Origin: Rhodanobacter humi
GTDB lineage: Bacteria; Pseudomonadota; Gammaproteobacteria; Xanthomonadales; Rhodanobacteraceae
Assembly: GCF_041107455.1 (NCBI RefSeq)
Contig: NZ_JBGBPY010000001.1
Coordinates: 1,240,001-1,304,000 of the forward strand
Length of the DNA: 64,000 bases
Reading direction: 5' to 3'
The position numbers and the translations under genes were made by a program. Positions 1-64,000 of this stretch are shown here, in pieces. Under the pieces are notes generated by a model. That model was given only the letters and a program-made list of their open reading frames with translations. It did not search any database and was not told the origin of the DNA. Each line of letters opens with the position of its first letter. Within the stretch, counting starts at the first letter, position 1.

Positions 1-1455
1 CCGGCCGAGGCGCTGGCCTTGCTCGCGCCGCGGTGCGCCGCCGGCCCGGTCAACGCCGAACTGGCCGCCCAGCACATCGCGGCGCTGGCCGCGCTGGGCC
101 GCGCCGACGAAGCCGCGGATTTCTATCGCCGTGCAGCGGCGGCCGCACCCGACAGCCCGGTCGCCGCGCAGGCACTGGCGATCGCGCTCGCCGCCAGCGG
201 TCAGCACGCCGAAGCCGAACGCGCCGCCAGTCGCGCGCTGGCATCCGGCCGTGCGAGCGCCGCCGCCCACTTCACCCGCGCGCGCAGCCTGCTCGCGCTG
301 GGCGAGTTCGCGCGCGCCGAGTCGGACCTGCGCGACGGCCTGCGCCTGGAGCCGCGCCACGCCGAGGCGCACGACCATCTCGCGCGGCTGGTGTGGATGC
401 GCAGCGGCGATCTCGCTGAAAGCACCGCCACGCTCGACGCCGCGCTGCACCGGTTTCCCGGCGACGAAACCCTGCTCGCCGCCAAGGCCGCGATCCTGCA
501 AGGCGCCGGCGATGCGCGCGGCGCCTGGGCCTGCCTCGCCGAGCCCGTCGCCCGTGCACAGGCCGCACCGTCCCTGCTGGTGCGTGCGGGACTCAGCGCG
601 CTGGAGTTCGATCCCGCCGCTGCGCTCGCGTTGGCCGAACGCGCGTTGCACCGCTCGCCCGCCAGCACACCCGCGCGCAGCCTGCTCGCCGCGGCCCTGC
701 TCGGCACCGGCGATGCGCAGCGCGCGCTAGGGCATTGCGAACTCCTGCTCGCCGACGCGCCCGACGACCAGTACCTGATCGCGCTGCAGACCACCGCATG
801 GCGGCTGCTCGGCGACCCGCGCCACGACGCGTACTGCGACTACGCGCAGCTCGTGCAGCCGTACCGCCTGCAGGCGCCCGCCGGCTGGAGCAGCCTCGCC
901 GGCTTCCTCGACGACCTGAGGCGCAGCCTGCAACGCCTGCACGATCCGCTCGGCCATCCGCTGCTGTTCCAGTCGCTGCGTCATGGCACCGAGACCACCG
1001 AGGACTTGGCCCGCCACGCCGACCCGGTGATCCAGGCGCTGTTCCAGGCCTTCGACGCGCCAATCCGCGATTATATGGCTTTCGTCGGCCTGGGCGACGA
1101 CGCGCTGCGCCGACGCAACCACGGCCGTTACCGTTTCAACGGCAGCTGGTCGGTGCGCCTGCGCAACGCGGGCTTCCACACCAATCACGTGCACCCGCGC
1201 GGCTGGATCTCCTCGGCCTGCTACATCGACCTGCCCGACAGCATGGCCGGCAGCGGCAGCACCGACGGCTGCCTCGCCTTCGGCGAGCCCGGCATCCTCA
1301 CCGCGCCACCGCTGCACGCGCAGCACGTGGTGCGCCCCGAGCCGGGCCTGCTGGTGCTGTTTCCCTCCTACGTCTGGCACGGCACGGTGCCGTTCCACAG
1401 CGAGCAGGCGCGACTCACGGTGGCCTTCGACGCGGTGCCCGGAGAGCGGCCATGA
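1..1455 (+). CDS. TPR-repeat / 2OG-Fe(II) oxygenase (5' end cut by window)
   Basis: The reading frame is open from base 1, so the true start lies upstream; the first in-window start-like codon is a TTG at 19. About 290 residues of Ala/Leu-rich helical repeats of TPR type are followed by a C-terminal domain resembling the putative 2OG-Fe(II) oxygenase family PF13759. The signatures are HVHPRGW near residue 390 and FPSYVWHGTVPF near residue 450, which carry the expected iron-binding histidines. Genes of this family often sit beside TonB-dependent receptors and glycoside hydrolases in Xanthomonadales and Caulobacterales sugar loci. The substrate is not known. The stop overlaps the start of the GH65 gene as ATGA, so the two are probably translationally coupled. 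Confidence 0.8.
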   Translation, partial: PAEALALLAPRCAAGPVNAELAAQHIAALAALGRADEAADFYRRAAAAAPDSPVAAQALAIALAASGQHAEAERAASRALASGRASAAAHFTRARSLLALGEFARAESDLRDGLRLEPRHAEAHDHLARLVWMRSGDLAESTATLDAALHRFPGDETLLAAKAAILQGAGDARGAWACLAEPVARAQAAPSLLVRAGLSALEFDPAAALALAERALHRSPASTPARSLLAAALLGTGDAQRALGHCELLLADAPDDQYLIALQTTAWRLLGDPRHDAYCDYAQLVQPYRLQAPAGWSSLAGFLDDLRRSLQRLHDPLGHPLLFQSLRHGTETTEDLARHADPVIQALFQAFDAPIRDYMAFVGLGDDALRRRNHGRYRFNGSWSVRLRNAGFHTNHVHPRGWISSACYIDLPDSMAGSGSTDGCLAFGEPGILTAPPLHAQHVVRPEPGLLVLFPSYVWHGTVPFHSEQARLTVAFDAVPGERP

Positions 1456-3716
1456 AATGCGCCCTGCTTGCAGGCGCCTGGCTGGCGCTGGCCGCGCCGG
1501 TCGTGTGCGCCACCGACGACGCGGGCTGGCAGCTCGACGCCGGCTCGGCGGATTTCGCCCACTACTTTCCGGGCCAGCTCGGCAACGGCTACGTCGCCAC
1601 CTTCAGCGACCCGCGCGGCACCCAGGGCACGCTTGCGTACATGGTCGGCCTGATGGACGAGACGCCGGGCGACATCGCGCGGCCCGCGGCGGTGCCCGGC
1701 TGGATGGGCATCGACTATTCCACCGGCGACTCGCAAGCCGGCCACTACTGGCTCAACCAGGTCGAACCCGATCCCGCCACGTTCCGCGATTACCGCCAGA
1801 CACTGGACCTGCGCCGCGGCGTGCTCACCACGCGCTACCGCTATCTCGACCACGGCCGCAACACGCGCATCGCGGTGACCAGCTTCGTGAGCCAGGCCGA
1901 TCCGCATCTCGCCGTCACGCAACTGGCGATCACGCCGGAATACGACGGCACGGCGGAGCTGTCGCTCACGCTGGACACCTGGGCGCCGCACCAGCCGCGT
2001 CTGCCGCTGGCGCAACTGGACGGCCAGATGACGCAGGAGGCGCTGGCGGCGAACAACCTGCAGATCAGGCCGCTCCCGCCGGCCACCGCCGACCGCGCGC
2101 CACTGTGGTACCACGGCGACGTGCAGGTGCTGGACGCCAGCGGCGACGCCCGCGCCTACACCATGGCGCTGGATGGCCGCGCGGCGCACGGGCCGCGCAT
2201 GGCGATGGCGGTGGCCGTCGGCCGGTCCGGCAACGTCATGCCCAGCCAGGCGAATTACCGCCGCGACCCGTACCGGCTGGCGCTGGACCTGCGCGTACCG
2301 GTGCGCAAGGGCCAGACCTACGTGTTCACCAAGTACGTGGCCTTGTCGCGCGACGGCTGGGGCGGCGACGCGGCCGCCGATCTCGCGCTGGCGCGCGCCG
2401 CGCGCACGCGCGGCTTCGACGCGCTGCTGGCCGACCAGGCCGCCGCCTGGGCGAAGCTGTGGCGCAGCGACATCGAGATCGACGGCGATCCCGACGCGCA
2501 GCGCATGGTGCATGCCGACCTCTACTACCTGCTCTCCAACGTCGCCCCCGATACCGCCTGGGCCGCCGGCGCCTGCGGCCTCTCCACGGGCTACGCCGGC
2601 CACGTGTTCTGGGACAGCGACACCTGGCTGATGCCGGCCCTGCTGCTGTTGCATCCGGCGCGCGCGAAATCGCTGGTGATGTTCCGCGCGCGCACGCTGC
2701 CGGCGGCGCAGGCACGCGCGCAGGCACGCGGCCTGCAAGGCGCCATGTATCCGTGGGAGGCCGACCCGGAGACCGGCACCGAGCAGACGCCGCATGCCGC
2801 CCATGTGCTGGGCGAGCGCGAGATCCACGTCACCGCCGACGTCGCCATCGCGCAGTGGCAGTACTGGCTCGCCAGCGGCGACCAGGACTGGCTGAAACAG
2901 CATGGCTGGCCGGTGATCCGCGCCGTGGCCGAGTTCTGGGCCAGCCGCGCCACCTGGGTGCCCGCGCGGCACCGCTACGAGATCCTGCACGTCACCTCGG
3001 TGGACGAGGATTACAACGACGTGCCCAACGACACCTACACCAACCTCGCCGCGATCAAGGCGTTGCGCATCGCGACCGCCGCGGCGAAGCAGTTGGGCGA
3101 GGCCGCCGATCCGCAGTGGGCGAAAGTGGCCGACGGCATCTACGTGCCGATGGCCGCCGACGGCAGCCATCACCTGGACTTCGACCCCAGCGTGCCGCAC
3201 GACCTCGACACCTGGGGCGGCAGTTCGCTGCCGATGCTGGCGCTGCCGTCGCTGGACGTGGCGATGAGTCCCGCGCTGCGCCGCGCCGACTACGCCTACG
3301 CGGTCGCCCCCGTGCGCAGTTCCACCAGGGATCCCAACAGCATGGGCCTCGCGCCGCTGTCGATCGCCGCCGCCACCGCCGGCGAGACCGCCGATGCCGA
3401 CGACTGGTTCGAGCGCAACCTGCATGCGCAGGTGGTGCAGCCGCCGTTCGCCGTGCGCACCGAGACCGCGCACAACAACACCGGCTACTTCCTCACCGCC
3501 AGCGGCGGCATGCTGCAGAACATCCTCTACGGCTTCACCGGGCTGCGCATCGAGCCGCAGGGGCTGGTGCCGGCCTGGCCACCGATGCTGCCCGCGCGCT
3601 GGACCGCGCTGACCCTGCGCAACATCAGCTTCCGCGGCAAGCATTACGACATCCGCGTGCAACGCGACGCCGACGGCCGGCCCGCTCTGTCGATGACCGA
3701 GGACATCCGCCCATGA
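1452..3716 (+). CDS. GH65-family glycoside hydrolase/phosphorylase, exported
   Basis: 754 residues. The start is the ATG inside the ATGA overlap with the oxygenase gene; it is followed by a Sec-type signal peptide ending near VVCA. The body has the N-terminal beta-sandwich plus (alpha/alpha)6 barrel expected of GH65. The motif VFWDSDTWLMP and the acidic stretch VDEDYNDVPNDTYTN near residue 516, which should hold the general acid Glu, support the family. GH65 members act on alpha-glucosides such as trehalose, kojibiose or glucosyl-galactose. The signal peptide and the trehalase next door favour a periplasmic hydrolase over a cytoplasmic phosphorylase, but substrate cannot be read from sequence. 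The stop overlaps the trehalase start as ATGA. Confidence 0.85.
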   Translation: MKCALLAGAWLALAAPVVCATDDAGWQLDAGSADFAHYFPGQLGNGYVATFSDPRGTQGTLAYMVGLMDETPGDIARPAAVPGWMGIDYSTGDSQAGHYWLNQVEPDPATFRDYRQTLDLRRGVLTTRYRYLDHGRNTRIAVTSFVSQADPHLAVTQLAITPEYDGTAELSLTLDTWAPHQPRLPLAQLDGQMTQEALAANNLQIRPLPPATADRAPLWYHGDVQVLDASGDARAYTMALDGRAAHGPRMAMAVAVGRSGNVMPSQANYRRDPYRLALDLRVPVRKGQTYVFTKYVALSRDGWGGDAAADLALARAARTRGFDALLADQAAAWAKLWRSDIEIDGDPDAQRMVHADLYYLLSNVAPDTAWAAGACGLSTGYAGHVFWDSDTWLMPALLLLHPARAKSLVMFRARTLPAAQARAQARGLQGAMYPWEADPETGTEQTPHAAHVLGEREIHVTADVAIAQWQYWLASGDQDWLKQHGWPVIRAVAEFWASRATWVPARHRYEILHVTSVDEDYNDVPNDTYTNLAAIKALRIATAAAKQLGEAADPQWAKVADGIYVPMAADGSHHLDFDPSVPHDLDTWGGSSLPMLALPSLDVAMSPALRRADYAYAVAPVRSSTRDPNSMGLAPLSIAAATAGETADADDWFERNLHAQVVQPPFAVRTETAHNNTGYFLTASGGMLQNILYGFTGLRIEPQGLVPAWPPMLPARWTALTLRNISFRGKHYDIRVQRDADGRPALSMTEDIRP

Positions 3717-5389
3717 AACTCCGCACCCGCCTCGCCACCCTGCTGCTTGCGGTGCTGTCCGCGTCCGTGGCTTCCGCCGCCACGCCCGACGCCGCGAAGA
3801 CGCTGGACTACATCCATCACGCCTGGACCACGCTGACCCGGCAGATGGCCGACTGCTCCGCCTTCGGCAAGGGGCCGGGCGACACGCAGCTCGCGCTCTA
3901 CCTGCCGCATGCGCTGCCGATGCCCGAAGGCCTGCCCACGATCGCCGCGCGCTGCCACGTGGAGCTGCGCCGGTTGCCGCAGACGATCCGCGAACTCGGC
4001 GACGTGGATGCAGCGAAGCTGCCCGCGCAAGGCCTGCTCTACCTGCCGCATCCCTACGTGGTGCCCGGCGGCTTCTTCAACGAGATGTACGGCTGGGACA
4101 GCTACTTCATCGAGCTGGGCCTGCTCGCCGACCACCACGAGGCGCTGGCGCGCGACATGGTGGACAACGCGCTGTTCGAGGTGCAGCACTACGGCGGCGT
4201 GCTCAACGCCAACCGCAGCTACTACCTCAGCCGCTCGCAGCCGCCGTTTCTCTCCGCGATGATGGCGGCGCTGCTGGCCGATCCCGCCAGCTTCCGCAAC
4301 GACGCCGATCGACGTGCCTGGCTGGCGCAGGCCTATCCGCTGGCGGTGCGCAACCACGATCTCTGGCTGCGGCCCGGACACCGCGCCGGCGACACCGGCC
4401 TGGCGCGCTATTTCGACTACGGCCACGGCCCGGTACTGGAGGCGCACGACGCCGGCTACTACCAGGGCGTGATCCGCTGGCTGCTGGCGCACCGGTCCGA
4501 AGATCCCGGCTATCTGCTCAAGTCGGCGCAGCATCCCGACGACGCCGAAGCGGCGCGGCTGAAGACCGCGAGCTGCGACGTCACGGCCTCGAAGGTCTGC
4601 GCCGAGGCCTGGGTGGATGGTTATCGCCTGACCGCCGACTACTACCTCGGCGACCGCGCGATGCGCGAGTCGGGCTTCGACGTGAACTTCCACTTCGGCC
4701 CCTACGCCGGCCTCACCCACCACTACGCACCCGTGGGCTTGAACAGCCTGCTCTACCGCTACGAGCGCGACCTGCACGACTTCGCCGTGACACTGGGCAA
4801 GACGGCGGATGCCGGGCACTGGTCGCAGCTTGCGGCGGCCCGCAAGACGGCGATGGACAAGTACTTGTGGCAGCCCGCGCAAGGCATGTACATGGACTAC
4901 GACTTCGTGGCGGGCAAGCCCTCGGCCGATCCCTACCTCAACACGTTCTATCCGTTGTGGGCCGGCGCCGCCTCGCCCGACCAGGCCAAGGCGCTGCGCG
5001 GCAAGCTCGCGTTGTTCGAGCAGCGCGGCGGCCTGGCGATGAGCACCTGCATCACCGGCGCGCAATGGGATGCGCCCTACGGCTGGGCGCCCACGAACTG
5101 GCTGGCGATCAAGGGGCTGGACGATTACGGCTTCCATGCCGACGCGCGCCGCCTCGCCGGCAAGTTCATGGCCACGGTGGATCGCGGCTACGCCGACGAC
5201 GGCACGATCCGCGAGAAATACAACATGGCGCAGGGCAACGCGCAGGTGCAGATCACCGCCGGCTACACCCAGAACGTGGTCGGCTTCGGCTGGACCAATG
5301 GCGTGTATCTGAAGCTGTGGCAGCTTATCGACGGTGCAGACGAAGAAAAGGCGACTGGCGCGGCCACTTCGGCAAACGGCATGAAATAG
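3713..5389 (+). CDS. treA: Periplasmic trehalase (GH37)
   Basis: 558 residues, starting at the ATG that overlaps the GH65 stop. A signal peptide ends near SVASA. Both trehalase signatures are present in near-consensus form: PGGFFNEMYGWDSYF near residue 118 and QWDAPYGWAPTNWLA near residue 451. Length matches bacterial periplasmic trehalases, which split trehalose into two glucose units. It is the third gene of a coupled oxygenase-GH65-GH37 unit, so the cluster appears to handle alpha-linked glucosides such as trehalose and its derivatives. Confidence 0.92.
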   Translation: MKLRTRLATLLLAVLSASVASAATPDAAKTLDYIHHAWTTLTRQMADCSAFGKGPGDTQLALYLPHALPMPEGLPTIAARCHVELRRLPQTIRELGDVDAAKLPAQGLLYLPHPYVVPGGFFNEMYGWDSYFIELGLLADHHEALARDMVDNALFEVQHYGGVLNANRSYYLSRSQPPFLSAMMAALLADPASFRNDADRRAWLAQAYPLAVRNHDLWLRPGHRAGDTGLARYFDYGHGPVLEAHDAGYYQGVIRWLLAHRSEDPGYLLKSAQHPDDAEAARLKTASCDVTASKVCAEAWVDGYRLTADYYLGDRAMRESGFDVNFHFGPYAGLTHHYAPVGLNSLLYRYERDLHDFAVTLGKTADAGHWSQLAAARKTAMDKYLWQPAQGMYMDYDFVAGKPSADPYLNTFYPLWAGAASPDQAKALRGKLALFEQRGGLAMSTCITGAQWDAPYGWAPTNWLAIKGLDDYGFHADARRLAGKFMATVDRGYADDGTIREKYNMAQGNAQVQITAGYTQNVVGFGWTNGVYLKLWQLIDGADEEKATGAATSANGMK

Positions 5390-5463
5390 CGCGTCAAACC
5401 CGGTCGCCGTCGAGAGCCCAAGCTTGGCGCCACCTGATTGGCGACGACGCCCAGCCAGTGAAT

Positions 5464-5610
5464 CCGTTCGCGCTGAGCGTAGCTTGCGGCAGCAAGCGGA
5501 GTCGAAGCGCCCTGCGACGATAGCCCTTCGACTTTCCTCGCTCCCCAGAGCGTGGCCATCCATGGCCACTCCCCGCGTCGGCCCTGCGGGCCTACGCTCA
5601 GGGCGAACGG
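5464..5610. repeat. Intergenic inverted-repeat element, copy 1
   Basis: The ends are 19-base near-perfect inverted repeats: CCGTTCGCGCTGAGCGTAG on the left and CTACGCTCAGGGCGAACGG on the right. A second copy is at 63277-63379. Copy 1 is about 44 bases longer in the middle and carries a TGGCCATCCATGGCCA palindrome there. It fills most of the gap between the trehalase and hydrolase genes. Confidence 0.8.
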
Positions 5611-5671
5611 CGTAGGCATCGACAGCGTGGCACGAATATCGGATGCACTTCCCAATACGCGAGGAATCTCC

Positions 5672-6745
5672 ATGCACCACGCACGCCTTCCACGCCTCGC
5701 CCTGGCACTGCTGCTCTGCAGCCTGTTCGCCGCCAGCACCCTCGCCCAGGACGCCAAACCCGGCGTGCAGCCCGACGGCACCGTCACCGCACCCGCCGCC
5801 AGCATCCCGTATTCCACGTTCGCCTCGCCGCAGGCGCGCGCGTTCTTCCCGAGGATGCTCGCCGAGGGCGCCAAGGCGCCGCCGCTCAATGCGCCGATCG
5901 CCGCGAGCCGCGCCTTCTACGACCGCATGAACAGCGCGCGCGTCGCGCGCATGGAAAAGCTCTATCCGGTGCAGACGCATCGCGACACGATCGCCGGCGT
6001 CGGCGTCGACGTGGTGCTGCCGGCGCAGGGCGTGGCGCCGGCGAACCGCCATCGCGTGCTGCTGAACCTGCACGGCGGCGCGTTCCTGTGGGGTGCGCAC
6101 AGCGGCGCGCTGGTGGAATCGATCCCGGTCGCCAGCCTCGGCCGCATCGAGGTGATCGCCGTGGACTACCGGCTCGGCCCCGAGCACGTCTTCCCCGCCG
6201 CCAGCGTCGATGTCGAAAAGGTCTACCGCGAACTGCTGAAGACCCACCGGCCGGAGCAGATCGGCATCTACGGCTGCTCGGCCGGCGGCATCCTCACCGG
6301 CGAGGCGGTGGCACGCTTCATCACCGACAAGCTGCCGGTGCCCGGCGCAATCGGCATGTTCTGCGGCGCGCTGACCGACCTTGGCGGCGATTCGGCCTAC
6401 GTCGCGCCGCTGCTCAACGGTCAGGGCGTGCCGGCGCAGCCGCTGGGCCTGGCCGCGATCCCCTACTTCCGCGGCGCCGATCCGCGCGATCCGCTGGTGC
6501 AGCCGGGCCTGTCGCCCGCGCTGCTGGCGAAGTTCCCGCCCGTGCTGCTGATCACCGGCACGCGCGACATGGCGCTGAGCTCGGTGGTGCACAGCAACGA
6601 GCTGCTGCGCCAGGCCGGCGTGCCCACCGAGCTGCGCGTGTGGGAGGGCATGTGGCACTCGTTCTTCTCCGACCCGGAGCTGCCCGAGTCGCGGCAGGCC
6701 TATGCCGCCATCGTCACCTTCTTCGGGAAGCGGCTGGCCCGCTGA
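5672..6745 (+). CDS. Exported alpha/beta hydrolase, HSL / fold-3 type
   Basis: 357 residues. The ATG at 5672 is preceded by GAGGA at good spacing and begins a Sec signal peptide ending at STLAQ; upstream in-frame starts lie in the repeat and are unlikely. The oxyanion motif HGGAF is near residue 134, the nucleophile elbow GCSAGG near 203, an Asp in TGTRDM near 299 and a His in MWHSFF near 329. These complete the catalytic triad of the hormone-sensitive-lipase (esterase family IV) group. It is probably a periplasmic carboxylesterase; the substrate is unknown. It is not obviously in an operon with its neighbours. Confidence 0.85.
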   Translation: MHHARLPRLALALLLCSLFAASTLAQDAKPGVQPDGTVTAPAASIPYSTFASPQARAFFPRMLAEGAKAPPLNAPIAASRAFYDRMNSARVARMEKLYPVQTHRDTIAGVGVDVVLPAQGVAPANRHRVLLNLHGGAFLWGAHSGALVESIPVASLGRIEVIAVDYRLGPEHVFPAASVDVEKVYRELLKTHRPEQIGIYGCSAGGILTGEAVARFITDKLPVPGAIGMFCGALTDLGGDSAYVAPLLNGQGVPAQPLGLAAIPYFRGADPRDPLVQPGLSPALLAKFPPVLLITGTRDMALSSVVHSNELLRQAGVPTELRVWEGMWHSFFSDPELPESRQAYAAIVTFFGKRLAR

Positions 6746-6822
6746 GCCGGGGCTCCCGCGCTTTGCCCCCCGTCGGCGCGACGGGTATCCTCGGCGGAAC
6801 GCCACCACCAGCCCCCGCACCC

Positions 6823-8220
6823 ATGAGCCAGCAGACCGTCCTGGTCATCGACGACGAGCGCGACATCCGCGAACTGCTCACCATCACGCTGGGGCGGATG
6901 GACCTGCAGGTCGACGCCGTGGGCACCGTCGCCGAGGCACGCTACGCGCTGGCCGGCAAAACCTACGACCTGTGCTTCACCGACATGCGCCTGCCCGACG
7001 GCAACGGCCACGAGATCGTCGAGCACATCGCCGCCAACCATCCGGACATGCCGGTGGCGATGATCACCGCCTACGGCAACGTGGACGCCGCGGTGAATGC
7101 GCTGAAGGCCGGCGCGTTCGACTTCGTCTCCAAGCCGGTGGACATCCAGATGCTGCGCCAGCTGGTGCGCACCGCGCTGCGCCTGGCCGAGGAAAAGCGC
7201 AGCGGCAAGGCCGCGGCCAAGGCTGGCGGCGCCGGCGACCGGCTGATCGGCGACTCGTCGGCGATGCAGCAGGTGCGCTCCACCATCGCCAAGCTCGCGC
7301 GCAACCAGGCGCCGGTGTACATCGCCGGCGAATCCGGCGTGGGCAAGGAGCTGGTGGCGCGGCTGATCCACGAGCAAGGCCCGCGCGCGACCGGTCCGTT
7401 CGTGCCGGTGAATTGCGGCGCAATCCCCTCCGAGCTGATGGAGAGCGAGTTCTTCGGCCACCGGAAGGGCAGCTTCACTGGCGCCGGCGCCGACAAGGAA
7501 GGCCTGTTCCAGGCCGCGCACGGCGGCACGCTGTTCCTCGACGAGGTTGCCGAACTGCCCCTGCACATGCAGGTGAAGCTGCTGCGCGCGATCCAGGAAA
7601 AGGCCGTGCGCCCGATCGGTGCGCGCGAGGAAGTGCCGGTGGACGTGCGCATCCTCTCCGCCACGCACAAGAACCTCGCCGCCCTGGTCGAGCAAGGCCA
7701 GTTCCGCCAGGACCTGTTCTACCGCATCAACGTGATCGAACTGCGCGTGCCGCCGCTGCGCGAACGCCGCGGCGACGTGTCGCTGCTGGCCGACTTCATC
7801 CTGCAAGGCCTCGCCCGCAAGAGCGGCGGCCAGCCCAGCCGCCTGCTGCCCGAGGCGCGCCAGGCGCTGGAAGCCTACGACTTCCCAGGCAACGTGCGCG
7901 AACTGGAAAACATCCTCGAACGCGCCACCGCGATGTGCGACGGCGAACACGTCGACGCCTACGACCTGATGCTGCCACAGCGCATGCCGCGCGCGGACGC
8001 CCCACCCGCCGCCCCCGGCCAGCCCGCACCCGCCGCGGCCCCCTCGCCCGCCAGCGCCACCGGCGACGGCGGCCTCGACGACTACATCAGCAACCTCGAG
8101 CGCGGCGCCATCGTGAAGGCGCTGGAGGAGTCGCGCTACAACAAGACCGCAGCCGCCAAGAAACTCGGCATCACGTTCCGGGCGCTGCGCTACAAGCTCA
8201 AGAAACTCGGCATCGACTGA
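6823..8220 (+). CDS. pilR: Sigma-54-dependent response regulator, PilR-like
   Basis: 465 residues. A receiver domain at residues 5-118 has the phospho-acceptor Asp54 in FTDMRLPDG. It is followed by an AAA+ sigma-54 activation domain with Walker A GESGVGKE near 169 and GSFTGA near 216, a Ser variant of the GAFTGA loop. The C-terminus is a Fis-type helix-turn-helix. The receiver (MRLPDGNG, AYGNVDAAVNALKAGAFDF) closely resembles PilR, which activates type IV pilin transcription in Xanthomonadales. No PilS sensor kinase lies beside it; the gene before it is an esterase. The PilR name is therefore by resemblance, and another NtrC-family regulator is possible. Confidence 0.75.
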   Translation: MSQQTVLVIDDERDIRELLTITLGRMDLQVDAVGTVAEARYALAGKTYDLCFTDMRLPDGNGHEIVEHIAANHPDMPVAMITAYGNVDAAVNALKAGAFDFVSKPVDIQMLRQLVRTALRLAEEKRSGKAAAKAGGAGDRLIGDSSAMQQVRSTIAKLARNQAPVYIAGESGVGKELVARLIHEQGPRATGPFVPVNCGAIPSELMESEFFGHRKGSFTGAGADKEGLFQAAHGGTLFLDEVAELPLHMQVKLLRAIQEKAVRPIGAREEVPVDVRILSATHKNLAALVEQGQFRQDLFYRINVIELRVPPLRERRGDVSLLADFILQGLARKSGGQPSRLLPEARQALEAYDFPGNVRELENILERATAMCDGEHVDAYDLMLPQRMPRADAPPAAPGQPAPAAAPSPASATGDGGLDDYISNLERGAIVKALEESRYNKTAAAKKLGITFRALRYKLKKLGID

Positions 8221-8968
8221 TGCCGCGGTTGGCCCTTCGCCCGCTTGCGGAGAGGCTCACGTGTTTCCCCTCGCCCGCTTGCGGGAGAGGGGTGGGGGGA
8301 GAGGGGCTCTGCCTGCCCCATTCGCCAGTTTTAAAGCCGTTTCGTGCGCCTGCCGGCGCCCGAGTGACTTCTCTTTTGCTTGTCCACGCCGCCGCAGGAG
8401 CAGCGGCGAACAGCGAAGCTGGCCTGAAGGGCGGAGGGCAGGATGCCCGGAGTCAAGGAGAAGTAGCCAAGAGGAAACGACACCCCGGTTGGCGCGTTCC
8501 GTCCATCCATGGACGGAACGTCCGTGAGGCGGTGCCGGGCTTTTCGAGCGGGCTCGGGCAACCGCTCCTGCGTTGCCTCAACTCCGGCGTCCATGCCGTC
8601 GCCTGCCCGCGCGAAAAGGCGAACCCATCCATGGGCTCGCCCACCGCGCGGCCTGATCGTCCCCACCTCACCGCCGCCCAGGGACCCCGGAAAAGCAGGC
8701 GCGCATCCTGCGCACCAGAAGCCAGTGTGCCGCCAGCCTGCAGCCATGCGCCGCTGCCATCCCGAGGCCCCCTCGTGCATATCGGCGTTTTCGGGGTGAT
8801 AAGACTTATGCCCCCTGTTTTGCGTGATATGCACACCGGCATGTCCTCGACCTCCGGCCCCAGGAGGAAGGCCAAACCGTTGCCTGCACGAAGAATTTCC
8901 TCGCTTGACGCTGGAGCTTCGGCGATGGAGCATGGCTTGCATATGCCCCGATCCGGGGTCTAATAAGC
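8221..8968. other. Gene-free, repeat-filled region left of the cassette array
   Basis: I find no credible gene in these 750 bases. It begins with a CCCTCGCCCGCTTGCGGGAGAGGG-type palindrome near 8270. Next comes a copy of the REP-like element also found at 13418-13497, and then palindromes with CCATCCATGG cores at about 8500-8520 and 8623-8642. ORFs here translate into the low-complexity products typical of such repeats. I searched the frames for an integron-integrase and saw none. A TTGACG near 8905 could be a -35 box but has no good -10. Confidence 0.6.
8339..8486 (-). repeat. REP-like hairpin element, interrupted copy
   Basis: Bases 8339-8385 and 8454-8486 together match, in reverse complement, the intact element at 13418-13497. 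The hairpin arms are separated here by about 68 bases of unrelated sequence (8387-8453). The intact copy has a 6-base loop. This suggests an insertion into the loop, or a longer ancestral form. Confidence 0.7.
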
Positions 8969-8975
8969 GTTAGAC
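8959..8975 (+). other. Left boundary of the array: attI or collapsed attC
   Basis: GTCTAAT-AAGC-GTTAGAC forms a 17-base near-inverted repeat with the same core sequences as the attC sites but no stem between them. GTTAGAC at 8969-8975 is the left core of the first cassette. It may be a degenerate attI or an attC that lost its central stem. Confidence 0.45.
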
Positions 8976-8978
8976 GTC

Positions 8979-9248
8979 ATGGAATCCATCGTGTCCCAGG
9001 AACCGCTCATCTGTGTTCGTTGCAACCTTCCCGTTGAAAAGAATGCTGCGTCCTACGAAGTTTTCGAGCGGATGCACTGGCTTTGCTTCCATCTGGAGTT
9101 TGAGCACCATGATGATCCAGATCGGCCCTGTGGTGATCCGAGCTGCCCTTGGTGGCACATAGAAGTTCTTCGGCAAAAAATTGTGTCTCTTGGCGAAGAT
9201 CCAGACCAGACAATTAAGCTTGCTATCAAAGATCGGTGGCATCTGTAA
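8979..9248 (+). CDS. Cassette a: small Cys-rich hypothetical protein
   Basis: 89 residues, starting three bases after the GTTAGAC core, as in other cassettes. Two cysteine pairs, CVRC near residue 12 and CGDPSC near residue 50, with several His and Trp residues could bind zinc. I do not recognise the family. Lower GC than the flanking genome and lack of its own promoter fit a captured cassette gene. Confidence 0.65.
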   Translation: MESIVSQEPLICVRCNLPVEKNAASYEVFERMHWLCFHLEFEHHDDPDRPCGDPSCPWWHIEVLRQKIVSLGEDPDQTIKLAIKDRWHL

Positions 9249-9250
9249 AC

Positions 9251-9307
9251 GTCTAACATTTCGTTCAAGGCGGACGGCTTCGCCGCCGCTTAACTCTAGC
9301 GTTAGAC
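9251..9307 (+). repeat. attC site 1
   Basis: 57 bases from GTCTAAC to GTTAGAC, which are exact complements. The centre folds through CGGACGGCTTCGCCGCCG. It ends cassette a and opens cassette b. Confidence 0.9.
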
Positions 9308-9317
9308 CTGCCCAGAC

Positions 9318-9620
9318 ATGCTTACAATCGACCTCAACGACCCAACCCAATTCACGCGTGAAAATGTTGCCAAGCTCATTGGCTCAGTCTTGGACACCCA
9401 GAACTGGCAGCTACGGGTTACAAAGCAAGGCATTGCGTACTTATCTGACGTAACGGGGTCACGTGACATAGAAGGCTTGGCGTTTCGCTTCGAGACTTGG
9501 AGTGCTAGGAACAACTATGTTGGGTTCCAAGCTGCGCATGACCAAAGCTGGGTCGCGCAGGTTTTCGCTGACCTCATGGAAAATTGGCCAGATCCAAAAG
9601 ATTCGTACATCGGGTGCTAG
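9318..9620 (+). CDS. Cassette b: hypothetical protein
   Basis: 100 residues, starting 10 bases after the attC 1 core. The stop TAG directly abuts the GTCTAAC core of attC 2. The sequence is mixed charged and aromatic (FRFETWSARNNYVGF) with no signal peptide or membrane segment, so probably a small soluble protein. I do not recognise the family. Codon use is far from the GC-rich flanks. Confidence 0.62.
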   Translation: MLTIDLNDPTQFTRENVAKLIGSVLDTQNWQLRVTKQGIAYLSDVTGSRDIEGLAFRFETWSARNNYVGFQAAHDQSWVAQVFADLMENWPDPKDSYIGC

Positions 9621-9630
9621 GTCTAACATC
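9621..9630 (+). repeat. attC site 2, left part (split by IS)
   Basis: GTCTAACATC is the R'' core and spacer. Joined to 11141-11187 it restores a 57-base attC, the same length as attC 1 and attC 3. The IS between them therefore inserted without deleting bases or making an obvious target duplication. Confidence 0.85.
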
Positions 9631-9646
9631 TCCGTAAGAGACTTCC

Positions 9647-9978
9647 GATCAAGCCCGGGCGCATGATGCTTTTGCCCTGAGCTTTCGGGCCACTGCTGGT
9701 CATGGTGTTGTCCTGTTTTCTACGTGCTGCGCGTCAGTGCTGTGCGTGCTGCAACGAGTGTCAGACGGCATTTCCGTAACCGGTCTTGTTGAGCCGATGT
9801 GGCCGACTCGGACCTCTGTATAAACCGCACCCGAAGACCTCTTTCGTTCATCGGACTGTCCGGGGATCGGGGATCGGCCGAAGCGCCGTTTGGACGTCCA
9901 TCCAGTTAGCCAGGTTCTCTCCGGGGTGGTCTGACCTGTTGTCTACCGTGTCGCGCTGACGATGGAGCGAAACTTCTT
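9647..9978 (-). ncRNA. Candidate seekRNA / bridge-RNA region of the IS
   Basis: This 330-base stretch lies 3' of the transposase gene and codes for nothing convincing. In IS1111-group elements the guide RNA is encoded downstream of the transposase. Read on the minus strand it contains GGCUAACU (complement of 9904-9911), resembling the left half of the attC target on its top strand. It then contains UGAACGA (complement of 9844-9850), the reverse complement of TCGTTCA in the right half. One guide per strand is the expected layout. The matches are short, so this is an inference. Confidence 0.5.
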
Positions 9979-11058
9979 CTAGGCCATGTGCCTCGCGTGG
10001 CTTTGCCGGTGCATCGGATGGTTCAGGCACGCGTGCGGGTCGTAGTCCACGTCGTGCGCCAGTACCGCCCAGATCTGCCGGGCGTGCTTGTTGGCGATGG
10101 CCACGATCACCTTGCCGAAGGGCAGGCGCCCATCGAGTGAGCGTATCCACAGCTGTTCCGGGGTGGCTTTCTCCGTGGCCACGGCCTTGGCCCGCTGCAG
10201 GCTGCTGCGGGCGCCCTGGATCAGCAGCGTGCGCAGGTAGGCATCGCCGCGGCAGCTGATGCCACCCAGTTGCGCATGCCCGCCGCTGGAATGTTGCGTG
10301 GGCACCAAGCCGAGCCACGCGGACATCTGCCGCCCCTGTTTGAACTCGCGGGCGTTGCCCACCGTGGCCACCGCCGCATCGGCGGTGATCGGGCCGATGC
10401 CCACCATGGCGCGCAACTGCACGCACCGCGCGTCCTGACGCGCGTGGGCTTCGATGCGTGCATCGCACGCGTCGAAGTGCAGGCGCACCTGCGTCCAGTG
10501 ATCGGCCAGGTCACGCAGCAACTCCTTGAACTCGGCGGGCAGTGCGAGCTGCGCATCCAGGTCCGCCAACCGTCGACGCAGCGCCCGATCGCTCTGCGCC
10601 ACGATCACGCCGAACTCGGCGAGCAGGCCACGGATGCGATTGCCGATGGCGAGCGATTCGGCCTTGTAGCCCTCGCGCACCCGATGCCACGACAGGCGCA
10701 CCTGCTGGTCGATGTCCTTGACCGGCACGAAGCGCATGTTGCCCTGGCGCGCCGCGGTGGCAATCGCCTCGGCGTCGGCGCGATCGTTCTTGCTGCGCGA
10801 GCTCTTGCGGAACGGTTTGACGAACTGGGCGGCCATGATCTTCGGCTGCAAGCCGTACGCCTGGCAGCGCCGCGCCCAATGGTGTGCCCCGCTGCATGCC
10901 TCCATCGCCACCACCGTGCCCGCCGGCAGCTGCGGCAGCCACGCGATAAACGCATCGCGACGCAGATCCTGCCGCCGCCGCACGTGGCCGGCGCCGTCCA
11001 TCTCGCACGCCGAAAACACGCTCTTCGCCAAGTCCACACCCAGGGTTATAGTGCTCAT
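9979..11058 (-). CDS. IS110/IS1111-family DEDD transposase
   Basis: 359 residues, full length for the family. The N-terminal RuvC-like domain begins TLGVDLAKSVF with the first catalytic Asp and continues to MEACSGAHHWAR and KNDRADAEAIA. The C-terminal transposase_20 part includes MVGIGPITADAA and SAWLGLVPTQHSSGG, near the conserved catalytic Ser region. The frame is intact, so the element could be active. It is transcribed against the direction of the cassettes. Confidence 0.93.
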   Translation of the reverse strand: MSTITLGVDLAKSVFSACEMDGAGHVRRRQDLRRDAFIAWLPQLPAGTVVAMEACSGAHHWARRCQAYGLQPKIMAAQFVKPFRKSSRSKNDRADAEAIATAARQGNMRFVPVKDIDQQVRLSWHRVREGYKAESLAIGNRIRGLLAEFGVIVAQSDRALRRRLADLDAQLALPAEFKELLRDLADHWTQVRLHFDACDARIEAHARQDARCVQLRAMVGIGPITADAAVATVGNAREFKQGRQMSAWLGLVPTQHSSGGHAQLGGISCRGDAYLRTLLIQGARSSLQRAKAVATEKATPEQLWIRSLDGRLPFGKVIVAIANKHARQIWAVLAHDVDYDPHACLNHPMHRQSHARHMA

Positions 11059-11140
11059 GGAGACTTCCTCTTCTGCTGACGGTTGTGTCGCAACACCATC
11101 ATGGCCTTCGAGGCCGTAAGGGGAGGAAGTCTCTTTTTAC

Positions 11141-11187
11141 TCGTTCAAGGCGGACGGCTTCGCCGCCGCTTAACTCCAGCGTTAGAG
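11141..11187 (+). repeat. attC site 2, right part
   Basis: TCGTTCAAGGCGG through GTTAGAG. It continues attC 2 after the IS. GTTAGAG is the left core of cassette c and is the exact complement of that cassette's CTCTAAC. Confidence 0.87.
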
Positions 11188-11190
11188 CCC

Positions 11191-11622
11191 ATGAAGAATA
11201 TCGCACGCCTTGCCCTTGCCGCCCTTATATTGACTAGCCTGCTGGCCTGCTCAGATGCTTACAATTCGTTCTTTGGATGCAAGCCCGATCTCATTAGTAC
11301 GGTTCCATCTCCTGACGGAAAGTACAAAGCAATCACTCGAGTATGCGGCTGCAGTGCGGATGTGGGACGTCATCTGAGTACCGCAATTGTCCACTCGAAC
11401 ACACAAGGTAGCTGTCACGACCTTAAAGACGAGTCTCTTGCAATCTCTTGGAATAATACTGACAAGTCAAGCGCATCTGTACTCTGGCAGGACAATCGAA
11501 CGCTAGAGGTAAAGTATTCTGCTGGCACCACCAACATCAACAACGAGCCACTAACATTACCTAGGCGCCGAATCTCATCATCCTTGGCGCCGAAAATAGT
11601 TGGGCCGACGAACAGTCTCTAA
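11191..11622 (+). CDS. Cassette c: putative lipoprotein
   Basis: 143 residues from the ATG three bases after the attC core; the longer open frame upstream runs into the IS and is not real coding. The N-terminus is a lipoprotein-type signal with Cys20 in LTSLLAC followed by SDA, so probably a membrane-anchored periplasmic protein. Several further cysteines (FGCKPD, VCGCSAD, GSCHD) may form disulphides. The function is unknown. The TAA stop lies inside the CTCTAAC core of attC 3. Confidence 0.68.
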
Positions 11623-11673
11623 CACCTCGTTCAAGGCGGACGGCTACGCCGCCGCTTAACTCCAGCGTTAGCC
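11617..11673 (+). repeat. attC site 3
   Basis: 57 bases from CTCTAAC to GTTAGCC, nearly identical in its stem to attC 1 and 2 (one T to A change in the loop). It separates cassettes c and d. Confidence 0.9.
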
Positions 11674-11678
11674 GTCTT

Positions 11679-12308
11679 ATGAATAATCCCTGGCTTGAAA
11701 TTCCGCTCTCGGACTATGAGTCCCACATGTCGCTGCCAACAATTGCTCAGGCTGAAATGTTGGCTGCCCAATTCTCGAACGCTTTGCTCCAGTTCTCACC
11801 GGAGTCCGTTGCAGTTATCGGCTGTGCCGGCGGCAACGGCTTCGACAGAATTCCCTCTACAACGAAGCGCGTGATTGGCGTTGACATCAACCCAAGCTAT
11901 ATCGCTTCTGCTTCATCTCGTTACCTCGGGCGTATTGCTGGCCTCGAATTTCATGTTGCTGACATTCAGGCTTGTCCGTTGCAATTCGACCCCGTCGAAC
12001 TTATTTACGCAGCCCTAGTGTTCGAGTATGTCTCGCTTCCTGCGGCATTAGGCAATTTGTCGCGTGTGTGTCGTCCCGGCGCACGTTTGGTTTCGGTACT
12101 TCAACTGCCATCGGCGCATGTGCACGGGGTGTCACAATCGCGGTATCAAAGTGTTCAAGTGCTTGCCCCGCTCATGCGCCTAATCCCCCCTGGAGATCTG
12201 GCTGAGTGTGCCGCATCATCTGGTTTCACGCTGGAGTCGGAGAAAACATTGGCGCTCGAGTCGGGGAAAGAGTTTTCCATTCAGGTCTATCGCCATGCAG
12301 CCGGCTAA
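11679..12308 (+). CDS. Cassette d: class I SAM-dependent methyltransferase
   Basis: 209 residues. The Rossmann-fold signs are motif [14 protein letters not shown], the acidic end of strand 2 in [10 protein letters not shown] and a motif II region [25 protein letters not shown]. The closest broad match is the Methyltransf_11/25 type; the substrate is unknown. GC content is lower than the flanks. The TAA stop overlaps the GGCTAAC core of attC 4. Confidence 0.78.
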
Positions 12309-12368
12309 CCCTGCGTTCGAGACGACCTGCGCGAAAAGCTGCGCAGGCACCTCAACTTCACGTTAGGC
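12303..12368 (+). repeat. attC site 4
   Basis: 66 bases from GGCTAAC to GTTAGGC. The stem (CCTGCGCGAAAAGCTGCGCAGG) differs from the other sites, so cassette d probably came from a different pool. Confidence 0.82.
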
Positions 12369-12381
12369 ATCAGTTGAAGAT

Positions 12382-12831
12382 ATGACGCAAGTCCAACAAT
12401 CAACGACCTTACATGGTGGCTGTCACTGCGGCAGCATTCGAGTCGAATTCACCACAGTCCGAGACCTTGCAAGCACTAGCCCTCGGGCGTGCGATTGCAG
12501 CTTCTGCCAAAAGCATGGGGCGGCGTACATCTCGGATCCTTCGGGTGCTCTACGCGTGGTTGCCGCAAAACCAAAAACGCTGCATTCCTATCGCCAAGGT
12601 TCGGAATTGGCTCGCTTCCAACTATGTGGTCAGTGTGGCGTCCTCGTTGCTGTTACCTTCGAACACAAAGGCAGCACATATGGTGCTGTCAATGTCGGCT
12701 GCCTTGATGAGCTTGGGCTTCTCGGTGCCCGCGTGCCGGCATCACCGCAGCTGCTGAGCCCGCAGGAGAAAGTTTCACGGTGGCTGCGAGTTTGGGTGCC
12801 AAATGTGCAGCTGGTAGTGTCTGGTACCTAA
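12382..12831 (+). CDS. Cassette e: GFA-family protein
   Basis: 149 residues with the zinc-ligand pattern of the GFA (glutathione-dependent formaldehyde-activating-like, PF04828) family: GGCHCGSIRVEF near residue 13, CDCSFCQKHGA near 38 and CGQCG near 82. Few of these proteins have a proven reaction, so an enzymatic role with glutathione adducts is only a family-level guess. The TAA stop lies in the ACCTAAC core of attC 5. The cassette's two cores differ at one base. Confidence 0.82.
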   Translation: MTQVQQSTTLHGGCHCGSIRVEFTTVRDLASTSPRACDCSFCQKHGAAYISDPSGALRVVAAKPKTLHSYRQGSELARFQLCGQCGVLVAVTFEHKGSTYGAVNVGCLDELGLLGARVPASPQLLSPQEKVSRWLRVWVPNVQLVVSGT

Positions 12832-12881
12832 CCAGTCGTCCAAGCGGGCGGCTTCGCCGCCGCTTGACTCCAGCGTTAGCC
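12826..12881 (+). repeat. attC site 5
   Basis: 56 bases from ACCTAAC to GTTAGCC, with the same GCGGCTTCGCCGC stem type as sites 1-3. Confidence 0.86.
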
Positions 12882-12903
12882 GTCAGCAAACAGGAGGTCA
12901 CGC

Positions 12904-13092
12904 ATGTCTGCTCTCTCCTTCAACAAAGTCGCAACACTCATCTTTGGCTTGGTCGCCGCAGTGCAACTTGCCAGATTGATCTTCGGTTTCCCTATTCTGA
13001 TAGGTGGGGTCACCATTCCAATCTGGGCTTCCGGCATTGGGTTTCTCGTTGCCGGAGGAATGAGCCTCTGGGGCTTGCGCACCAAATCCTAA
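12904..13092 (+). CDS. Cassette f: small two-helix membrane protein
   Basis: 62 residues with two predicted membrane helices (roughly residues 8-28 and 37-56) and a short charged tail. A strong ribosome site, CAGGAGGT, precedes the ATG. Similar small membrane proteins are common integron cassette genes in Xanthomonas relatives; their role is unknown. Confidence 0.72.
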   Translation: MSALSFNKVATLIFGLVAAVQLARLIFGFPILIGGVTIPIWASGIGFLVAGGMSLWGLRTKS

Positions 13093-13127
13093 GTGGCGGT
13101 TGGCGTTCTCTTTTCATGGTTGCTGGC

Positions 13128-13134
13128 GGCTAAC
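13128..13134 (+). repeat. Truncated attC 6 (R'' core only)
   Basis: GGCTAAC is the exact complement of cassette f's left core GTTAGCC. No stem or closing GTTRRRY follows, so the array is cut here. Confidence 0.6.
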
Positions 13135-13417
13135 TAATCCGTAGAAAACACGGGTCAGGAAAACACTGGTCAGAGTGCAATTCTCCGCGACACGACTGGG
13201 CCGCTTCCGCAGCCACTACGCGGCTGCGTCCGAGTACGCGCCGGGAGCGCGCTGCTTTACCCGGGGCCCCTATGGCACGGCGGATGGGTGGAGGAAAGTC
13301 CGCAGAATGGCCGGCAGGAGGCCGGCCAGTTTTTCGCCGGTACATGGATGTGCCGTCGGAAAACCCCGTAACCCGCCCGCGCACCCGCAGGGCAGGATGC
13401 CTGGAGGGCGCGCCATC

Positions 13418-13497
13418 GGGGTGTCGTTTCTCTTTGGCTACTTTCTCTTTGGACAAGCAAAGAGAAAGTAGCTCGGGCGCCGGCAGGCGCACGAAAC
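13418..13497 (+). repeat. REP-like hairpin element, intact copy
   Basis: Contains a perfect 15-base stem, GCTACTTTCTCTTTG at 13437-13451 pairing with 13458-13472, with the six-base loop GACAAG. The flank GGCGCCGGCAGGCGC adds a second palindrome. An inverted, interrupted copy is at 8339-8486. Confidence 0.85.
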
Positions 13498-13621
13498 CGC
13501 TCTATCGCTCGCGGCAGCGCCGAAGCAAAAGCCCCTCTCCCCTACCCCTCTCCCACAAGTGGGAGAGGGAAAATCTCGCAACTGCGGCAGCGTTGAGGCG
13601 AGCACCCGCCCCTCACCCCAA

Positions 13622-13644
13622 CCCTCTCCCCGAAGGGGAGAGGG
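13622..13644. repeat. CCCTCTCCCC/GGGGAGAGGG palindrome
   Basis: A 10-base perfect stem with loop GAA, just 3' of the REC-kinase hybrid gene on the minus strand. It may help end transcription, but no T-run follows. Related palindromes are at about 8270-8310 and 29871-29990. Confidence 0.6.
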
Positions 13645-13656
13645 CTTCATGCGGCA

Positions 13657-15219
13657 TCAGCCCGCGGTGCTGACCAGCGCCAACCGCAGCGTGCGCAGCA
13701 GTTTCCGCGTGGTGACCGGCTTGTCGAGCACGTGCAGGCGCGGCAGCGGCGGGAGTTCGTCGAGGTCCGGCGGCGCGTCGGGACGTACCAGCATCACCAC
13801 CGCGCTGTCGTAGCCCTGCTCGACCAACGCGCCCAGCGTGCGCACGGCGGTGAACAGGTTCATGTCGGCGTCCATCAGCACCAGGTCGGGCAGGCCGTGC
13901 GCGCCGATCCACTGCAGCGCGGCGGTGCCGCTCTGGCTGGCATGGGCCTGGTAGCCCCACGCATCCAGCGTGTCGCTGAGCAGGGACAGCTGACTGGCCG
14001 CCTCGGCCACCACCAGCACCTGCTCGGCGGCGCCTTCGAGGCTGTCGCTGTCGTCGCCGTTCGCCTCGGCGGCGTCCGCCGCCGGAGCCTGCAGCGGGAT
14101 GTACAGGTCGAAGCGGGTGCCGCGGCCGGGCACGCTGTCCACCCGCATCACGCCGCCGTGGCTGGTGACGATGCGCCGGCAGGACACGAGGCCGAGGCCG
14201 GTGCCGTTCTCCTTGGTGGTGAAGAACGGTTCGAACAGCCGCGCCAGCACCTCGCGGCTCATGCCGGGGCCGTTGTCGGCCACGCTGAGGCGCAGGTGGC
14301 GACCGGGATGCGGCTCCTCCCCGGACAGGAAGAACTCCGGGTCGAGCCGTTGCTGCGCGGTCTCGATGCGCAGCTCGCCGCCTTCGGGCATCGCCTGGAT
14401 CGCGTTGAGGCAGAGGTTGAGCAGGCATTGCTGCAGCTCGGTGTGATTGCCGGCGAACGTGAGTTCGGGGGCGTCGACCGCGATCTCCATGTGGATCGCG
14501 CGCGGCACGCTGCCCTGCAGCAGCAGGCCCAGCGCGTCCATCAGCCCGCCCAGGCGCACCTGCTCGGCGCGACGCGCGCCGCGGGCGAAGGACAGCATCG
14601 ACTGCACCATGTCCAGCCCGCGCTTGCCGCAGTCGCGCACCAGTTCGCCCAGCCGCGCCAGCTGCGGGTCCTCGGCATGGTCGCGCAGGCTGTCGCCGGC
14701 CAGCAGCAGCGGCTGCAGCAGGTTGCGCAGGTCATGGCTGAGGCCGCCGGCGAGCATCGCCAGGCTCTCGAAGCGCTGGGCGCGGATCAGCTCGGTCTGG
14801 GCGCGCTGGCTGGCGCGGCGCTCGGCGGCCTCGACCAGCGCGCGGCGCACCGCGCTGGCGAGGCGCGCGGGGTTCTGCTTGAGGATGTAGTCGGTGGCGC
14901 CGTTGCGCAACGCCTCGATCGCCGCCTCCTCGCCCAGCGTGGCGGAGACGTAGATGAAGGGCAGGTCCGGGTCGCGCTGGCGCAGCAGCTCCAGCGCGCG
15001 CTGGCCGGAGAAGCTCGGCAGGCTGAGGTCGGACAGCACGATGTCGGGCACGAACTCGCGCAGCGCGACGAGATAGGCCTCCTCCTCGTCGACCACCCGC
15101 GCCTCGTGCGCGAGCCCGTCGTCGTCGAGCTCGGCCAACGCCAGCTCGGCGTCGTTGCGGTTGTCCTCCACCAGCAGCACCCGGATCGGGCGTGTGTCGC
15201 TGCCGTGCGCACCGTGCAT
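13657..15219 (-). CDS. Hybrid REC-histidine kinase-REC protein
   Basis: 520 residues, no membrane segment. An N-terminal receiver has Asp64 in VLSDLSLPS. A dimerisation/H-box follows with His162 in GGLSHDLRNLLQP, then an HATPase domain (NLCLNAIQAMPEGG, DNGPGM, GTGLGL). The C-terminal receiver-like domain has a candidate Asp in LVLMDADM. A cytoplasmic kinase with its own input receiver usually relays phosphate from another kinase. The membrane kinase and single-domain regulator directly upstream on the same strand are the obvious partners, 209 bases away. Confidence 0.87.
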   Translation of the reverse strand: MHGAHGSDTRPIRVLLVEDNRNDAELALAELDDDGLAHEARVVDEEEAYLVALREFVPDIVLSDLSLPSFSGQRALELLRQRDPDLPFIYVSATLGEEAAIEALRNGATDYILKQNPARLASAVRRALVEAAERRASQRAQTELIRAQRFESLAMLAGGLSHDLRNLLQPLLLAGDSLRDHAEDPQLARLGELVRDCGKRGLDMVQSMLSFARGARRAEQVRLGGLMDALGLLLQGSVPRAIHMEIAVDAPELTFAGNHTELQQCLLNLCLNAIQAMPEGGELRIETAQQRLDPEFFLSGEEPHPGRHLRLSVADNGPGMSREVLARLFEPFFTTKENGTGLGLVSCRRIVTSHGGVMRVDSVPGRGTRFDLYIPLQAPAADAAEANGDDSDSLEGAAEQVLVVAEAASQLSLLSDTLDAWGYQAHASQSGTAALQWIGAHGLPDLVLMDADMNLFTAVRTLGALVEQGYDSAVVMLVRPDAPPDLDELPPLPRLHVLDKPVTTRKLLRTLRLALVSTAG

Positions 15220-15428
15220 GGGCTCCTCCCCTCGTCTTGCTGCCTCGCTTCAAACGCTATGCATTTCAATGGAACGAAATGCTGCCGGCTTCCTTGCCGG
15301 GTGTTTTTGTTCGTCATCCGGCGGCTTCCGTCGCCCGTGGATTCCCGCTCGACCGGCCTGCGGCTGCGGCAAGGCGGCTCGCTGGAATGTCGGCATGGTA
15401 ACCCCTGATCGCCGATCGCGATTCCGCA

Positions 15429-15875
15429 TCACTCCTGTTCGGGCGCCTGGTTCAGTACCGCCCAGAACTGCCCCAGCGTGCGCACCGCGGTGAAGAACTG
15501 GTCGACGTCCACCGGCTTGATCACGTAGGCGTTGACGCCGAGGTCCCAGCTGCGCGCCAGGTCGCTCTCCTCGCGCGAGGAGGACAGGATCACCACCGGG
15601 ATGCGCCGCAGGTGCTCGTCGGCGCGCATGCGGGTGAGCACTTCCAGGCCGTCCATGCGCGGCATCTTGATGTCCAGCAGCACCACCGCCGGGTTGCCGG
15701 GCTCGCGCGTGGCCCAGGCGCCACGGCACTGCAGCCAGTCCATGCACTCCACGCCGTCCTCGAGGTGCACCACCGGGTTGGCGAGGTTCGCCTCGCGCAG
15801 CGCGTCCAGCGACATTTCGGCGTCGGCCATGCTGTCCTCGACGAGCAGGATGGTGCGGATGTGGCGATTGATCAT
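15429..15875 (-). CDS. Single-domain response regulator (CheY/Rcp1-like)
   Basis: 148 residues made up of one receiver domain: acidic pair in LLVEDSMAD, Asp68 in VVLLDIKMPRMDG, and the conserved Lys in VIKPVD. The insert-bearing N-terminal half (LANPVVHLEDGVECMDWLQ) is typical of Rcp1-like regulators that pair with phytochrome-type kinases. Its ATG overlaps the stop of the upstream kinase as ATGA, so the two are co-translated partners. With no output domain it probably relays phosphate, perhaps to the hybrid kinase next door. Confidence 0.9.
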   Translation of the reverse strand: MINRHIRTILLVEDSMADAEMSLDALREANLANPVVHLEDGVECMDWLQCRGAWATREPGNPAVVLLDIKMPRMDGLEVLTRMRADEHLRRIPVVILSSSREESDLARSWDLGVNAYVIKPVDVDQFFTAVRTLGQFWAVLNQAPEQE

Positions 15876-17668
15876 GTGGTTCTCTCGGTTGATGTGCCGG
15901 ACAGATCCCGCGCCGGCAGTGAAAAGTGGAAACGCGCCCCGCGCTCCGGCTCGGCCTCGGCCCAGACCCGGCCGCCATGGCGGGCGAGGATGCGCCGCAC
16001 GTTGGCCAGGCCGATGCCGTTGCCGGGGAAATCCGAAGTGCGATGCAGGCGCTGGAACACGCCGAAGAGCTTGTCGGCGTACTGCATGTCGAAGCCGGCG
16101 CCGTCGTCGCTGACGGTGAACTCGTAGTCGCCGTTGCGGCCGCGCCGCACGTCCACCGCGATATGCGCGACTTCGCGCTGGCCGGTGTACTTCACCGCGT
16201 TGCCGATCAGGTTCTGCCACACCGTGCGCAGCATGTTCTCGTCGCCGACCACGATCGGCAGCGGCGCGATCGACCAGCTGATGCGCCGCCCCGGCGCCTC
16301 CGCCTCGCTCAATGCGCGCGCCTCCTCGGCCAGCGACTGCATGTCCACCGGCTGCAGGCGCAGCGCGCCGCGACCCAGGCGCGAGAACACCAGCAGGTCG
16401 TCGATCAGCTGCGCCATGCGCTGCGCCGAGTTGCCGATCACGTCGAGGTAGTGACTGCCGGTGTCGTCCACCCGCTCGCCCAGGTGCTGGCGCAGCTTGC
16501 GTGCGAAGCCGGCGATGTGGCGCAGCGGCGCGCGCAGGTCGTGCGAGACGGAGTAGCTGAACGCCTCCAGCTCGCGGTTGACGTCGGAAACCTGCGCGAC
16601 CTTGCCTTCCAGCTGGTGGTTCAGCTCGTTGACCTTCTGCTCGGCCAGCGCGCGCGCGGTGACGTCGCTCACCGTGAGCAGCAGCGCCTGCGCGTCGCTG
16701 TCCTGCTGCTGGATGCGCCGTGCGTTGATCACCACGTGGCGGTCCACGCCGTCGACGGTGCGCTGCACCAGCTCGTAGTCCCACAGCTCGCGGTTGCGCA
16801 GCAGCACGTCGTTGAGCCGCTGCAGCAGCGCGCCGTCGCTCCAGGCGCCGTCGCCGATCTGCGGCAGCGGCAGCGCGCGGTGGTGCTTCGGGTCCAGCCC
16901 GTACAGCTCGCTGAAGGCGGCGTTCACCAGCAGGCTGCGCAGCTGTTCGTCGAACAGCGCGATCGGCTCGCGCACCGCCTGCACGATCATCTGCGAGCGC
17001 AGCACCGCGCGGCCTTCGCGGGTTTCCGCCAGCAGGCGCTTGCCGATCTGCCGCTCGGAGGAGATCACCACCACGATCAGCAGCACCAGCTGCGCCAGCG
17101 CGGTGAGCCCGAGCACGAACTGGCCGCGACTCACCTGCTGCTCGACGTCGCGGGTACGGTCGACCAGCAGGCGGTCCTCGGTCTGCGCGATGCCGTCGAT
17201 CAACTCGTGCATGTGGAACAGGTCGCCGGTGTCGCGCAGCGACTGACGCGCACCGGCGGCATCGCCCTGGCGCAGCCGCACGAGCGCCTGGTCCACCAGG
17301 ATGATGCGGCCGTTGGTGACGCTCTCCAGCGCACCGATGCGCGCCTGCTGGTCGGGGTTGTCGCGGGTGAGGCCGCGCAGCTGCGCCAGCAGGGCCGGCA
17401 CCTGACTCTTCGCGCCGCCGGCGCGCTGCTCGGTCGACGGGTCGCCGTCGCCGGCGAGAATGCGATAGCTCGCCGCCTCGCTGTCGCGGATCAGGTAGGC
17501 GATGCGGTAGGTGAGCGCCTTGACCGTGCTGGCGTGGTTGAGCCAGAGGTTGGCCTGCTGCGTCTCGTCGGCCATCACCCGCGTGGCGAGATACGGCAGC
17601 ACCACGATGACGACCATCGCGAGCAGCAGACCGGCGACGCGCCAGCGCAGCAGACCCTTGACTTTCAT
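15872..17668 (-). CDS. Membrane sensor histidine kinase (CHASE3-like, PAS)
   Basis: 598 residues from the ATG at 17668, chosen because it begins directly at a basic N-terminus and membrane helix (MKVKGLLRWRVAGLLL); an upstream in-frame start would add a Pro/Arg-rich tail. Two membrane helices (about residues 10-30 and 180-200) enclose a helical CHASE3-like periplasmic domain. A PAS domain, a HisKA domain with His376 in SYSVSHDLRAPLRHI and an HATPase domain (NAVKYT, DDGAGF, GNGIGL) follow. The class resembles Cph1/bacteriophytochrome-type kinases without the photosensor. The signal sensed is unknown. It is translationally coupled to the next regulator. Confidence 0.88.
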   Translation of the reverse strand: MKVKGLLRWRVAGLLLAMVVIVVLPYLATRVMADETQQANLWLNHASTVKALTYRIAYLIRDSEAASYRILAGDGDPSTEQRAGGAKSQVPALLAQLRGLTRDNPDQQARIGALESVTNGRIILVDQALVRLRQGDAAGARQSLRDTGDLFHMHELIDGIAQTEDRLLVDRTRDVEQQVSRGQFVLGLTALAQLVLLIVVVISSERQIGKRLLAETREGRAVLRSQMIVQAVREPIALFDEQLRSLLVNAAFSELYGLDPKHHRALPLPQIGDGAWSDGALLQRLNDVLLRNRELWDYELVQRTVDGVDRHVVINARRIQQQDSDAQALLLTVSDVTARALAEQKVNELNHQLEGKVAQVSDVNRELEAFSYSVSHDLRAPLRHIAGFARKLRQHLGERVDDTGSHYLDVIGNSAQRMAQLIDDLLVFSRLGRGALRLQPVDMQSLAEEARALSEAEAPGRRISWSIAPLPIVVGDENMLRTVWQNLIGNAVKYTGQREVAHIAVDVRRGRNGDYEFTVSDDGAGFDMQYADKLFGVFQRLHRTSDFPGNGIGLANVRRILARHGGRVWAEAEPERGARFHFSLPARDLSGTSTERTT

Positions 17669-17782
17669 TGGGCAGACATCATCGGCGGCTCTCGTGCGGC
17701 GTCGCCCGGGCCGGGCCGGGCCGGGCACCGGGCTATTCTGCGCAGGTTTTGCCGCCAGCCACCAGCCCGGCACAGCGACCGC

Positions 17783-20131
17783 TCACGGCCGATAAGCGCT
17801 CATCGCCGCCGGCCGCGCCGCCACCGCCGCGCCCCACTGCCGGTTCGGCTCGGCCTGCATCGTGAAACGCAGCTCGCCGCCGGCGAGGATCTCGCCGTGG
17901 CGCAGGTAGACCCGGTCCAGCGGCTTGCCGTTCAGCGTCACCGCGCCGACGTAGGGATGCGCGTCGTCCAGATGCTCGGCCACCACGGTGAAGGTGCGGC
18001 CGTTCGGCAGGTGGATCGCCGCCTTGGGCACGAACGGCCTGCCGATCGCGTACTCGTCGCTGGCCGGCGTCACCGGATAGAAGCCCAGCGCGGTGAAGAT
18101 GTACCAGGCCGACATCTGGCCCAGGTCGTCGTTGCCGGCCAGGCCATCGGGACGCGCGGCGTACTGGCTGTCCATGATCTGCTTCAGCCTGGCTTGCGTC
18201 TTCCACGGCGCGCCGGCGTAGTCGTACAGGTAGGCGATGTGGTGGCTGGGTTCGTTGCCGTGCGCGTACCAGCCGATCAGGCCAGTGATGTCCTCCACGT
18301 TCTTGAAGTGGCCGGGATCGACCTTGGCGTCGAACAGTTCATCGAGCTTGGCGACGAATTTCGCATCGCCGCCCATCGCCGTGACCAGGCCGGCCACGTC
18401 CTGCGGCACATACCAGGAGTACTGCCAGGCGTTGCCTTCGGTGTAGTCGCTGCCGTAACCGGCGTAGGTGGGATCGAACGGGGTGCGGAACTGGCCGTTG
18501 CCGAGTTTCGCACGCATAAAGCCGGTGCCGGGATCCCAGGCATTGCGCCAGTTCGCGGCGCGCTTTTCGAACGTGGCGTAGGTGTCGTGCCGGCCCATCG
18601 CCTTCGCCATCTGCGCCAGCGACCAGTCGTCGTAGGCGTATTCCAGCGTCTTGGAGGCGGCCTCGGGCTCCTTGTCGATCGGCACGTAGCCCAGCTTCAT
18701 GTAGTCGGCGAGGTCGCCGTAGGGGCCGTAGGTAGCGCTCGCCACCATCGCCTTCAGCGCCGCCTCCGCGTCGAAGCCGCGCACGCCCTTGATGTACGCA
18801 TCGGCGATCACCGGCACCGCGTGGTAGCCGATCATGCACCAGGTTTCCAGGCCCTGGTACGCCCACACCGGCAGGATGCCGAACGGGCTGTCCTGCTGCG
18901 CCGCGATCAGCGAGCGGATGAATTGCGTGCTGAGGTCGGGCCGCAGCAGCACCATCAGCGGTTCCTCGGCGCGGTACACGTCCCACATCGACCAGCTGGA
19001 ATAGAAGTCGAAAGCCCCTTGCTTGTCCTGGGCCTTGTGCACCTGGTGGTCGGGGCCGCGGTATTCGCCGTTGACGTCCATGCTCAGCGTGGGCGCCAGC
19101 ATCGCGTGGTAGAGCGAGGTGTAGAACTGGGTGCGCTGGTCCGGCGTGCCGGACACGTCGATCGCCGACAGCGCCTTGTTCCATGCCGCGGTGGCGTCGG
19201 CACGGCGGGCGTCGAAGTCCCAGCCATTGCCGTCCTGGTCGAGGTTCGCGATCGCGTTCGCCTCGCTCACCGGGGAGATCGCCACCTTCACCAGCAGCGG
19301 CTGGGCGAGCTTGCCGAAGTCGAACACGCCTTCCAGCGCGCGACCGTTCTCGGCGTCGTGGTCCTCGGGCTGGTTGCCCGGGCCCTTGAAGCCCTTGTAG
19401 AGCACGTCCGACTCGCGGTCGTACAGCGTGCGCGAGACCATCGGCCGGTTGAAGCGCATCGCGAAACACAGCTCGCGCCCCGGCGCCCAGCCGCGGGTGG
19501 TGCGGCAGCCGCTGACGGTGCCGTCGGCGCGCACGCGCAGGCGCGACCACAGCACCTTGCCGGGGTAGTCGTAGATGCTGGGGCGCAGGTCGAGCAGCAG
19601 GTGCGCGGGCCGATCCTTGGGGAAGGTGTAGCGGTGCCAGCCGATGCGCGTCGAGGCGGTCAGCTCCGCGCGCACGCCGTAGTCGGACAGCGTCACCGCG
19701 TAGTAGCCGGCCTGCTCCACTTCGCTGGCGTGGCTGAAGCGCGAGCGGTAGCCGCTGCCCGGCTTCGCGGGATCGCCCGGGTCCAGCTTCACGTCGCCCG
19801 CGATCGGCATCACCAGCACGTCACCCAGGTCCGAATGACCGGAGCCGGAGAAGTGGGTGTGCGAGAACCCCATGATGGTGGGATCGCCGTACTGGTAGCC
19901 GGCCGCCCACTTGTAGGCGTGCTTGAAGTCCGGCATCGCGGTGTCGGGCGAGAGCTGGATCATCCCGAACGGCACGGTGGCGCCGGGGAAGGTGTGGCCG
20001 TCGCCGCCGGTGCCGATGCGCGGATCGACCTCGGCCGCATGGCCGTTCGCCGCCACCGCGCCGGTGGAGCACAGGACCAGGCTGGCGGCCAGCGCGAACA
20101 TCAGCCATGCCTGCGGAGCGTGCTGCTTCAT
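17783..20131 (-). CDS. GH92 alpha-mannosidase, exported
   Basis: 782 residues. The start at 20131 follows GGAAGG and opens a Sec signal peptide ending at GAVAA; an upstream in-frame start would run into the promoter. GH92 hallmarks are GTGGDGHTFPGA, GFSHTHFSGSGHSD, GNEPSHH and GNDDLGQMSAWY, where the paired acids act as base in characterised calcium-dependent members. GH92 enzymes remove terminal alpha-mannose (1,2-, 1,3- or 1,4-linked). It is divergent from the LacI regulator with an operator-like site between them. Confidence 0.92.
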   Translation of the reverse strand: MKQHAPQAWLMFALAASLVLCSTGAVAANGHAAEVDPRIGTGGDGHTFPGATVPFGMIQLSPDTAMPDFKHAYKWAAGYQYGDPTIMGFSHTHFSGSGHSDLGDVLVMPIAGDVKLDPGDPAKPGSGYRSRFSHASEVEQAGYYAVTLSDYGVRAELTASTRIGWHRYTFPKDRPAHLLLDLRPSIYDYPGKVLWSRLRVRADGTVSGCRTTRGWAPGRELCFAMRFNRPMVSRTLYDRESDVLYKGFKGPGNQPEDHDAENGRALEGVFDFGKLAQPLLVKVAISPVSEANAIANLDQDGNGWDFDARRADATAAWNKALSAIDVSGTPDQRTQFYTSLYHAMLAPTLSMDVNGEYRGPDHQVHKAQDKQGAFDFYSSWSMWDVYRAEEPLMVLLRPDLSTQFIRSLIAAQQDSPFGILPVWAYQGLETWCMIGYHAVPVIADAYIKGVRGFDAEAALKAMVASATYGPYGDLADYMKLGYVPIDKEPEAASKTLEYAYDDWSLAQMAKAMGRHDTYATFEKRAANWRNAWDPGTGFMRAKLGNGQFRTPFDPTYAGYGSDYTEGNAWQYSWYVPQDVAGLVTAMGGDAKFVAKLDELFDAKVDPGHFKNVEDITGLIGWYAHGNEPSHHIAYLYDYAGAPWKTQARLKQIMDSQYAARPDGLAGNDDLGQMSAWYIFTALGFYPVTPASDEYAIGRPFVPKAAIHLPNGRTFTVVAEHLDDAHPYVGAVTLNGKPLDRVYLRHGEILAGGELRFTMQAEPNRQWGAAVAARPAAMSAYRP

Positions 20132-20154
20132 GGACCTTCCCCTTGCATCAAAAT

Positions 20155-20168
20155 TTGGATCGTTCCAA
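20155..20168. promoter_or_regulatory. LacI-type operator, GH92 side
   Basis: TTGGATCGTTCCAA, a near-perfect palindrome about 24 bases upstream of the GH92 ATG. I used it as the reference for the other sites. Confidence 0.65.
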
Positions 20169-20245
20169 GCTGCAGACGCTAACACCGGGGCACGCACCGG
20201 TGCATGTTGCAACGCGGAAGCATCCGCGGCACGCTTCCGGTACAT

Positions 20246-20259
20246 TTTGATCGTTCCAA
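20246..20259. promoter_or_regulatory. LacI-type operator, lacI side
   Basis: TTTGATCGTTCCAA, 13 of 14 bases identical to the site at 20155, about 18 bases before the LacI ATG. It suggests autoregulation. Confidence 0.65.
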
Positions 20260-20277
20260 TCGCCCACGACGACGAGC

Positions 20278-21336
20278 ATGGCCACGGACAGCACGCCTCA
20301 CGCCAATCGCAAGGTTACCCTCGCCGACATCGCCGCAGGCTGCGATGTGTCACGCGCCACGGTCTCACTGGTGCTGCGCGGCAGCCCCTTGGTGAACAAG
20401 CTCACCCGTGCCCGGGTGGAAGAAGAGCTGCGCCGGCAAGGGTACGTGTACAACCGCGCCGCCGCCAACCTGCGCCGGCGCACCTCGTCCAGCATCGCAC
20501 TGGTGCTGAACGACCTCGCCAATCCGTTCTTCGCCGAGTTTGCCACGGGCGTGGACGAGGCGCTGGGCGGCGCCGGCTACATCACCCTGCTCGGCAGCAC
20601 CGGCGAATCGGTCGCGCGCGAACAGGCGGTGCTCGCCTCGCTGCTCGAACACGACCCGGCCGGCATCATCCTCTCGCCCGCCGAGGGCAGCGACGCCGGC
20701 AGCGTGCTGCGGACGATCGGCTTGCGCACGCCGATGGTGCTGTTCAACCGCGAGCTCGGCGGCAAGGCCTCGCCCGAGGCGCCCTGGGACCGGCTGATGC
20801 TGGACAACCAGCGCGGCGCGCGACTGGCCACCGAGCACCTGATCGCGCTGGGCCAGCAGCGCATCGCGTTCTTCGGCGGCCACGCCAGCTCCAGCTCCTG
20901 CCAGCAGCGCCACGCCGGCTACGTCGAGGCCATGAAGGCGGCGGGCCTGACCATCGAACCGCACTGGCGCATCGAATGCGCGCCGAACCGCGTGGACGCG
21001 GCGGCGCAATGCGGCGCGCTGTTCTTCGACGCGCCCGCACCCACCGCGGCGGTCTGCTACAACGACGCGGTGGCGCTGGGCCTGATGCTGGGCCTGTACC
21101 AGCGCGGCATCCGGCCGGGCCGCGATTTCGCCGTCACCGGCTTCGACGACATCGCCGAAGCCGGACTCAGCGCACCGCCGCTCACCACGCTCGCCTCCAC
21201 GCCGCGTGCGCGCGGTCGCCAGGCCGCCGAACTGCTGCTGCAGCGGCTGCGCGACCCGCAGGCGCCGGCGCAACGCACCGTGGTCCCGGTGCAACTGGTG
21301 GTGCGCGGCAGCAGCTGTCCGCCACCCAGCGCCTGA
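20278..21336 (+). CDS. LacI-family transcriptional regulator
   Basis: 352 residues. The N-terminal helix-turn-helix is VTLADIAAGCDVSRATVSLVL at residues 13-33, followed by the hinge YNRAAANLRRRTSS. The periplasmic-binding-type core is complete (NPFFAEFATGVDEAL, GFDDIAEAG, PPLTTL). Regulators of this kind bind paired half-sites and release DNA on binding a sugar. Position at the head of a transporter-kinase-isomerase operon, opposite a GH92 gene, suggests the inducer is mannose, a mannoside or fructose. Matching sites upstream of several glycosidase units suggest it controls the whole locus. Confidence 0.92.
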   Translation: MATDSTPHANRKVTLADIAAGCDVSRATVSLVLRGSPLVNKLTRARVEEELRRQGYVYNRAAANLRRRTSSSIALVLNDLANPFFAEFATGVDEALGGAGYITLLGSTGESVAREQAVLASLLEHDPAGIILSPAEGSDAGSVLRTIGLRTPMVLFNRELGGKASPEAPWDRLMLDNQRGARLATEHLIALGQQRIAFFGGHASSSSCQQRHAGYVEAMKAAGLTIEPHWRIECAPNRVDAAAQCGALFFDAPAPTAAVCYNDAVALGLMLGLYQRGIRPGRDFAVTGFDDIAEAGLSAPPLTTLASTPRARGRQAAELLLQRLRDPQAPAQRTVVPVQLVVRGSSCPPPSA

Positions 21337-21365
21337 GCGCACAGCTTCCTACAGAGGGGAACCGC

Positions 21366-22685
21366 ATGGCCTTCACCGCACCACTACCGACCACCACCGC
21401 GGGCACGGGCGCCGACAGCGGCCGTTACACCGACTACCCCGGCGCGCTGGCGGCGACCACCGCGGTGTTCTTCATGTGGGGCTTCCTCACCGCGTTGAAC
21501 GACAGCCTGATCCCGCACCTCAAGGCGGTGTTCGAGTTGAACTACACCCGCGCGATGCTGGTGCAGTTCACCTTCTTCGGCGCGTACTTCCTGATGTCGC
21601 TGCCTTCGGGCCGGCTGGTGGCGCACCTGGGCTTCAAGCGCGGTATGGTGGCCGGGCTGGCCATCGCCGGCGTGGGCGCGGCGGCGTTCTGGCCCGCCGC
21701 GCAGTGGCACAGCTATCCCTTGTTCCTCAGCGCGCTGTTCGTGCTGGCCACCGGCATCACCGTGCTGCAGGTGGCGGCCAACCCCTACGTGGCCCTGCTC
21801 GGGCCGCCGCGCACCGGTTCCAGCCGACTCACCCTGGCGCAGGCACTGAACTCGCTGGGCACCACGCTGGCGCCGTTGTTCGGCGGCTGGCTGATCCTCT
21901 CCAACACCGTGCTGGGCAGCGCGCAGGTGACGGCATTGCCGGCGGCGGAGCAACTGGCCTACCGCACCCACGAGGCGCAATCGGTGCAGGGGCCGTACAT
22001 CGGCCTGGCGCTGGTGCTGGTGCTGCTGGCGGTGATCGTGGGCCTGTTCCGCCTGCCCGCGCTGGCCGAGAACACCGAGCAGGCCGACCGCGAGAAGCAC
22101 ACCCTGCTCGACGCGCTGCGCCAACCGCACGTGAAGTTCGGCGTGCTGGCGATCTTCTTCTATGTGGGCGCCGAGGTGTCGATCGGCAGCTTCCTGGTGA
22201 ACTATCTGTCGCAGCCGGAGATCGGCCACATCAGCGAGCAGCAGGCCTCGCACTACGTGGCGTGGTACTGGGGCGGCGCGATGGTCGGCCGGCTGGCCGG
22301 CTCGGCGCTGCTGGCGTGGCTGGATCCGCGCAAGTTGCTGGCGGCATTCGCCCTGATCGCCGGCGCGCTGGTGCTGACCAGCATGCTCACCCATGGCGAC
22401 GTGGCGATGGTCAGCATCATCGCCGTGGGCCTGTTCAACTCGATCATGTTCCCCACCATCTTCGCGCTCGGCATCGAGCGGCTGGGACCGCTCACCGACA
22501 AGGCGTCGAGCCTGCTGATCATGGCCATCGTGGGCGGCGCGCTGGTGCCGCTGGCGCAAGGCTTCCTGGCCGACCACATCGGCATCCAGCATGCCTTCGT
22601 GCTGCCGCTGCTGTGCTACGCCTACATCGTTTTCTACGGTCGCCGCGGCTCGAAGGTTCGCGACATCGCTACCGATCCAAGGTAA
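21366..22685 (+). CDS. MFS sugar transporter, FucP/GluP type
   Basis: 439 residues; the start follows AGAGGGG. Twelve membrane helices are apparent, with FucP-family features FFMWGFLTALNDSLIPHLK near residue 33 and QVAANPYVALLG near 140. The family comprises proton symporters for fucose, glucose/galactose or mannose. It lies 29 bases after lacI and 9 bases before the sugar kinase. Uptake of mannose (or fucose) released by the nearby glycosidases is the likely role. Confidence 0.88.
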   Translation: MAFTAPLPTTTAGTGADSGRYTDYPGALAATTAVFFMWGFLTALNDSLIPHLKAVFELNYTRAMLVQFTFFGAYFLMSLPSGRLVAHLGFKRGMVAGLAIAGVGAAAFWPAAQWHSYPLFLSALFVLATGITVLQVAANPYVALLGPPRTGSSRLTLAQALNSLGTTLAPLFGGWLILSNTVLGSAQVTALPAAEQLAYRTHEAQSVQGPYIGLALVLVLLAVIVGLFRLPALAENTEQADREKHTLLDALRQPHVKFGVLAIFFYVGAEVSIGSFLVNYLSQPEIGHISEQQASHYVAWYWGGAMVGRLAGSALLAWLDPRKLLAAFALIAGALVLTSMLTHGDVAMVSIIAVGLFNSIMFPTIFALGIERLGPLTDKASSLLIMAIVGGALVPLAQGFLADHIGIQHAFVLPLLCYAYIVFYGRRGSKVRDIATDPR

Positions 22686-22694
22686 TCCCGTCCC

Positions 22695-23669
22695 ATGCAT
22701 TCCATCCTCTGCTTCGGCGAAGCACTGATCGATTTCCACGCCGAGGGCCGCGATCCGCACGGCTACCCACGCGCCTTCGTGCCGTTCGCCGGCGGCGCCC
22801 CCGCCAACGTGGCGGTGGCGGTGGCGAAGCTCGGCGGCACCGCGCGCTTCGCCGGCATGCTGGGCACCGACCTGTTCGGCGACCTGCTGCTGGACAGCCT
22901 GCAGCACGCCGGCGTGGACACCCGCGACGTGGCGCGCACCGGCGAGGCGAACACCGCGCTGGCCTTCGTGGCGCTGGACGCTCACGGCGAACGCAGCTTC
23001 AGCTTCTATCGCCCGCCCTCGGCCGACCTGCTGTTCCGTCCCGAACACTTCCGCGCCGATGCGTTCGCCGATACCGCGGTGTTCCACGTCTGCTCCAACA
23101 GCATGACCGAACCCGACGCCGCGGAAACCACGCGCGAGGGCATGCGCCGCGCGCATGCCGCCGGCGCGCTGGTGAGCTTCGACCTCAACCTGCGCCCTGC
23201 GCTGTGGCCGCTCGACGTGGATGCGCGCCCCCGGGTCTGGCCGGCGCTGGAACTGGCCGACCTGGTGAAGCTCAGCGCCGAGGAATTCGCCTGGCTGGCC
23301 GTGGACGGCGAAGCCGCCGTGCTCGAACGCCTGTGGCAAGGCCACACGCGCCTGCTGGTGGTCACCGACGGCCCCAATCCCCTGCGCTGGTTCCACCCCG
23401 ATGCCGAGGGCGAACTGCCGGCCTACCGCGTGCCGGCGGTGGACAGCACCGCGGCCGGCGACGCCTTCGTCGGCGGCCTGCTGCAGCAGCTGGCCGAGCA
23501 GGAAATCGGCGCCGCCGGACTCGACAACCTGGTCAGCATGCTGCCGCGCCTGCACGCCACCCTGCGCCATGCCGCCGCCGCCGGCGCGCTGGCGGTGACC
23601 CGGCAAGGCTCGTTCGCCTCGTTGCCGACCACCGACGAAGTCCACGCCTTCATGGCATCCCACGCCTGA
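22695..23669 (+). CDS. PfkB-family sugar kinase, probable fructokinase
   Basis: 324 residues. PfkB signatures are GGAPANVAVAVAKLG near residue 33 and the ATP/anion-hole motif DSTAAGDAFVGGLL near 250 with its catalytic Asp. FGEALIDF at the N-terminus is typical of fructokinases. The downstream isomerase would turn mannose into fructose, so fructose is the logical substrate, giving fructose-6-phosphate. Operon spacing is tight on both sides. Confidence 0.88.
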   Translation: MHSILCFGEALIDFHAEGRDPHGYPRAFVPFAGGAPANVAVAVAKLGGTARFAGMLGTDLFGDLLLDSLQHAGVDTRDVARTGEANTALAFVALDAHGERSFSFYRPPSADLLFRPEHFRADAFADTAVFHVCSNSMTEPDAAETTREGMRRAHAAGALVSFDLNLRPALWPLDVDARPRVWPALELADLVKLSAEEFAWLAVDGEAAVLERLWQGHTRLLVVTDGPNPLRWFHPDAEGELPAYRVPAVDSTAAGDAFVGGLLQQLAEQEIGAAGLDNLVSMLPRLHATLRHAAAAGALAVTRQGSFASLPTTDEVHAFMASHA

Positions 23670-23680
23670 GTCCTGCATCC

Positions 23681-24919
23681 ATGAGTCATGTCTTGCCCGC
23701 CACGCCGCTGCCCGATTTCCGCTCGCCCGCCTTCCTGCGTCGGCACATCGCCGACACCATGGCGTTCTACCACCCGCACGCGATCGACCCGGCCGGCGGT
23801 TTCTTCCACTACTACAAGGACGACGGCGCGATCTACGACCGCAGCCATCGCCACCTGGTGAGCAGCACGCGCTTCGTCTTCAACTACGCGATGGCCGCGC
23901 TGGAGTTCGGCGCGGACGCGCAGCTCGCCGCCGAATACCGCGACGCCCTGCAGCACGGCCTGCGCTACCTGCGCGACGCGCACCACAACCCGCAGACCGG
24001 CGGCTACGCTTGGACGATACGCGACGGCCAGCCGGAAGACCGCACCAACCACGCCTACGGCATCGCCTTCGTGCTGCTGGCTTATGCCAGCGCACGCAAG
24101 GCCGGCGTCGCCGAAGCCGCCGCGTGGATGGACGAAACGTGGGAACTGCTGGAACGCCGGTTCTGGGACGCCGAGGCCGGCCTGTACCGCGACGAGGCCG
24201 ACGCCGACTGGCACTTCAGCGGCTACCGCGGCCAGAACGCGAACATGCACATGTGCGAGGCGATGCTGGCCGCCTACCAGGCCAGCGACGAGCCGCGCTA
24301 CCTCGACCGTGCACTCACGCTCGCCGACCACATGACGCGCCGCCAGGCCGCGCTCGCCGACGGCCTGGTGTGGGAACACTACGACGCCGAGTGGCGCATC
24401 GACTGGGACTACAACCGCGACAACCCCAAGCACCTGTTCCGCCCCTGGGGCTTCCAGCCCGGCCACCAGACCGAGTGGGCCAAGCTGCTGCTGATCCTCG
24501 AACCGCTGCTGCTGGAACGCAACCGCGAGGAGCGCTGGCTGCTGCCGACCGCCCGCCACCTGTTCGACACCGCGGTGAAGCATGCCTGGGACGAGGCGCA
24601 CGGCGGCCTGTGCTACGGCTTCGCGCCCGACGGCCAAGTGTGCGACGACGACAAGTACTTCTGGGTGCAGGCCGAGTCGCTGGCTGCCGCCGCCCTGCTG
24701 CACGCACGCACCGGCGACGCCGGCTACGCCGCGTGGTACGACAAGCTGTGGGCCTACTCGTGGCAGCACTTCGTCGACCACGAGTACGGCGCGTGGTATC
24801 GCATCCTCACGGTCGACAACCGCAAGTACAGCGACGAGAAGAGTCCCGCCGGCAAGGTGGATTACCACACCATGGGCGCCTGCCACGAGCTGCTGCAGCT
24901 GTACGGCCCGGCAGCCTGA
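23681..24919 (+). CDS. AGE-family isomerase, probable D-mannose isomerase
   Basis: 412 residues with an (alpha/alpha)6-barrel AGE fold. Conserved features include RFVFNYAMA, NHAYGIAFVLLAYA, GYRGQNANMHMCEAMLAAY, the H-Q motif in FQPGHQTEWAKLLL, and FWVQAESLAAAALL. Members are N-acylglucosamine 2-epimerases or mannose/fructose isomerases. A fructokinase upstream and no amino-sugar genes nearby favour mannose to fructose. It is the last gene of the lacI operon and is followed by a clear terminator. Confidence 0.87.
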   Translation: MSHVLPATPLPDFRSPAFLRRHIADTMAFYHPHAIDPAGGFFHYYKDDGAIYDRSHRHLVSSTRFVFNYAMAALEFGADAQLAAEYRDALQHGLRYLRDAHHNPQTGGYAWTIRDGQPEDRTNHAYGIAFVLLAYASARKAGVAEAAAWMDETWELLERRFWDAEAGLYRDEADADWHFSGYRGQNANMHMCEAMLAAYQASDEPRYLDRALTLADHMTRRQAALADGLVWEHYDAEWRIDWDYNRDNPKHLFRPWGFQPGHQTEWAKLLLILEPLLLERNREERWLLPTARHLFDTAVKHAWDEAHGGLCYGFAPDGQVCDDDKYFWVQAESLAAAALLHARTGDAGYAAWYDKLWAYSWQHFVDHEYGAWYRILTVDNRKYSDEKSPAGKVDYHTMGACHELLQLYGPAA

Positions 24920-24938
24920 GCCCGACAGCATTCCCCTG

Positions 24939-24966
24939 CGCGCCGCGCACTGCGGCGCGTTTTTTT
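24939..24966 (+). terminator. Rho-independent terminator of the lacI operon
   Basis: Stem CGCGCCG / CGGCGCG with loop CGCACTG, followed by seven Ts. Confidence 0.9.
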
Positions 24967-25033
24967 GTGCCGGCGATTTGCACGCGTCGCGTCAGCGATG
25001 GCCCGAAGGGCGACCGCCAAGGATGGTGGTCGC

Positions 25034-25061
25034 AAAAAAAGCCCCGGCCGAAGCCGGGGCT
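25034..25061 (-). terminator. Rho-independent terminator of the TonB receptor gene
   Basis: On the minus strand, stem AGCCCCGGC / GCCGGGGCT around a TTCG loop, followed by seven Ts. Confidence 0.9.
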
Positions 25062-25088
25062 GGGGGAACAAGCTCAACCTGAGAGGGA

Positions 25089-28079
25089 TCAGTTGAACTT
25101 GTAATCGAACGACAGGAACATTTCGCGGCCGGTGTATTCATCGGCGGTCTGGTTGGTCGGGACGAACTCGAAGCCACCGGAGTAGTACGGGATCGCCCCC
25201 ATCTTGTCGAAGATGTTGGACACGGTGAAGGTGACCTTGGTCTCCGGGTTGATCTGCCAGCCGACCGAGCCGTTCCAGGTGATCCACGGCGGCACACGGC
25301 CCGTGTACATGGTGTCGTTCACGACTTGGGTGCCGCCGTTGTACGCCACCGTGCAGACGCCGGTGCTGTAGACGGTGCCGTTGGCCGCGGTAGCCGTGCC
25401 CATGCCCGGCTGGATGCCGTTGTCCAGCACGTTGCAGCCACCGTAGTTGTTGGCGCGCACGCTGCCGACACGCACGCCGGAGATCGACGCGTCCCAGTCA
25501 CCCTTGTGCCAGGTGGCCATCCACGTGACCCTGCTCGCCGCGTTGTTGTAACGGGTGTTCAACAGCGGGTCGGAAGCCAGCACGCGCTGCTTGTACGAGA
25601 GGTTGTCGGTATAGACGATGTTGGCGGTGAAGTCGCCGTAATCCTCGCTGCGCCACTTGTAGTCCAGCGAGGCGTCCACGCCGCTCACGTACAGCGAAGC
25701 CTCGTTGATCGGGCCGGAGTGCACCGTATTGATGGTGCCATCCGCATTGCGCTGGACCATGCCGATCACCATCTGGCAATACGCCGAACCCGCACCATGC
25801 GCCGTGTATGGCTCCAGCGTGCTGGTGCCCACGACCTGCAAGCCGGTAAGGCAACCTGCCTCGTCCTGCAACACGGTGGTGTTGCCGAGGTACTGGATGG
25901 AGTTGTCCACACCCATGTGCCAGTAGTCGGCGGATACCGACAAGCCCTCGACGCCCGCCACCTGCCACACGAAACCGTAGGTCCAGGAGTGACCGGTTTC
26001 CGGCAGCAGCAGCTTGTTGCCACCCGTCAGCGACGTGTAGTACTGCGACTGCGGACGCTGGATGTTGCCGTTGCACCATGTGTTGTTGGTGTCGCCTGCC
26101 TTGAGCGCGTTGATGCAGGTCAGGTCATCCCTATAGATGCCCACCGGCACGGTGGAGCCGGTCTGGTACACCGCCTGCATGTCCGGCGCCTTGAAGTTGG
26201 TGCCGTAGCTGCCGCGGATCAGCAGGCTGTCCAAGGGGCGCCATTCGAGACCGGTGCCCCAGGTGCGGGCCACGTCGGCGCGGCTGTGGTCGTTGTACTT
26301 GTCCAGGCGGCCGGAGATGGTCCAGGTCAGCGAATCCAGGACCGGCACGCGGAACTCCGTGCCCAGCGAGTAGCGCTGGCGGTTGCCGCCACCGGTGTTG
26401 TCCGAATAGAACGGATTCACGAACGTCGCCGAATTCGATGCGCGCGCGTCGGGCGAAAGCTGGAAGCCATTGTGCGCGGCTTCCAACACCGCCGCCCAGC
26501 CCACCGACTGGTCCACCCACGGCAACTTGAACAGGTCACCGTTGATGCGGAACTGCGCCTGGTCCAGCCACGACGATGCGCTGTCCTGGCCATTGACCGC
26601 AAACTGACTGTACTGCTGCGGCGTCATCGGGTTCCACCACTGCTGCCAGTTCATGGCGTAGATGGGCGTACCGTCGGCAGTAGAGCCCAATTGCGGGCCG
26701 AGGAAGAAATTGTTCGCGGCCTGCTGATTGAAGGCCGTGTAGTCCTCATGCACGATGTACTTCTGGGTATTGAGGCTCAAATCCCAGTTGAAGTTGCCGT
26801 CGAACACGGTGCCGCGCACGCCGGTGGTGATGTTCCAGTTCTGCTCGCGGTCATGGGTATTCATCGAGGTACCCGTTTCCTGCACGGTGAACTGACGGGC
26901 GGCATTGTTGATGATCTGCCCCGTGGTCTGGTCGTAGAACTTGCCCGTACCTATGCCCCACATCTGGGTGTTGGAAGTGCCCACCGAGTCGTACAGGGCT
27001 GCCGAACCGTAGAGTTGCAGGCCGTTCTTGAAATCGTACTCTCCGGCCACGTAGCCGTTGTTGCTGCGGCTGCCCCCCGTCAGCACCCAGTTCTGGAACA
27101 GTGCGGGCTGCTTGCAGTAGTAGCCGTTGTCGGTCACACCGGTGATCTGGGTGCCATTGGTGCTGACAGTGTGTGCATGGTAGAGCTGCGAGTTGCTGAA
27201 CTTGTCGCAGGTACCGGCGGGCGGCGTGATGTAGTTGCCATTGCCGTCCGTCGCGAAGAGCGCGGGGCTGTCCGGGTAACCGAACATGCGGGCATTCGGA
27301 TTCCAGGCACCATAACCCGCATCGGATTCCGAATCCTGATACGGACGATCCATGCCCCACATCGGCGAGCGGTTGGATTTCTCCACGTTGTAGAGGATGT
27401 GCCAGTTTTCGCCGGACTTGCCGCCGAAGAAATTGATGTCGCCATAGGCGCGGCCACCATGCTGCGCGCCACCGCCGGTCACCTGCAATTCGTCACCCTG
27501 GTAGTTCTTCTTCAGGATCACGTTGACCACGCCTGCCACCGCGTCCGAACCGTAGATCGACGAGGCGCCGGAGGCGAGGATTTCGACACGATCGATCATG
27601 CCGGTGGGGATGTTGCTGGGGTTCTGGAAGTTGCTTTTCGCGTACAACGGCTGCGGGTAATCCACCACGCGGACGCCGTCGATCATCAACAGGCTGAAGC
27701 CAGGACCCAGGCCGCGAAGGTTGAGCGGGCGCGCGTTGACTGCGGTGGCACCCCACGAAGCGGAATCCTGCACCTGCGGGCCCATCTGCGGCAGCGAGTC
27801 CAGGAATTCCCACATGGTGGTGAAGCCCTGCTTCTTGATCTCCGCGCCGGTGATGGTGACCACGGGCGCATCGCCCTCGATCTGCACGCGCGGGATCATC
27901 GAGCCGGTGACCGTCACCGCCTTCAGGTTCACCGCCTTGTTCTGGCTGGGAGCCGGCGTCGGAGCCGACTGATCGCCCGTCGAGGACGCCGTCTGCCCGT
28001 AGGCGACCAGCGGCGACAGCAGGGCAATGGAAAGCGCACTCACGAGTGCGTTGCGACGCAATGCGATGGCATGACGCAT
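25089..28079 (-). CDS. TonB-dependent outer-membrane receptor
   Basis: 996 residues; the ATG at 28079 follows GGGAGGGG and begins a long basic signal peptide ending at AYGQ. A plug domain follows (AVTVTGSMIPR, DGVRVVDYPQ, IEILASGASSIYGSDAVAGVVN), then a large beta-barrel ending in the aromatic strand FLSFDYKFN. It sits between the mannose catabolic operon and the fucosidase, with an operator-like site in its promoter. It therefore probably imports the glycan fragments that the periplasmic GH92, GH125, GH2 and GH29 enzymes degrade. No SusD-like partner is present, as is usual in this group. Confidence 0.93.
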   Translation of the reverse strand: MRHAIALRRNALVSALSIALLSPLVAYGQTASSTGDQSAPTPAPSQNKAVNLKAVTVTGSMIPRVQIEGDAPVVTITGAEIKKQGFTTMWEFLDSLPQMGPQVQDSASWGATAVNARPLNLRGLGPGFSLLMIDGVRVVDYPQPLYAKSNFQNPSNIPTGMIDRVEILASGASSIYGSDAVAGVVNVILKKNYQGDELQVTGGGAQHGGRAYGDINFFGGKSGENWHILYNVEKSNRSPMWGMDRPYQDSESDAGYGAWNPNARMFGYPDSPALFATDGNGNYITPPAGTCDKFSNSQLYHAHTVSTNGTQITGVTDNGYYCKQPALFQNWVLTGGSRSNNGYVAGEYDFKNGLQLYGSAALYDSVGTSNTQMWGIGTGKFYDQTTGQIINNAARQFTVQETGTSMNTHDREQNWNITTGVRGTVFDGNFNWDLSLNTQKYIVHEDYTAFNQQAANNFFLGPQLGSTADGTPIYAMNWQQWWNPMTPQQYSQFAVNGQDSASSWLDQAQFRINGDLFKLPWVDQSVGWAAVLEAAHNGFQLSPDARASNSATFVNPFYSDNTGGGNRQRYSLGTEFRVPVLDSLTWTISGRLDKYNDHSRADVARTWGTGLEWRPLDSLLIRGSYGTNFKAPDMQAVYQTGSTVPVGIYRDDLTCINALKAGDTNNTWCNGNIQRPQSQYYTSLTGGNKLLLPETGHSWTYGFVWQVAGVEGLSVSADYWHMGVDNSIQYLGNTTVLQDEAGCLTGLQVVGTSTLEPYTAHGAGSAYCQMVIGMVQRNADGTINTVHSGPINEASLYVSGVDASLDYKWRSEDYGDFTANIVYTDNLSYKQRVLASDPLLNTRYNNAASRVTWMATWHKGDWDASISGVRVGSVRANNYGGCNVLDNGIQPGMGTATAANGTVYSTGVCTVAYNGGTQVVNDTMYTGRVPPWITWNGSVGWQINPETKVTFTVSNIFDKMGAIPYYSGGFEFVPTNQTADEYTGREMFLSFDYKFN

Positions 28080-28432
28080 GGAAACCCCTCCCTCAAACAT
28101 GTTTGTAGTTAGTGACCGTTGCCGCGTGGCTGGCGAGACACCCCTGAATCCCCAGCCCTTTGTCGATTCGGCTTCGCTGCCTCGATCGATTGGATCGTGT
28201 CAATAAACGATGAAACCTCAGCGAGTCACGACTTGCACAGACCCGCAAACCACTCGTAATTCCCTGCGAATACTGCACAGGCAGGCGTTACGTAAAGTTT
28301 AGATCGATTTATATATGAAACTATCACTCGCCCATGAACGTTGCAAGCGGCATTGCAATATGGCGGTCACTTCCATCGGGCAGGCTGCCGGCGGATGGCT
28401 CCGCGGCATCGCCATCCGCCGTCCACTGCGGC
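28080..28432 (-). promoter_or_regulatory. Promoter region of the TonB receptor gene
   Basis: No gene. AT-rich for this genome, with operator-like sequences at 28190-28203 and a weaker TTTAGATCGATTTA at 28298-28311. The right part also holds the 3' flank of the fucosidase gene, with no clear terminator. Confidence 0.55.
28190..28203. promoter_or_regulatory. LacI-type operator, TonB receptor
   Basis: TTGGATCGTGTCAA, 12 of 14 bases shared with the site at 20155, about 110 bases upstream of the receptor ATG. Confidence 0.55.
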
Positions 28433-29803
28433 TCAGTTGCTCTCGATCGGCTTTACTTCGTCGTGGAACAGGCGCACCGGCCCGTCCAGGGTGAGCGCCA
28501 GCACGGTGACCTCGGGGTCCAGCGTGGCGGGCGGCACGGCGATGTAGAGCAGGCCCGGCACCTTGCTCCAGTACGGCTTGCCCACCACCTGGGTATCGAG
28601 CGTGGTGCCGTTGCCGACCACACGTGCGTGCAGCACCCGGTTCATCAGGCCCTTCACCAGCACCGGCCCGTTCGGACGTCCATCCACGAACAGGTACAGC
28701 GTGCTGCCGTCCTTGGACAGCGTGCTGGAACCGGCGTAGTAGTCCTTGGGGATACCGGCCTGGCTGCCGTAGATCGCCTCCGCGTGCTTGTGCGTCCAGC
28801 GGCCGATCTGTTTCAGCGTGTCGACCTCCTGCTGCGGGATCGTGCCGTCGGCGCGCGGGCCGATGTCGAGCAGCAGGTTGCCGCCCATGCCGACGGTGTC
28901 GGCGAGGATGCGGATCAGCTGGTTCGCGCTCTTGAAGTGCTGGTCGTTCGGCTGCCAGCCCCAGGAGTTGTTCATGGTCAGGCACAGCTCCCAGTATTTC
29001 TGGGGCGGCGGCGTGATCGGCACGCCCTGCTCCGGCGTGGCGTAGTCGCCGTAGCCGGCGAGGCGCGAGTTGATTATGGCCATGGGGTTGCGCGCCAGCA
29101 GCATCTCGCGATCCTGCTTCGCGTGCCACTCCTCGGCGCTGTGCTCCCAGTCGCCGTCGAACCAGTAGAGATCCGGGTTGTAGCGCCGCGACAAGTCCTT
29201 CAACTGGCCTTGGTAGTACGTCACGAAGCGATCCCAGCGAGCGGGGTCGGCCTTGGCGTCGTAGCGCGACTCGGTCTTGGTGAAGCCGGGGTAGTCCTTG
29301 TACGACCAGTCGATCAGCGAGAAGTACAGGCCCACCTTGATGCCGTCCTTGCGCAGCGCCTGCACGAACGGCCCGACCAGGTCGCGCTTCGCCGGCGTGT
29401 CCTTCACCACGTTGAGGCCTTGCGCGGTATCCCACAGCGCCACGCCATCGTGGTGCTTCGCGGTGAGCACCGCGTAGCGCGCGCCGCTTTCGCGGATCAG
29501 GTCGGCCCAGGCCTGCGGGTGGTAGTCCGCCGCGGTGAAGCCCTTGAGCTGCTGCATGTAGTGGTCGTGGCTGACGTAGCCGTCGAAGAACGACCACGAC
29601 TCGTCGATGCCGTCCACCGCGTAGATGCCCCAGTGGATGAAGATGCCGAACTTCGCGTCGGCGAACCATTGCATGCGCTGCGCTTCGTTGGGCGCGGTTT
29701 CCGTGGCTGCCGCTGCCGCCGCGGCAGCCGGCGCCGCCGCGTGCGCAGCGAGGCTGACGAGTGCGCACGCAAGTAGCAGACCGAATCGTTTCATGTGAAT
29801 CAC
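28433..29803 (-). CDS. Alpha-L-fucosidase (GH29), exported
   Basis: 456 residues from a GTG at 29803 with GGGAG eight bases before it; an ATG three codons in (29794) is the alternative. A signal peptide ends near AAHAA. GH29 features are KFGIFIHWGIYAV near residue 50, AKHHDGVALWDT, and YWFDGDW near 230, which contains the catalytic nucleophile Asp. It removes alpha-linked fucose from glycans in the periplasm. No fucose catabolic genes are in the window, so released fucose may be handled elsewhere. Confidence 0.9.
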   Translation of the reverse strand: MIHMKRFGLLLACALVSLAAHAAAPAAAAAAAATETAPNEAQRMQWFADAKFGIFIHWGIYAVDGIDESWSFFDGYVSHDHYMQQLKGFTAADYHPQAWADLIRESGARYAVLTAKHHDGVALWDTAQGLNVVKDTPAKRDLVGPFVQALRKDGIKVGLYFSLIDWSYKDYPGFTKTESRYDAKADPARWDRFVTYYQGQLKDLSRRYNPDLYWFDGDWEHSAEEWHAKQDREMLLARNPMAIINSRLAGYGDYATPEQGVPITPPPQKYWELCLTMNNSWGWQPNDQHFKSANQLIRILADTVGMGGNLLLDIGPRADGTIPQQEVDTLKQIGRWTHKHAEAIYGSQAGIPKDYYAGSSTLSKDGSTLYLFVDGRPNGPVLVKGLMNRVLHARVVGNGTTLDTQVVGKPYWSKVPGLLYIAVPPATLDPEVTVLALTLDGPVRLFHDEVKPIESN

Positions 29804-29847
29804 CAGCTCATCTCCCGCACGTCGTTCACGCGAAAACGCCCTGCTGC

Positions 29848-29861
29848 ATGGAATATTCCAC
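29848..29861. promoter_or_regulatory. LacI-type operator, fucosidase
   Basis: ATGGAATATTCCAC contains the perfect palindrome TGGAATATTCCA and keeps the TGGA...TTCCA half-sites and spacing of the site at 20155. It lies 45 bases upstream of the fucosidase start. Confidence 0.45.
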
Positions 29862-29870
29862 GGTTGCCTT

Positions 29871-29990
29871 TCTCCCCTCTCCCTCCGGGAGAGGGGGCGG
29901 GGGAGAGGGTTCGGTCTTGCCGCAGCCCTTCGATCCGCCCGAACCCTCTCCCGCCTGTCGGCACCCTCTCCCGGAGGGAGAGGGGCTCAC
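29871..29990. repeat. CCCTCTCCC/GGGAGAGGG palindrome pair
   Basis: Two palindromic units between the GH29 and GH92 genes, of the same family as those near 8270-8310 and 13622-13644. Confidence 0.65.
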
Positions 29991-30052
29991 CCATCGGCAT
30001 TTGCGCGAATTCGAGTCGCCTGGTTTCGTTGCTCAACCGAGAATGCACGTTC

Positions 30053-32500
30053 TCAAGCCTTGTCCGCGGCAGTAGCAGCGTGGCCGAACGAAGGCGGCCT
30101 ATCCTCCGGCGCGGCGCCGAACTTCTTGTTCGGCGTGGCGCCCATCTCGAACGCCAGCGTGCCGCCGGCGGCGAGTTCGGCGTGGCTGATCCAGCTCTTC
30201 GTCCACGGTTTGCCGTTCCAGGTCACCGACTGGATGTAGGCCTTGCCCGGACCGTTGCCCTTCGCCTCGACGACGAGCTTCCGGCCCTGGCCCACATCCA
30301 CCTCGGCGCGATCCAGCAGCGGACTGCCGAACACGTAGTTCGTGCTCACCGGATCGACCGCGTACAGGCCCAGCGCGCTCAGGATGTACCACGCGCTCAT
30401 CTGGCCGCAGTCCTCGTTGCCGGCGAGGCCGTCCGGCGCCGGCGGATACATGGTTTCCAGCAGCATGCGCACGCGCGACTGCGTCTTCCAGTGCGCGCCG
30501 GTGTAGGCATAGAGGTAGGCCACATGATGGCTGGGCTCGTTGCCGTGCGCGTACTGGCCGATCATGCCGGCGATGTCCGGCGGCGCGTCGGCGGGCAGTG
30601 CGGAGCTGGTGGTGAACAGTTCGTCCAGCTTGCGCTCGAACGCGACCACGCCGCCGAACATCGGCATGTAGCCGTACAGGTCGTGCTGGTTGAGGAAGGT
30701 GGCCTCCCACGGGTTCGACTCGGTGAAGTCGCGCCACTTGTCCCAATGCCCCATCTCGCGCGGGTCGAACGGCTCGATCCACTTGCCGCTGCTGTCGCGC
30801 GGGCGCATGAAGGCGAGCTTCTCGTCGAACACGTGGCGGTAGTTGCGCGAGCGCGAGCGCAGTTTCTCCGCGTCGTCCTTCGCGCCGAGGCGCTCAGCCA
30901 TGTCCGCCAGCGCCCAATCGTCGTAGGCGTATTCCAGCGTCTTGCTCACCGCCTCCCATTCCTTGTCGGCCGGGATGAAGCCCAGCTTGCGGTACCACGG
31001 CAGGCCGCGGTAATCGTCGTCGAAGGCACGCTTGCGGAAGATCGGCCACGCCTTCGCGTAGTCGACGCCGGCGAAGCCCTTGGCCTGCGCCTCGGCGATC
31101 ACCACGGCGGAGTGGTAGCCGATCATGGTGCCGGTCTCCACGCCCTGCAGCGGCCACACCGGCGGGCCCTCGGGGCTCTCCGCCGCCATGCGCACCAGGC
31201 CATTGACGATGTCCGGCACCTTGTCGGGCTGGACCAGCGTGTACAGCGGGTGCAGTGCGCGGTAGGTATCCCACAGCGAATAGGTGCTGTAGTTGTGCTG
31301 GCCTTGCGGCAACTGGTGCACGGCGAGGTCCATGCCGCGGTAACGGCCATCCACGTCGCCGAACAGGGTGGGCGCCAGCATGGTGTGGTACAGCGCGCTG
31401 TAGAACGTGCGCTTCACCGGCGCCGACGGCGTGTCGATGCGGATGCGCGACAGCTCGCTTTCCCAGCTGTCCGCCGCGGCCTGCCGCACGCGCTCGAAGT
31501 CCCAGGCGGGCAGGTCGGATTCCAGGTTGCGCAGCGCGCCGGCCACGTCCACGCCGGAGATGCCCACCTTCACCAGCAGCGGCGCCTTCGCCGCGTCGTC
31601 CAGGTGCAGGGCGGCCTTGAGATGCGTGCCCTTCGCCTCGGCCGTGCCGCTGGGCAGCGGCTGGTTCTCGTTGTACAGCGTGGCCTGCGTGAATGGCCGC
31701 GACAACTTCATCGCGAAATAGATGTGCCGCCCGTTCGCCCACTGGTGCACGCGGCGGCCGCCGACCAGGGTGTCCTTGCCGACCAGTTTCAGCGAGGCGT
31801 CCGACACCTTGCACGGCACCTTGGGATCGTCGTGGAAGCCGTGCGCGAGGTCGACCAGCAGGTGCGCCTTGCCGCCCTTGGCGAAGGTGTAGCGGTGCAG
31901 GCCCGCGCGCAACGTGGCGGTCAGCTCGGCGAGGATGTCGTGGTCGGTGAGGCGCACGCGGTAATAACCGGGCACGCCCTGCTCGGAGGCCTTGTCGTAG
32001 CGCGAGCGATAGCCCTTGCCCGGATGCGCCACCATGTCCGTCGTCAGGTGCGGCCCGTGCGCCGCGCCATCGAACTTCGAGTAGTAGTTGTGTTCCGGCA
32101 AGCCGCGTGCGCCCGGATCGAGCAGCACCTCGCCCTGCGCGGGCATCACCAGCACGTCGAGCATGTCGCTCGCGCCGGTGCCGGAGAGATGGGTGTGCGA
32201 GAAGCCCATGATCGAGCCGTCGGCCTGGTGGTAGCCCGAGCAGGCGTCCCAGCCGAAGTCGTTGGTGTCGGGCGACAGCTGCACCATGCCCCACGGCATC
32301 GACGCTCCGGGATAGGTGTGGCCGTGGCCGCCGGTGCCCACGAACACGTCGACGAACCGCGACACGCCGTTCTTCGCCATGCCGGTCAGCGCCGCCGCGC
32401 TGCCTTGCCCGCGCGGCGCGGCGAGCGTGCCGCGCGGATCGAGGCCACCAAGCAGCGTCAGCGCTGCCGCGCCTTGCAGGAATTGTCTGCGGGTCACCAT
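30053..32500 (-). CDS. GH92 alpha-mannosidase, Tat-type export
   Basis: 815 residues. The N-terminus VTRRQFLQGAAALTLLGG is a twin-arginine signal, unlike the Sec signal on the other GH92 here. Family motifs are GTGGHGHTYPGA, GFSHTHLSGTGASD, GNEPSHH and GNEDCGQMSAWY. It shares overall architecture with the first GH92 but only moderate identity by eye, so linkage preference may differ. It follows the GH2-GH3-GH125 operon on the same strand, separated from it by a REP pair. Confidence 0.92.
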   Translation of the reverse strand: MVTRRQFLQGAAALTLLGGLDPRGTLAAPRGQGSAAALTGMAKNGVSRFVDVFVGTGGHGHTYPGASMPWGMVQLSPDTNDFGWDACSGYHQADGSIMGFSHTHLSGTGASDMLDVLVMPAQGEVLLDPGARGLPEHNYYSKFDGAAHGPHLTTDMVAHPGKGYRSRYDKASEQGVPGYYRVRLTDHDILAELTATLRAGLHRYTFAKGGKAHLLVDLAHGFHDDPKVPCKVSDASLKLVGKDTLVGGRRVHQWANGRHIYFAMKLSRPFTQATLYNENQPLPSGTAEAKGTHLKAALHLDDAAKAPLLVKVGISGVDVAGALRNLESDLPAWDFERVRQAAADSWESELSRIRIDTPSAPVKRTFYSALYHTMLAPTLFGDVDGRYRGMDLAVHQLPQGQHNYSTYSLWDTYRALHPLYTLVQPDKVPDIVNGLVRMAAESPEGPPVWPLQGVETGTMIGYHSAVVIAEAQAKGFAGVDYAKAWPIFRKRAFDDDYRGLPWYRKLGFIPADKEWEAVSKTLEYAYDDWALADMAERLGAKDDAEKLRSRSRNYRHVFDEKLAFMRPRDSSGKWIEPFDPREMGHWDKWRDFTESNPWEATFLNQHDLYGYMPMFGGVVAFERKLDELFTTSSALPADAPPDIAGMIGQYAHGNEPSHHVAYLYAYTGAHWKTQSRVRMLLETMYPPAPDGLAGNEDCGQMSAWYILSALGLYAVDPVSTNYVFGSPLLDRAEVDVGQGRKLVVEAKGNGPGKAYIQSVTWNGKPWTKSWISHAELAAGGTLAFEMGATPNKKFGAAPEDRPPSFGHAATAADKA

Positions 32501-32550
32501 GTCGGATTCTCCTGTGGATGGGATCGTCGAAGCCTCGAATGAAACCGGGC

Positions 32551-32629
32551 GTCATTCCCTCGAAAGCGGGAATCCACCCGGCCGTGGGAGCCAGGGCGGA
32601 AATGGATTCCCGCTTTCGCGGGAATGACG
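32551..32629. repeat. REP pair (GGATTCCCGC...GCGGGAATGACG)
   Basis: Two inverted units, GTCATTCCCTCGAAAGCGGG and GGATTCCCGCTTTCGCGGGA, of a REP family widespread in proteobacteria. They lie between GH125 and GH92 and may stabilise or attenuate the operon transcript. A related pair is at 53141-53220. Confidence 0.8.
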
Positions 32630-32657
32630 CACGGGAAAGCGGTTGTTGGACTCGTTT

Positions 32658-34109
32658 TCATGGCTGATGCAGCACAGCCGGTCGTCGCGCGGCAAGCTGG
32701 ACGATCAGCTCGCCGAACAGGCTGTTGGCCCAGGCGAACCAGGGCCGCGTGAAATGGGCGGGATCGTCCTGGTCGAACGCCTCGTGCATGAAACCGGTGC
32801 CGGCGTGCGTGGTCTTCAGCCAGTGCAGGCACTGGCGGATCTCGCCGGCGTCGTCGCTGGTGAGCGCACGCACCATCAGCGACATCGGCCAGATCATGCG
32901 CAGGCCCTCGTGCGGCCCACCGATGCCTTCCGCCGCCTTGCCGCGGAAGAAATACGGATTGCGGCCGCCCCATGCCCGCGCGCGGGTGCGCTGGTAGCGT
33001 GCGTCGTCGCGCGCGCAGAAGCCGAGGTACGGCAGCGACAACAGGCTGGGCACGTTGGCGTCGTCCATGAACAACTGGTTGCCGTAGCCGTCCACTTCGT
33101 AGGCCCAGAAATCCTCACCGCCCTCGTGCATCACGGCGTGCTGTTCCAGCGCCGTCTGCACTTCGCTCGCCAGCGCCTCGCAGTCGACGGCGAACGCGGC
33201 GTCGCCGTGCAGCGCGCGCGACATCTCCGCGAGCTGGCGCAGCGAGACCACGGCGTAGGCGTTCGCCGGCACGAACAACGGATAGATGCAGGCATCGTCC
33301 GAAGGCCGGAACATCGACCAGATCAGCCCCACCGGCTTCGCCGGATTGCCGTAGCCGCCCAGCGGCACGGTGTCGGTGGGCACCGCCGACGCGCGCTGGA
33401 AGTGGTACGGCCCCGGCCCATGCTTGCGCTGCTGCGCGCGGAACGTCGCCAGCACCAGGTGCATCGCGCCACGCCAGTCGTCGTCGAACGGCGCGCGGTC
33501 GCCGGTGGCCTTCCAGTAGCCGTGGGCGATGCGTATCGGCCAGCACAGCGAATCGATCTCCCACTTGCGCTCGGCCACGCCGGGTTTCATGTCGGTGAGG
33601 TCGTGCTGCGCCCACTCCAACGTGGTCTTGCCTCGCGGATCGGGCAGGAAGGCGTTCGCGTACGGATCGATAGCGATGCACAGCGCCTGGCGGCGGATCA
33701 GGCCGCGGTACAGCCGGCGCAGGGACTCGTCCTTCGCGGCCAGCGGCAGGTAGGGCCACACCTGCGCCGAGGAATCGCGCAGCCACATCGCGTCGATGTC
33801 GCCGGTGATGACGAAGGTATCCGGCTTGCCGTGCAGCGTGTCCATCTGCACCGTGGTGTCCAGCGTGTTCGGATAGCAGTTGCCGAACATCCAGGCCAGC
33901 TCGGGATCGCCGATCTTCGCCTGCACGCGGGCGATCTCCGCCTCCACTGCCGCGCTGCTGAACTTGCGCTTCGCCACGGGTGGACGATGGCAGGTGAAGC
34001 GCGCGGCTGGCGCCGTTGCCGCCAGCGCAAGGCCCGGCATCGCCAGCGCCGCCGCGCTGCCGCCAATCAGCTTGAGCAGGTCGCGACGGGTAAGCGTGTC
34101 GAATGTCAT
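32658..34109 (-). CDS. Exo-alpha-1,6-mannosidase (GH125), Tat-type export
   Basis: 483 residues. A twin-arginine signal (LTRRDLLKLIGGSAAA) leads into an (alpha/alpha)6 barrel. GH125 hallmarks include MFGNCYPNTLDTTV, DIDAMWLRDSSAQVWPYLPL, GMIWSMFRPSDD-like and GGPHEGLRMIWPMSL segments that form the mannose pocket. The family removes alpha-1,6-linked mannose, as in N-glycan cores and fungal mannans. Its ATG overlaps the GH3 stop as ATGA. Confidence 0.92.
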   Translation of the reverse strand: MTFDTLTRRDLLKLIGGSAAALAMPGLALAATAPAARFTCHRPPVAKRKFSSAAVEAEIARVQAKIGDPELAWMFGNCYPNTLDTTVQMDTLHGKPDTFVITGDIDAMWLRDSSAQVWPYLPLAAKDESLRRLYRGLIRRQALCIAIDPYANAFLPDPRGKTTLEWAQHDLTDMKPGVAERKWEIDSLCWPIRIAHGYWKATGDRAPFDDDWRGAMHLVLATFRAQQRKHGPGPYHFQRASAVPTDTVPLGGYGNPAKPVGLIWSMFRPSDDACIYPLFVPANAYAVVSLRQLAEMSRALHGDAAFAVDCEALASEVQTALEQHAVMHEGGEDFWAYEVDGYGNQLFMDDANVPSLLSLPYLGFCARDDARYQRTRARAWGGRNPYFFRGKAAEGIGGPHEGLRMIWPMSLMVRALTSDDAGEIRQCLHWLKTTHAGTGFMHEAFDQDDPAHFTRPWFAWANSLFGELIVQLAARRPAVLHQP

Positions 34110-36700
34110 GGTGCCAGTACCCCGCGGCCGTCGATGGTGAACGGAATGGCGACGCCCGCGGCATCGCCGGGCTGACCGCCGCCGATGAAGACTCGATAAC
34201 GGCCGGGCTCGACCACGCGCGTGCCAGCCGCGTCGACGCTACTCACGTCGCGCGCTGAGAGTATGAAGTCCACGCGCCGGCTTTCGCCTGGCGCGAGGTG
34301 CACGCGCTGGAAGCCCACCAGCACGTGCCGCGGCGCCTGCGGCGAGGGCGGCACGTTCAGATACGCCTGTACTACCTCGTCACCGGCACGCGAGCCGGCA
34401 TTGCGCAGTTCAGCGCTCACCTGCAGCGTACCGCCCGCCTTCAGCGCACTCGCCGACAACGTGGGCGCGGCGTAAGCAAAATGCGTGTAGCTCAGCCCGT
34501 AGCCGAACGGATACAGCGGCGTGCCGCGGAAATAACGGTAGGTGCGCCCGACCATTGCGTAACTGGCGAATGGCGGCAGGTCATGCACCGAGCGATAGAA
34601 CGTCACCGGCAGGCGGCCGCCGGGGTTGATGTCGCCGGCCAGCGCCTGCGCGATCGCGGTGCCGCCGGCCTGCCCCGGATACCACGCGGCGAGGATCGCG
34701 TCGGCGTGCTGCTGCGCCCAGTCCAGCGCCACCGCACCGCCGGACATCAGCACCACGATCAGCGGCTTGCCGGAGGCGGCGGCGCGTTCCAGCAGCGCGC
34801 GTTGCGGTGCCGGCAGCGCGAGATCGGTGCGGTCGCCGCCGTCGAAGCCCGGCACGTCGATCTTCAGCGCCTCGCCTTCCACGTCCGGGGACAGGCCCAC
34901 GAAGGCAATCACCGCATCGGCCGCGCGCAGCGTGCGGTCGACCTCGGCGAGTTGCGCCGCGGCGGGCGCCAGCCATTGCAGGCGCACGCCCTGGTCGCGG
35001 CTGCGGTGCAACAGCTCCAGGCGCAAGGCATGCGGCCGCGCGTCGGCGAAATGCAGCTTCGCCTGCATGTTCTTGTCGTCGCCGGCGTCGACGAGCACCG
35101 GCTTGCCGTCGAGGTACAGGCGCACCGCATCGTGCGCTTCGCAGTCGAAGCAGCGATCCACGTGCACGGCCAGCACGTAGTCACCCGACCCCGGCGGCAG
35201 CAGTTCGCCGCTCCAGCGCACCGCGTAATGGCCGGCATCGAGGCCGGCGGCCGGCGCCACGCGATCCCAGTCGAAGTCGATCACGCGATCGGTGCGCGTG
35301 AGTTGCGGCGTACCGCGGAAATCGGTGTCCGCGTAGTACGCGCCGCTGAGGCCGACGGCGCCACTCGCCGTGCGCAGCGCGGTCTCCGGTACCGGTATCG
35401 GCACGCCGGCAGCCACCGGCGCGCCTTGCGCATAGCTCACGCGGTCGGCGCCGAAGCGCGTGCGCAAGCCCTGCAACGGCGTCACCGACGCGCGCGCGGT
35501 ACCGTGGTAGTTCGCCTCCAGCGTCTCCAGCGTGTCCGCATCCGGGCCGATCACCGCGAGGCGCAGGCCGGGGCGCAGCGGCAGCATGTCTTGCGCGTTC
35601 TTCAGCAGCACCAGCGATTCCTGCGCCGCGCGCAAGGCCAGCGCGCGATGCACCGGGCTGTCGATCTCGCTGGCGCCGATATGCGCATACGGATCGTCGC
35701 CGCCACCGAGTTCGCCGAGCCGATAGCGCGCGGTGAACAGGCGCAGCAGCGCCGTGTCCAGCGCGGACTCGGCCGCCACGCCCTGCTGCACCGACTTGGC
35801 GAGGCTGGCGTAGGTGTGGCCGCAGTCGAGATCGGTACCGGCGCGCAGCGCGGCCGCGGCGGCCTGTGCGTCGTCGGGCTTGTAGTGATGGAACGCGGCG
35901 ATGTCGCCCACCGCGTCGCAGTCGGACACCACGTAGCCTTTGAAGCCCCAGTCCTTGCGCAGGCGCGTGTTCAGCAGCGCGGCGTTCGCGCACATCGGCA
36001 CGCCGTTCAAGGCGTTGTAGGAACACATCAGCGAACCGGCGCCGCCCTCGACGACCGTGGCACGGAAGGCCGGCAGGTAGCTGTCCTCCAGGTCGTGCGG
36101 CGTGACCTTCGCATCGAAGCTGTCGCGGCCGGGCTCCGGGCCGCTGTGCGCCACGAAGTGCTTGGGCGTGGCGATCGCGCGCGGATGCCGCGGGTCGTCG
36201 CCCTGGATGCCGCGCACGAAGGCCACGGCGAGGCGGCCGGTGAGGGTCGGATCCTCGCCGTAGGTTTCCTGGCCACGGCCCCAGCGCGGGTCGCGGTCGA
36301 TGTTGATGTTCGGCGACCAGATCGTCAGGCCCTGGTAGCGTGCATGCGCATGGCCTGCGCCGACCGCATTGAACTTCGCGCGGGCCTCCACCGAGATCGC
36401 CGTGCCCACCGCTTCGAGCAGCGGCGCATCCCAGCTCGCGGCCAGGCCGATCGCCTGCGGGAACACGGTGGCATGGCCGTTGCGGGCATCGCCGTGCAGG
36501 CCTTCGTTCCACCAGTCGTAGGCGGGCACGCCCAGGCGAGGAATCGCCGGCGCGTCGTTCTGCAGCTGCGCCACCTTCTCCGTCAGCGTCATCTGCGCCA
36601 CCAACGCCTTCGCGCGTGCGGACGCATCCTGCGCCTGCGCCACGCCCACCGCCGCCAGCAGCAACGCGAACAACGCGGTGCGGGCGGCGGCTGTTGTCAC
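34106..36700 (-). CDS. GH3 beta-glycosidase with PA14 insert, exported
   Basis: 864 residues with a GTG start overlapping the GH2 stop. A Sec signal peptide ends at VAQAQ. The GH3 TIM barrel contains KHFVAHSGPE and the nucleophile Asp in GYVVSDCDAV. A PA14 domain (about residues 430-570, GLSGAYYADTDF onward) is inserted in the C-terminal sandwich domain, and a fibronectin-III-like domain ends the protein. The WNEGLHG and RWGRGQETYGEDP segments are typical of beta-xylosidase/beta-glucosidase-like members. In this operon a beta-linked GlcNAc, glucose or xylose on a mannoside is a possible target. Confidence 0.88.
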   Translation of the reverse strand: MTTAAARTALFALLLAAVGVAQAQDASARAKALVAQMTLTEKVAQLQNDAPAIPRLGVPAYDWWNEGLHGDARNGHATVFPQAIGLAASWDAPLLEAVGTAISVEARAKFNAVGAGHAHARYQGLTIWSPNINIDRDPRWGRGQETYGEDPTLTGRLAVAFVRGIQGDDPRHPRAIATPKHFVAHSGPEPGRDSFDAKVTPHDLEDSYLPAFRATVVEGGAGSLMCSYNALNGVPMCANAALLNTRLRKDWGFKGYVVSDCDAVGDIAAFHHYKPDDAQAAAAALRAGTDLDCGHTYASLAKSVQQGVAAESALDTALLRLFTARYRLGELGGGDDPYAHIGASEIDSPVHRALALRAAQESLVLLKNAQDMLPLRPGLRLAVIGPDADTLETLEANYHGTARASVTPLQGLRTRFGADRVSYAQGAPVAAGVPIPVPETALRTASGAVGLSGAYYADTDFRGTPQLTRTDRVIDFDWDRVAPAAGLDAGHYAVRWSGELLPPGSGDYVLAVHVDRCFDCEAHDAVRLYLDGKPVLVDAGDDKNMQAKLHFADARPHALRLELLHRSRDQGVRLQWLAPAAAQLAEVDRTLRAADAVIAFVGLSPDVEGEALKIDVPGFDGGDRTDLALPAPQRALLERAAASGKPLIVVLMSGGAVALDWAQQHADAILAAWYPGQAGGTAIAQALAGDINPGGRLPVTFYRSVHDLPPFASYAMVGRTYRYFRGTPLYPFGYGLSYTHFAYAAPTLSASALKAGGTLQVSAELRNAGSRAGDEVVQAYLNVPPSPQAPRHVLVGFQRVHLAPGESRRVDFILSARDVSSVDAAGTRVVEPGRYRVFIGGGQPGDAAGVAIPFTIDGRGVLAP

Positions 36701-39399
36701 GGCGTGGCCACCGTGGCGCCGTACAGGCTGCGCAGCTGCAAGGCTTTGCGCAGCGCGGCGGCGTCGGCCTTGCTGTCCACTTGCAGTGTCACCCGTTCAC
36801 CCGGCAGCAGATCGAAGGCATCGTCGGACAAACTCGCATCGAGATCGCCGAAGTCGACCCACACCTCGCGCGCGAAGTTCTTCGCGCTCACCGTGAGGCT
36901 GCGGCCATCGGCGAAAAGCTCCGCACGCAGGTCCGGATCGGGCAGAGCCAGATCCTTCGCCGGCCCGAAATACACGAGATGGCGGCTGAGCGGCTTGCCG
37001 TGATCCAGCAACTCGAACACCGCCACCGTGCGATGCGGATCGGCGCCGTGCAGCAGCTGCGCGTCGGTGTAGTCGCCGGCCGGCGTGCTGGCCAGCGCCG
37101 CCACCTGTGCGGGCTGCGTGTGTTCCCACACGGTCTTGCCGTCCATGTCCAGCACACGCACGCGCAGCTCGGCGGCCAGCGGCACGGTGCGATCGGAGAC
37201 CAGCGACACCTGCGTGCGGCCATCCTTGCGGATCGCCACCACGCGCAACGGCGCGTAGAAACGCTTCGCGTGGTATTGCAGCGCCTTCCAGCGGCCGTAG
37301 TAATCCACGCTGGACCAGGTGACACCCGGCCACACATCGTCGAGCTGCCAGTACAGCGAGCCCATGCTCTGCGGCCGCGCGGCGCGCAGGTGCTCGGCGG
37401 CGAGCTGGATGCCTTCGGCCTGCATCACCTGGCTGAGGTACACCAACGCGGCGAAGTCCTTCGGCTTGCCGTACTCACGCTCCACGTACATCAAGAGACG
37501 CTGGTTGCCCTTGCCCTTGTCGAATTTCTGGTGCGCGCGCAGCACGGGCGAATCGATGGCGAGATCGGACGGATCGAGCACGCTGCGCAGCGTCGCCATC
37601 GACGGGAGGGATTGCAGGCCGTATTCGGACTGGAAGCGCGGCGTCACGTCGAGGTAAGCGCTGGCCGGCAGCGCGTCGCCCGACCACACGTTCCAGTAGT
37701 GGTAGTCGCCGTTGTCGAGCACGTTGGCCTTCGTGTCGTAGTCACTGCTCGGCGTGCTCGGCCAGTACGGCACGTCGGGCGACTGCGATGCGACCACGTC
37801 GCGCAGCGTGTGGTCGAACAGTTCGCGCATGCCCTGCTCGACGCGTGCGCTCTCGGCCTTGCCCTGCGCCTTCTTGAAATCCAGGCTGGTGCCCCAGGAC
37901 TCCCACGCGGTCTCGACCTCGTTGTTGCCGCACCAGAGCACGATGGACGGGTGGTCGCGCAGGCGATCCACCTGCTGGATCGCCTCGGCGCGCGTGTTGT
38001 CGCGGAAGGCCGCATCGTAGGGCGGGATCGCGCCGCCGAACATGAAGTCCTGCCACACCATCAGGCCCAGCTTGTCGGCCTCGGCGTAGAACGCATCCTC
38101 GAGGTAATAGCCGCCGCCCCAGACACGCAGCATGTTCATGTTCGCGTCGCGCGCCGACTGCAACAGGTCGGCGATGCGCGCCGGCGTGACGCGGTTCGGG
38201 AAGCTGTCCATCGGGATGAAGTTCGCGCCCTTCGCGAAGATAGTCACGCCGTTCACCACGAACGCGAAGCTCCTGCCCCACTGGTCCTTCTCGCGCAGCA
38301 GCTCGACGCTGCGCAGACCGGTCTCGCGATCCGCGCTGGCCACGGTCTTGCCGTCCACCGCGACATCGACATGGAAGTCGTACAGGTTCGGCTTGCCGTA
38401 TCCCACCGGCCACCAGCGTTGCGGATGCGCGATCTCGAACGGCAGGGACACTTCGTTGTCGCCGGCCTTGAGTGCCACGTCGCGCCGCAGCGATTGCGTG
38501 CCACCGTCCGGCGCGCGCCAGCGCAGCGTCACCTGTGCTTTGCCTGCCGCATCAGCGACGACATGCAACTGCGCCTGCAGCTGCGCCACATCGGCATCGA
38601 CCCTGGGCTGCGCGACATGGAAACCGGCGAGGCGCAGCGTGTCCCAGCTCTCCAGCTTCACGTTCTGCCAGATGCCCTCGGTGACGATGCGCGGACCCCA
38701 GTCCCAGCCGTACTGGTAAGCGGCCTTGCGCACGTAGTTCGCCGTCTGCTTGCCTTCGGGTTCGTCGCCGAAGGCCGAGTCGAACTCGCCCGGCAAGGCA
38801 TACGGCTGCTTCAGCAGCCAGGGCTGCAGCCGCGCGATCGGCGAATGCAGGGTGACTTCCAGCGTGTTCGCGCCCGCGTGCAGCCATGCCTTCGCCGGTA
38901 CACGCCAGCGGCGGAACATGTTGTCGGCGGCGAGCAGCTTGTGACCGTTGAGCGTGACGTCGGCGAACGTGTCCAGCCCGTCGAACACCAGCTCGACGTG
39001 CCGGCGCGCCAAGGTGGCCGCATCCACGGTGAAGCTGCTGCGGTACTGCCAGTCGGCCAAGCCCACCCACTGGATCTTCGCCTCGTTGTCGCCGGCATAG
39101 GGATCGGCGACCAGCTTCGCGGCCATCAGATCGGTCTGCACCGTGCCGGGCACGGTCGCCGGCAGCCATTGCGCGGCTTGCGGATGCTCGGCGGCATGGC
39201 GGTCGCCGGGCGCGAGCCGGAACTGCCAGCCGGCGTCCAGCGACTGCGTCGCCAGCGGGGCCGCCATGCCAGGCAACGGCGCGACCAACGCCAGCACCAG
39301 CAATGCACTCGTCAGCCAGCGCCCCAAGTCGCCTGCCCGTCCATGCGTGCAGCGCTTCGTGGTTGCATCCACCGTGCGCCGCGCCATCCGATTTGCCAT
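36697..39399 (-). CDS. Beta-mannosidase (GH2), exported
   Basis: 900 residues. A long basic N-region precedes a signal helix ending at GMAA near residue 47; ATGs at 39399 and 39387 are both possible starts. The jelly-roll domain (WVGLADWQYRSSF) and the TIM barrel are typical of GH2 mannosidases. The acid/base Glu lies in WCGNNEVETAW and the nucleophile Glu in FQSEYGLQSLPS. It cleaves terminal beta-mannose, such as the beta-1,4 mannose of the N-glycan core. It heads a coupled GH2-GH3-GH125 operon with operator-like sites upstream. Confidence 0.92.
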   Translation of the reverse strand: MANRMARRTVDATTKRCTHGRAGDLGRWLTSALLVLALVAPLPGMAAPLATQSLDAGWQFRLAPGDRHAAEHPQAAQWLPATVPGTVQTDLMAAKLVADPYAGDNEAKIQWVGLADWQYRSSFTVDAATLARRHVELVFDGLDTFADVTLNGHKLLAADNMFRRWRVPAKAWLHAGANTLEVTLHSPIARLQPWLLKQPYALPGEFDSAFGDEPEGKQTANYVRKAAYQYGWDWGPRIVTEGIWQNVKLESWDTLRLAGFHVAQPRVDADVAQLQAQLHVVADAAGKAQVTLRWRAPDGGTQSLRRDVALKAGDNEVSLPFEIAHPQRWWPVGYGKPNLYDFHVDVAVDGKTVASADRETGLRSVELLREKDQWGRSFAFVVNGVTIFAKGANFIPMDSFPNRVTPARIADLLQSARDANMNMLRVWGGGYYLEDAFYAEADKLGLMVWQDFMFGGAIPPYDAAFRDNTRAEAIQQVDRLRDHPSIVLWCGNNEVETAWESWGTSLDFKKAQGKAESARVEQGMRELFDHTLRDVVASQSPDVPYWPSTPSSDYDTKANVLDNGDYHYWNVWSGDALPASAYLDVTPRFQSEYGLQSLPSMATLRSVLDPSDLAIDSPVLRAHQKFDKGKGNQRLLMYVEREYGKPKDFAALVYLSQVMQAEGIQLAAEHLRAARPQSMGSLYWQLDDVWPGVTWSSVDYYGRWKALQYHAKRFYAPLRVVAIRKDGRTQVSLVSDRTVPLAAELRVRVLDMDGKTVWEHTQPAQVAALASTPAGDYTDAQLLHGADPHRTVAVFELLDHGKPLSRHLVYFGPAKDLALPDPDLRAELFADGRSLTVSAKNFAREVWVDFGDLDASLSDDAFDLLPGERVTLQVDSKADAAALRKALQLRSLYGATVATP

Positions 39400-39483
39400 C
39401 GCCCGCCCCTCGTCTCGCCCGCCTGCCGGGAACGCCGCATGGCGCCCGGTCGCGGCGCCGTCACGGCCGTTGTCGTCATCGAT

Positions 39484-39497
39484 TTAGATCGATCCAT
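39484..39497. promoter_or_regulatory. LacI-type operator, GH2 operon (proximal)
   Basis: Reverse complement ATGGATCGATCTAA shares 11 of 14 bases with the site at 20155, about 85 bases upstream of the GH2 start. Confidence 0.45.
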
Positions 39498-39583
39498 GTG
39501 GACGCTAACACCGACCCGGGCATGGCGCATGCCGCACTGCAATAAATCGGGCACGAAGTCGTGGAGCGACATCCCATGACCGC

Positions 39584-39597
39584 TTCAACCGATCCAA
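39584..39597. promoter_or_regulatory. LacI-type operator, GH2 operon (distal)
   Basis: Reverse complement TTGGATCGGTTGAA shares 11 of 14 bases with the site at 20155. It lies about 100 bases further upstream than the proximal site, a spacing that would allow looping. Confidence 0.42.
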
Positions 39598-39640
39598 AGC
39601 ATACCGTCGCCTGACGTGATCGCGGGCGCCGCGAGCCCGC

Positions 39641-41602
39641 TCAATAGTTCAAGTGCAGGCCCAGCAGATGCAGGCTGGCGACAAACCACAGCGTGGCGAG
39701 GCAGGCCACGAGCAGGGCCACGCTGTTGAGCTTGCGCCACCAGCCGCCCGGCACGCGCCACGCATGCCAGGCGTTCATAGCCGCCGCTGCGATGCCGAGG
39801 ACCGCCAGCACGCCGACCAGTTGGATCAAGCGCAGCCGGCCGTCGAAGCCGCTGTCCATGCCCGCGACGTTCGCATCGAGGCGCGCCAGCACGCCGGCCC
39901 AGCCAGCGCATAACAGCAGCTGCAGGATCGCCGCCACGCGACTCAGCCGATACCAGAGTCGCGCCCGCCCCGTGAGCGCGAACGGTTTGCCGCAGGCACG
40001 CCGCACCAGCGCGGCCACCGGCCACAACAGCGCCGCGAGCGCGAACACCAGCACGATGATGGCCAGCAGCGGCAGGTTCCATGCCGCCGATCGCCAGGCC
40101 GGCACCGGCAGGAACACCATCACCGGCGAAACCGCGTCGATCGAGATCCAGCGTACCCGGCCCTGCTCCACCCGCGCGCCGAGCAGCTCGTGGCCATCCG
40201 CCGCGCGCCACAGGAACGGCGCCACTTCGCGCCAGTGACGCGGCTGGCCCGCGAGGTTGTGGAAATCCGGTGTCACCAGTTCGCCGTTGGCCGCCTGCTC
40301 GACACGCACCTGCGAGAACAGGCCGAGCATCGCCATGAAGTTCGACGCCGAGGCGCGGCTGTTCGCGTAGCGCCCCACCAGCAAGGCGCCATCCTTGCGC
40401 GCGCTCGCCAAGGCGGGTTGCGCCACTTCCGGCGGCGCCGGGAAATAGCGGTCGGTGAAACCGTCCAGCAGCTGCTTGCGCAGGCCGCCGTTGCCCGCGC
40501 CGTCGATGGCCACGAATACGCCCACGCCCTGCTGCGGGAACAGCGCCAGTTCGCTGTGGAACCACTGGGTGTCGCCGGCGTGACCGAGGATGTCCTGGCC
40601 GTTGCGATCCATGTGATAGAAGCCCAGCGCCATCGCGGGCAGGCCGGGCACCGCTGCGCGACGGTAATCGAACATCTCGCGCAGCGTGGCCGGTGCAAGG
40701 ATCTGCGCACCGTTGTAGCTCCCGTTCTGCAGTTGAGCAAGCATGAAGCGCGCCATCGCCTCGCCGCTGGCCGACAGCGCACCGGCCGCCGCCGCGTTGA
40801 CCAGCTCGAACGACTTCGCCGGCGCGCCGGCCTGCGCGTAGCCCTTCGCCATGTGGGGCGCCAGCGCGGCCGGCAACGGCTGGCGGAACGTTGCGTACTG
40901 CATGCCCAGCGGCTGCAGGATGTGCCCCTCGACGTAATCGTCGAACGGCTGGCCCGACACGCGCTGCACGATGTAGCCCGCCAGCGCCGCGCCGTAGTTG
41001 GAATACGCCGGCACCAGGCCCGGCGGATAGATCCGCCCGGGCACCCACTCCTTCACCCACGCCGCGTTGCCGAGCAAGTGCTGCGCATCGGACGCGAACA
41101 GGTTCCTGATCGTCTCCTCGAAACCCGGCGTGTGCGTCATCAGCTCGCGCAGCGTCACCGGCTGGCCGTCGCGCGGCGGTATCCTGAAATCGAGGTAGCG
41201 GTTCACGTCCGCATCGAGATCGAGCTTGCCCTGCTCGACCAGCTGCATCACCGCGGTCCAGGTGAACAGCTTGGAGATCGAGCCCACCCGGAACAGGGTC
41301 GTGGCCGGATCCACCGGCTGGCCCGTCGCCACGTCCGCATGGCCATAACCCTTCGCCAGCAGCACCTGGCCATCCTTGACGACCACCACCACCGCGCCGA
41401 CGAGGTCGTTTTTCGCCAGGCCGTACGGCATCAGACCGTCCAGCCATGCACCGGCATCATCCGCCGTCAGCTGATGCGCACCCAGCGGCACCGGCTTTGG
41501 CGGCGCCTGTTCCGCCAGCGGACGAATCTCGATCTGCGCCGTCGCCGCCGTCACGAACATCGACAGCAGCAGGCAGAGGACAAATTGCGGCAAGCGATTC
41601 AT
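39641..41602 (-). CDS. Serine hydrolase (beta-lactamase/transpeptidase-like) with membrane tail
   Basis: 653 residues from the ATG at 41602, which begins a Sec signal peptide; the longer open frame upstream overlaps ssb antisense and is unlikely. The class C beta-lactamase fold has SxxK in GSISKLFTW and YxN in AYSNYGAAL, and a conserved HAGDTQWFHSEL replaces the KTG-type motif. After residue 480 there are four to five membrane helices. This layout is common for uncharacterised periplasmic peptidases/esterases; antibiotic hydrolysis is not implied. It sits next to, but probably outside, the mannoside locus. Confidence 0.85.
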   Translation of the reverse strand: MNRLPQFVLCLLLSMFVTAATAQIEIRPLAEQAPPKPVPLGAHQLTADDAGAWLDGLMPYGLAKNDLVGAVVVVVKDGQVLLAKGYGHADVATGQPVDPATTLFRVGSISKLFTWTAVMQLVEQGKLDLDADVNRYLDFRIPPRDGQPVTLRELMTHTPGFEETIRNLFASDAQHLLGNAAWVKEWVPGRIYPPGLVPAYSNYGAALAGYIVQRVSGQPFDDYVEGHILQPLGMQYATFRQPLPAALAPHMAKGYAQAGAPAKSFELVNAAAAGALSASGEAMARFMLAQLQNGSYNGAQILAPATLREMFDYRRAAVPGLPAMALGFYHMDRNGQDILGHAGDTQWFHSELALFPQQGVGVFVAIDGAGNGGLRKQLLDGFTDRYFPAPPEVAQPALASARKDGALLVGRYANSRASASNFMAMLGLFSQVRVEQAANGELVTPDFHNLAGQPRHWREVAPFLWRAADGHELLGARVEQGRVRWISIDAVSPVMVFLPVPAWRSAAWNLPLLAIIVLVFALAALLWPVAALVRRACGKPFALTGRARLWYRLSRVAAILQLLLCAGWAGVLARLDANVAGMDSGFDGRLRLIQLVGVLAVLGIAAAAMNAWHAWRVPGGWWRKLNSVALLVACLATLWFVASLHLLGLHLNY

Positions 41603-41693
41603 GGCCCGGTTCCACGACGGCACGAGCGCCCATCCTGCCGTGGCGCACCCTCGGATTTCGTGAACGGGCTTCGGCAACGAGCGCCGCAAATGC

Positions 41694-41716
41694 GAAAGCC
41701 CGCCATCGCGGCGGGC
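41694..41716 (-). terminator. Probable ssb terminator
   Basis: Stem GCCCGCC / GGCGGGC with loop ATCGC, 29 bases downstream of the ssb stop, followed on the minus strand by a short TTTC run. Confidence 0.55.
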
Positions 41717-41744
41717 CTTCGGATCGGGCAAGGTCGCGAAACTC

Positions 41745-42257
41745 CTAGAACGGAATGTCGTCGTCCTCGAAGCCGCCACTGTTGGCGGGCGCCGACGGCG
41801 CCGGGGCGCCGCCGCCACGCGGCTGGTTGCCGTAGCTGCCGCCACCCTGCTGGCGCTGGCCACCTTGCGGGCGCTCGCGCTGGAAGCCGCCGCCACCACC
41901 CGCGCCGCCTTCGCCACCGCCGGGACCGCCGAGCATCTGCATGTCGCTGGCGACGATGTCGGTGGAGTACTTCTCCACGCCGCTCTTGTCGGTGTACTTC
42001 TCGGTACGCAGCGAGCCTTCGATGTAGACCTGCCGGCCCTTCTTCAGGTATTCACCGGCGATCTCCGCCAATTTGCCGAACATCTTCACGCGGTGCCACT
42101 CGGTGCGTTCCTGGCGCTCGCCGCTCTGCTTGTCGGTCCAGCTTTCGGAAGTGGCCACGCTCAGCGTGGCGATCGCGGTGCCGCTGCCGGTGTAACGCAC
42201 CTCCGGATCGTTGCCGAGGTTGCCGACCAGAATGACCTTGTTGATGCCGCGTGCCAT
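41745..42257 (-). CDS. ssb: Single-stranded DNA-binding protein
   Basis: 170 residues. An N-terminal OB fold ([41 protein letters not shown]) is followed by a Gly/Gln-rich flexible linker and the acidic tip FEDDDIPF that recruits replication and repair partners. The start is the ATG giving MARGINKV, the usual SSB N-terminus. It binds single-stranded DNA as a tetramer. Confidence 0.97.
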
Positions 42258-42567
42258 GGATTCGCTTCCTGGTTGAGCCAGCCGCACGTGAGGTTGGATT
42301 GCGGCCGGGGTTGGTAGAGGGTGGCATCTTACCCTGTCGCCGGCCGGAAGCACGCGGCCGGCGCCGCGGGGCGCTGTCGGTCCCGGACGATCCGGCTGCA
42401 CGTTTTCCTGCCAAAAGCCGGTCCACCGCGCGCCGCCGTGAAGGCCGCGCGGTGCAGGCCCGTTTGGCCCGTCGACCCGTGGACGGGCGGAGCCGCTCCG
42501 GAAGCGCTAGTCGATGCGCCGGGCCAGGTCGCCACCGCCGGATCGGGTCGGCGCCCCTCCGGCGGCC
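42258..42567. other. Gene-free gap between prpF and ssb
   Basis: 310 bases holding the ssb promoter region and the prpF 3' flank. A 9-base stem CACCGCGCG/CGCGCGGTG near 42427-42457 lacks a T-run. I see no gene. Confidence 0.5.
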
Positions 42568-43752
42568 TCACCCCGCAGGCACGCGCACCCAGCCTTCCAT
42601 CAGCACGCGCGCGCTACGGCTCATGACCGCCTTGGTGACGGTCCACGTACCGTCAGCCAGCACCGCCTCGGCACCCACCCGCAGCGTTCCCGACGGATGG
42701 CCGAAGCGCACCGCCTTCCGCTCGCCGCCGCCCGCGGCGATATTCACCAGCGTGCCCGGAATGGCCGCGGCGGTGCCGATGGCCACCGCCGCCGTCCCCA
42801 TCATGGCGTGATGCAGCTTGCCCATCGACATCGCGCGCACGAGCAGGTCGATGTCGCCCGCCTGCACGGGCTTGCCGCTCGATGCGACGTAATCCGCCGG
42901 CCGGGCGACGAAAGCCACCTTGGGCGTGTGCTGGCGGGTGGCGATCCCGGCCAGCGATTCGATCAGGCCCATGCGCAGCGCGCCATGCGCGCGAATGGTC
43001 TCGAACATCGCGAGCGCCCTCGCGTCGCCGTTGATGGCGTCCTGCAGCTCGGTGCCGGTGTAGCCGATCGCGGCGGCCTCGACAAAGATCGTCGGGATGC
43101 CGGCGTTGATCATGGTCGCCCTGAGCGTGCCGACACCCGGCACGTCCAGGTCGTCGACCAGGTTGCCGGTGGGGAACATCGCGCCGCCGGCGCCCTCTTC
43201 TTCGGCCGCCGGGTCCATGAATTCCAGTTGCACTTCGGCTGCCGGGAACGTCACGCCATCCAGCTCGAAATCGCCGGTTTCCTGCACCGCGCCAGCGGTC
43301 ATCGGCACGTGCGCAATGATGGTCTTGCCGATGTTCGCCTGCCAGATGCGCACGGTGGCGATGCCTTCGCGCGGCACGCGCGCGGGATCAACCAGGCCAC
43401 CGGCGATGGCGAACGGACCGACCGCCGCCGACAGGTTGCCGCAGTTGCCGCTCCAGTCGACGAACGCTTTGTCGATCGCCACCTGGCCGAACAGGTAATC
43501 CACGTCGTGGTCCGGTCGCGTGCTTCTGGACACGATCACCGTCTTGCTGGTGCTGGAGGTGGCGCCACCCATGCCGTCGATCTGCTTGCCGTAGGGATCG
43601 GGGCTGCCGATCACGCGCTGCAGCAGCGCATCGCGCGCCGCGCCGGGCACCTGCGCCGCCTCGGGCAGGTCCTGCAGGCGGAAGAACACGCCCTTGCTGG
43701 TGCCGCCGCGCAGGTAGGTGGCGGGAATGCGGATTTGTGCAACATGCGACAT
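42568..43752 (-). CDS. prpF: 2-methylaconitate isomerase PrpF
   Basis: 394 residues; the ATG at 43752 follows GGAG. Diaminopimelate-epimerase-like double fold with the PrpF signatures RGGTSKGVFF, containing the catalytic Lys, and DWSGNCGNLSAAVGPFA, containing the Cys. PrpF isomerises trans- to cis-2-methylaconitate, which lets AcnD work in the 2-methylcitrate route for propionyl-CoA. The acnD gene is two genes upstream in the same operon. Confidence 0.93.
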   Translation of the reverse strand: MSHVAQIRIPATYLRGGTSKGVFFRLQDLPEAAQVPGAARDALLQRVIGSPDPYGKQIDGMGGATSSTSKTVIVSRSTRPDHDVDYLFGQVAIDKAFVDWSGNCGNLSAAVGPFAIAGGLVDPARVPREGIATVRIWQANIGKTIIAHVPMTAGAVQETGDFELDGVTFPAAEVQLEFMDPAAEEEGAGGAMFPTGNLVDDLDVPGVGTLRATMINAGIPTIFVEAAAIGYTGTELQDAINGDARALAMFETIRAHGALRMGLIESLAGIATRQHTPKVAFVARPADYVASSGKPVQAGDIDLLVRAMSMGKLHHAMMGTAAVAIGTAAAIPGTLVNIAAGGGERKAVRFGHPSGTLRVGAEAVLADGTWTVTKAVMSRSARVLMEGWVRVPAG

Positions 43753-43781
43753 GGGAATCTCCGGAAGGGCTCGCCGCCGCC

Positions 43782-44366
43782 TCAAAACAGGCCAGGCTGC
43801 GTGGCGGGTGGATCAATTTCAGGCAGCAATGGCCAGCGGCCGATGATGTCGTAGCGGTACGGATTGCCGCCACCGATGGCGAGACACAACTCGTCGATGG
43901 TCCATGCGACGGGCGGATCGAGCACGATCTTGTCCAGCGTATCGTGCGCGCAATAGCTCAAGGTCATGTGCGGCGTCACGCCAGTGGCGATGCGACCGAA
44001 TCCTGCATGGCCAAGGTGGTCACGAACCTCCTGCAACAAGGCGGCAAACGCTTTCGGCACGCCACGCGCACGCATCGTCCAATGAATCCGGCCTGGCATG
44101 TCGGCCGGTCCGTCGATGCGGTTGAAATGCAGCGTGCACGAGGATGCGGAAACGGCTGAGCCAACCTGCAGCAACGCAGCGCATTCTTCCTCGGTCGGTG
44201 AAAAAATGCGCTCGGAAAACGACTGATGCCAATTCGCCGGTGCAAACAGCGCGCTTCGCAGACGCTTGTCCAGCCCAAGCCGTACCAGCAGAGCGCGCGT
44301 GTCATCCACCCATGCCGGCGGAGGCATGGCCATGAAGAACAAACGACGCTCCGCAATCCGGCTCAT
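43782..44366 (-). CDS. 2'-5' RNA ligase / cyclic phosphodiesterase-like (2H) protein
   Basis: 194 residues, RRLFFMAMPPP at the N-terminus as in LigT/ThpR proteins. Of the two HxTx motifs of the 2H superfamily, the second is intact (PHMTLSY) and the first is HQSF in a fitting position, a Thr to Ser change. The family acts on 2',3'-cyclic or 2'-5' RNA ends. Its ATG overlaps the acnD stop as ATGA, and prpF follows 29 bases later, so it is embedded in a propionate operon with no evident metabolic link. Confidence 0.82.
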   Translation of the reverse strand: MSRIAERRLFFMAMPPPAWVDDTRALLVRLGLDKRLRSALFAPANWHQSFSERIFSPTEEECAALLQVGSAVSASSCTLHFNRIDGPADMPGRIHWTMRARGVPKAFAALLQEVRDHLGHAGFGRIATGVTPHMTLSYCAHDTLDKIVLDPPVAWTIDELCLAIGGGNPYRYDIIGRWPLLPEIDPPATQPGLF

Positions 44367-46972
44367 GCCGCCTGCGACGATTCGAGGAAATCCTGCGCGA
44401 AGCGCTGCAGCACGCCGCCCGCCTCATAGATCGACACCTCCTCGGCAGTGTCCAGACGGCAGGTCACCGGCACCTCGACGCGCTCGCCGTTCCTGCGATG
44501 GATGACCAGGGTGAGATCCGCGCGTGGCGTACGCGCACCGATCACGTCGAAGGTTTCGCTGCCATTGATGCCCAGCGTCTTGCGGTTCGTGCCCGGCTTG
44601 AACTCCAGCGGCAGCACGCCCATGCCGATCAGGTTGGTGCGATGAATCCGCTCGAACCCCTCGGCGACAATCGCCTCGACGCCCGCCAGCCGCACGCCCT
44701 TCGCCGCCCAGTCGCGCGACGAGCCCTGGCCGTAGTCGGCGCCCGCGATCACGATCAACGGCTGCTTGCGACCCATGTAGGTCTCGATCGCTTCCCACAT
44801 GCGCATGACCTTGCCTTCCGGCTCCACGCGTGCCAGCGAACCCTTCTTCACTTCACCGTCGACCACGGCCATCTCGTTGAGCAGCGTGGGGTTGGCGAAG
44901 GTGGCGCGCTGCGCGGTGAGGTGGTCGCCGCGATGGGTCGCGTACGAATTGAAGTCCTCTTCCGGCAGGCCCATCTTCGCGAGGTACTCGCCCGCGGCGC
45001 TGTCGGGCAGGATCGCGTTCGACGGCGACAGATGGTCGGTGGTGATGTTGTCGCCGAGCACCGCCAGCGGACGCATGCCCGTGAGCGTGCGCTCGCCCGC
45101 GAGCGCGCCCTCCCAGTACGGCGGGCAGCGGATGTAGGTGCTCTGCGCACGCCAGGCGTACAGCGGCGTGGCGCGGGTGCCGGTGCGGCCGGTACGCGCG
45201 AACATCGGCTCGTAGATCTTGCGGAACTGCTCCGGCTTCACGCTGGAGGACACGATCGCGTCGATCTCCTCGTCGCTGGGCCAGATGTCCTTGAGCGTCA
45301 CCGGCTGGCCGTTGGCGTCGATGCCGAGCACGTCCTGCTCGATGTCGAAGCGGATGGTGCCGGCGATGGCGTAGGCCACCACCAGCGGCGGCGAGGCCAG
45401 GAACGCCTGCTTCGCATACGGATGGATGCGGCCGTCGAAGTTGCGGTTGCCGGACAGCACGGCAGTGGCGTACAGGTCGCGATCGATGATCTCCTGCTGG
45501 ATCGCCGGATCGAGCGCGCCGGACATGCCGTTGCAGGTGGTGCAGGCGAACGCCACGATGCCGAAGCCGAGCTTCTCCAGCTCCGGCAGCAGGTTCGCTT
45601 CTTCCAGATACAACTGCACGGCCTTGGAGCCGGGCGCGAGCGAGCTCTTCACCCACGGCTTGCGCGTGAGGCCGCGCTTGTTCGCATTGCGCGCAAGCAG
45701 TGCGGCCGCGATCACGTTGCGCGGGTTGCTGGTGTTGGTGCAGCTGGTGATGGCGGCGATGATCACCGCGCCATCGGGCATGTGGCCCGGCTGCTCCTTC
45801 CACTCGCCGGCGATGCCGCGCGCGGCGAGATCGGACGTGGGCAGGCGCTTGTGCGGATTGGACGGGCCGGCCATGTTGCGCACCACTGAGGACAGATCGA
45901 ACGTCAGCGTGCGTTCGTACTGCGCATGGGCCAGCGTGTCGGCCCACAGGCCGGCGGCCTTGGCGTAGGTCTCCACCAGCTTGACCTGCTCGTCGCTGCG
46001 GCCGGTGAGGCGCAGGTAGTCGATGGTCTGGCCGTCGATGAAGAACATCGCGGCGGTGGCGCCGTATTCCGGCGCCATGTTGGAGATGGTCGCACGATCA
46101 CCCAGCGTGAGGCTGGCCGCGCCTTCGCCGCGGAATTCCAGGTACGCGCCGACCACCTTCTGCTTGCGCAGGAACTCGGTGAGCTCAAGCACGATGTCGG
46201 TGGCGGTGATGCCGGGCTGGTGCTTGCCGGTGAGCTCGACGCCCACGATGTCCGGCAGGCGCATCCACGAGGCGCGGCCGAGCATTACGCTCTCCGCCTC
46301 CAGGCCGCCCACGCCCACGGCGATCACGCCGAGCGCATCCACGTGCGGCGTGTGGCTGTCGGTGCCCACACAGGTATCGGGATAGGCCACGCCCTTGCCG
46401 TTCTCATCGTGGCGTACCTGGATCACCGGCGACATCTTCTCCAGGTTGATCTGGTGCATGATGCCGTTGCCCGGAGGGATCACGTCGACGTTCTCGAACG
46501 CCTGCTTGGTCCACTCGATGAAGTGGAAACGGTCCTCGTTGCGGCGATCCTCGATCGCGCGGTTCTTCGCGAACGCATCCGGGTCGAAACCGCCGCATTC
46601 CACCGCCAGCGAGTGGTCGACGATCAACTGCACCGGCACAACCGGATTCACCTTGGCCGGATCGCCGCCGCGGTCGGCGATGGCGTCACGCAGGCCGGCC
46701 AGATCCACCAGCGCCGTCTGGCCGAGGATGTCGTGGCACACCACGCGCGCCGGGAACCACGGGAAATCGCGCTCGCGCTTGCGCTCGATGAGCTGCTTCA
46801 GCGACTCGACGAGGATTGCCGGATCGCAACGGCGCACCAGGTTCTCGGCAAGCACGCGCGAGGTGTACGGCAGCGCGTCATAGGCGCCTGGCCGGATCGC
46901 CTCCACGGCGGCGCGCGCATCGAAATAATCCAGCGACGCGCCGGGAAGGGGTTGGCGGTAGGCAGTATTCAT
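44363..46972 (-). CDS. acnD: Fe/S-dependent 2-methylisocitrate dehydratase AcnD
   Basis: 869 residues from ATG at 46972. Aconitase superfamily: cluster ligands in SCTNTSNP and FACTTCNG, substrate segments GTDSHTPHVDALGV and AGADYGQGSSRDWA. The size and the prpF partner identify AcnD rather than AcnA: it dehydrates 2-methylcitrate to 2-methylaconitate, which PrpF isomerises. No prpB or prpC gene lies in the window. Cytoplasmic. Confidence 0.92.
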   Translation of the reverse strand: MNTAYRQPLPGASLDYFDARAAVEAIRPGAYDALPYTSRVLAENLVRRCDPAILVESLKQLIERKRERDFPWFPARVVCHDILGQTALVDLAGLRDAIADRGGDPAKVNPVVPVQLIVDHSLAVECGGFDPDAFAKNRAIEDRRNEDRFHFIEWTKQAFENVDVIPPGNGIMHQINLEKMSPVIQVRHDENGKGVAYPDTCVGTDSHTPHVDALGVIAVGVGGLEAESVMLGRASWMRLPDIVGVELTGKHQPGITATDIVLELTEFLRKQKVVGAYLEFRGEGAASLTLGDRATISNMAPEYGATAAMFFIDGQTIDYLRLTGRSDEQVKLVETYAKAAGLWADTLAHAQYERTLTFDLSSVVRNMAGPSNPHKRLPTSDLAARGIAGEWKEQPGHMPDGAVIIAAITSCTNTSNPRNVIAAALLARNANKRGLTRKPWVKSSLAPGSKAVQLYLEEANLLPELEKLGFGIVAFACTTCNGMSGALDPAIQQEIIDRDLYATAVLSGNRNFDGRIHPYAKQAFLASPPLVVAYAIAGTIRFDIEQDVLGIDANGQPVTLKDIWPSDEEIDAIVSSSVKPEQFRKIYEPMFARTGRTGTRATPLYAWRAQSTYIRCPPYWEGALAGERTLTGMRPLAVLGDNITTDHLSPSNAILPDSAAGEYLAKMGLPEEDFNSYATHRGDHLTAQRATFANPTLLNEMAVVDGEVKKGSLARVEPEGKVMRMWEAIETYMGRKQPLIVIAGADYGQGSSRDWAAKGVRLAGVEAIVAEGFERIHRTNLIGMGVLPLEFKPGTNRKTLGINGSETFDVIGARTPRADLTLVIHRRNGERVEVPVTCRLDTAEEVSIYEAGGVLQRFAQDFLESSQAA

Positions 46973-47372
46973 GGATATCGGGAACCTTGGGAATGAACGC
47001 CCGGCTGGCGTGTCGACGGCGTATTTTAGCGGGTGGAAGCCCCTCCCTTGAGAACCCCGGCTTGACTGCCCTGCAGGGCGGCATCGACGGCGACCGCAAG
47101 GCGCACGAGGTGCGCATCCGGCAATGTGGGGCGCGGGCAGGCAAGCGCCGCGGTCCAGGGCAGACACCGGACATCGGTCGGCGTCCCGTCGTCACTGCCC
47201 GGGACCAGGCGGGCTTCGGTCCAGTCGCGCGATTTGCACCATGTACCCGGCGCGGCGCGACAGACAGGGACAGCACCACGCCACTGCCGCACGCGGGTAC
47301 CGCCATGTACGCAACACCAGCCCGAACATGTCGCGGCCGGGCATGCCTTGGGCAATCTGAAGACCGAGCCGC
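46973..47372. other. Gene-free gap between kdpE and acnD
   Basis: 400 bases. It should contain the acnD promoter on the left, but I see no clear -35/-10 pair or operator. ORFs here are short and lack ribosome sites. Confidence 0.5.
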
Positions 47373-48062
47373 TCAGCCCAGAAAGCGATAGCCCACACCC
47401 GGCTCGGTCTTCAGCCAGCGCGGCTGGGCCGGGTCGTCGCCCAGTTTCTGGCGCAGCTTGCCGATCACGATGCGCAGGTACTGGCTGTCGGCCACGTGGC
47501 TGGGACCCCACACCTCGCGCAGCAGCTGCGGCTGGGTGACCACGCGGCCAACGTGGCGCAGCAACAGCGCCAGCACGGCGTATTCCTTGCGGGTCAGCGC
47601 CAGTTCGGCGCCATCCAGTCGCACTTCGCGGCGGCCGAGATCCACGCTGAGCCGGCCGTCGTTCCAGCGCGGCGGCGCTTCCGGCTCGCCGGCCGGGCGC
47701 TGGCGCAGCAGCGCGCGCAGACGCGCCATCAGTTCCTGGATGCCGAACGGCTTGGTCACGTAGTCGTTGGCGCCGGCATCCAGTGCGCGCACCTTCTCGG
47801 TCTCGGCGTCGCGCACGGTGAGCATCAGCACCGGCACGCGGCTCCACTGACGCAACTCGGCCAGCACTTCGTGGCCGTCGCGGTCGGGCAGGCCAAGGTC
47901 GAGGATCACCAGGTCCGGGCTGCCGGTGGCGGCCTGCGCCAGGCCGTCCGCGGCGTTGGCGGCGAGCAGCACCTGGTAGCCCTCGGCGCGCAGGCCGATG
48001 TCGAGGAAGCGGCGGATCTGCGCTTCGTCGTCGATCACCAGGATGCGGGGGGAGGCGTTCAT
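47373..48062 (-). CDS. kdpE: Potassium-responsive response regulator KdpE
   Basis: 229 residues. OmpR-type receiver (ILVIDDEAQIRRFL; phospho-acceptor Asp in VILDLGLPDRDG) and winged-helix DNA-binding domain (LTRKEYAVLALLLRHVGRV, YLRIVIGKLRQKLG). The ATG overlaps the kdpD stop as ATGA. It activates the kdp promoter after phosphorylation by KdpD at low K+ or high osmolarity. Confidence 0.95.
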   Translation of the reverse strand: MNASPRILVIDDEAQIRRFLDIGLRAEGYQVLLAANAADGLAQAATGSPDLVILDLGLPDRDGHEVLAELRQWSRVPVLMLTVRDAETEKVRALDAGANDYVTKPFGIQELMARLRALLRQRPAGEPEAPPRWNDGRLSVDLGRREVRLDGAELALTRKEYAVLALLLRHVGRVVTQPQLLREVWGPSHVADSQYLRIVIGKLRQKLGDDPAQPRWLKTEPGVGYRFLG

Positions 48063-50731
48063 GCGGATTCGGTGGGCACGTCGGGCAGCGGCAGGCTGAT
48101 GCGGATGGTGGTGCCGCCGCCCGCGCGCGGCAAGGCCTCCACGCTGCCGCCGTGCGCGCCGATCATGCCGCGGCAGATCGCCAGCCCGAGTCCGGTGCCT
48201 TGCGTGGCGCGGTCGCCGCGCGACACCGAATAGAACATGTCGAAGATGCGCGCGCGCTCGTCCTCGGGGATGCCGGGGCCGCGGTCGCCCACGTCCAGCA
48301 GCAGGCGTCCGCCCTCGCCGTGGACGCTCACCGTGACCGGCTGATCCGGCGGCGAGAAGCGCGCGGCGTTCTCCAGGATGTTGAACAGTGCCTGCTCGAT
48401 CAGCGCGGGATGCACGTAGAGCAGCACGGTGTCCGGCGGCAACGCGGTGTCCACCCGCACCGCGGGGAACAGCTTGCGCAGGCGCGTCACCGCGGCGGCG
48501 ACGATCTCGGCCACATCCACCCAGTCGCGGTTGAGCTTGAGCGTGCCGTGGCCGAGCCGGGTCATGTCCAGCAGGTTCTGGATGTAGCGATCCAGCCGCT
48601 GGCCCTCGCCAAGGATGGCCTCCAGCAGTTCGCGGCGCTCGGTTGGCGGCAAACGCTCCTCGTAGTCGACCAGGGTGCCGGCCGCGCCGATCATCGAGGA
48701 CAGCGGCGAGCGCAGGTCGTGCGACACCGAGGACAGCAGCGCGCTGCGCAGGCGTTCGGTCTCGCCCTGCACGCGCGCGCCCTCCAGTTCCTCGGCCAGC
48801 CGGGCACGGGCCAGCGCCTGGCCGATGTCCTGCACCATCGCCAGCGCCAGGCTGCGGCGATCCGGATCGGGCTCGCCTGCATCGGCGGGAAAGCGCAGCG
48901 CGGCGACGCCCAGCCGCTGTTCCTCGCTGCCCAGCGGCAGCAGCCAGCAAGGCGCGGCGTTCAAGGTGTCGGTGTAGCGGCCCGCCGGCGTGGCATGACG
49001 CTCGCACCAGTCGGCGGCGGCCAGGTCCTGCGGCAGCAGGGGCAGGTCGTGCGGCTCCGCCGCCATCGGCTGCAATGCGCCGGCGGCGTCGCGCGCCAGT
49101 AGCGCGGCCTCGCAGGGCAAGGCCTGCGCCAGCGCCGCGGCGCCCACCGTGCGGATACCGGCGGCATCGGTGCTTGCGGCCAGCCGCTGGCCCAGCAGCA
49201 GCAGCGCGCGCGCCTGCACGTGCGCGGCACGCAGCGACTCCACCTGCTGCGCCAGCCGCGTGGCCAGCCGGCTGCACACCAGCGCGGCCAGCAGGAACAG
49301 GCATACCGCCAGCACGTCGTCGGGGCTGGAGATCTCCAGCGAATAGACCGGCGGGGCGAAGAAGAAGTTGTAGGAGACGAAGCAGAGGATGGCCGTGTAG
49401 ACGGCCACCGCCATGCGCGTGCGCACCGCCACCACCAGCACGGCGGTGAGGAAGATCAGCGACAGGTTGGCCACCGACAGGTAGCGCTGGCCGACGAAGG
49501 CCAGCACCAGCGCACCCAGTGTGGCCAGCGTGGCGTAGGTGTATTCGCCGCGCCGGCCGAAGCCGCCCGGCGGCACCAGCCGCAGGCGCCGGCGCGAGGC
49601 CGCACGCTCGGCCGGCGTGGCGACGATGGTGAGCTCCAGGTGCGCGCCGCGGCGCAACAGCTGCTGGGTGAGCGAGCGGCCCACCATGCGTGCGAACAGG
49701 CGCTCGCGGGTACGGCCGAGGATGATCTGGCCGGCGCCCTCGCGATCGGCGTACGCCAGCAGCTCGTCGGCGACGGTGTGGCCACGCAGCACTGCCGTGT
49801 CGCCGCCCAGCCGCCGTGCCAACCGCAACGCGCTCTCCAGCTGTTCGCGCCGCGCGGCGTCCAGTTGCGCACCCCTGTCCACGAACACCACGCTCCAGGG
49901 CGCGCCACGCCGTTCGGCGATACGTCGCGCCACGCGCACCAGGTATTCGCTCTGTGCGTGGCCGTCGATCGCCGCCAGCACGCGGCGGCGCACCGGCATC
50001 GCCGTGCCACGCGCCAGCATGCTGCCGCGCAGGTCGCTCTCGACATGGCCGGCCACGGTGTCCACCGACAGCTCGCGCAGCGCGGCAAGGTTGGTGGGGG
50101 AGAAAAACGCATCCAGCGCCGCCGCGGCGGTTTCCGGCACGTAGACCTTGCCCTGCTTGAGCCGCTGGATCAGTTCGCGCGGTGGCAGGTCCACCAGCAC
50201 GATGTCGCGTGCGCGGTCGAGGAAGGCATCGGGCACGCGCTCGCGCACGGTGATGCCGGTGATGCGCTGCACCTGGTCGTTGAGGCTTTCCAGGTGCTGC
50301 ACGTTGAGCGCGGTATAGACCTCGATGCCGGCGTCGAGCAGTTCGGCGATGTCCTGCCAGCGCCGCTCGTGGCGGCCGCCGGGGAGATTGGTGTGCGCCA
50401 GTTCATCCACCAGCAGCACCGCCGGCTTGCGCGCCAGCGCGGCGTCCAGGTCGAATTCCTCGAACTCGCGGTCGCGGTAGTTCACCCGCCGCCGCGGCAG
50501 TACCTCCAGCCCCTCCAGCAGCGCCGCGGTCTCCACGCGGCCGTGGGTTTCCACCAGGCCCACCACCACGTCCACGCCCTGTTTCTTCAGCTCGCGCGCG
50601 GCCGACAGCATCGCCCAGGTCTTGCCCACGCCCGGTGCGGCGCCGAGGAAGATCTTCAGGCGTCGCTGCCGCTCGCCGTTGACGGCATCGAGCAAGGCAT
50701 CGGCGCGGGCGTCGCGGGTGGCGTCGGTCAT
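48059..50731 (-). CDS. kdpD: Potassium sensor histidine kinase KdpD
   Basis: 890 residues with the full KdpD layout: cytoplasmic KdpD domain with Walker [10 protein letters not shown] at residues 30-38 and DELAHTN, a universal-stress-protein-like domain (about 245-370), four membrane helices (about 395-500), a GAF-like domain, then the H-box [14 protein letters not shown] and an HATPase domain ([23 protein letters not shown]). It phosphorylates KdpE. Coupled on both sides by ATGA overlaps with kdpC and kdpE. Confidence 0.95.
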
Positions 50732-51330
50732 GCGCCTACGTTAGCGCCAACGTGGTGCTCCGGGAGCGCGTCCAGCGCCAGATTGAGTTCGAGCACGTTC
50801 ACCCGTGGCTCGCCCAGCACGCCGAGCTGGCGGCCGCGCGTGCAGCGCGCCACCAGCGCCTGCACTTCGGCCAACGGCAGGCCGCGTGCGCGGGCCACGC
50901 GGGCCAACTGGTATTGCGCCGCCGCCGGGCTGATCTCCGGGTCGAGGCCGCTGCCGGAGGCGGTGACCAGCTCCACCGGGATCGGCGCGGTGTTGCCGGG
51001 ATCGGCCGCCTGCAACGCGGCGATGCGCTGCCTCACCGCGTCGGCCAGGGCCGGGTTGGTCGGCCCGAGGTTGGACCCGTTGGACGCAGTGCCGTTGTAG
51101 GCCTGCGGCGCGGTGGCCGACGGCCGACCCCAGAAGTACTTCGATGCAGTGAACGGCTGGCCGATCAGCGCGGAGCCGATTGGCTTGCCGTCCTTCGCCA
51201 ACAGGCTGCCGTTCGCCTGTACCGGGAAGACCGCCTGCGCCAGCCCGGTGACCAGCAGCGGATAGGCGATGCCGGTGATCACCGTCATCAGCAACAACAG
51301 CATCGCGGCATTGCGCAACATCCTGCCCAT
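50728..51330 (-). CDS. kdpC: K+-transporting ATPase subunit KdpC
   Basis: 200 residues from ATG at 51330 with GAGGTG just upstream. One N-terminal membrane helix, then the periplasmic domain with [21 protein letters not shown] and [14 protein letters not shown], all typical of KdpC. It associates with KdpA and KdpB to complete the pump. Unusually, an outer-membrane barrel gene separates it from kdpB. Confidence 0.95.
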
Positions 51331-51340
51331 GGTCGACACC

Positions 51341-52828
51341 TCAGTAGTGGATGATCGCATCGAGGAGGGCGACGGCCTGGTAGTCCTTCTTGCCGCCGTC
51401 GTAGGCATTCACGTCATAGGAATGCTCGTAGCGCAGCTCCGGCTGGATCTCCAGATCCTGCGTGACCCAGTGCGTGAGGCCGATGGTGTGGCTGCTGTAG
51501 CGCGTGGCATAGCCGGTGCGCTGGCCCTTCTCGTCGTCGTAGAACTCGTTGCGGATCGACAGCATATTGTTGGAGTCCAGTTCGAGGTTCAGGTAGTTCA
51601 CGACACCAAAGGCACCCGCCGTGCCGGCAAACGGCGAGGAGCCGGCGACGCCGGGGGTGCCGCCCGGGCCAAAGCCCGGAATGTTGCGGCCGTACATGCG
51701 ATAGGCCTCGGTCAGCATGTGGAAATGCTGGTTGAAGCGATGGCCCCAGGTCGCCACGTACATCTGCACGTTGTTGTAGTTGTAATCGGACTTGTTCCAG
51801 TTGTTGATGCAGGGGTAAAGCATGTCGTTGTTGTCGGCCGACACCCAGCGCACACAGGCCTGCAGCGACGGACGCGCCGCGGAATTCCAGGGCGCGACGT
51901 CGTTGCTGGCGTTGACACCGATCTGGATGGTCCATTGGCGGCTCAGCCGCGTCGTCGTCATGACGCCGGTCTGCGTATACGGATCGACCGTGTACAGGAT
52001 CGAGTGGGTCATCAGGTAGTTCTGCGGCGAGAACTGGGCTTCGATATCCGGCAGCGACAACCAGCGACCGATGCGGACGACCATGCCCTCCGCCACCCAC
52101 GGGATATAGATATCGCCGTAGAACAGCATCGGGTCGTCGCCATAGATCTTGCCGTTGAGCGGCTGGCCCGGCGCGGGATGGTTCAGCAGCTGATTGCTGA
52201 ACACGCCCCTGGTCACCGTGTAGTGGTAGTCGTAGCCATACAGGTTGGAGATATCGAAACCCCAGTCGACATGGTCCGTTTGAACCGTATCTTCCACACG
52301 CATGATGTTGGTGACGAACTGATCCAGCTCCGCGCGATTCGGGCGGGTGTTGTAGGAAAGCGGATAGTTCGAGAAACTCGACGAACTGAGATTCGCCGCC
52401 GGGGTCACCCAGCCGAAAACCTCGATGCGGTTGCGCTGCATCCACTGGCCGAGCCTGGTGCAGCCCAATGCCTTCTCCAGCGGATAAGTGGAGTTGGTGT
52501 CCGGCACGCCGATCGGTGCAGGGACGCCACCCATCTGCCATTCCGAGTTGGGGAACGGCGGCGAGTCGAACGGCGCATCCATGGCGCGGCGCTTCGGCGC
52601 CGGCGCATTCGGGTCGGCCGGCTGCGCGTCCTCGCGGTACGCCGCGGCCACGCGCGACAGGAACCCGGCGGAACAATTGCCGCTTTCCGCCAAGGGCGGC
52701 GGCGGCGCGATCACGCTCTGCGGGTCGGCGACCAGCGGCGCGGCCGTGGCGGCGGCGTCAGCCAGCGCACGCCCTGCCGGCAGCATCGCCAGCAGCAGTG
52801 CCAGCGGGAGAATCTTCTTGTGTGACAT
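51341..52828 (-). CDS. Outer-membrane beta-barrel, putative porin (BBP2-like)
   Basis: 495 residues from ATG at 52828; a signal peptide ends at GRALA. The mature part is rich in Tyr, Trp and Asn with alternating barrel strands, and resembles the putative beta-barrel porin-2 (OmpL-like, PF07642) family ([47 protein letters not shown]). It lies inside the kdp operon, 10 bases before kdpC. This suggests it lets K+ or a related solute through the outer membrane when K+ is scarce; that role is an inference. Confidence 0.8.
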
Positions 52829-52910
52829 GGCTTTCCTTGTTGCATCGGCCCGCAACGGCCGCTTTCGGCAGTAGTCGAATCGTCGAGGCCGCCGCAACGC
52901 GGCCGTCATG

Positions 52911-53117
52911 TCAGATGCCGGCGTAGCCGCCCAGCACGTATTCGTTTTCTTCGCGGTTCGCCGCGGCCCCGGCATCGGCCACCACGCCGGCTCCAGCCGG
53001 TGCGCGTGCCGGCATGGCGATCACCACGTCGTACTCGGTGTCGTTGGTCGATACGCGCAGCTCCATGTCCGGATGCGCGTCGTCGGGCAGCGAAAGCGAA
53101 AGCTTCAGTGTTTGCAT
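52911..53117 (-). CDS. Small hypothetical protein in the kdp operon
   Basis: 68 residues, with GGAG seven bases before the ATG. Acidic, no signal peptide or membrane helix, an Ala/Gly-rich middle and the end ENEYVLGGYAGI. I do not recognise it. Position between kdpB and the barrel gene, with a good ribosome site, supports a real gene. Confidence 0.5.
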   Translation of the reverse strand: MQTLKLSLSLPDDAHPDMELRVSTNDTEYDVVIAMPARAPAGAGVVADAGAAANREENEYVLGGYAGI

Positions 53118-53140
53118 GACAGAGCTCCATGAAGTGGAGT

Positions 53141-53220
53141 CGTCATCCCGGCGCAGGCCGGGATCCAGGCTCCCCGGTACAACAAGGCAACTGGATTCCG
53201 GCCTTCGCCGGAATGACGGG
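53141..53220. repeat. REP pair inside the kdp operon
   Basis: Two inverted units, GTCATCCCGGCGCAGGCCGG and GGATTCCGGCCTTCGCCGGA. They lie just after the kdpB stop and may lower expression of the genes downstream relative to kdpFAB. Confidence 0.8.
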
Positions 53221-53229
53221 CAAAAGAAA

Positions 53230-55317
53230 TCAGGCCAGTCCGCACAGCACCAGCAACAAGTCGATCAGCTTGATGCCGATGAACGGCACGATCACGCCGC
53301 CGAGGCCGTAGACCAGCAGGTTGCGGCGCAGCAGCGCACCGGCGCCCAACGCGCGGTACTTCACGCCCTTCAAGGCCAGCGGGATCAGGAAGATGATGAT
53401 CAGCGCGTTGAAGATCACCGCCGACAGGATCGCGCTCTGCGGTGTCGCCAGATGCATCACGTTGAGCGCATCGAGCGCGGGATAGGTCGTCGCGAACGCG
53501 GCCGGGATGATCGCGAAGTACTTCGCGACGTCGTTGGCGATCGAGAACGTGGTCAGCGAGCCGCGGGTGATCAGCATCTGCTTGCCGATCTCCACCACCT
53601 CGATCAGCTTGGTCGGGTTGGAATCGAGATCGACCATGTTGCCGGCTTCCTTCGCCGCCTGCGTACCGGTGTTCATCGCCACCGCCACGTCGGCCTGGGC
53701 CAGCGCCGGCGCATCGTTGGTGCCGTCGCCGCACATCGCCACCAAGCGGTTCTCGGCCTGAATGCTGCGGATCAGCTTGAGCTTGGCTTCGGGCGTGGCC
53801 TCGGCGAGGAAGTCGTCGACGCCGGCTTCCGCGGCAATGGCTGCGGCAGTGAGCGGGTTGTCGCCGGTGATCATCACGGTCTTGATGCCCATCCGGCGCA
53901 TCTCCGCGAAGCGCTCCTTGATGCCGCCCTTGACGATGTCCTTCAGCTCGATCACGCCCAGCGCGCGGGCGCCCTCGGTGACGATCAACGGGGTGGCGCC
54001 GCGGCGCGCGATGTCCTCGGCCATGCGCTTGACCAGCGGCGGCAGGTGGCTGTTCTGCGCCTCCAGGTGTTTCTCCACGGCATCCAGCGCGCCCTTGCGG
54101 ATCTGCCGCGCGCCGAGATCCACGCCGCTCATCCGGGTCTGCGCGGTGAACGGCACGAACTGCGCGCCCAGGGCCTCCAGCGGCTGCCCGCGCAGATCGA
54201 ACTGCTGCTTCGCCAGCACCACGATGCTGCGCCCTTCCGGCGTCTCGTCGGCCAGCGAGGCGAGCTGCGCCGCTTCGGCGAGGATGCCCTCCGCCACGCC
54301 CGGCGCCGGATGGAACGCCACCGCCTGGCGGTTGCCCAGGGTGATCGTGCCGGTCTTGTCCAGCAGCAGCACGTCGACGTCGCCGGCCGCCTCGACCGCG
54401 CGGCCGGAGGTGGCGATCACGTTGGCGCGGATCATCCGGTCCATGCCGGCGATGCCGATCGCCGACAGCAGCGCGCCGATCGTGGTGGGAATCAGGCACA
54501 CCAGCAGCGCGACCAGCACGGTCAGCGTGATCGGATGGCCGATGCCCGCCGCCTGCACGCTGTAGATCGAATACGGCAGCAAGGTGGCGCAGGCGAGCAG
54601 GAAGATCAGGGTGAACTTCGCCAGCAGGATGGTCAGCGCGATCTCGTTCGGCGTCTTGCGCCGCTTGGAGCCTTCCACCATCGCGATCATGCGGTCGAGG
54701 AAGCTCTCGCCCGGATTGCTGGTGATGCGCACCACCAGCCAATCCGACAGCACCCGCGTGCCGCCGGTGACCGCGCTGCGGTCGCCGCCGGACTCGCGGA
54801 TCACCGGTGCGGATTCGCCGGTGATTGCACTCTCGTCCACGCTCGCCGCGCCGATCACCACTTCGCCGTCGCCGGGAATTTGCTCGCCCGCTTCCACCAG
54901 CACGTGGTGACCGGTGCGCAATTCGGCCGATGGGGTGAACGTGATCGCCGCCTCGCGCTCGGGTCTGGCCAGTTTCTTGGCGATCACGTCCTTGCGCGAG
55001 CCGCGCAGCGCGTCGGCCTGCGCCTTGCCGCGGCCTTCCGCCAGCGCCTCCGCGAAGTTCGCGAACAGCAGGGTGAACCACAGCCACAGGCTGACCCAGA
55101 AGATGAAACCGGTCGGCGCCTCGCCGTGGCCCGCGAGTGCCTGCACCCACAGCAGCGTGGTCAGCACGCTGCACACGAACACCACGAACATCACCGGGTT
55201 CTTGAACTGCAGCCGCGGCGACAGCTTGCGGAACGAATCGGCCATCGCCGCGAGAACCAGCTCGCGGTTGAAATTCCGAATGGAATCAGCGCTCACTGCA
55301 TGCGTTTGCGAAGTCAT
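53230..55317 (-). CDS. kdpB: K+-transporting ATPase subunit KdpB
   Basis: 695 residues, normal for KdpB. P-type ATPase motifs: phosphorylated Asp320 in [10 protein letters not shown], actuator TGES in [12 protein letters not shown], and hinge [16 protein letters not shown]. It hydrolyses ATP to drive K+ uptake through KdpA. The kdpA gene is 33 bases upstream. Confidence 0.97.
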
Positions 55318-55350
55318 GGAATCAAGTTCTCGAATGGATCCGCGAATGGA

Positions 55351-57165
55351 TCAGTGGGCCGACATCAGGTATTCGGCGATCGGCCCCAGGGCCAGCGCCG
55401 GCAGGAAGGTGAGCGCACCGATCACGATCACCACGCAGGCCAGCAGGGCGACGAACAGCGGCGTGTGCGTGGGCAGCGTGCCGGCCGACTCGGGCACATG
55501 GCGCTTGGTCGCGAGCGAACCGGCCAGCGCCAGCATCGCGATCGCCAGCGGGTAGCGCGCGAGGAACATGCACACGCCCAGCAATACATTCCAGAACGGC
55601 GTGTTCGCGGAGAGTCCGGCGAACGCGCTGCCGTTGTTGTTGGAAGCCGAGCTGACCGCGTAGAGGATCTCGCTGAAACCGTGCGCGCCGGGGTTGGCGA
55701 TACCCGCCACGCCGGCCGGCAGCATCACCGCGATGGCCGTGCCGATCACCACCAGCGCGCACGGCAGCAGCACCGCGAGGCTGGCCATCTTCATCTCGTA
55801 GGCCTCGATCTTCTTGCCCAGGTACTCCGGCGTGCGCCCCACCATCAGCCCGGCGATGAACACTGCCACCACGGCGAACGCGAGCATGCCGTACAAGCCC
55901 GAACCGACGCCGCCGAAGATCACCTCGCCCAGCTGGATCAGCCACATCGGCACCAGTCCGCCCAGCGGGGTGAGCGAATCGTGCATCGCATTCACCGCAC
56001 CGCACGAGGCCGCCGTGGTGATCGCCGCGAACAGGCCGCTGGCGGCGATGCCGAAGCGGGTTTCCTTGCCTTCCATGTTGCCGCCGGCCTGCAGTGCGGA
56101 GGCATGCTGGTCCACCACGTGCTGCGCCACCAGGCCATGCAATGCCGGATTGCCAGCCTGCTCGGCGGCGACCAGGCCCACCGTCAGCGGGACGAAGATC
56201 ACCAGCATGGTGGCGAGGATCGCCCAGCCCTGCCGGCGGTCGCCGACCATCTGGCCGAACATCACGCACAGCCCGCCGGGGATCAGGAAGATCGCCAGCA
56301 TCTCGATGAAGTTCGACAGCGGCGTGGGGTTTTCGTACGGATGCGCCGAGTTCGCATTGAAGAAACCGCCGCCGTTGGTGCCGAGCATCTTGATCGCCAC
56401 CTGCGAGGCCGCCGGCCCCATCGGCAAGGTCTGCGTGGTGAGCTGCGCGGGTTTGGTCTCGGGATTGCCGGCGGCGTCCTTGACCGGATTGCCGGCCGCA
56501 TCGGTCACCGGATTGGCATACGTGCTGGTCTGCACCACCGGCACGTCCACATACGGCTTGAAGTTCTGCACCACACCCTGCGAGGCCAGCAGCAGCGCGA
56601 TCACCAGCGAGATCGGCAGCAGCACGTACAGCGTGGCGCGGGTCAGGTCGACCCAGAAATTGCCGAGCGCGCCCGCGCCGCGGCGCACGAAGCCGCGCAC
56701 CACCGCCACCAGCACCGCGATGCCGGTCGCCGCGGAGAGGAAGTTCTGCACCGCCAGGCCCAGCATCTGGGTCAGGTAGCTCATCGTCGATTCGCCGGCG
56801 TAGCCCTGCCAGTTCGTATTGGTGGCGAAGCTGATCGCGGTGTTCATCGCCGAATCCGGCGCGACGTTGCCGAAATGCTGCGGGTTCAGCGGCAGCCACA
56901 GCTGCAGGCGCTGCAGCAGGTACACGGCCAGCGCGCCAAGCACGTTGAACAGCAGCATGGCCAGCGCGTAGCGCTTCCAGCCCATGTCCTCGTCGCTGCG
57001 GATGCCGCACAGGCGATACAGCAGGCGCTCGATGCCGCCACCCACGCGCGTCACCCGGTTCGGCGCTTCGGAGAACACCAGCGTCATGTAACTGCCCATC
57101 GGCTTGAGCAGCAACAGCAGGACGACCAGATACAGGCCGATCTGGATGAAATCGTTGACGGTCAT
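55351..57165 (-). CDS. kdpA: K+-transporting ATPase subunit KdpA
   Basis: 604 residues, ten or more membrane helices with the four selectivity-filter regions including [30 protein letters not shown] and [13 protein letters not shown]. It is longer than the roughly 560 residues of E. coli KdpA, partly through a loop near residues 215-240 with three imperfect NPVxDAAG-type repeats. The start overlaps the kdpF stop. Confidence 0.97.
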
Positions 57166-57254
57166 TCAAACCACTCCGGTTTCAGCAGGGCTACACACAG
57201 GTAGCCGATCAGCAGCACCGCGATGACGGCGGCGATCACGTAGGCGAAATGCAT
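57162..57254 (-). CDS. kdpF: KdpF small subunit
   Basis: 30 residues, too short for most ORF calls. A single membrane helix ([20 protein letters not shown]) is followed by KPEWFE, matching the KPE/RPExF end of known KdpF peptides. The stop TGA overlaps the kdpA ATG as ATGA. KdpF stabilises the KdpABC complex. Confidence 0.88.
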
Positions 57255-57321
57255 GACGGGTACTCCCGCAAGGCGAGGCGAGGACGGCTGGGGACGACGC
57301 CGCGCAACGCGGCGACGCGGG

Positions 57322-57414
57322 CTACTTGCGCGGGCTCAGCCGGTCGCAGATCAGCAGGAAGCCGAGCACGGCCGCGCTCAGCACGAACAGGAACAAGAGG
57401 TAGACCAGGTCCAT
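57322..57414 (-). CDS. 30-residue membrane peptide upstream of kdpF
   Basis: An ATG-to-TAG frame of 30 codons begins MDLVYLLFLFVLSAAVLG and ends CDRLSPRK: one membrane helix with a basic tail. Its KdpF-like size and place at the head of the operon suggest an accessory peptide of the Kdp pump. There is no homology evidence beyond that, and the ribosome site is weak. Confidence 0.5.
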   Translation of the reverse strand: MDLVYLLFLFVLSAAVLGFLLICDRLSPRK

Positions 57415-57588
57415 CGGCGGCGACTCATGGAAACGATGCCGCGCACTGTAGGCAGCGCTGCATAAGAAAGGGGTAGCGATCGGCGCTGCCCGCATATACA
57501 ACGCGTAAATTTTCCGGATCGCCGCCGGCTGGCGCGGACGGCACGTCCCGCGGACGTGGCCCGCCGACCCGGAAACACCGGAACGATG

Positions 57589-58584
57589 TCAGACCGTGCC
57601 CGGTGCGACGCTATCCACGCCCTGCCCGGCGCCGCCCGCGTCCGCGGCGACCAGCCGCTGCACCGCATGACCGGCCGCCTCCCAGGCATCCAGCCCGCCC
57701 CGCAACGGTCGCACGTGCCGGTAGCCGCGCGCCGCCAGCGCCCTCGCCGCGTGCGCGGCGGATACCTCGTTCGGGCAGTTGCAATAGACCACCAGCTCGC
57801 GCTCGAACGGCAACGCGGCGACGGCCGCCACGAGGTCGGCGGGATCGGCGAGCAGGGCACCGGGAATGAGGCGCTCGTCCAGTTGCCGGGCCACCACCGA
57901 GCGCACGTCGATCACCACCGGTGCGCGGCCCGCCGCGACCGCGTCGGCCAGTTCCGCGACCTCGATGCGGGCCATCCGCAACGAGCGCAGCAGGCGCGCG
58001 CGCCGCCACCAGCGGCCGAGCACGTAGACCACGAGCAGCAGCAGCGCCGCCTCCAGCGCCAGCGTGCCGGCATCGGCGACGGCCTGCAGCACCCGGTCGA
58101 TCTCGCCCGCGAAGGCGTAGCCGAGCATGAGCGCCACCCCGGCCCAGAGCAGCGCGCCCAGGCCGTCGAGCAGCAGGAAGCGCCGCAGCGGCATGCCCAT
58201 CGCACCAACCAGCGGCGGGGCCAGCGTCGACAGCCCCGGCACGAACTTGGCGACCAGCAGCACCCGGCCGCGCCAGCGCTGGAAGCGCAGCTCCGATTGC
58301 TTCACGCAGGAATCCGGCGACAGCGAGATGCGGCAGAGCGTGCGCATCACCCGCGCGCCATGGCGCCGCCCGGCCAGGTACCAGGCCAGGTCGCCGAGCA
58401 GGCAGGCGAGCAGCGCCACCGCCACCACGCCGGCCAGCGGCAGGCGGCCGCCCGCGGCCAGTGCGCCAGCCACGACCAGGGTGGGCACCGCCGGCACCGG
58501 CACGCCCGCCTGCGCCGCCAGCACGTTCAGGAACACCAGCAACAGGCCGTATTCGGCAAACAGCGCAATGATCTGGTGAGCCAT
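57589..58584 (-). CDS. DedA-family membrane protein fused to rhodanese domain
   Basis: 331 residues. Residues 1-200 are a DedA/VTT domain: GVPVPAVPTLVVAGALA, then FVPGLSTLAPPLVGAMGMP with the conserved Arg/Gly pattern, and several membrane helices. Residues 205-320 are a rhodanese domain with VIDVRS and the active-site-type Cys in VVYCNCPNE. DedA proteins move or flip undecaprenyl phosphate or phospholipids and affect proton balance; the cytoplasmic rhodanese may handle sulphur or redox signals. It is divergent from ispB. Confidence 0.88.
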   Translation of the reverse strand: MAHQIIALFAEYGLLLVFLNVLAAQAGVPVPAVPTLVVAGALAAGGRLPLAGVVAVALLACLLGDLAWYLAGRRHGARVMRTLCRISLSPDSCVKQSELRFQRWRGRVLLVAKFVPGLSTLAPPLVGAMGMPLRRFLLLDGLGALLWAGVALMLGYAFAGEIDRVLQAVADAGTLALEAALLLLVVYVLGRWWRRARLLRSLRMARIEVAELADAVAAGRAPVVIDVRSVVARQLDERLIPGALLADPADLVAAVAALPFERELVVYCNCPNEVSAAHAARALAARGYRHVRPLRGGLDAWEAAGHAVQRLVAADAGGAGQGVDSVAPGTV

Positions 58585-58687
58585 CGGAACGGTATCCCGC
58601 GGCAGCCTTGGGCGGTCGCACCATCATTGGGCCGGCCATCACAACTTGCAATCACCCTGCGGCTGCAGGTTCGCGGCAGGCTGCCTC

Positions 58688-58693
58688 TATAAT
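58688..58693 (+). promoter_or_regulatory. -10 box of ispB promoter
   Basis: A perfect TATAAT 25 bases before the ispB ATG. No matching TTGACA-like -35 is at 16-18 bases. Confidence 0.5.
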
Positions 58694-58718
58694 CGACAGA
58701 CCTGCCGACAGCCCGCCC

Positions 58719-59720
58719 ATGAACTCGATCCCTGCCGACGCCCCCCGCCCCGCCGACTTCGCCACCGTGCGCGCGCTCGCCGACGCCGACATGCGGCGCA
58801 TCGACGCGCTGATCCGCGCGCGGCTGGCTTCCGACGTGGTTCTGATCAACCAGATCGCCGAGCACATCATCGCCGGCGGCGGCAAGCGGCTGCGGCCGAT
58901 GCTGCACGCGCTGGCCGCACGCGCCGCGGGCTATCGCGGCGAGCAGCACGTGAAGCTGGCCGCGGTGATCGAATTCATCCACACCTCCACCCTGCTGCAC
59001 GACGACGTGGTGGACGAATCCGGCCTGCGCCGCGGCCGGCAGACCGCGAACGCGCTGTGGGGCAACGCCGCCAGCGTGCTGGTGGGCGACTTCCTCTACT
59101 CGCGCTCGTTCCAGCTGATGGTGGAACTGGACGACATGCGCGTGATGCGCATCCTCGCCGACACCACCAACACCATCGCCGAGGGCGAGGTGCTGCAACT
59201 GCTCAATATCGGCAACGCCGACGTCGGCGAGGCGGACTATCTCGCGGTAATCGAGCGCAAGACCGCGGTGCTGTTCGCCGCCGCCACCGAGCTGGGCGCC
59301 CTGCTCGGCGGCCTGCCCGCGGAGCAGGTTTCCGCGTTGCGCCGCTACGGCATGGAGCTGGGCTACGCGTTCCAGATCGCCGACGACCTGCTCGACTACA
59401 CCAGCGACGCCGACACGCTCGGCAAGAACATCGGCGACGACCTCGCCGAGGGCAAGCCCACCCTGCCGCTGATCTACGCGCTGCAGAGCGCCACGCCGGA
59501 ACAGGTCGCCTCGCTGCGCCACGCGATCGAGCACGGCGGGCTGGATTCGCTGGAGCGCATCGTCGCCGCGATCCGCGACTCCGGCGCGCTGGAGCGCACC
59601 CGCGCGCGCGCCGAGACGCATGCCATGGCCGCGCACGAGGCGCTGTCCGCGATCCCCGCCTCGCCGTACCGCGACGCGCTGGCCACGCTGGCGGACTACT
59701 CGGTGCAGCGCACGTACTGA
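58719..59720 (+). CDS. ispB: Octaprenyl diphosphate synthase (trans-prenyltransferase)
   Basis: 333 residues. The two Asp-rich motifs that bind magnesium and substrate are HDDVVD (first, within STLLHDDVVDES) and DDLLD (second, in FQIADDLLDYTSD), with GGGKRLRPML near residue 50. It extends isoprenoid chains to make the ubiquinone side chain. Product length is inferred from family. The stop overlaps the next ATG as TGATG. Confidence 0.92.
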   Translation: MNSIPADAPRPADFATVRALADADMRRIDALIRARLASDVVLINQIAEHIIAGGGKRLRPMLHALAARAAGYRGEQHVKLAAVIEFIHTSTLLHDDVVDESGLRRGRQTANALWGNAASVLVGDFLYSRSFQLMVELDDMRVMRILADTTNTIAEGEVLQLLNIGNADVGEADYLAVIERKTAVLFAAATELGALLGGLPAEQVSALRRYGMELGYAFQIADDLLDYTSDADTLGKNIGDDLAEGKPTLPLIYALQSATPEQVASLRHAIEHGGLDSLERIVAAIRDSGALERTRARAETHAMAAHEALSAIPASPYRDALATLADYSVQRTY

Positions 59721-60286
59721 TGAACCCTCGCGACCATCTCGCGCCCGCCGACGCCGATGCGCCGGAAGAAACCCTCTATCAAGGCCGCTGGCTCAGCCTG
59801 CGCAAGCGTGGACGCTGGGAGTACGTCGAGCGCAACAACCCCGGCGGCGCGGCGATCGTGATCGCGGTGACACCCGACGATCGCGTGCTGTTCGTGGAGC
59901 AGTACCGCGTGGCGGTCCGGGCACGCACGATCGAGATGCCGGCCGGACTGATCGGCGACCTCGCCGGACAGGAAGACGAAGACATGCTGCTGGCCGCGCA
60001 GCGCGAGCTGGAAGAGGAAACCGGCTGGCGCTGCGCACGCGTGGCCTTCCTGCACCAGGGGCCGTCCTCGGCCGGCATGAGCACCGAGATGATCGCCTAC
60101 GTGCGTGCGTTCGACCTGGTGAAGGTGGGCGCGGGTGGGGGCGATGCCAGCGAGAACATCGTGGTGCACGAGGTGCCGCGACGCGACGCGGGAGCATGGC
60201 TGTTCGCGCGCGCCGCCGAGGGATATTCCATCGATCCCAAGCTGTTCGCCGGATTGTGGTTGCTGGAGCACGGCCCCGCCGTCTGA
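59720..60286 (+). CDS. Nudix hydrolase, ADP-ribose pyrophosphatase type
   Basis: 188 residues. The Nudix box includes REL and EEETGW (QRELEEETGW) preceded by the Gly of AGLIGDLAG. The VEQYRVAV and EMPAGLIG segments are typical of ADP-ribose/sugar-nucleotide pyrophosphatases. Translationally coupled to ispB. Confidence 0.88.
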   Translation: MNPRDHLAPADADAPEETLYQGRWLSLRKRGRWEYVERNNPGGAAIVIAVTPDDRVLFVEQYRVAVRARTIEMPAGLIGDLAGQEDEDMLLAAQRELEEETGWRCARVAFLHQGPSSAGMSTEMIAYVRAFDLVKVGAGGGDASENIVVHEVPRRDAGAWLFARAAEGYSIDPKLFAGLWLLEHGPAV

Positions 60287-60287
60287 T

Positions 60288-61175
60288 TCACCGTGACGCG
60301 GCGCGCTCCTGCGCCAGCCGCGCGTCCAGGTTCTTCGCCGCTGCGGCCGCGTAATCGCGGCAGGCATTCGCGTCGACCAGCGGCGCCACGTCTGTCGGCG
60401 ATTTGCGCTTCGCCACTTTTTCCCAGAAGCCGCTGGCGTCGGGATGCGGGGTGAGCAGGATGTCACAGGGGAGTGCGGCCACGGTGGCGATGCCTTCGCG
60501 AAAACCGGCCACGTAGGCGGAATGGTCGGTGAAGCGGTAGCCCGGCGCGGCGATGGCACTGAGGCTGTCGGCGTAGGCGATATGCAGGCAGCGCTGGCCC
60601 GCGCAGGACTCCCAGGTCCACGAGGTGCTGCCCGGTGTGTGGCCGGGGGTGTAGTGCGCGGTGATCGCCACATGGCCGAGTTGCAGGGTTTCGCCATCGC
60701 GGACCACGCGCACGTTCTTCAACGGCGTGTATCGGGGGGCCGAACCATATTGCGGATCGGCGCGGTAGGCGCCGCCGAGCTCCAGCTCGCGCGCGCCCTC
60801 CCGGCTCGCCAGCACCTGCGCGCCGCTGGCGGCCTGCAGCGCGGCTATGCCGCCGGCATGATCGGAATGGGCGTGCGAGTTGAGGATCCACTTCACGTCG
60901 CGCACGCGGAAGCCCAGTGCGCGGATATGCGCCTCGATCAGCGGCGCGGACTCGGGCAGGTCGCCGTCGAACAGCGCCAGGCCTTGCCCGGTATCCACCA
61001 GCAGCGAAGTCAGCCCGTACGGCCCCACGTACCAGGTGTTGCCGTAGATGCGGAACGGTTTTTGCGGCGCGTTCCACTGGCGGTGGTCGATGCCCGGCGC
61101 AGGCTGCGCCGCATGGGCAACCGGCAGGATCAGGCCCAGCGCCACGGCGGCGCCGGTCAGCAAACGCAAGGGCAT
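60288..61175 (-). CDS. Subclass B3 metallo-beta-lactamase
   Basis: 295 residues from ATG at 61175 (CGGAG upstream); a signal peptide ends at AHAA. Zinc ligands of subclass B3 are all present: HAHSDH (His101, His103, Asp105, His106), His179 in YTPGHTPGSTSW and His244 in LTPHPDASG. The AYADSLSA and ALPCDILLTPHP segments are L1-like. Such enzymes hydrolyse penicillins, cephalosporins and carbapenems in the periplasm. Activity here is inferred from family and intact ligands. It appears chromosomal, with host-like base composition and no mobile element beside it. Confidence 0.9.
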   Translation of the reverse strand: MPLRLLTGAAVALGLILPVAHAAQPAPGIDHRQWNAPQKPFRIYGNTWYVGPYGLTSLLVDTGQGLALFDGDLPESAPLIEAHIRALGFRVRDVKWILNSHAHSDHAGGIAALQAASGAQVLASREGARELELGGAYRADPQYGSAPRYTPLKNVRVVRDGETLQLGHVAITAHYTPGHTPGSTSWTWESCAGQRCLHIAYADSLSAIAAPGYRFTDHSAYVAGFREGIATVAALPCDILLTPHPDASGFWEKVAKRKSPTDVAPLVDANACRDYAAAAAKNLDARLAQERAASR

Positions 61176-61269
61176 GGAGAATCTCCGTGGAAGCGGATGC
61201 GCAGCATCACCGCTGCCGCGGGCCCGCCGCGGGCGCGATCCTGACATTTCCCCGATCGCGATCGGCGAT

Positions 61270-62331
61270 TCAGTGGTGCTGATGGTGGCGCGGGCGTGAC
61301 GCGCGATGCCACCACACCAGCAGCGCCAGCCCGGCCAGCGCGACGACGAACCAGGCGATGGCGGCTGCCGTACTGCTGCCCAGCCATGGCATGGCGGCGA
61401 ACACGCCCACCACGAGCAAGCCACCACCCAGGGCCAGCCGCGGGTCGATGCGCGTCGCGTCCCGCTGCCGCAACAGCAGGCCCATGCCCAGCACCGCGAG
61501 CAGCACCGCGAGGATGCGCCGCGGCCAGACCAGGGTCGGCTGCGCCGCCATGTCGGGGCGCATGTCCAGCAACGCGCTGTCGCCCACGTTGACCTCGTAG
61601 CCCTTGCCGTCGTCCGCGTTCGGCACCGCCACCAGGCGATTGCCGTCGACACGGGCGATCACCGTCACTTCCTGCAGCGGCACCGCGCTCCAGCTCACGC
61701 GCATGTCGCCGAGGCGCGGATCGCCCGGCCTGGCGCTGGTGACCAGCGCGCCGTCGTGCAGGGAAAAACTGGCGGCAAGGTTCGCCGGCAGTGTCTTCGC
61801 GTCGGGCGCGACGGGCTCGCTGCCCGGCAAGGCATGCACCAGCGCGGTGTCCAGCTTGTAGCCTCCCAGCTCCACGCTGCCGGCATCGAAGCGCTCGCCG
61901 GCGAGCGGGAACGGCCCCGGATTGGCGTGACCCTGCGGTTGCGCGAAGCGGCTGGAGTCCTGCGGCGTGTCCGCCCAGTCCAGCTCATAGGTCACGTTGC
62001 TGCCCAGGCGCAGTTCGCGCCACTGGAACATCTGCACGTGACGCGACAGCACCGGCGTGACCGCCTGCTGGTTGAAGTCGGAGTCGTAGGGCGCCTCCAC
62101 CACCCGCGGCGTGCCGCTGATGCGCACCATCCGGCCCTGCAGGCCATCTTGCGGCTCCATGCTGTGGCCGAGGTCGACCACCCCGCCGCCATGCAGCTGC
62201 AACGCCAGCTGGTAGTTGCCCAGGCTGCGCTCGGTCCACGCCGCCAGCACGATGCCCGCTACCAGCGCCGCCAGGCCGACCGCGATGGCCGCCGGGCCGC
62301 GCAAGGCAGTGATGCGGCCGAAGGACATCAT
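61270..62331 (-). CDS. TMEM43-family membrane protein
   Basis: 353 residues. One N-terminal membrane helix, a large soluble region with the TMEM43-type [15 protein letters not shown] segment, and three C-terminal membrane helices. The bacterial family (PF07787) has no established function. Its ATG overlaps the stop of the upstream MBL gene as ATGA. Confidence 0.78.
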
Positions 62332-63194
62332 CCGAGACTTCCGCGCAGTTCAGGCAGTTCGTCCGCGCAGCCGTAGCGGCCGCGTTCGTCGCGCTGCACG
62401 CGCGCCGCGGCGCAGGCGTGGTCGTGGGTGAAGAACAGTCGCACGCCGCGCGCCAGCTTGTCGTCGAGGAACGCGCGCTTCTCGTCGATCAGCTTCTCGG
62501 GGTAGCGGTCATAGCCCATGGTGATCGGCACATGCACCCAGGCGCGGCCGGGAATCAGGTCGGCGCAGAACACCACGCCGCCGACTTCGGCCAGCATCAG
62601 GCCCGGCGTATGGCCGTCCGAATAGTGAAAGCGCACCGCTTCGCCCAGCGCCTGCGCATGCTCGCCCTCGACCAGCTCCAGCCGGCCGCTGTCCACGAGC
62701 AGCTGCGGCAATTCCGGAATGAACGAAGCGCGGTCGCGCGGATGCGGCTTCAGTGCGCGCTGCCAATGCGCCGCGCCAACGACGAACGTGGCGTTGGGGA
62801 ACAGCAGCCGCGGCGACTGACCTTCCTGCCACGCCGCCAGCAAGCCGCCGGCATGGTCGAAGTGCAGGTGCGACAGCACCACCGCATGGATGTCTTCGTG
62901 CGTGACGCCTGTTGCGGCCAGCGAATCGAGCAGCACGTGGCGATCCTCCACCACGCCGTAGCGCTCGCGCAGCGAGGGTTCGAAGAACGCGCCGATGCCG
63001 GTCTCGAACAACACATTGCGACCCGGCACGCCATTCACCGCGAGCCCCTTCACCAGCAGGCAGCGGCAGGCCAGCGGGATGCGGTTCTGCTCGTCCGGCG
63101 CGATCCAGCGAGACCACATCGCCTTCGGCGCATTGCCGAACATGGCGCCGCCGTCGAGTTGCTGCGAGTTGCCGAGTAGCGAGAAGAGTTCCAC
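62328..63194 (-). CDS. MBL-fold metallo-hydrolase
   Basis: 288 residues from a GTG at 63194, giving [16 protein letters not shown]; homologues I know of begin at this point. A TTG at 63239 is the alternative. The zinc motif HLHFDHAGG is near residue 109, with further His/Asp ligands in [16 protein letters not shown] and [19 protein letters not shown] is shared with lactonase-like and quorum-quenching-type hydrolases, but the substrate is unknown. No signal peptide, so cytoplasmic. Confidence 0.85.
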
Positions 63195-63276
63195 GACACC
63201 AACCTGCCTGTTCCTGAGCCCAGGATCGAACCACCGCAACTGGTCGCCCGATTACCGACGAAGCTCAGCTTAAAAC

Positions 63277-63379
63277 CCGTTCGCGCTGAGCGTAGCTTGC
63301 GATAGCAAGCGGAGTCGATGCGCCCGTAGTCGATCACCCTTCGACTTCGGCCTTGCAGGCCTACGCTCAGGGCGAACGG
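63277..63379. repeat. Intergenic inverted-repeat element, copy 2
   Basis: Same 19-base terminal inverted repeats as 5464-5610 (CCGTTCGCGCTGAGCGTAG ... CTACGCTCAGGGCGAACGG) with a shorter centre. It lies between the MBL gene and ggt. Confidence 0.8.
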
Positions 63380-63387
63380 TGCCAGCG

Positions 63388-64000
63388 CTACTCCACCTTG
63401 CCCAACCCCGACGGCCGGCGCGGATCGCTGGCGGCGTCGAGCTTGTTGTCGCGGTGGTCCCAGGTGACCACGTTCATGAAGCCCCAGGGCTCCCGCGGCT
63501 TCAGCGTGTAGCCCATCTTCCTGAGTTGCTCGCTGGTGGCGGCGTCGAACACGCCGTCCTCCACGAAGACCTCGTCGGGCAGGAACTGGTGGTGGAAGCG
63601 CTTGTCGGCCACGATCTGCTGCGCGCTCTGGCCGTCGATGAAATGCAGGATGCCTTCCAGCACCTGGGTGATGATGGTGGAGCCGCCGGGCGAGCCGATC
63701 ACCGCGCTGCGGTCCTTGCCGACCACGAGGCTGGGCGACATCGAGGACAGCATGCGCTTGCCGCCCACCGGCGCGTTCGCCTTGCTGCCGAGCAGGCCGT
63801 AGACGTTCGGCTTGTTCGGCACCAGCGCGAAATCGTCCATCTCGTCGTTGAGCAGCACGCCGGTGCCCTTGGCGACGAAGGTGGAGCCGAGTATGTAGTT
63901 CACGGTGGAGGTGATCCCCACCATGTTGCCGTCCTTGTCGATGATCGAGAAATGCGTGGTGTGCATGCCCGGATCATGCGCCGGCCCATGCGGCAACATC
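63388..64000 (-). CDS. ggt: Gamma-glutamyltransferase, C-terminal part (5' end cut by window)
   Basis: The frame is open at base 64000, so the gene continues beyond the window. Visible are about 204 residues with HTTHFSIIDKDGNMVGITSTVN, where the first Thr of TTH is the autoprocessing nucleophile, and MSPSLVVGKDRSAVIGSPGGSTIITQVL. This is essentially the small (beta) subunit. The enzyme transfers or hydrolyses the gamma-glutamyl group of glutathione in the periplasm. Confidence 0.93.
   Translation of the reverse strand, partial: MLPHGPAHDPGMHTTHFSIIDKDGNMVGITSTVNYILGSTFVAKGTGVLLNDEMDDFALVPNKPNVYGLLGSKANAPVGGKRMLSSMSPSLVVGKDRSAVIGSPGGSTIITQVLEGILHFIDGQSAQQIVADKRFHHQFLPDEVFVEDGVFDAATSEQLRKMGYTLKPREPWGFMNVVTWDHRDNKLDAASDPRRPSGLGKVE

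Follow-up and report, generated by a model that had tools for sequence, protein, structure and literature searches.

Predicted bridge/seekRNA of a divergent IS1111-type element inserted in attC in Rhodanobacter humi: guides for the target site and covariation with the IS right end

IS1111 elements that target attC, the recombination site of integrons, include ISKpn4, ISPst6, ISPa21, and ISPa25. According to PMC11187229, this group carries a non-coding region downstream of the transposase gene and a seekRNA in which the T guide lies 5' of the B guide. In ISKpn4 and ISPst6, a seekRNA with matches to the attC target co-purifies with the transposase, and the same matches have been predicted in ISPa25. 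A seekRNA was shown to be essential for ISEc11, where a short form sufficed, while the role of the long seekRNA and the recognition of IS1111 ends were left open in that paper. In the IS110 group, IS621 places its target and donor guides on a single RNA, with a core dinucleotide common to both; this RNA lies upstream, with reversed guide order and a simple donor loop (PMC11208160). That work also predicted, from six IS110/IS1111 elements, a multi-loop in IS1111 RNAs as a possible place of donor binding, and a search of part of the later literature over titles and abstract openings found no work testing donor guides in IS1111 elements.

The window, a stretch of 64,000 nucleotides of the Rhodanobacter humi genome, contains a complete IS1111-type element of 1510 bp inserted inside an attC site. 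The element was placed at 9633..11142 (minus strand) because of its 11-bp subterminal inverted repeat (sTIR; AAGAGACTTCC) with a 7-bp left-end extension (GAGTAAA) and a 3-bp right-end extension (ACG). The right-end arm (9636..9646) is preceded by its extension at 9633-9635, and the left-end arm (11125..11135) is followed by its extension at 11136-11142. The transposase gene (9979..11058, minus strand) encodes a DEDD transposase of 359 aa with the domains PF01548 and PF02371, matched by the NCBIfam model for IS110 family RNA-guided transposases. It contains GLVPTQHSSG, corresponding to the motif GL-P----S(t)G, which is given as a mark of IS1111 (GL-P----SG) in PMC11187229; the protein is slightly longer than the 330-350 aa stated there. 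As in other IS1111 elements, the longer non-coding region lies downstream of the transposase gene (346 bases versus 84 upstream). The original prediction had located a candidate guide RNA in this downstream tail and had given the tail 330 bases. The location stands, but the length is 346 bases (9633-9978), since the IS ends at 9633, a position fixed by the extensions of 7 and 3 bp and by relatives in which the site is empty.

Sequence and empty sites identify the flanks as the R'' side of attC (GGTCTAACATCTC; 9620..9632, plus strand) and its remainder (GTTCAAGG through GCGTTAG; 11143..11186, plus strand), with the insertion point between R'' and L''. Joined, the flanks read TCTAACATCTCGTTCAAGG, a stretch that is uninterrupted in the relatives G181, G158, and G201 (100% identity over 58-60 bases); therefore, the IS ends are correct and no target duplication occurred. 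The genome carries five full copies, all with identical ends and all at the identical attC position and orientation (read in the sense of the transposase, TTGAAC|GANNNGTTAG, where NNN differs in each of the five). This position at one end of attC is that of ISKpn4, and position and orientation are the same in ISKpn4 and ISPa25, whose flanks (L062 and L064) were compared. However, the transposase shares only 36-38% identity with its counterparts in ISKpn4, ISPa21, and ISPa25, and the sTIR sequence differs from that of the IS1111-attC group. Sequence comparison thus supports a divergent new attC-targeting IS1111 member with a predicted bridge/seekRNA. Elsewhere in the same genome, an IS right-end remnant without transposase (L060, G000:C1:1570300-1571600) adjoins GTGGTTAG.

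Tails corresponding to the downstream region were gathered from relatives in genome contigs (45 loci), whole genomes, and plasmids. An alignment of 45 sequences revealed about 179 conserved nucleotides, which delimit a predicted structured RNA of 179 nt at 9759..9937 (minus strand). Its consensus structure comprises 38 pairs, 17 of them with changes on both sides; 97.8% of 1706 cells can form their pair versus 89.6% in shuffled alignments, and the covariation score is 0.296 versus 0.130, a value reached by none of 500 shuffles, while slid controls remained at or below 0.062. Folding energy was no better than in shuffles (z of 0.46 and 0.63) and was discarded as evidence for the RNA. Minimum-energy folding leaves both segments singled out by the original prediction unpaired; there, GGCUAACUGGA and AUGAACGAAAG face each other from opposite sides of one internal loop. 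A covariance model built from the 45 sequences without ISKpn4, ISPa21, and ISPa25 detects the RNAs of ISPa25 (E 1.4e-8), ISKpn4 (2e-6), and ISPa21 (7e-5), which indicates that these RNAs are homologous to that of the window. The latter is longer than the model match in the IS1111-attC group (179 versus about 140 nt), and the hairpin that separates its target guides is longer as well. Rfam returned no family above threshold for 7000-14000, and two sub-threshold matches lie elsewhere in that range.

Both segments were found where the original prediction had put them, at 9904-9911 (plus AGTTAGCC, minus GGCTAACT) and at 9844-9850 (plus TCGTTCA, minus TGAACGA), 53 bases apart. The top-strand match lies 5' of the bottom-strand match, the order described for IS1111 seekRNAs in PMC11187229, so that two short matches to the two target strands are present in the seekRNA arrangement. 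The putative target guide B, UGAACGA (9844..9850, minus strand), matches the L'' side of attC and the GA core in seven of seven bases, spanning the insertion point (TGAAC|GA). The putative target guide T (9900..9909, minus strand) consists of CUAAC, able to pair with GTTAG of attC R'', and five variable bases; the likeness to the target that had been claimed for GGCUAACU holds for the five bases CUAAC but not for the rest of that segment. The possibility that such matches merely reflect chance draws on dinucleotide shuffles of the tail with its last 30 bases left out, in which a left-flank match of at least 7 arose in 105/2000, a right-flank match of at least 5 in 1525/2000, and both in 81/2000. 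Judged from the window copy alone, the two matches are borderline. Nevertheless, they are secured by the comparative data rather than by the single copy, and covariation across many relatives makes chance an extremely improbable explanation.

Guides and flanks were compared in a table of 57 distinct rows (eight from G126 and five from the genome of the window, each set with the same RNA; for L033 and L041, the cut was manually moved one base), of which 49 served for guide B and 47, at standard spacing only, for guide T. Guide B agrees with the left flank at 201/294 bases versus 157.3 by permutation (0/20000; 49 distinct rows). Among the 35 rows taken as attC, a class that includes L041, accepted by the attC rule but not an attC by eye, agreement is 153/210 versus 141.4 (6/20000), and with one row per RNA (24 attC rows) the observed value is reached by 271/20000 permutations; the signal among attC rows is thus modest. 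At the last base of guide B, 27 of these 35 rows agree, seven combine RNA U with target C, possibly a wobble, and one combines RNA C with target T; on the transposase tree, independent pairs change in the same way in 3.4 and in the opposite way in 0.5 of 5 cases. For guide T, agreement between the right flank and the five bases that follow CUAAC amounts to 106/235 positions versus 80.0 (0/20000), and to 69/175 versus 57.5 in attC rows (61/20000). This signal resides in the base adjoining CUAAC (29/47 versus 15.6; 22/35 versus 12.8 in attC rows; 0/5000 each), although in the window element it fits one of five own target sites. The second base is significant only when non-attC rows are included, and the remaining three show no significant agreement with the right flank. 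The tree-based tests, which use a quickly computed tree with some long branches, point in the expected direction with low power (median p of 0.125 and 0.25).

Further sets gave the same direction. In six plasmid elements (6 of 12, those with an sTIR of at least 10 bases; transposases 44-47% identical to that of the window), a selection that was not strictly blind as the first elements had been seen beforehand, cross pairings reached the value of own pairings in 54/20000 permutations for guide T and 86/20000 for guide B. In a mixed set of 17 elements that includes related rows, the T, B, right-end, and left-end guides all beat cross pairings (0/20000 each); here L063 was left out, the L103 RNA was shortened by the extraction rule, L068 and L073 share one RNA, and the right flank of L106 is cut by a contig end. 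Among attC-like sites in the genome of the window, those with an exact UGAACGA fit are occupied in five cases and empty in three, and those with one mismatch are occupied in none and empty in four, which is only suggestive of a preference for exact fits; the search returned 33 matches (28 and 16 in its reversed control), of which 25 with two mismatches and 1923652, lacking GTTAG, were left out. Both guides covary with insertion sites.

Relatives at other sites bear on whether RNA or protein sets this specificity. L019 inserts at CCGACA|GGCTGCTAG, where no attC is recognisable by eye, and carries CCGACAGA as guide B. G126 holds eight copies, each at a different site that lacks the usual L'' sequence of attC; their guides are AAGACGA and CUAACCUGCC, the latter matching one of these sites (L073) over ten bases and the others in part, with varying GTTAG spacing. 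The attC rule (RYYYAAC, far side) could not classify these sites because it recovers only 11 of 23 standard ones, and two of them (L069 and L071) are possibly unusual attC sites. More distant elements with other flanks carry matching RNA sequences (L101, UCAUCCCA; L103, AAUGUCCG; L105, UACCGCG). Retention of the same segments at different targets, which would have spoken against the guide reading, was not seen for UGAACGA. CUAAC gives a divided picture, being kept at other sites (L019, L041, L065, L066, and G126) but replaced in L101-L105 by sequences matching their own flanks; the flanks of the former mostly retain GTTAG or a near form. That CUAAC, nearly invariant and kept in L066, is a mere scaffold was considered and rejected, because the replacements in L101-L105 fit their own flanks and because the base that follows CUAAC shows covariation with the target.

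It is established that attC sites fold and are conserved. Hence, the transposase or the folded attC could set specificity while the conserved RNA has another role, e.g., in regulation, a reading to which the non-significant folding energy lends itself and which, within attC rows alone, guide pairing cannot be told apart from, since GTTAG and CUAAC are nearly invariant. Against it, RNA loop bases track differing flanks in L019, L101-L105, and the six plasmid elements, and the ISKpn4 RNA co-purifies with its own transposase (PMC11187229), which leaves protein-set specificity very improbable. The preferred reading, anticipated by the original prediction, is that RNA sets attC specificity through one guide per strand; it is supported by the covariation of guides with flanks, by the changed guides of relatives at other sites, by the loop position, and by the homologous RNAs.

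Side observations concern individual insertions in this collection. One G126 copy (L075) inserted directly at the right end of another copy, with the left flank GGGAAGTCTCTTAC. The right flanks of L026/L094 and L085 are not attC, and in L026/L094 this flank opens with a sequence resembling the end of a different IS1111 element (ATGGACTCC). In L063, where an ISPa21 copy lies outside attC, the left-end extension is unlike that expected from the RNA of this copy. In a Klebsiella plasmid (L067 2501-2604), about 105 bases of attC and IS left end, 85% identical, occur without an annotated transposase of the IS kind.

Beyond the target loop in the 3' direction, the RNA contains UUACGGA (9773..9779, minus strand), a predicted donor guide that matches the IS right end, TTACG followed by the core GA. 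Over five bases in 53 of the 57 rows (L027a, L065, L066, and L091 have no readable guide), guide and right end agree at 261/265 positions versus 216.4 (0/20000); the two are identical in 49 of 53 rows, which fall into seven variants, and differ only in L015, L026b (with L094), L040, and L085. The agreement holds with one row per RNA (35 rows). In 24 further scorable loci, scored by eye (L141 was not scorable), the five-base match recurs in 19 (10/15 close and 9/9 distant), and three of the five failures have an insert in the loop. Matches include ISKpn4 (ATATG), ISPa21 and ISPa25 (ATATA), L105 (TTGTAG), and L106 (ATACATG), so that the homologous RNAs of the three known elements likewise match their own right ends. 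In addition, the RNA of ISSm1 (L162, a Klebsiella plasmid annotation) holds UUAUAGUAC, matching its own right end CTTATAG|TAC, although this element has another target and a transposase 44.7% identical to that of the window. The tree implies at least 14 changes of the right end and at least 11 of its guide; of five independent pairs on supported branches, 3.8 change concordantly and none in opposite ways, too few for significance. In the six plasmid elements, the right-end guide beats cross pairings (141/20000). An insert of about 24-28 nt (GACCGAAGGAAATCCCC...GGGA) occupies the donor loop of L027 392-593, L091/L139, L137, L138, and L143, and three of the carriers scored no longer match their own right end.

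The left end may be read, less surely, by UUUAUAC (9818..9824, minus strand), a candidate donor guide that matches GTAAAAA in six of seven bases, one mismatch remaining in the window element. Its agreement with the left end is not reached by cross pairings in the 17-element set (0/20000), but is not better than cross pairings in the six-element set (3330/20000). This weak left-end guide, together with ISEc11, for which a short seekRNA without the part equivalent to UUACGGA sufficed (PMC11187229), gives some room to a reading in which the guides of the RNA serve the target alone, UUACGGA resembles the right end for another reason, such as RNA or DNA structure there, and sTIRs and protein recognise the ends. 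Such a reading is unlikely given the many changes on the tree, in step in 49/53 rows, the same RNA/right-end agreement in ISKpn4, ISPa21, ISPa25, and L105-L107, and the multi-loop donor binding predicted for IS1111 RNAs in PMC11208160. A guide for the donor end that forms the left half of the junction, here the IS right end, characterizes bridge RNAs, and covariation points to one in this RNA. Therefore, the sequence data support a bridge/seekRNA that carries target guides and, at a minimum, one for the right end, resembling IS621 in combining target and donor guides in a single RNA with a shared core dinucleotide, but differing from it in the downstream RNA and in donor guides placed in a multibranch part. 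Donor guides may be dispensable in some IS1111 members, because the short seekRNA sufficed for ISEc11.

The element is very probably an RNA-guided IS1111-type transposon whose guides read attC and the IS end. By analogy with the IS110/IS1111 mechanism, excision would yield a circle whose joined ends act as a promoter transcribing transposase and RNA. These ends give TTGATC-17-TAAAAA, and 38 of 41 distinct junctions retain the spacing of 17, in line with the promoter that ISEc11 is described as forming at its circle junction (PMC11187229). The transposase-RNA complex would then hold circle junction and attC together through guide pairings, and recombination at the shared GA would produce an oriented insertion without target duplication. 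Many attC sites could serve as targets because mainly conserved attC bases are read, and a change of guide would retarget the element. The transposase tree places the ISKpn4/ISPa25 lineage among elements with other targets. On balance, a combined proposal is somewhat favoured, namely that the long IS1111 seekRNA is a complete bridge RNA, whose 3' part reads the element's own ends in donor recognition, and that the present Lysobacterales lineage and that of ISKpn4/ISPa25 reached the same attC site separately by guide reprogramming; IS1111 ends and RNA would then evolve together because the 3' part reads those ends.

For ISKpn4 and ISPst6, earlier work had described a seekRNA that matches attC (PMC11187229); newer is the evidence that the same RNA may read IS ends. 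Most useful among the new findings is the covariation between the RNA and the IS right end, which offers a direct, testable answer to the role of the long seekRNA and to IS1111 end recognition, both left open in that paper. It appears that a transposon can specialize on integron recombination sites through an RNA reading mainly conserved bases, and can also be retargeted naturally. Naturally matched combinations of guide, target, and end could be useful for programmable DNA insertion.

The surroundings of the element form a cassette array. Three attC copies without IS lie in the window (9248-9305, 11614-11671, and 12822-12879), and an integron integrase (C1:2168326) is located beside two of the five own IS copies, with the window array about 0.9 Mb distant. 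Two cassette genes, at 11679-12308 and 12382-12831, encode methyltransferase-like and GFA-domain proteins; three further small ORFs have no Pfam match. The cassette island is flanked by inverted repeat pairs at 8264-8487 and 13417-13638, which are 80-89% complementary.
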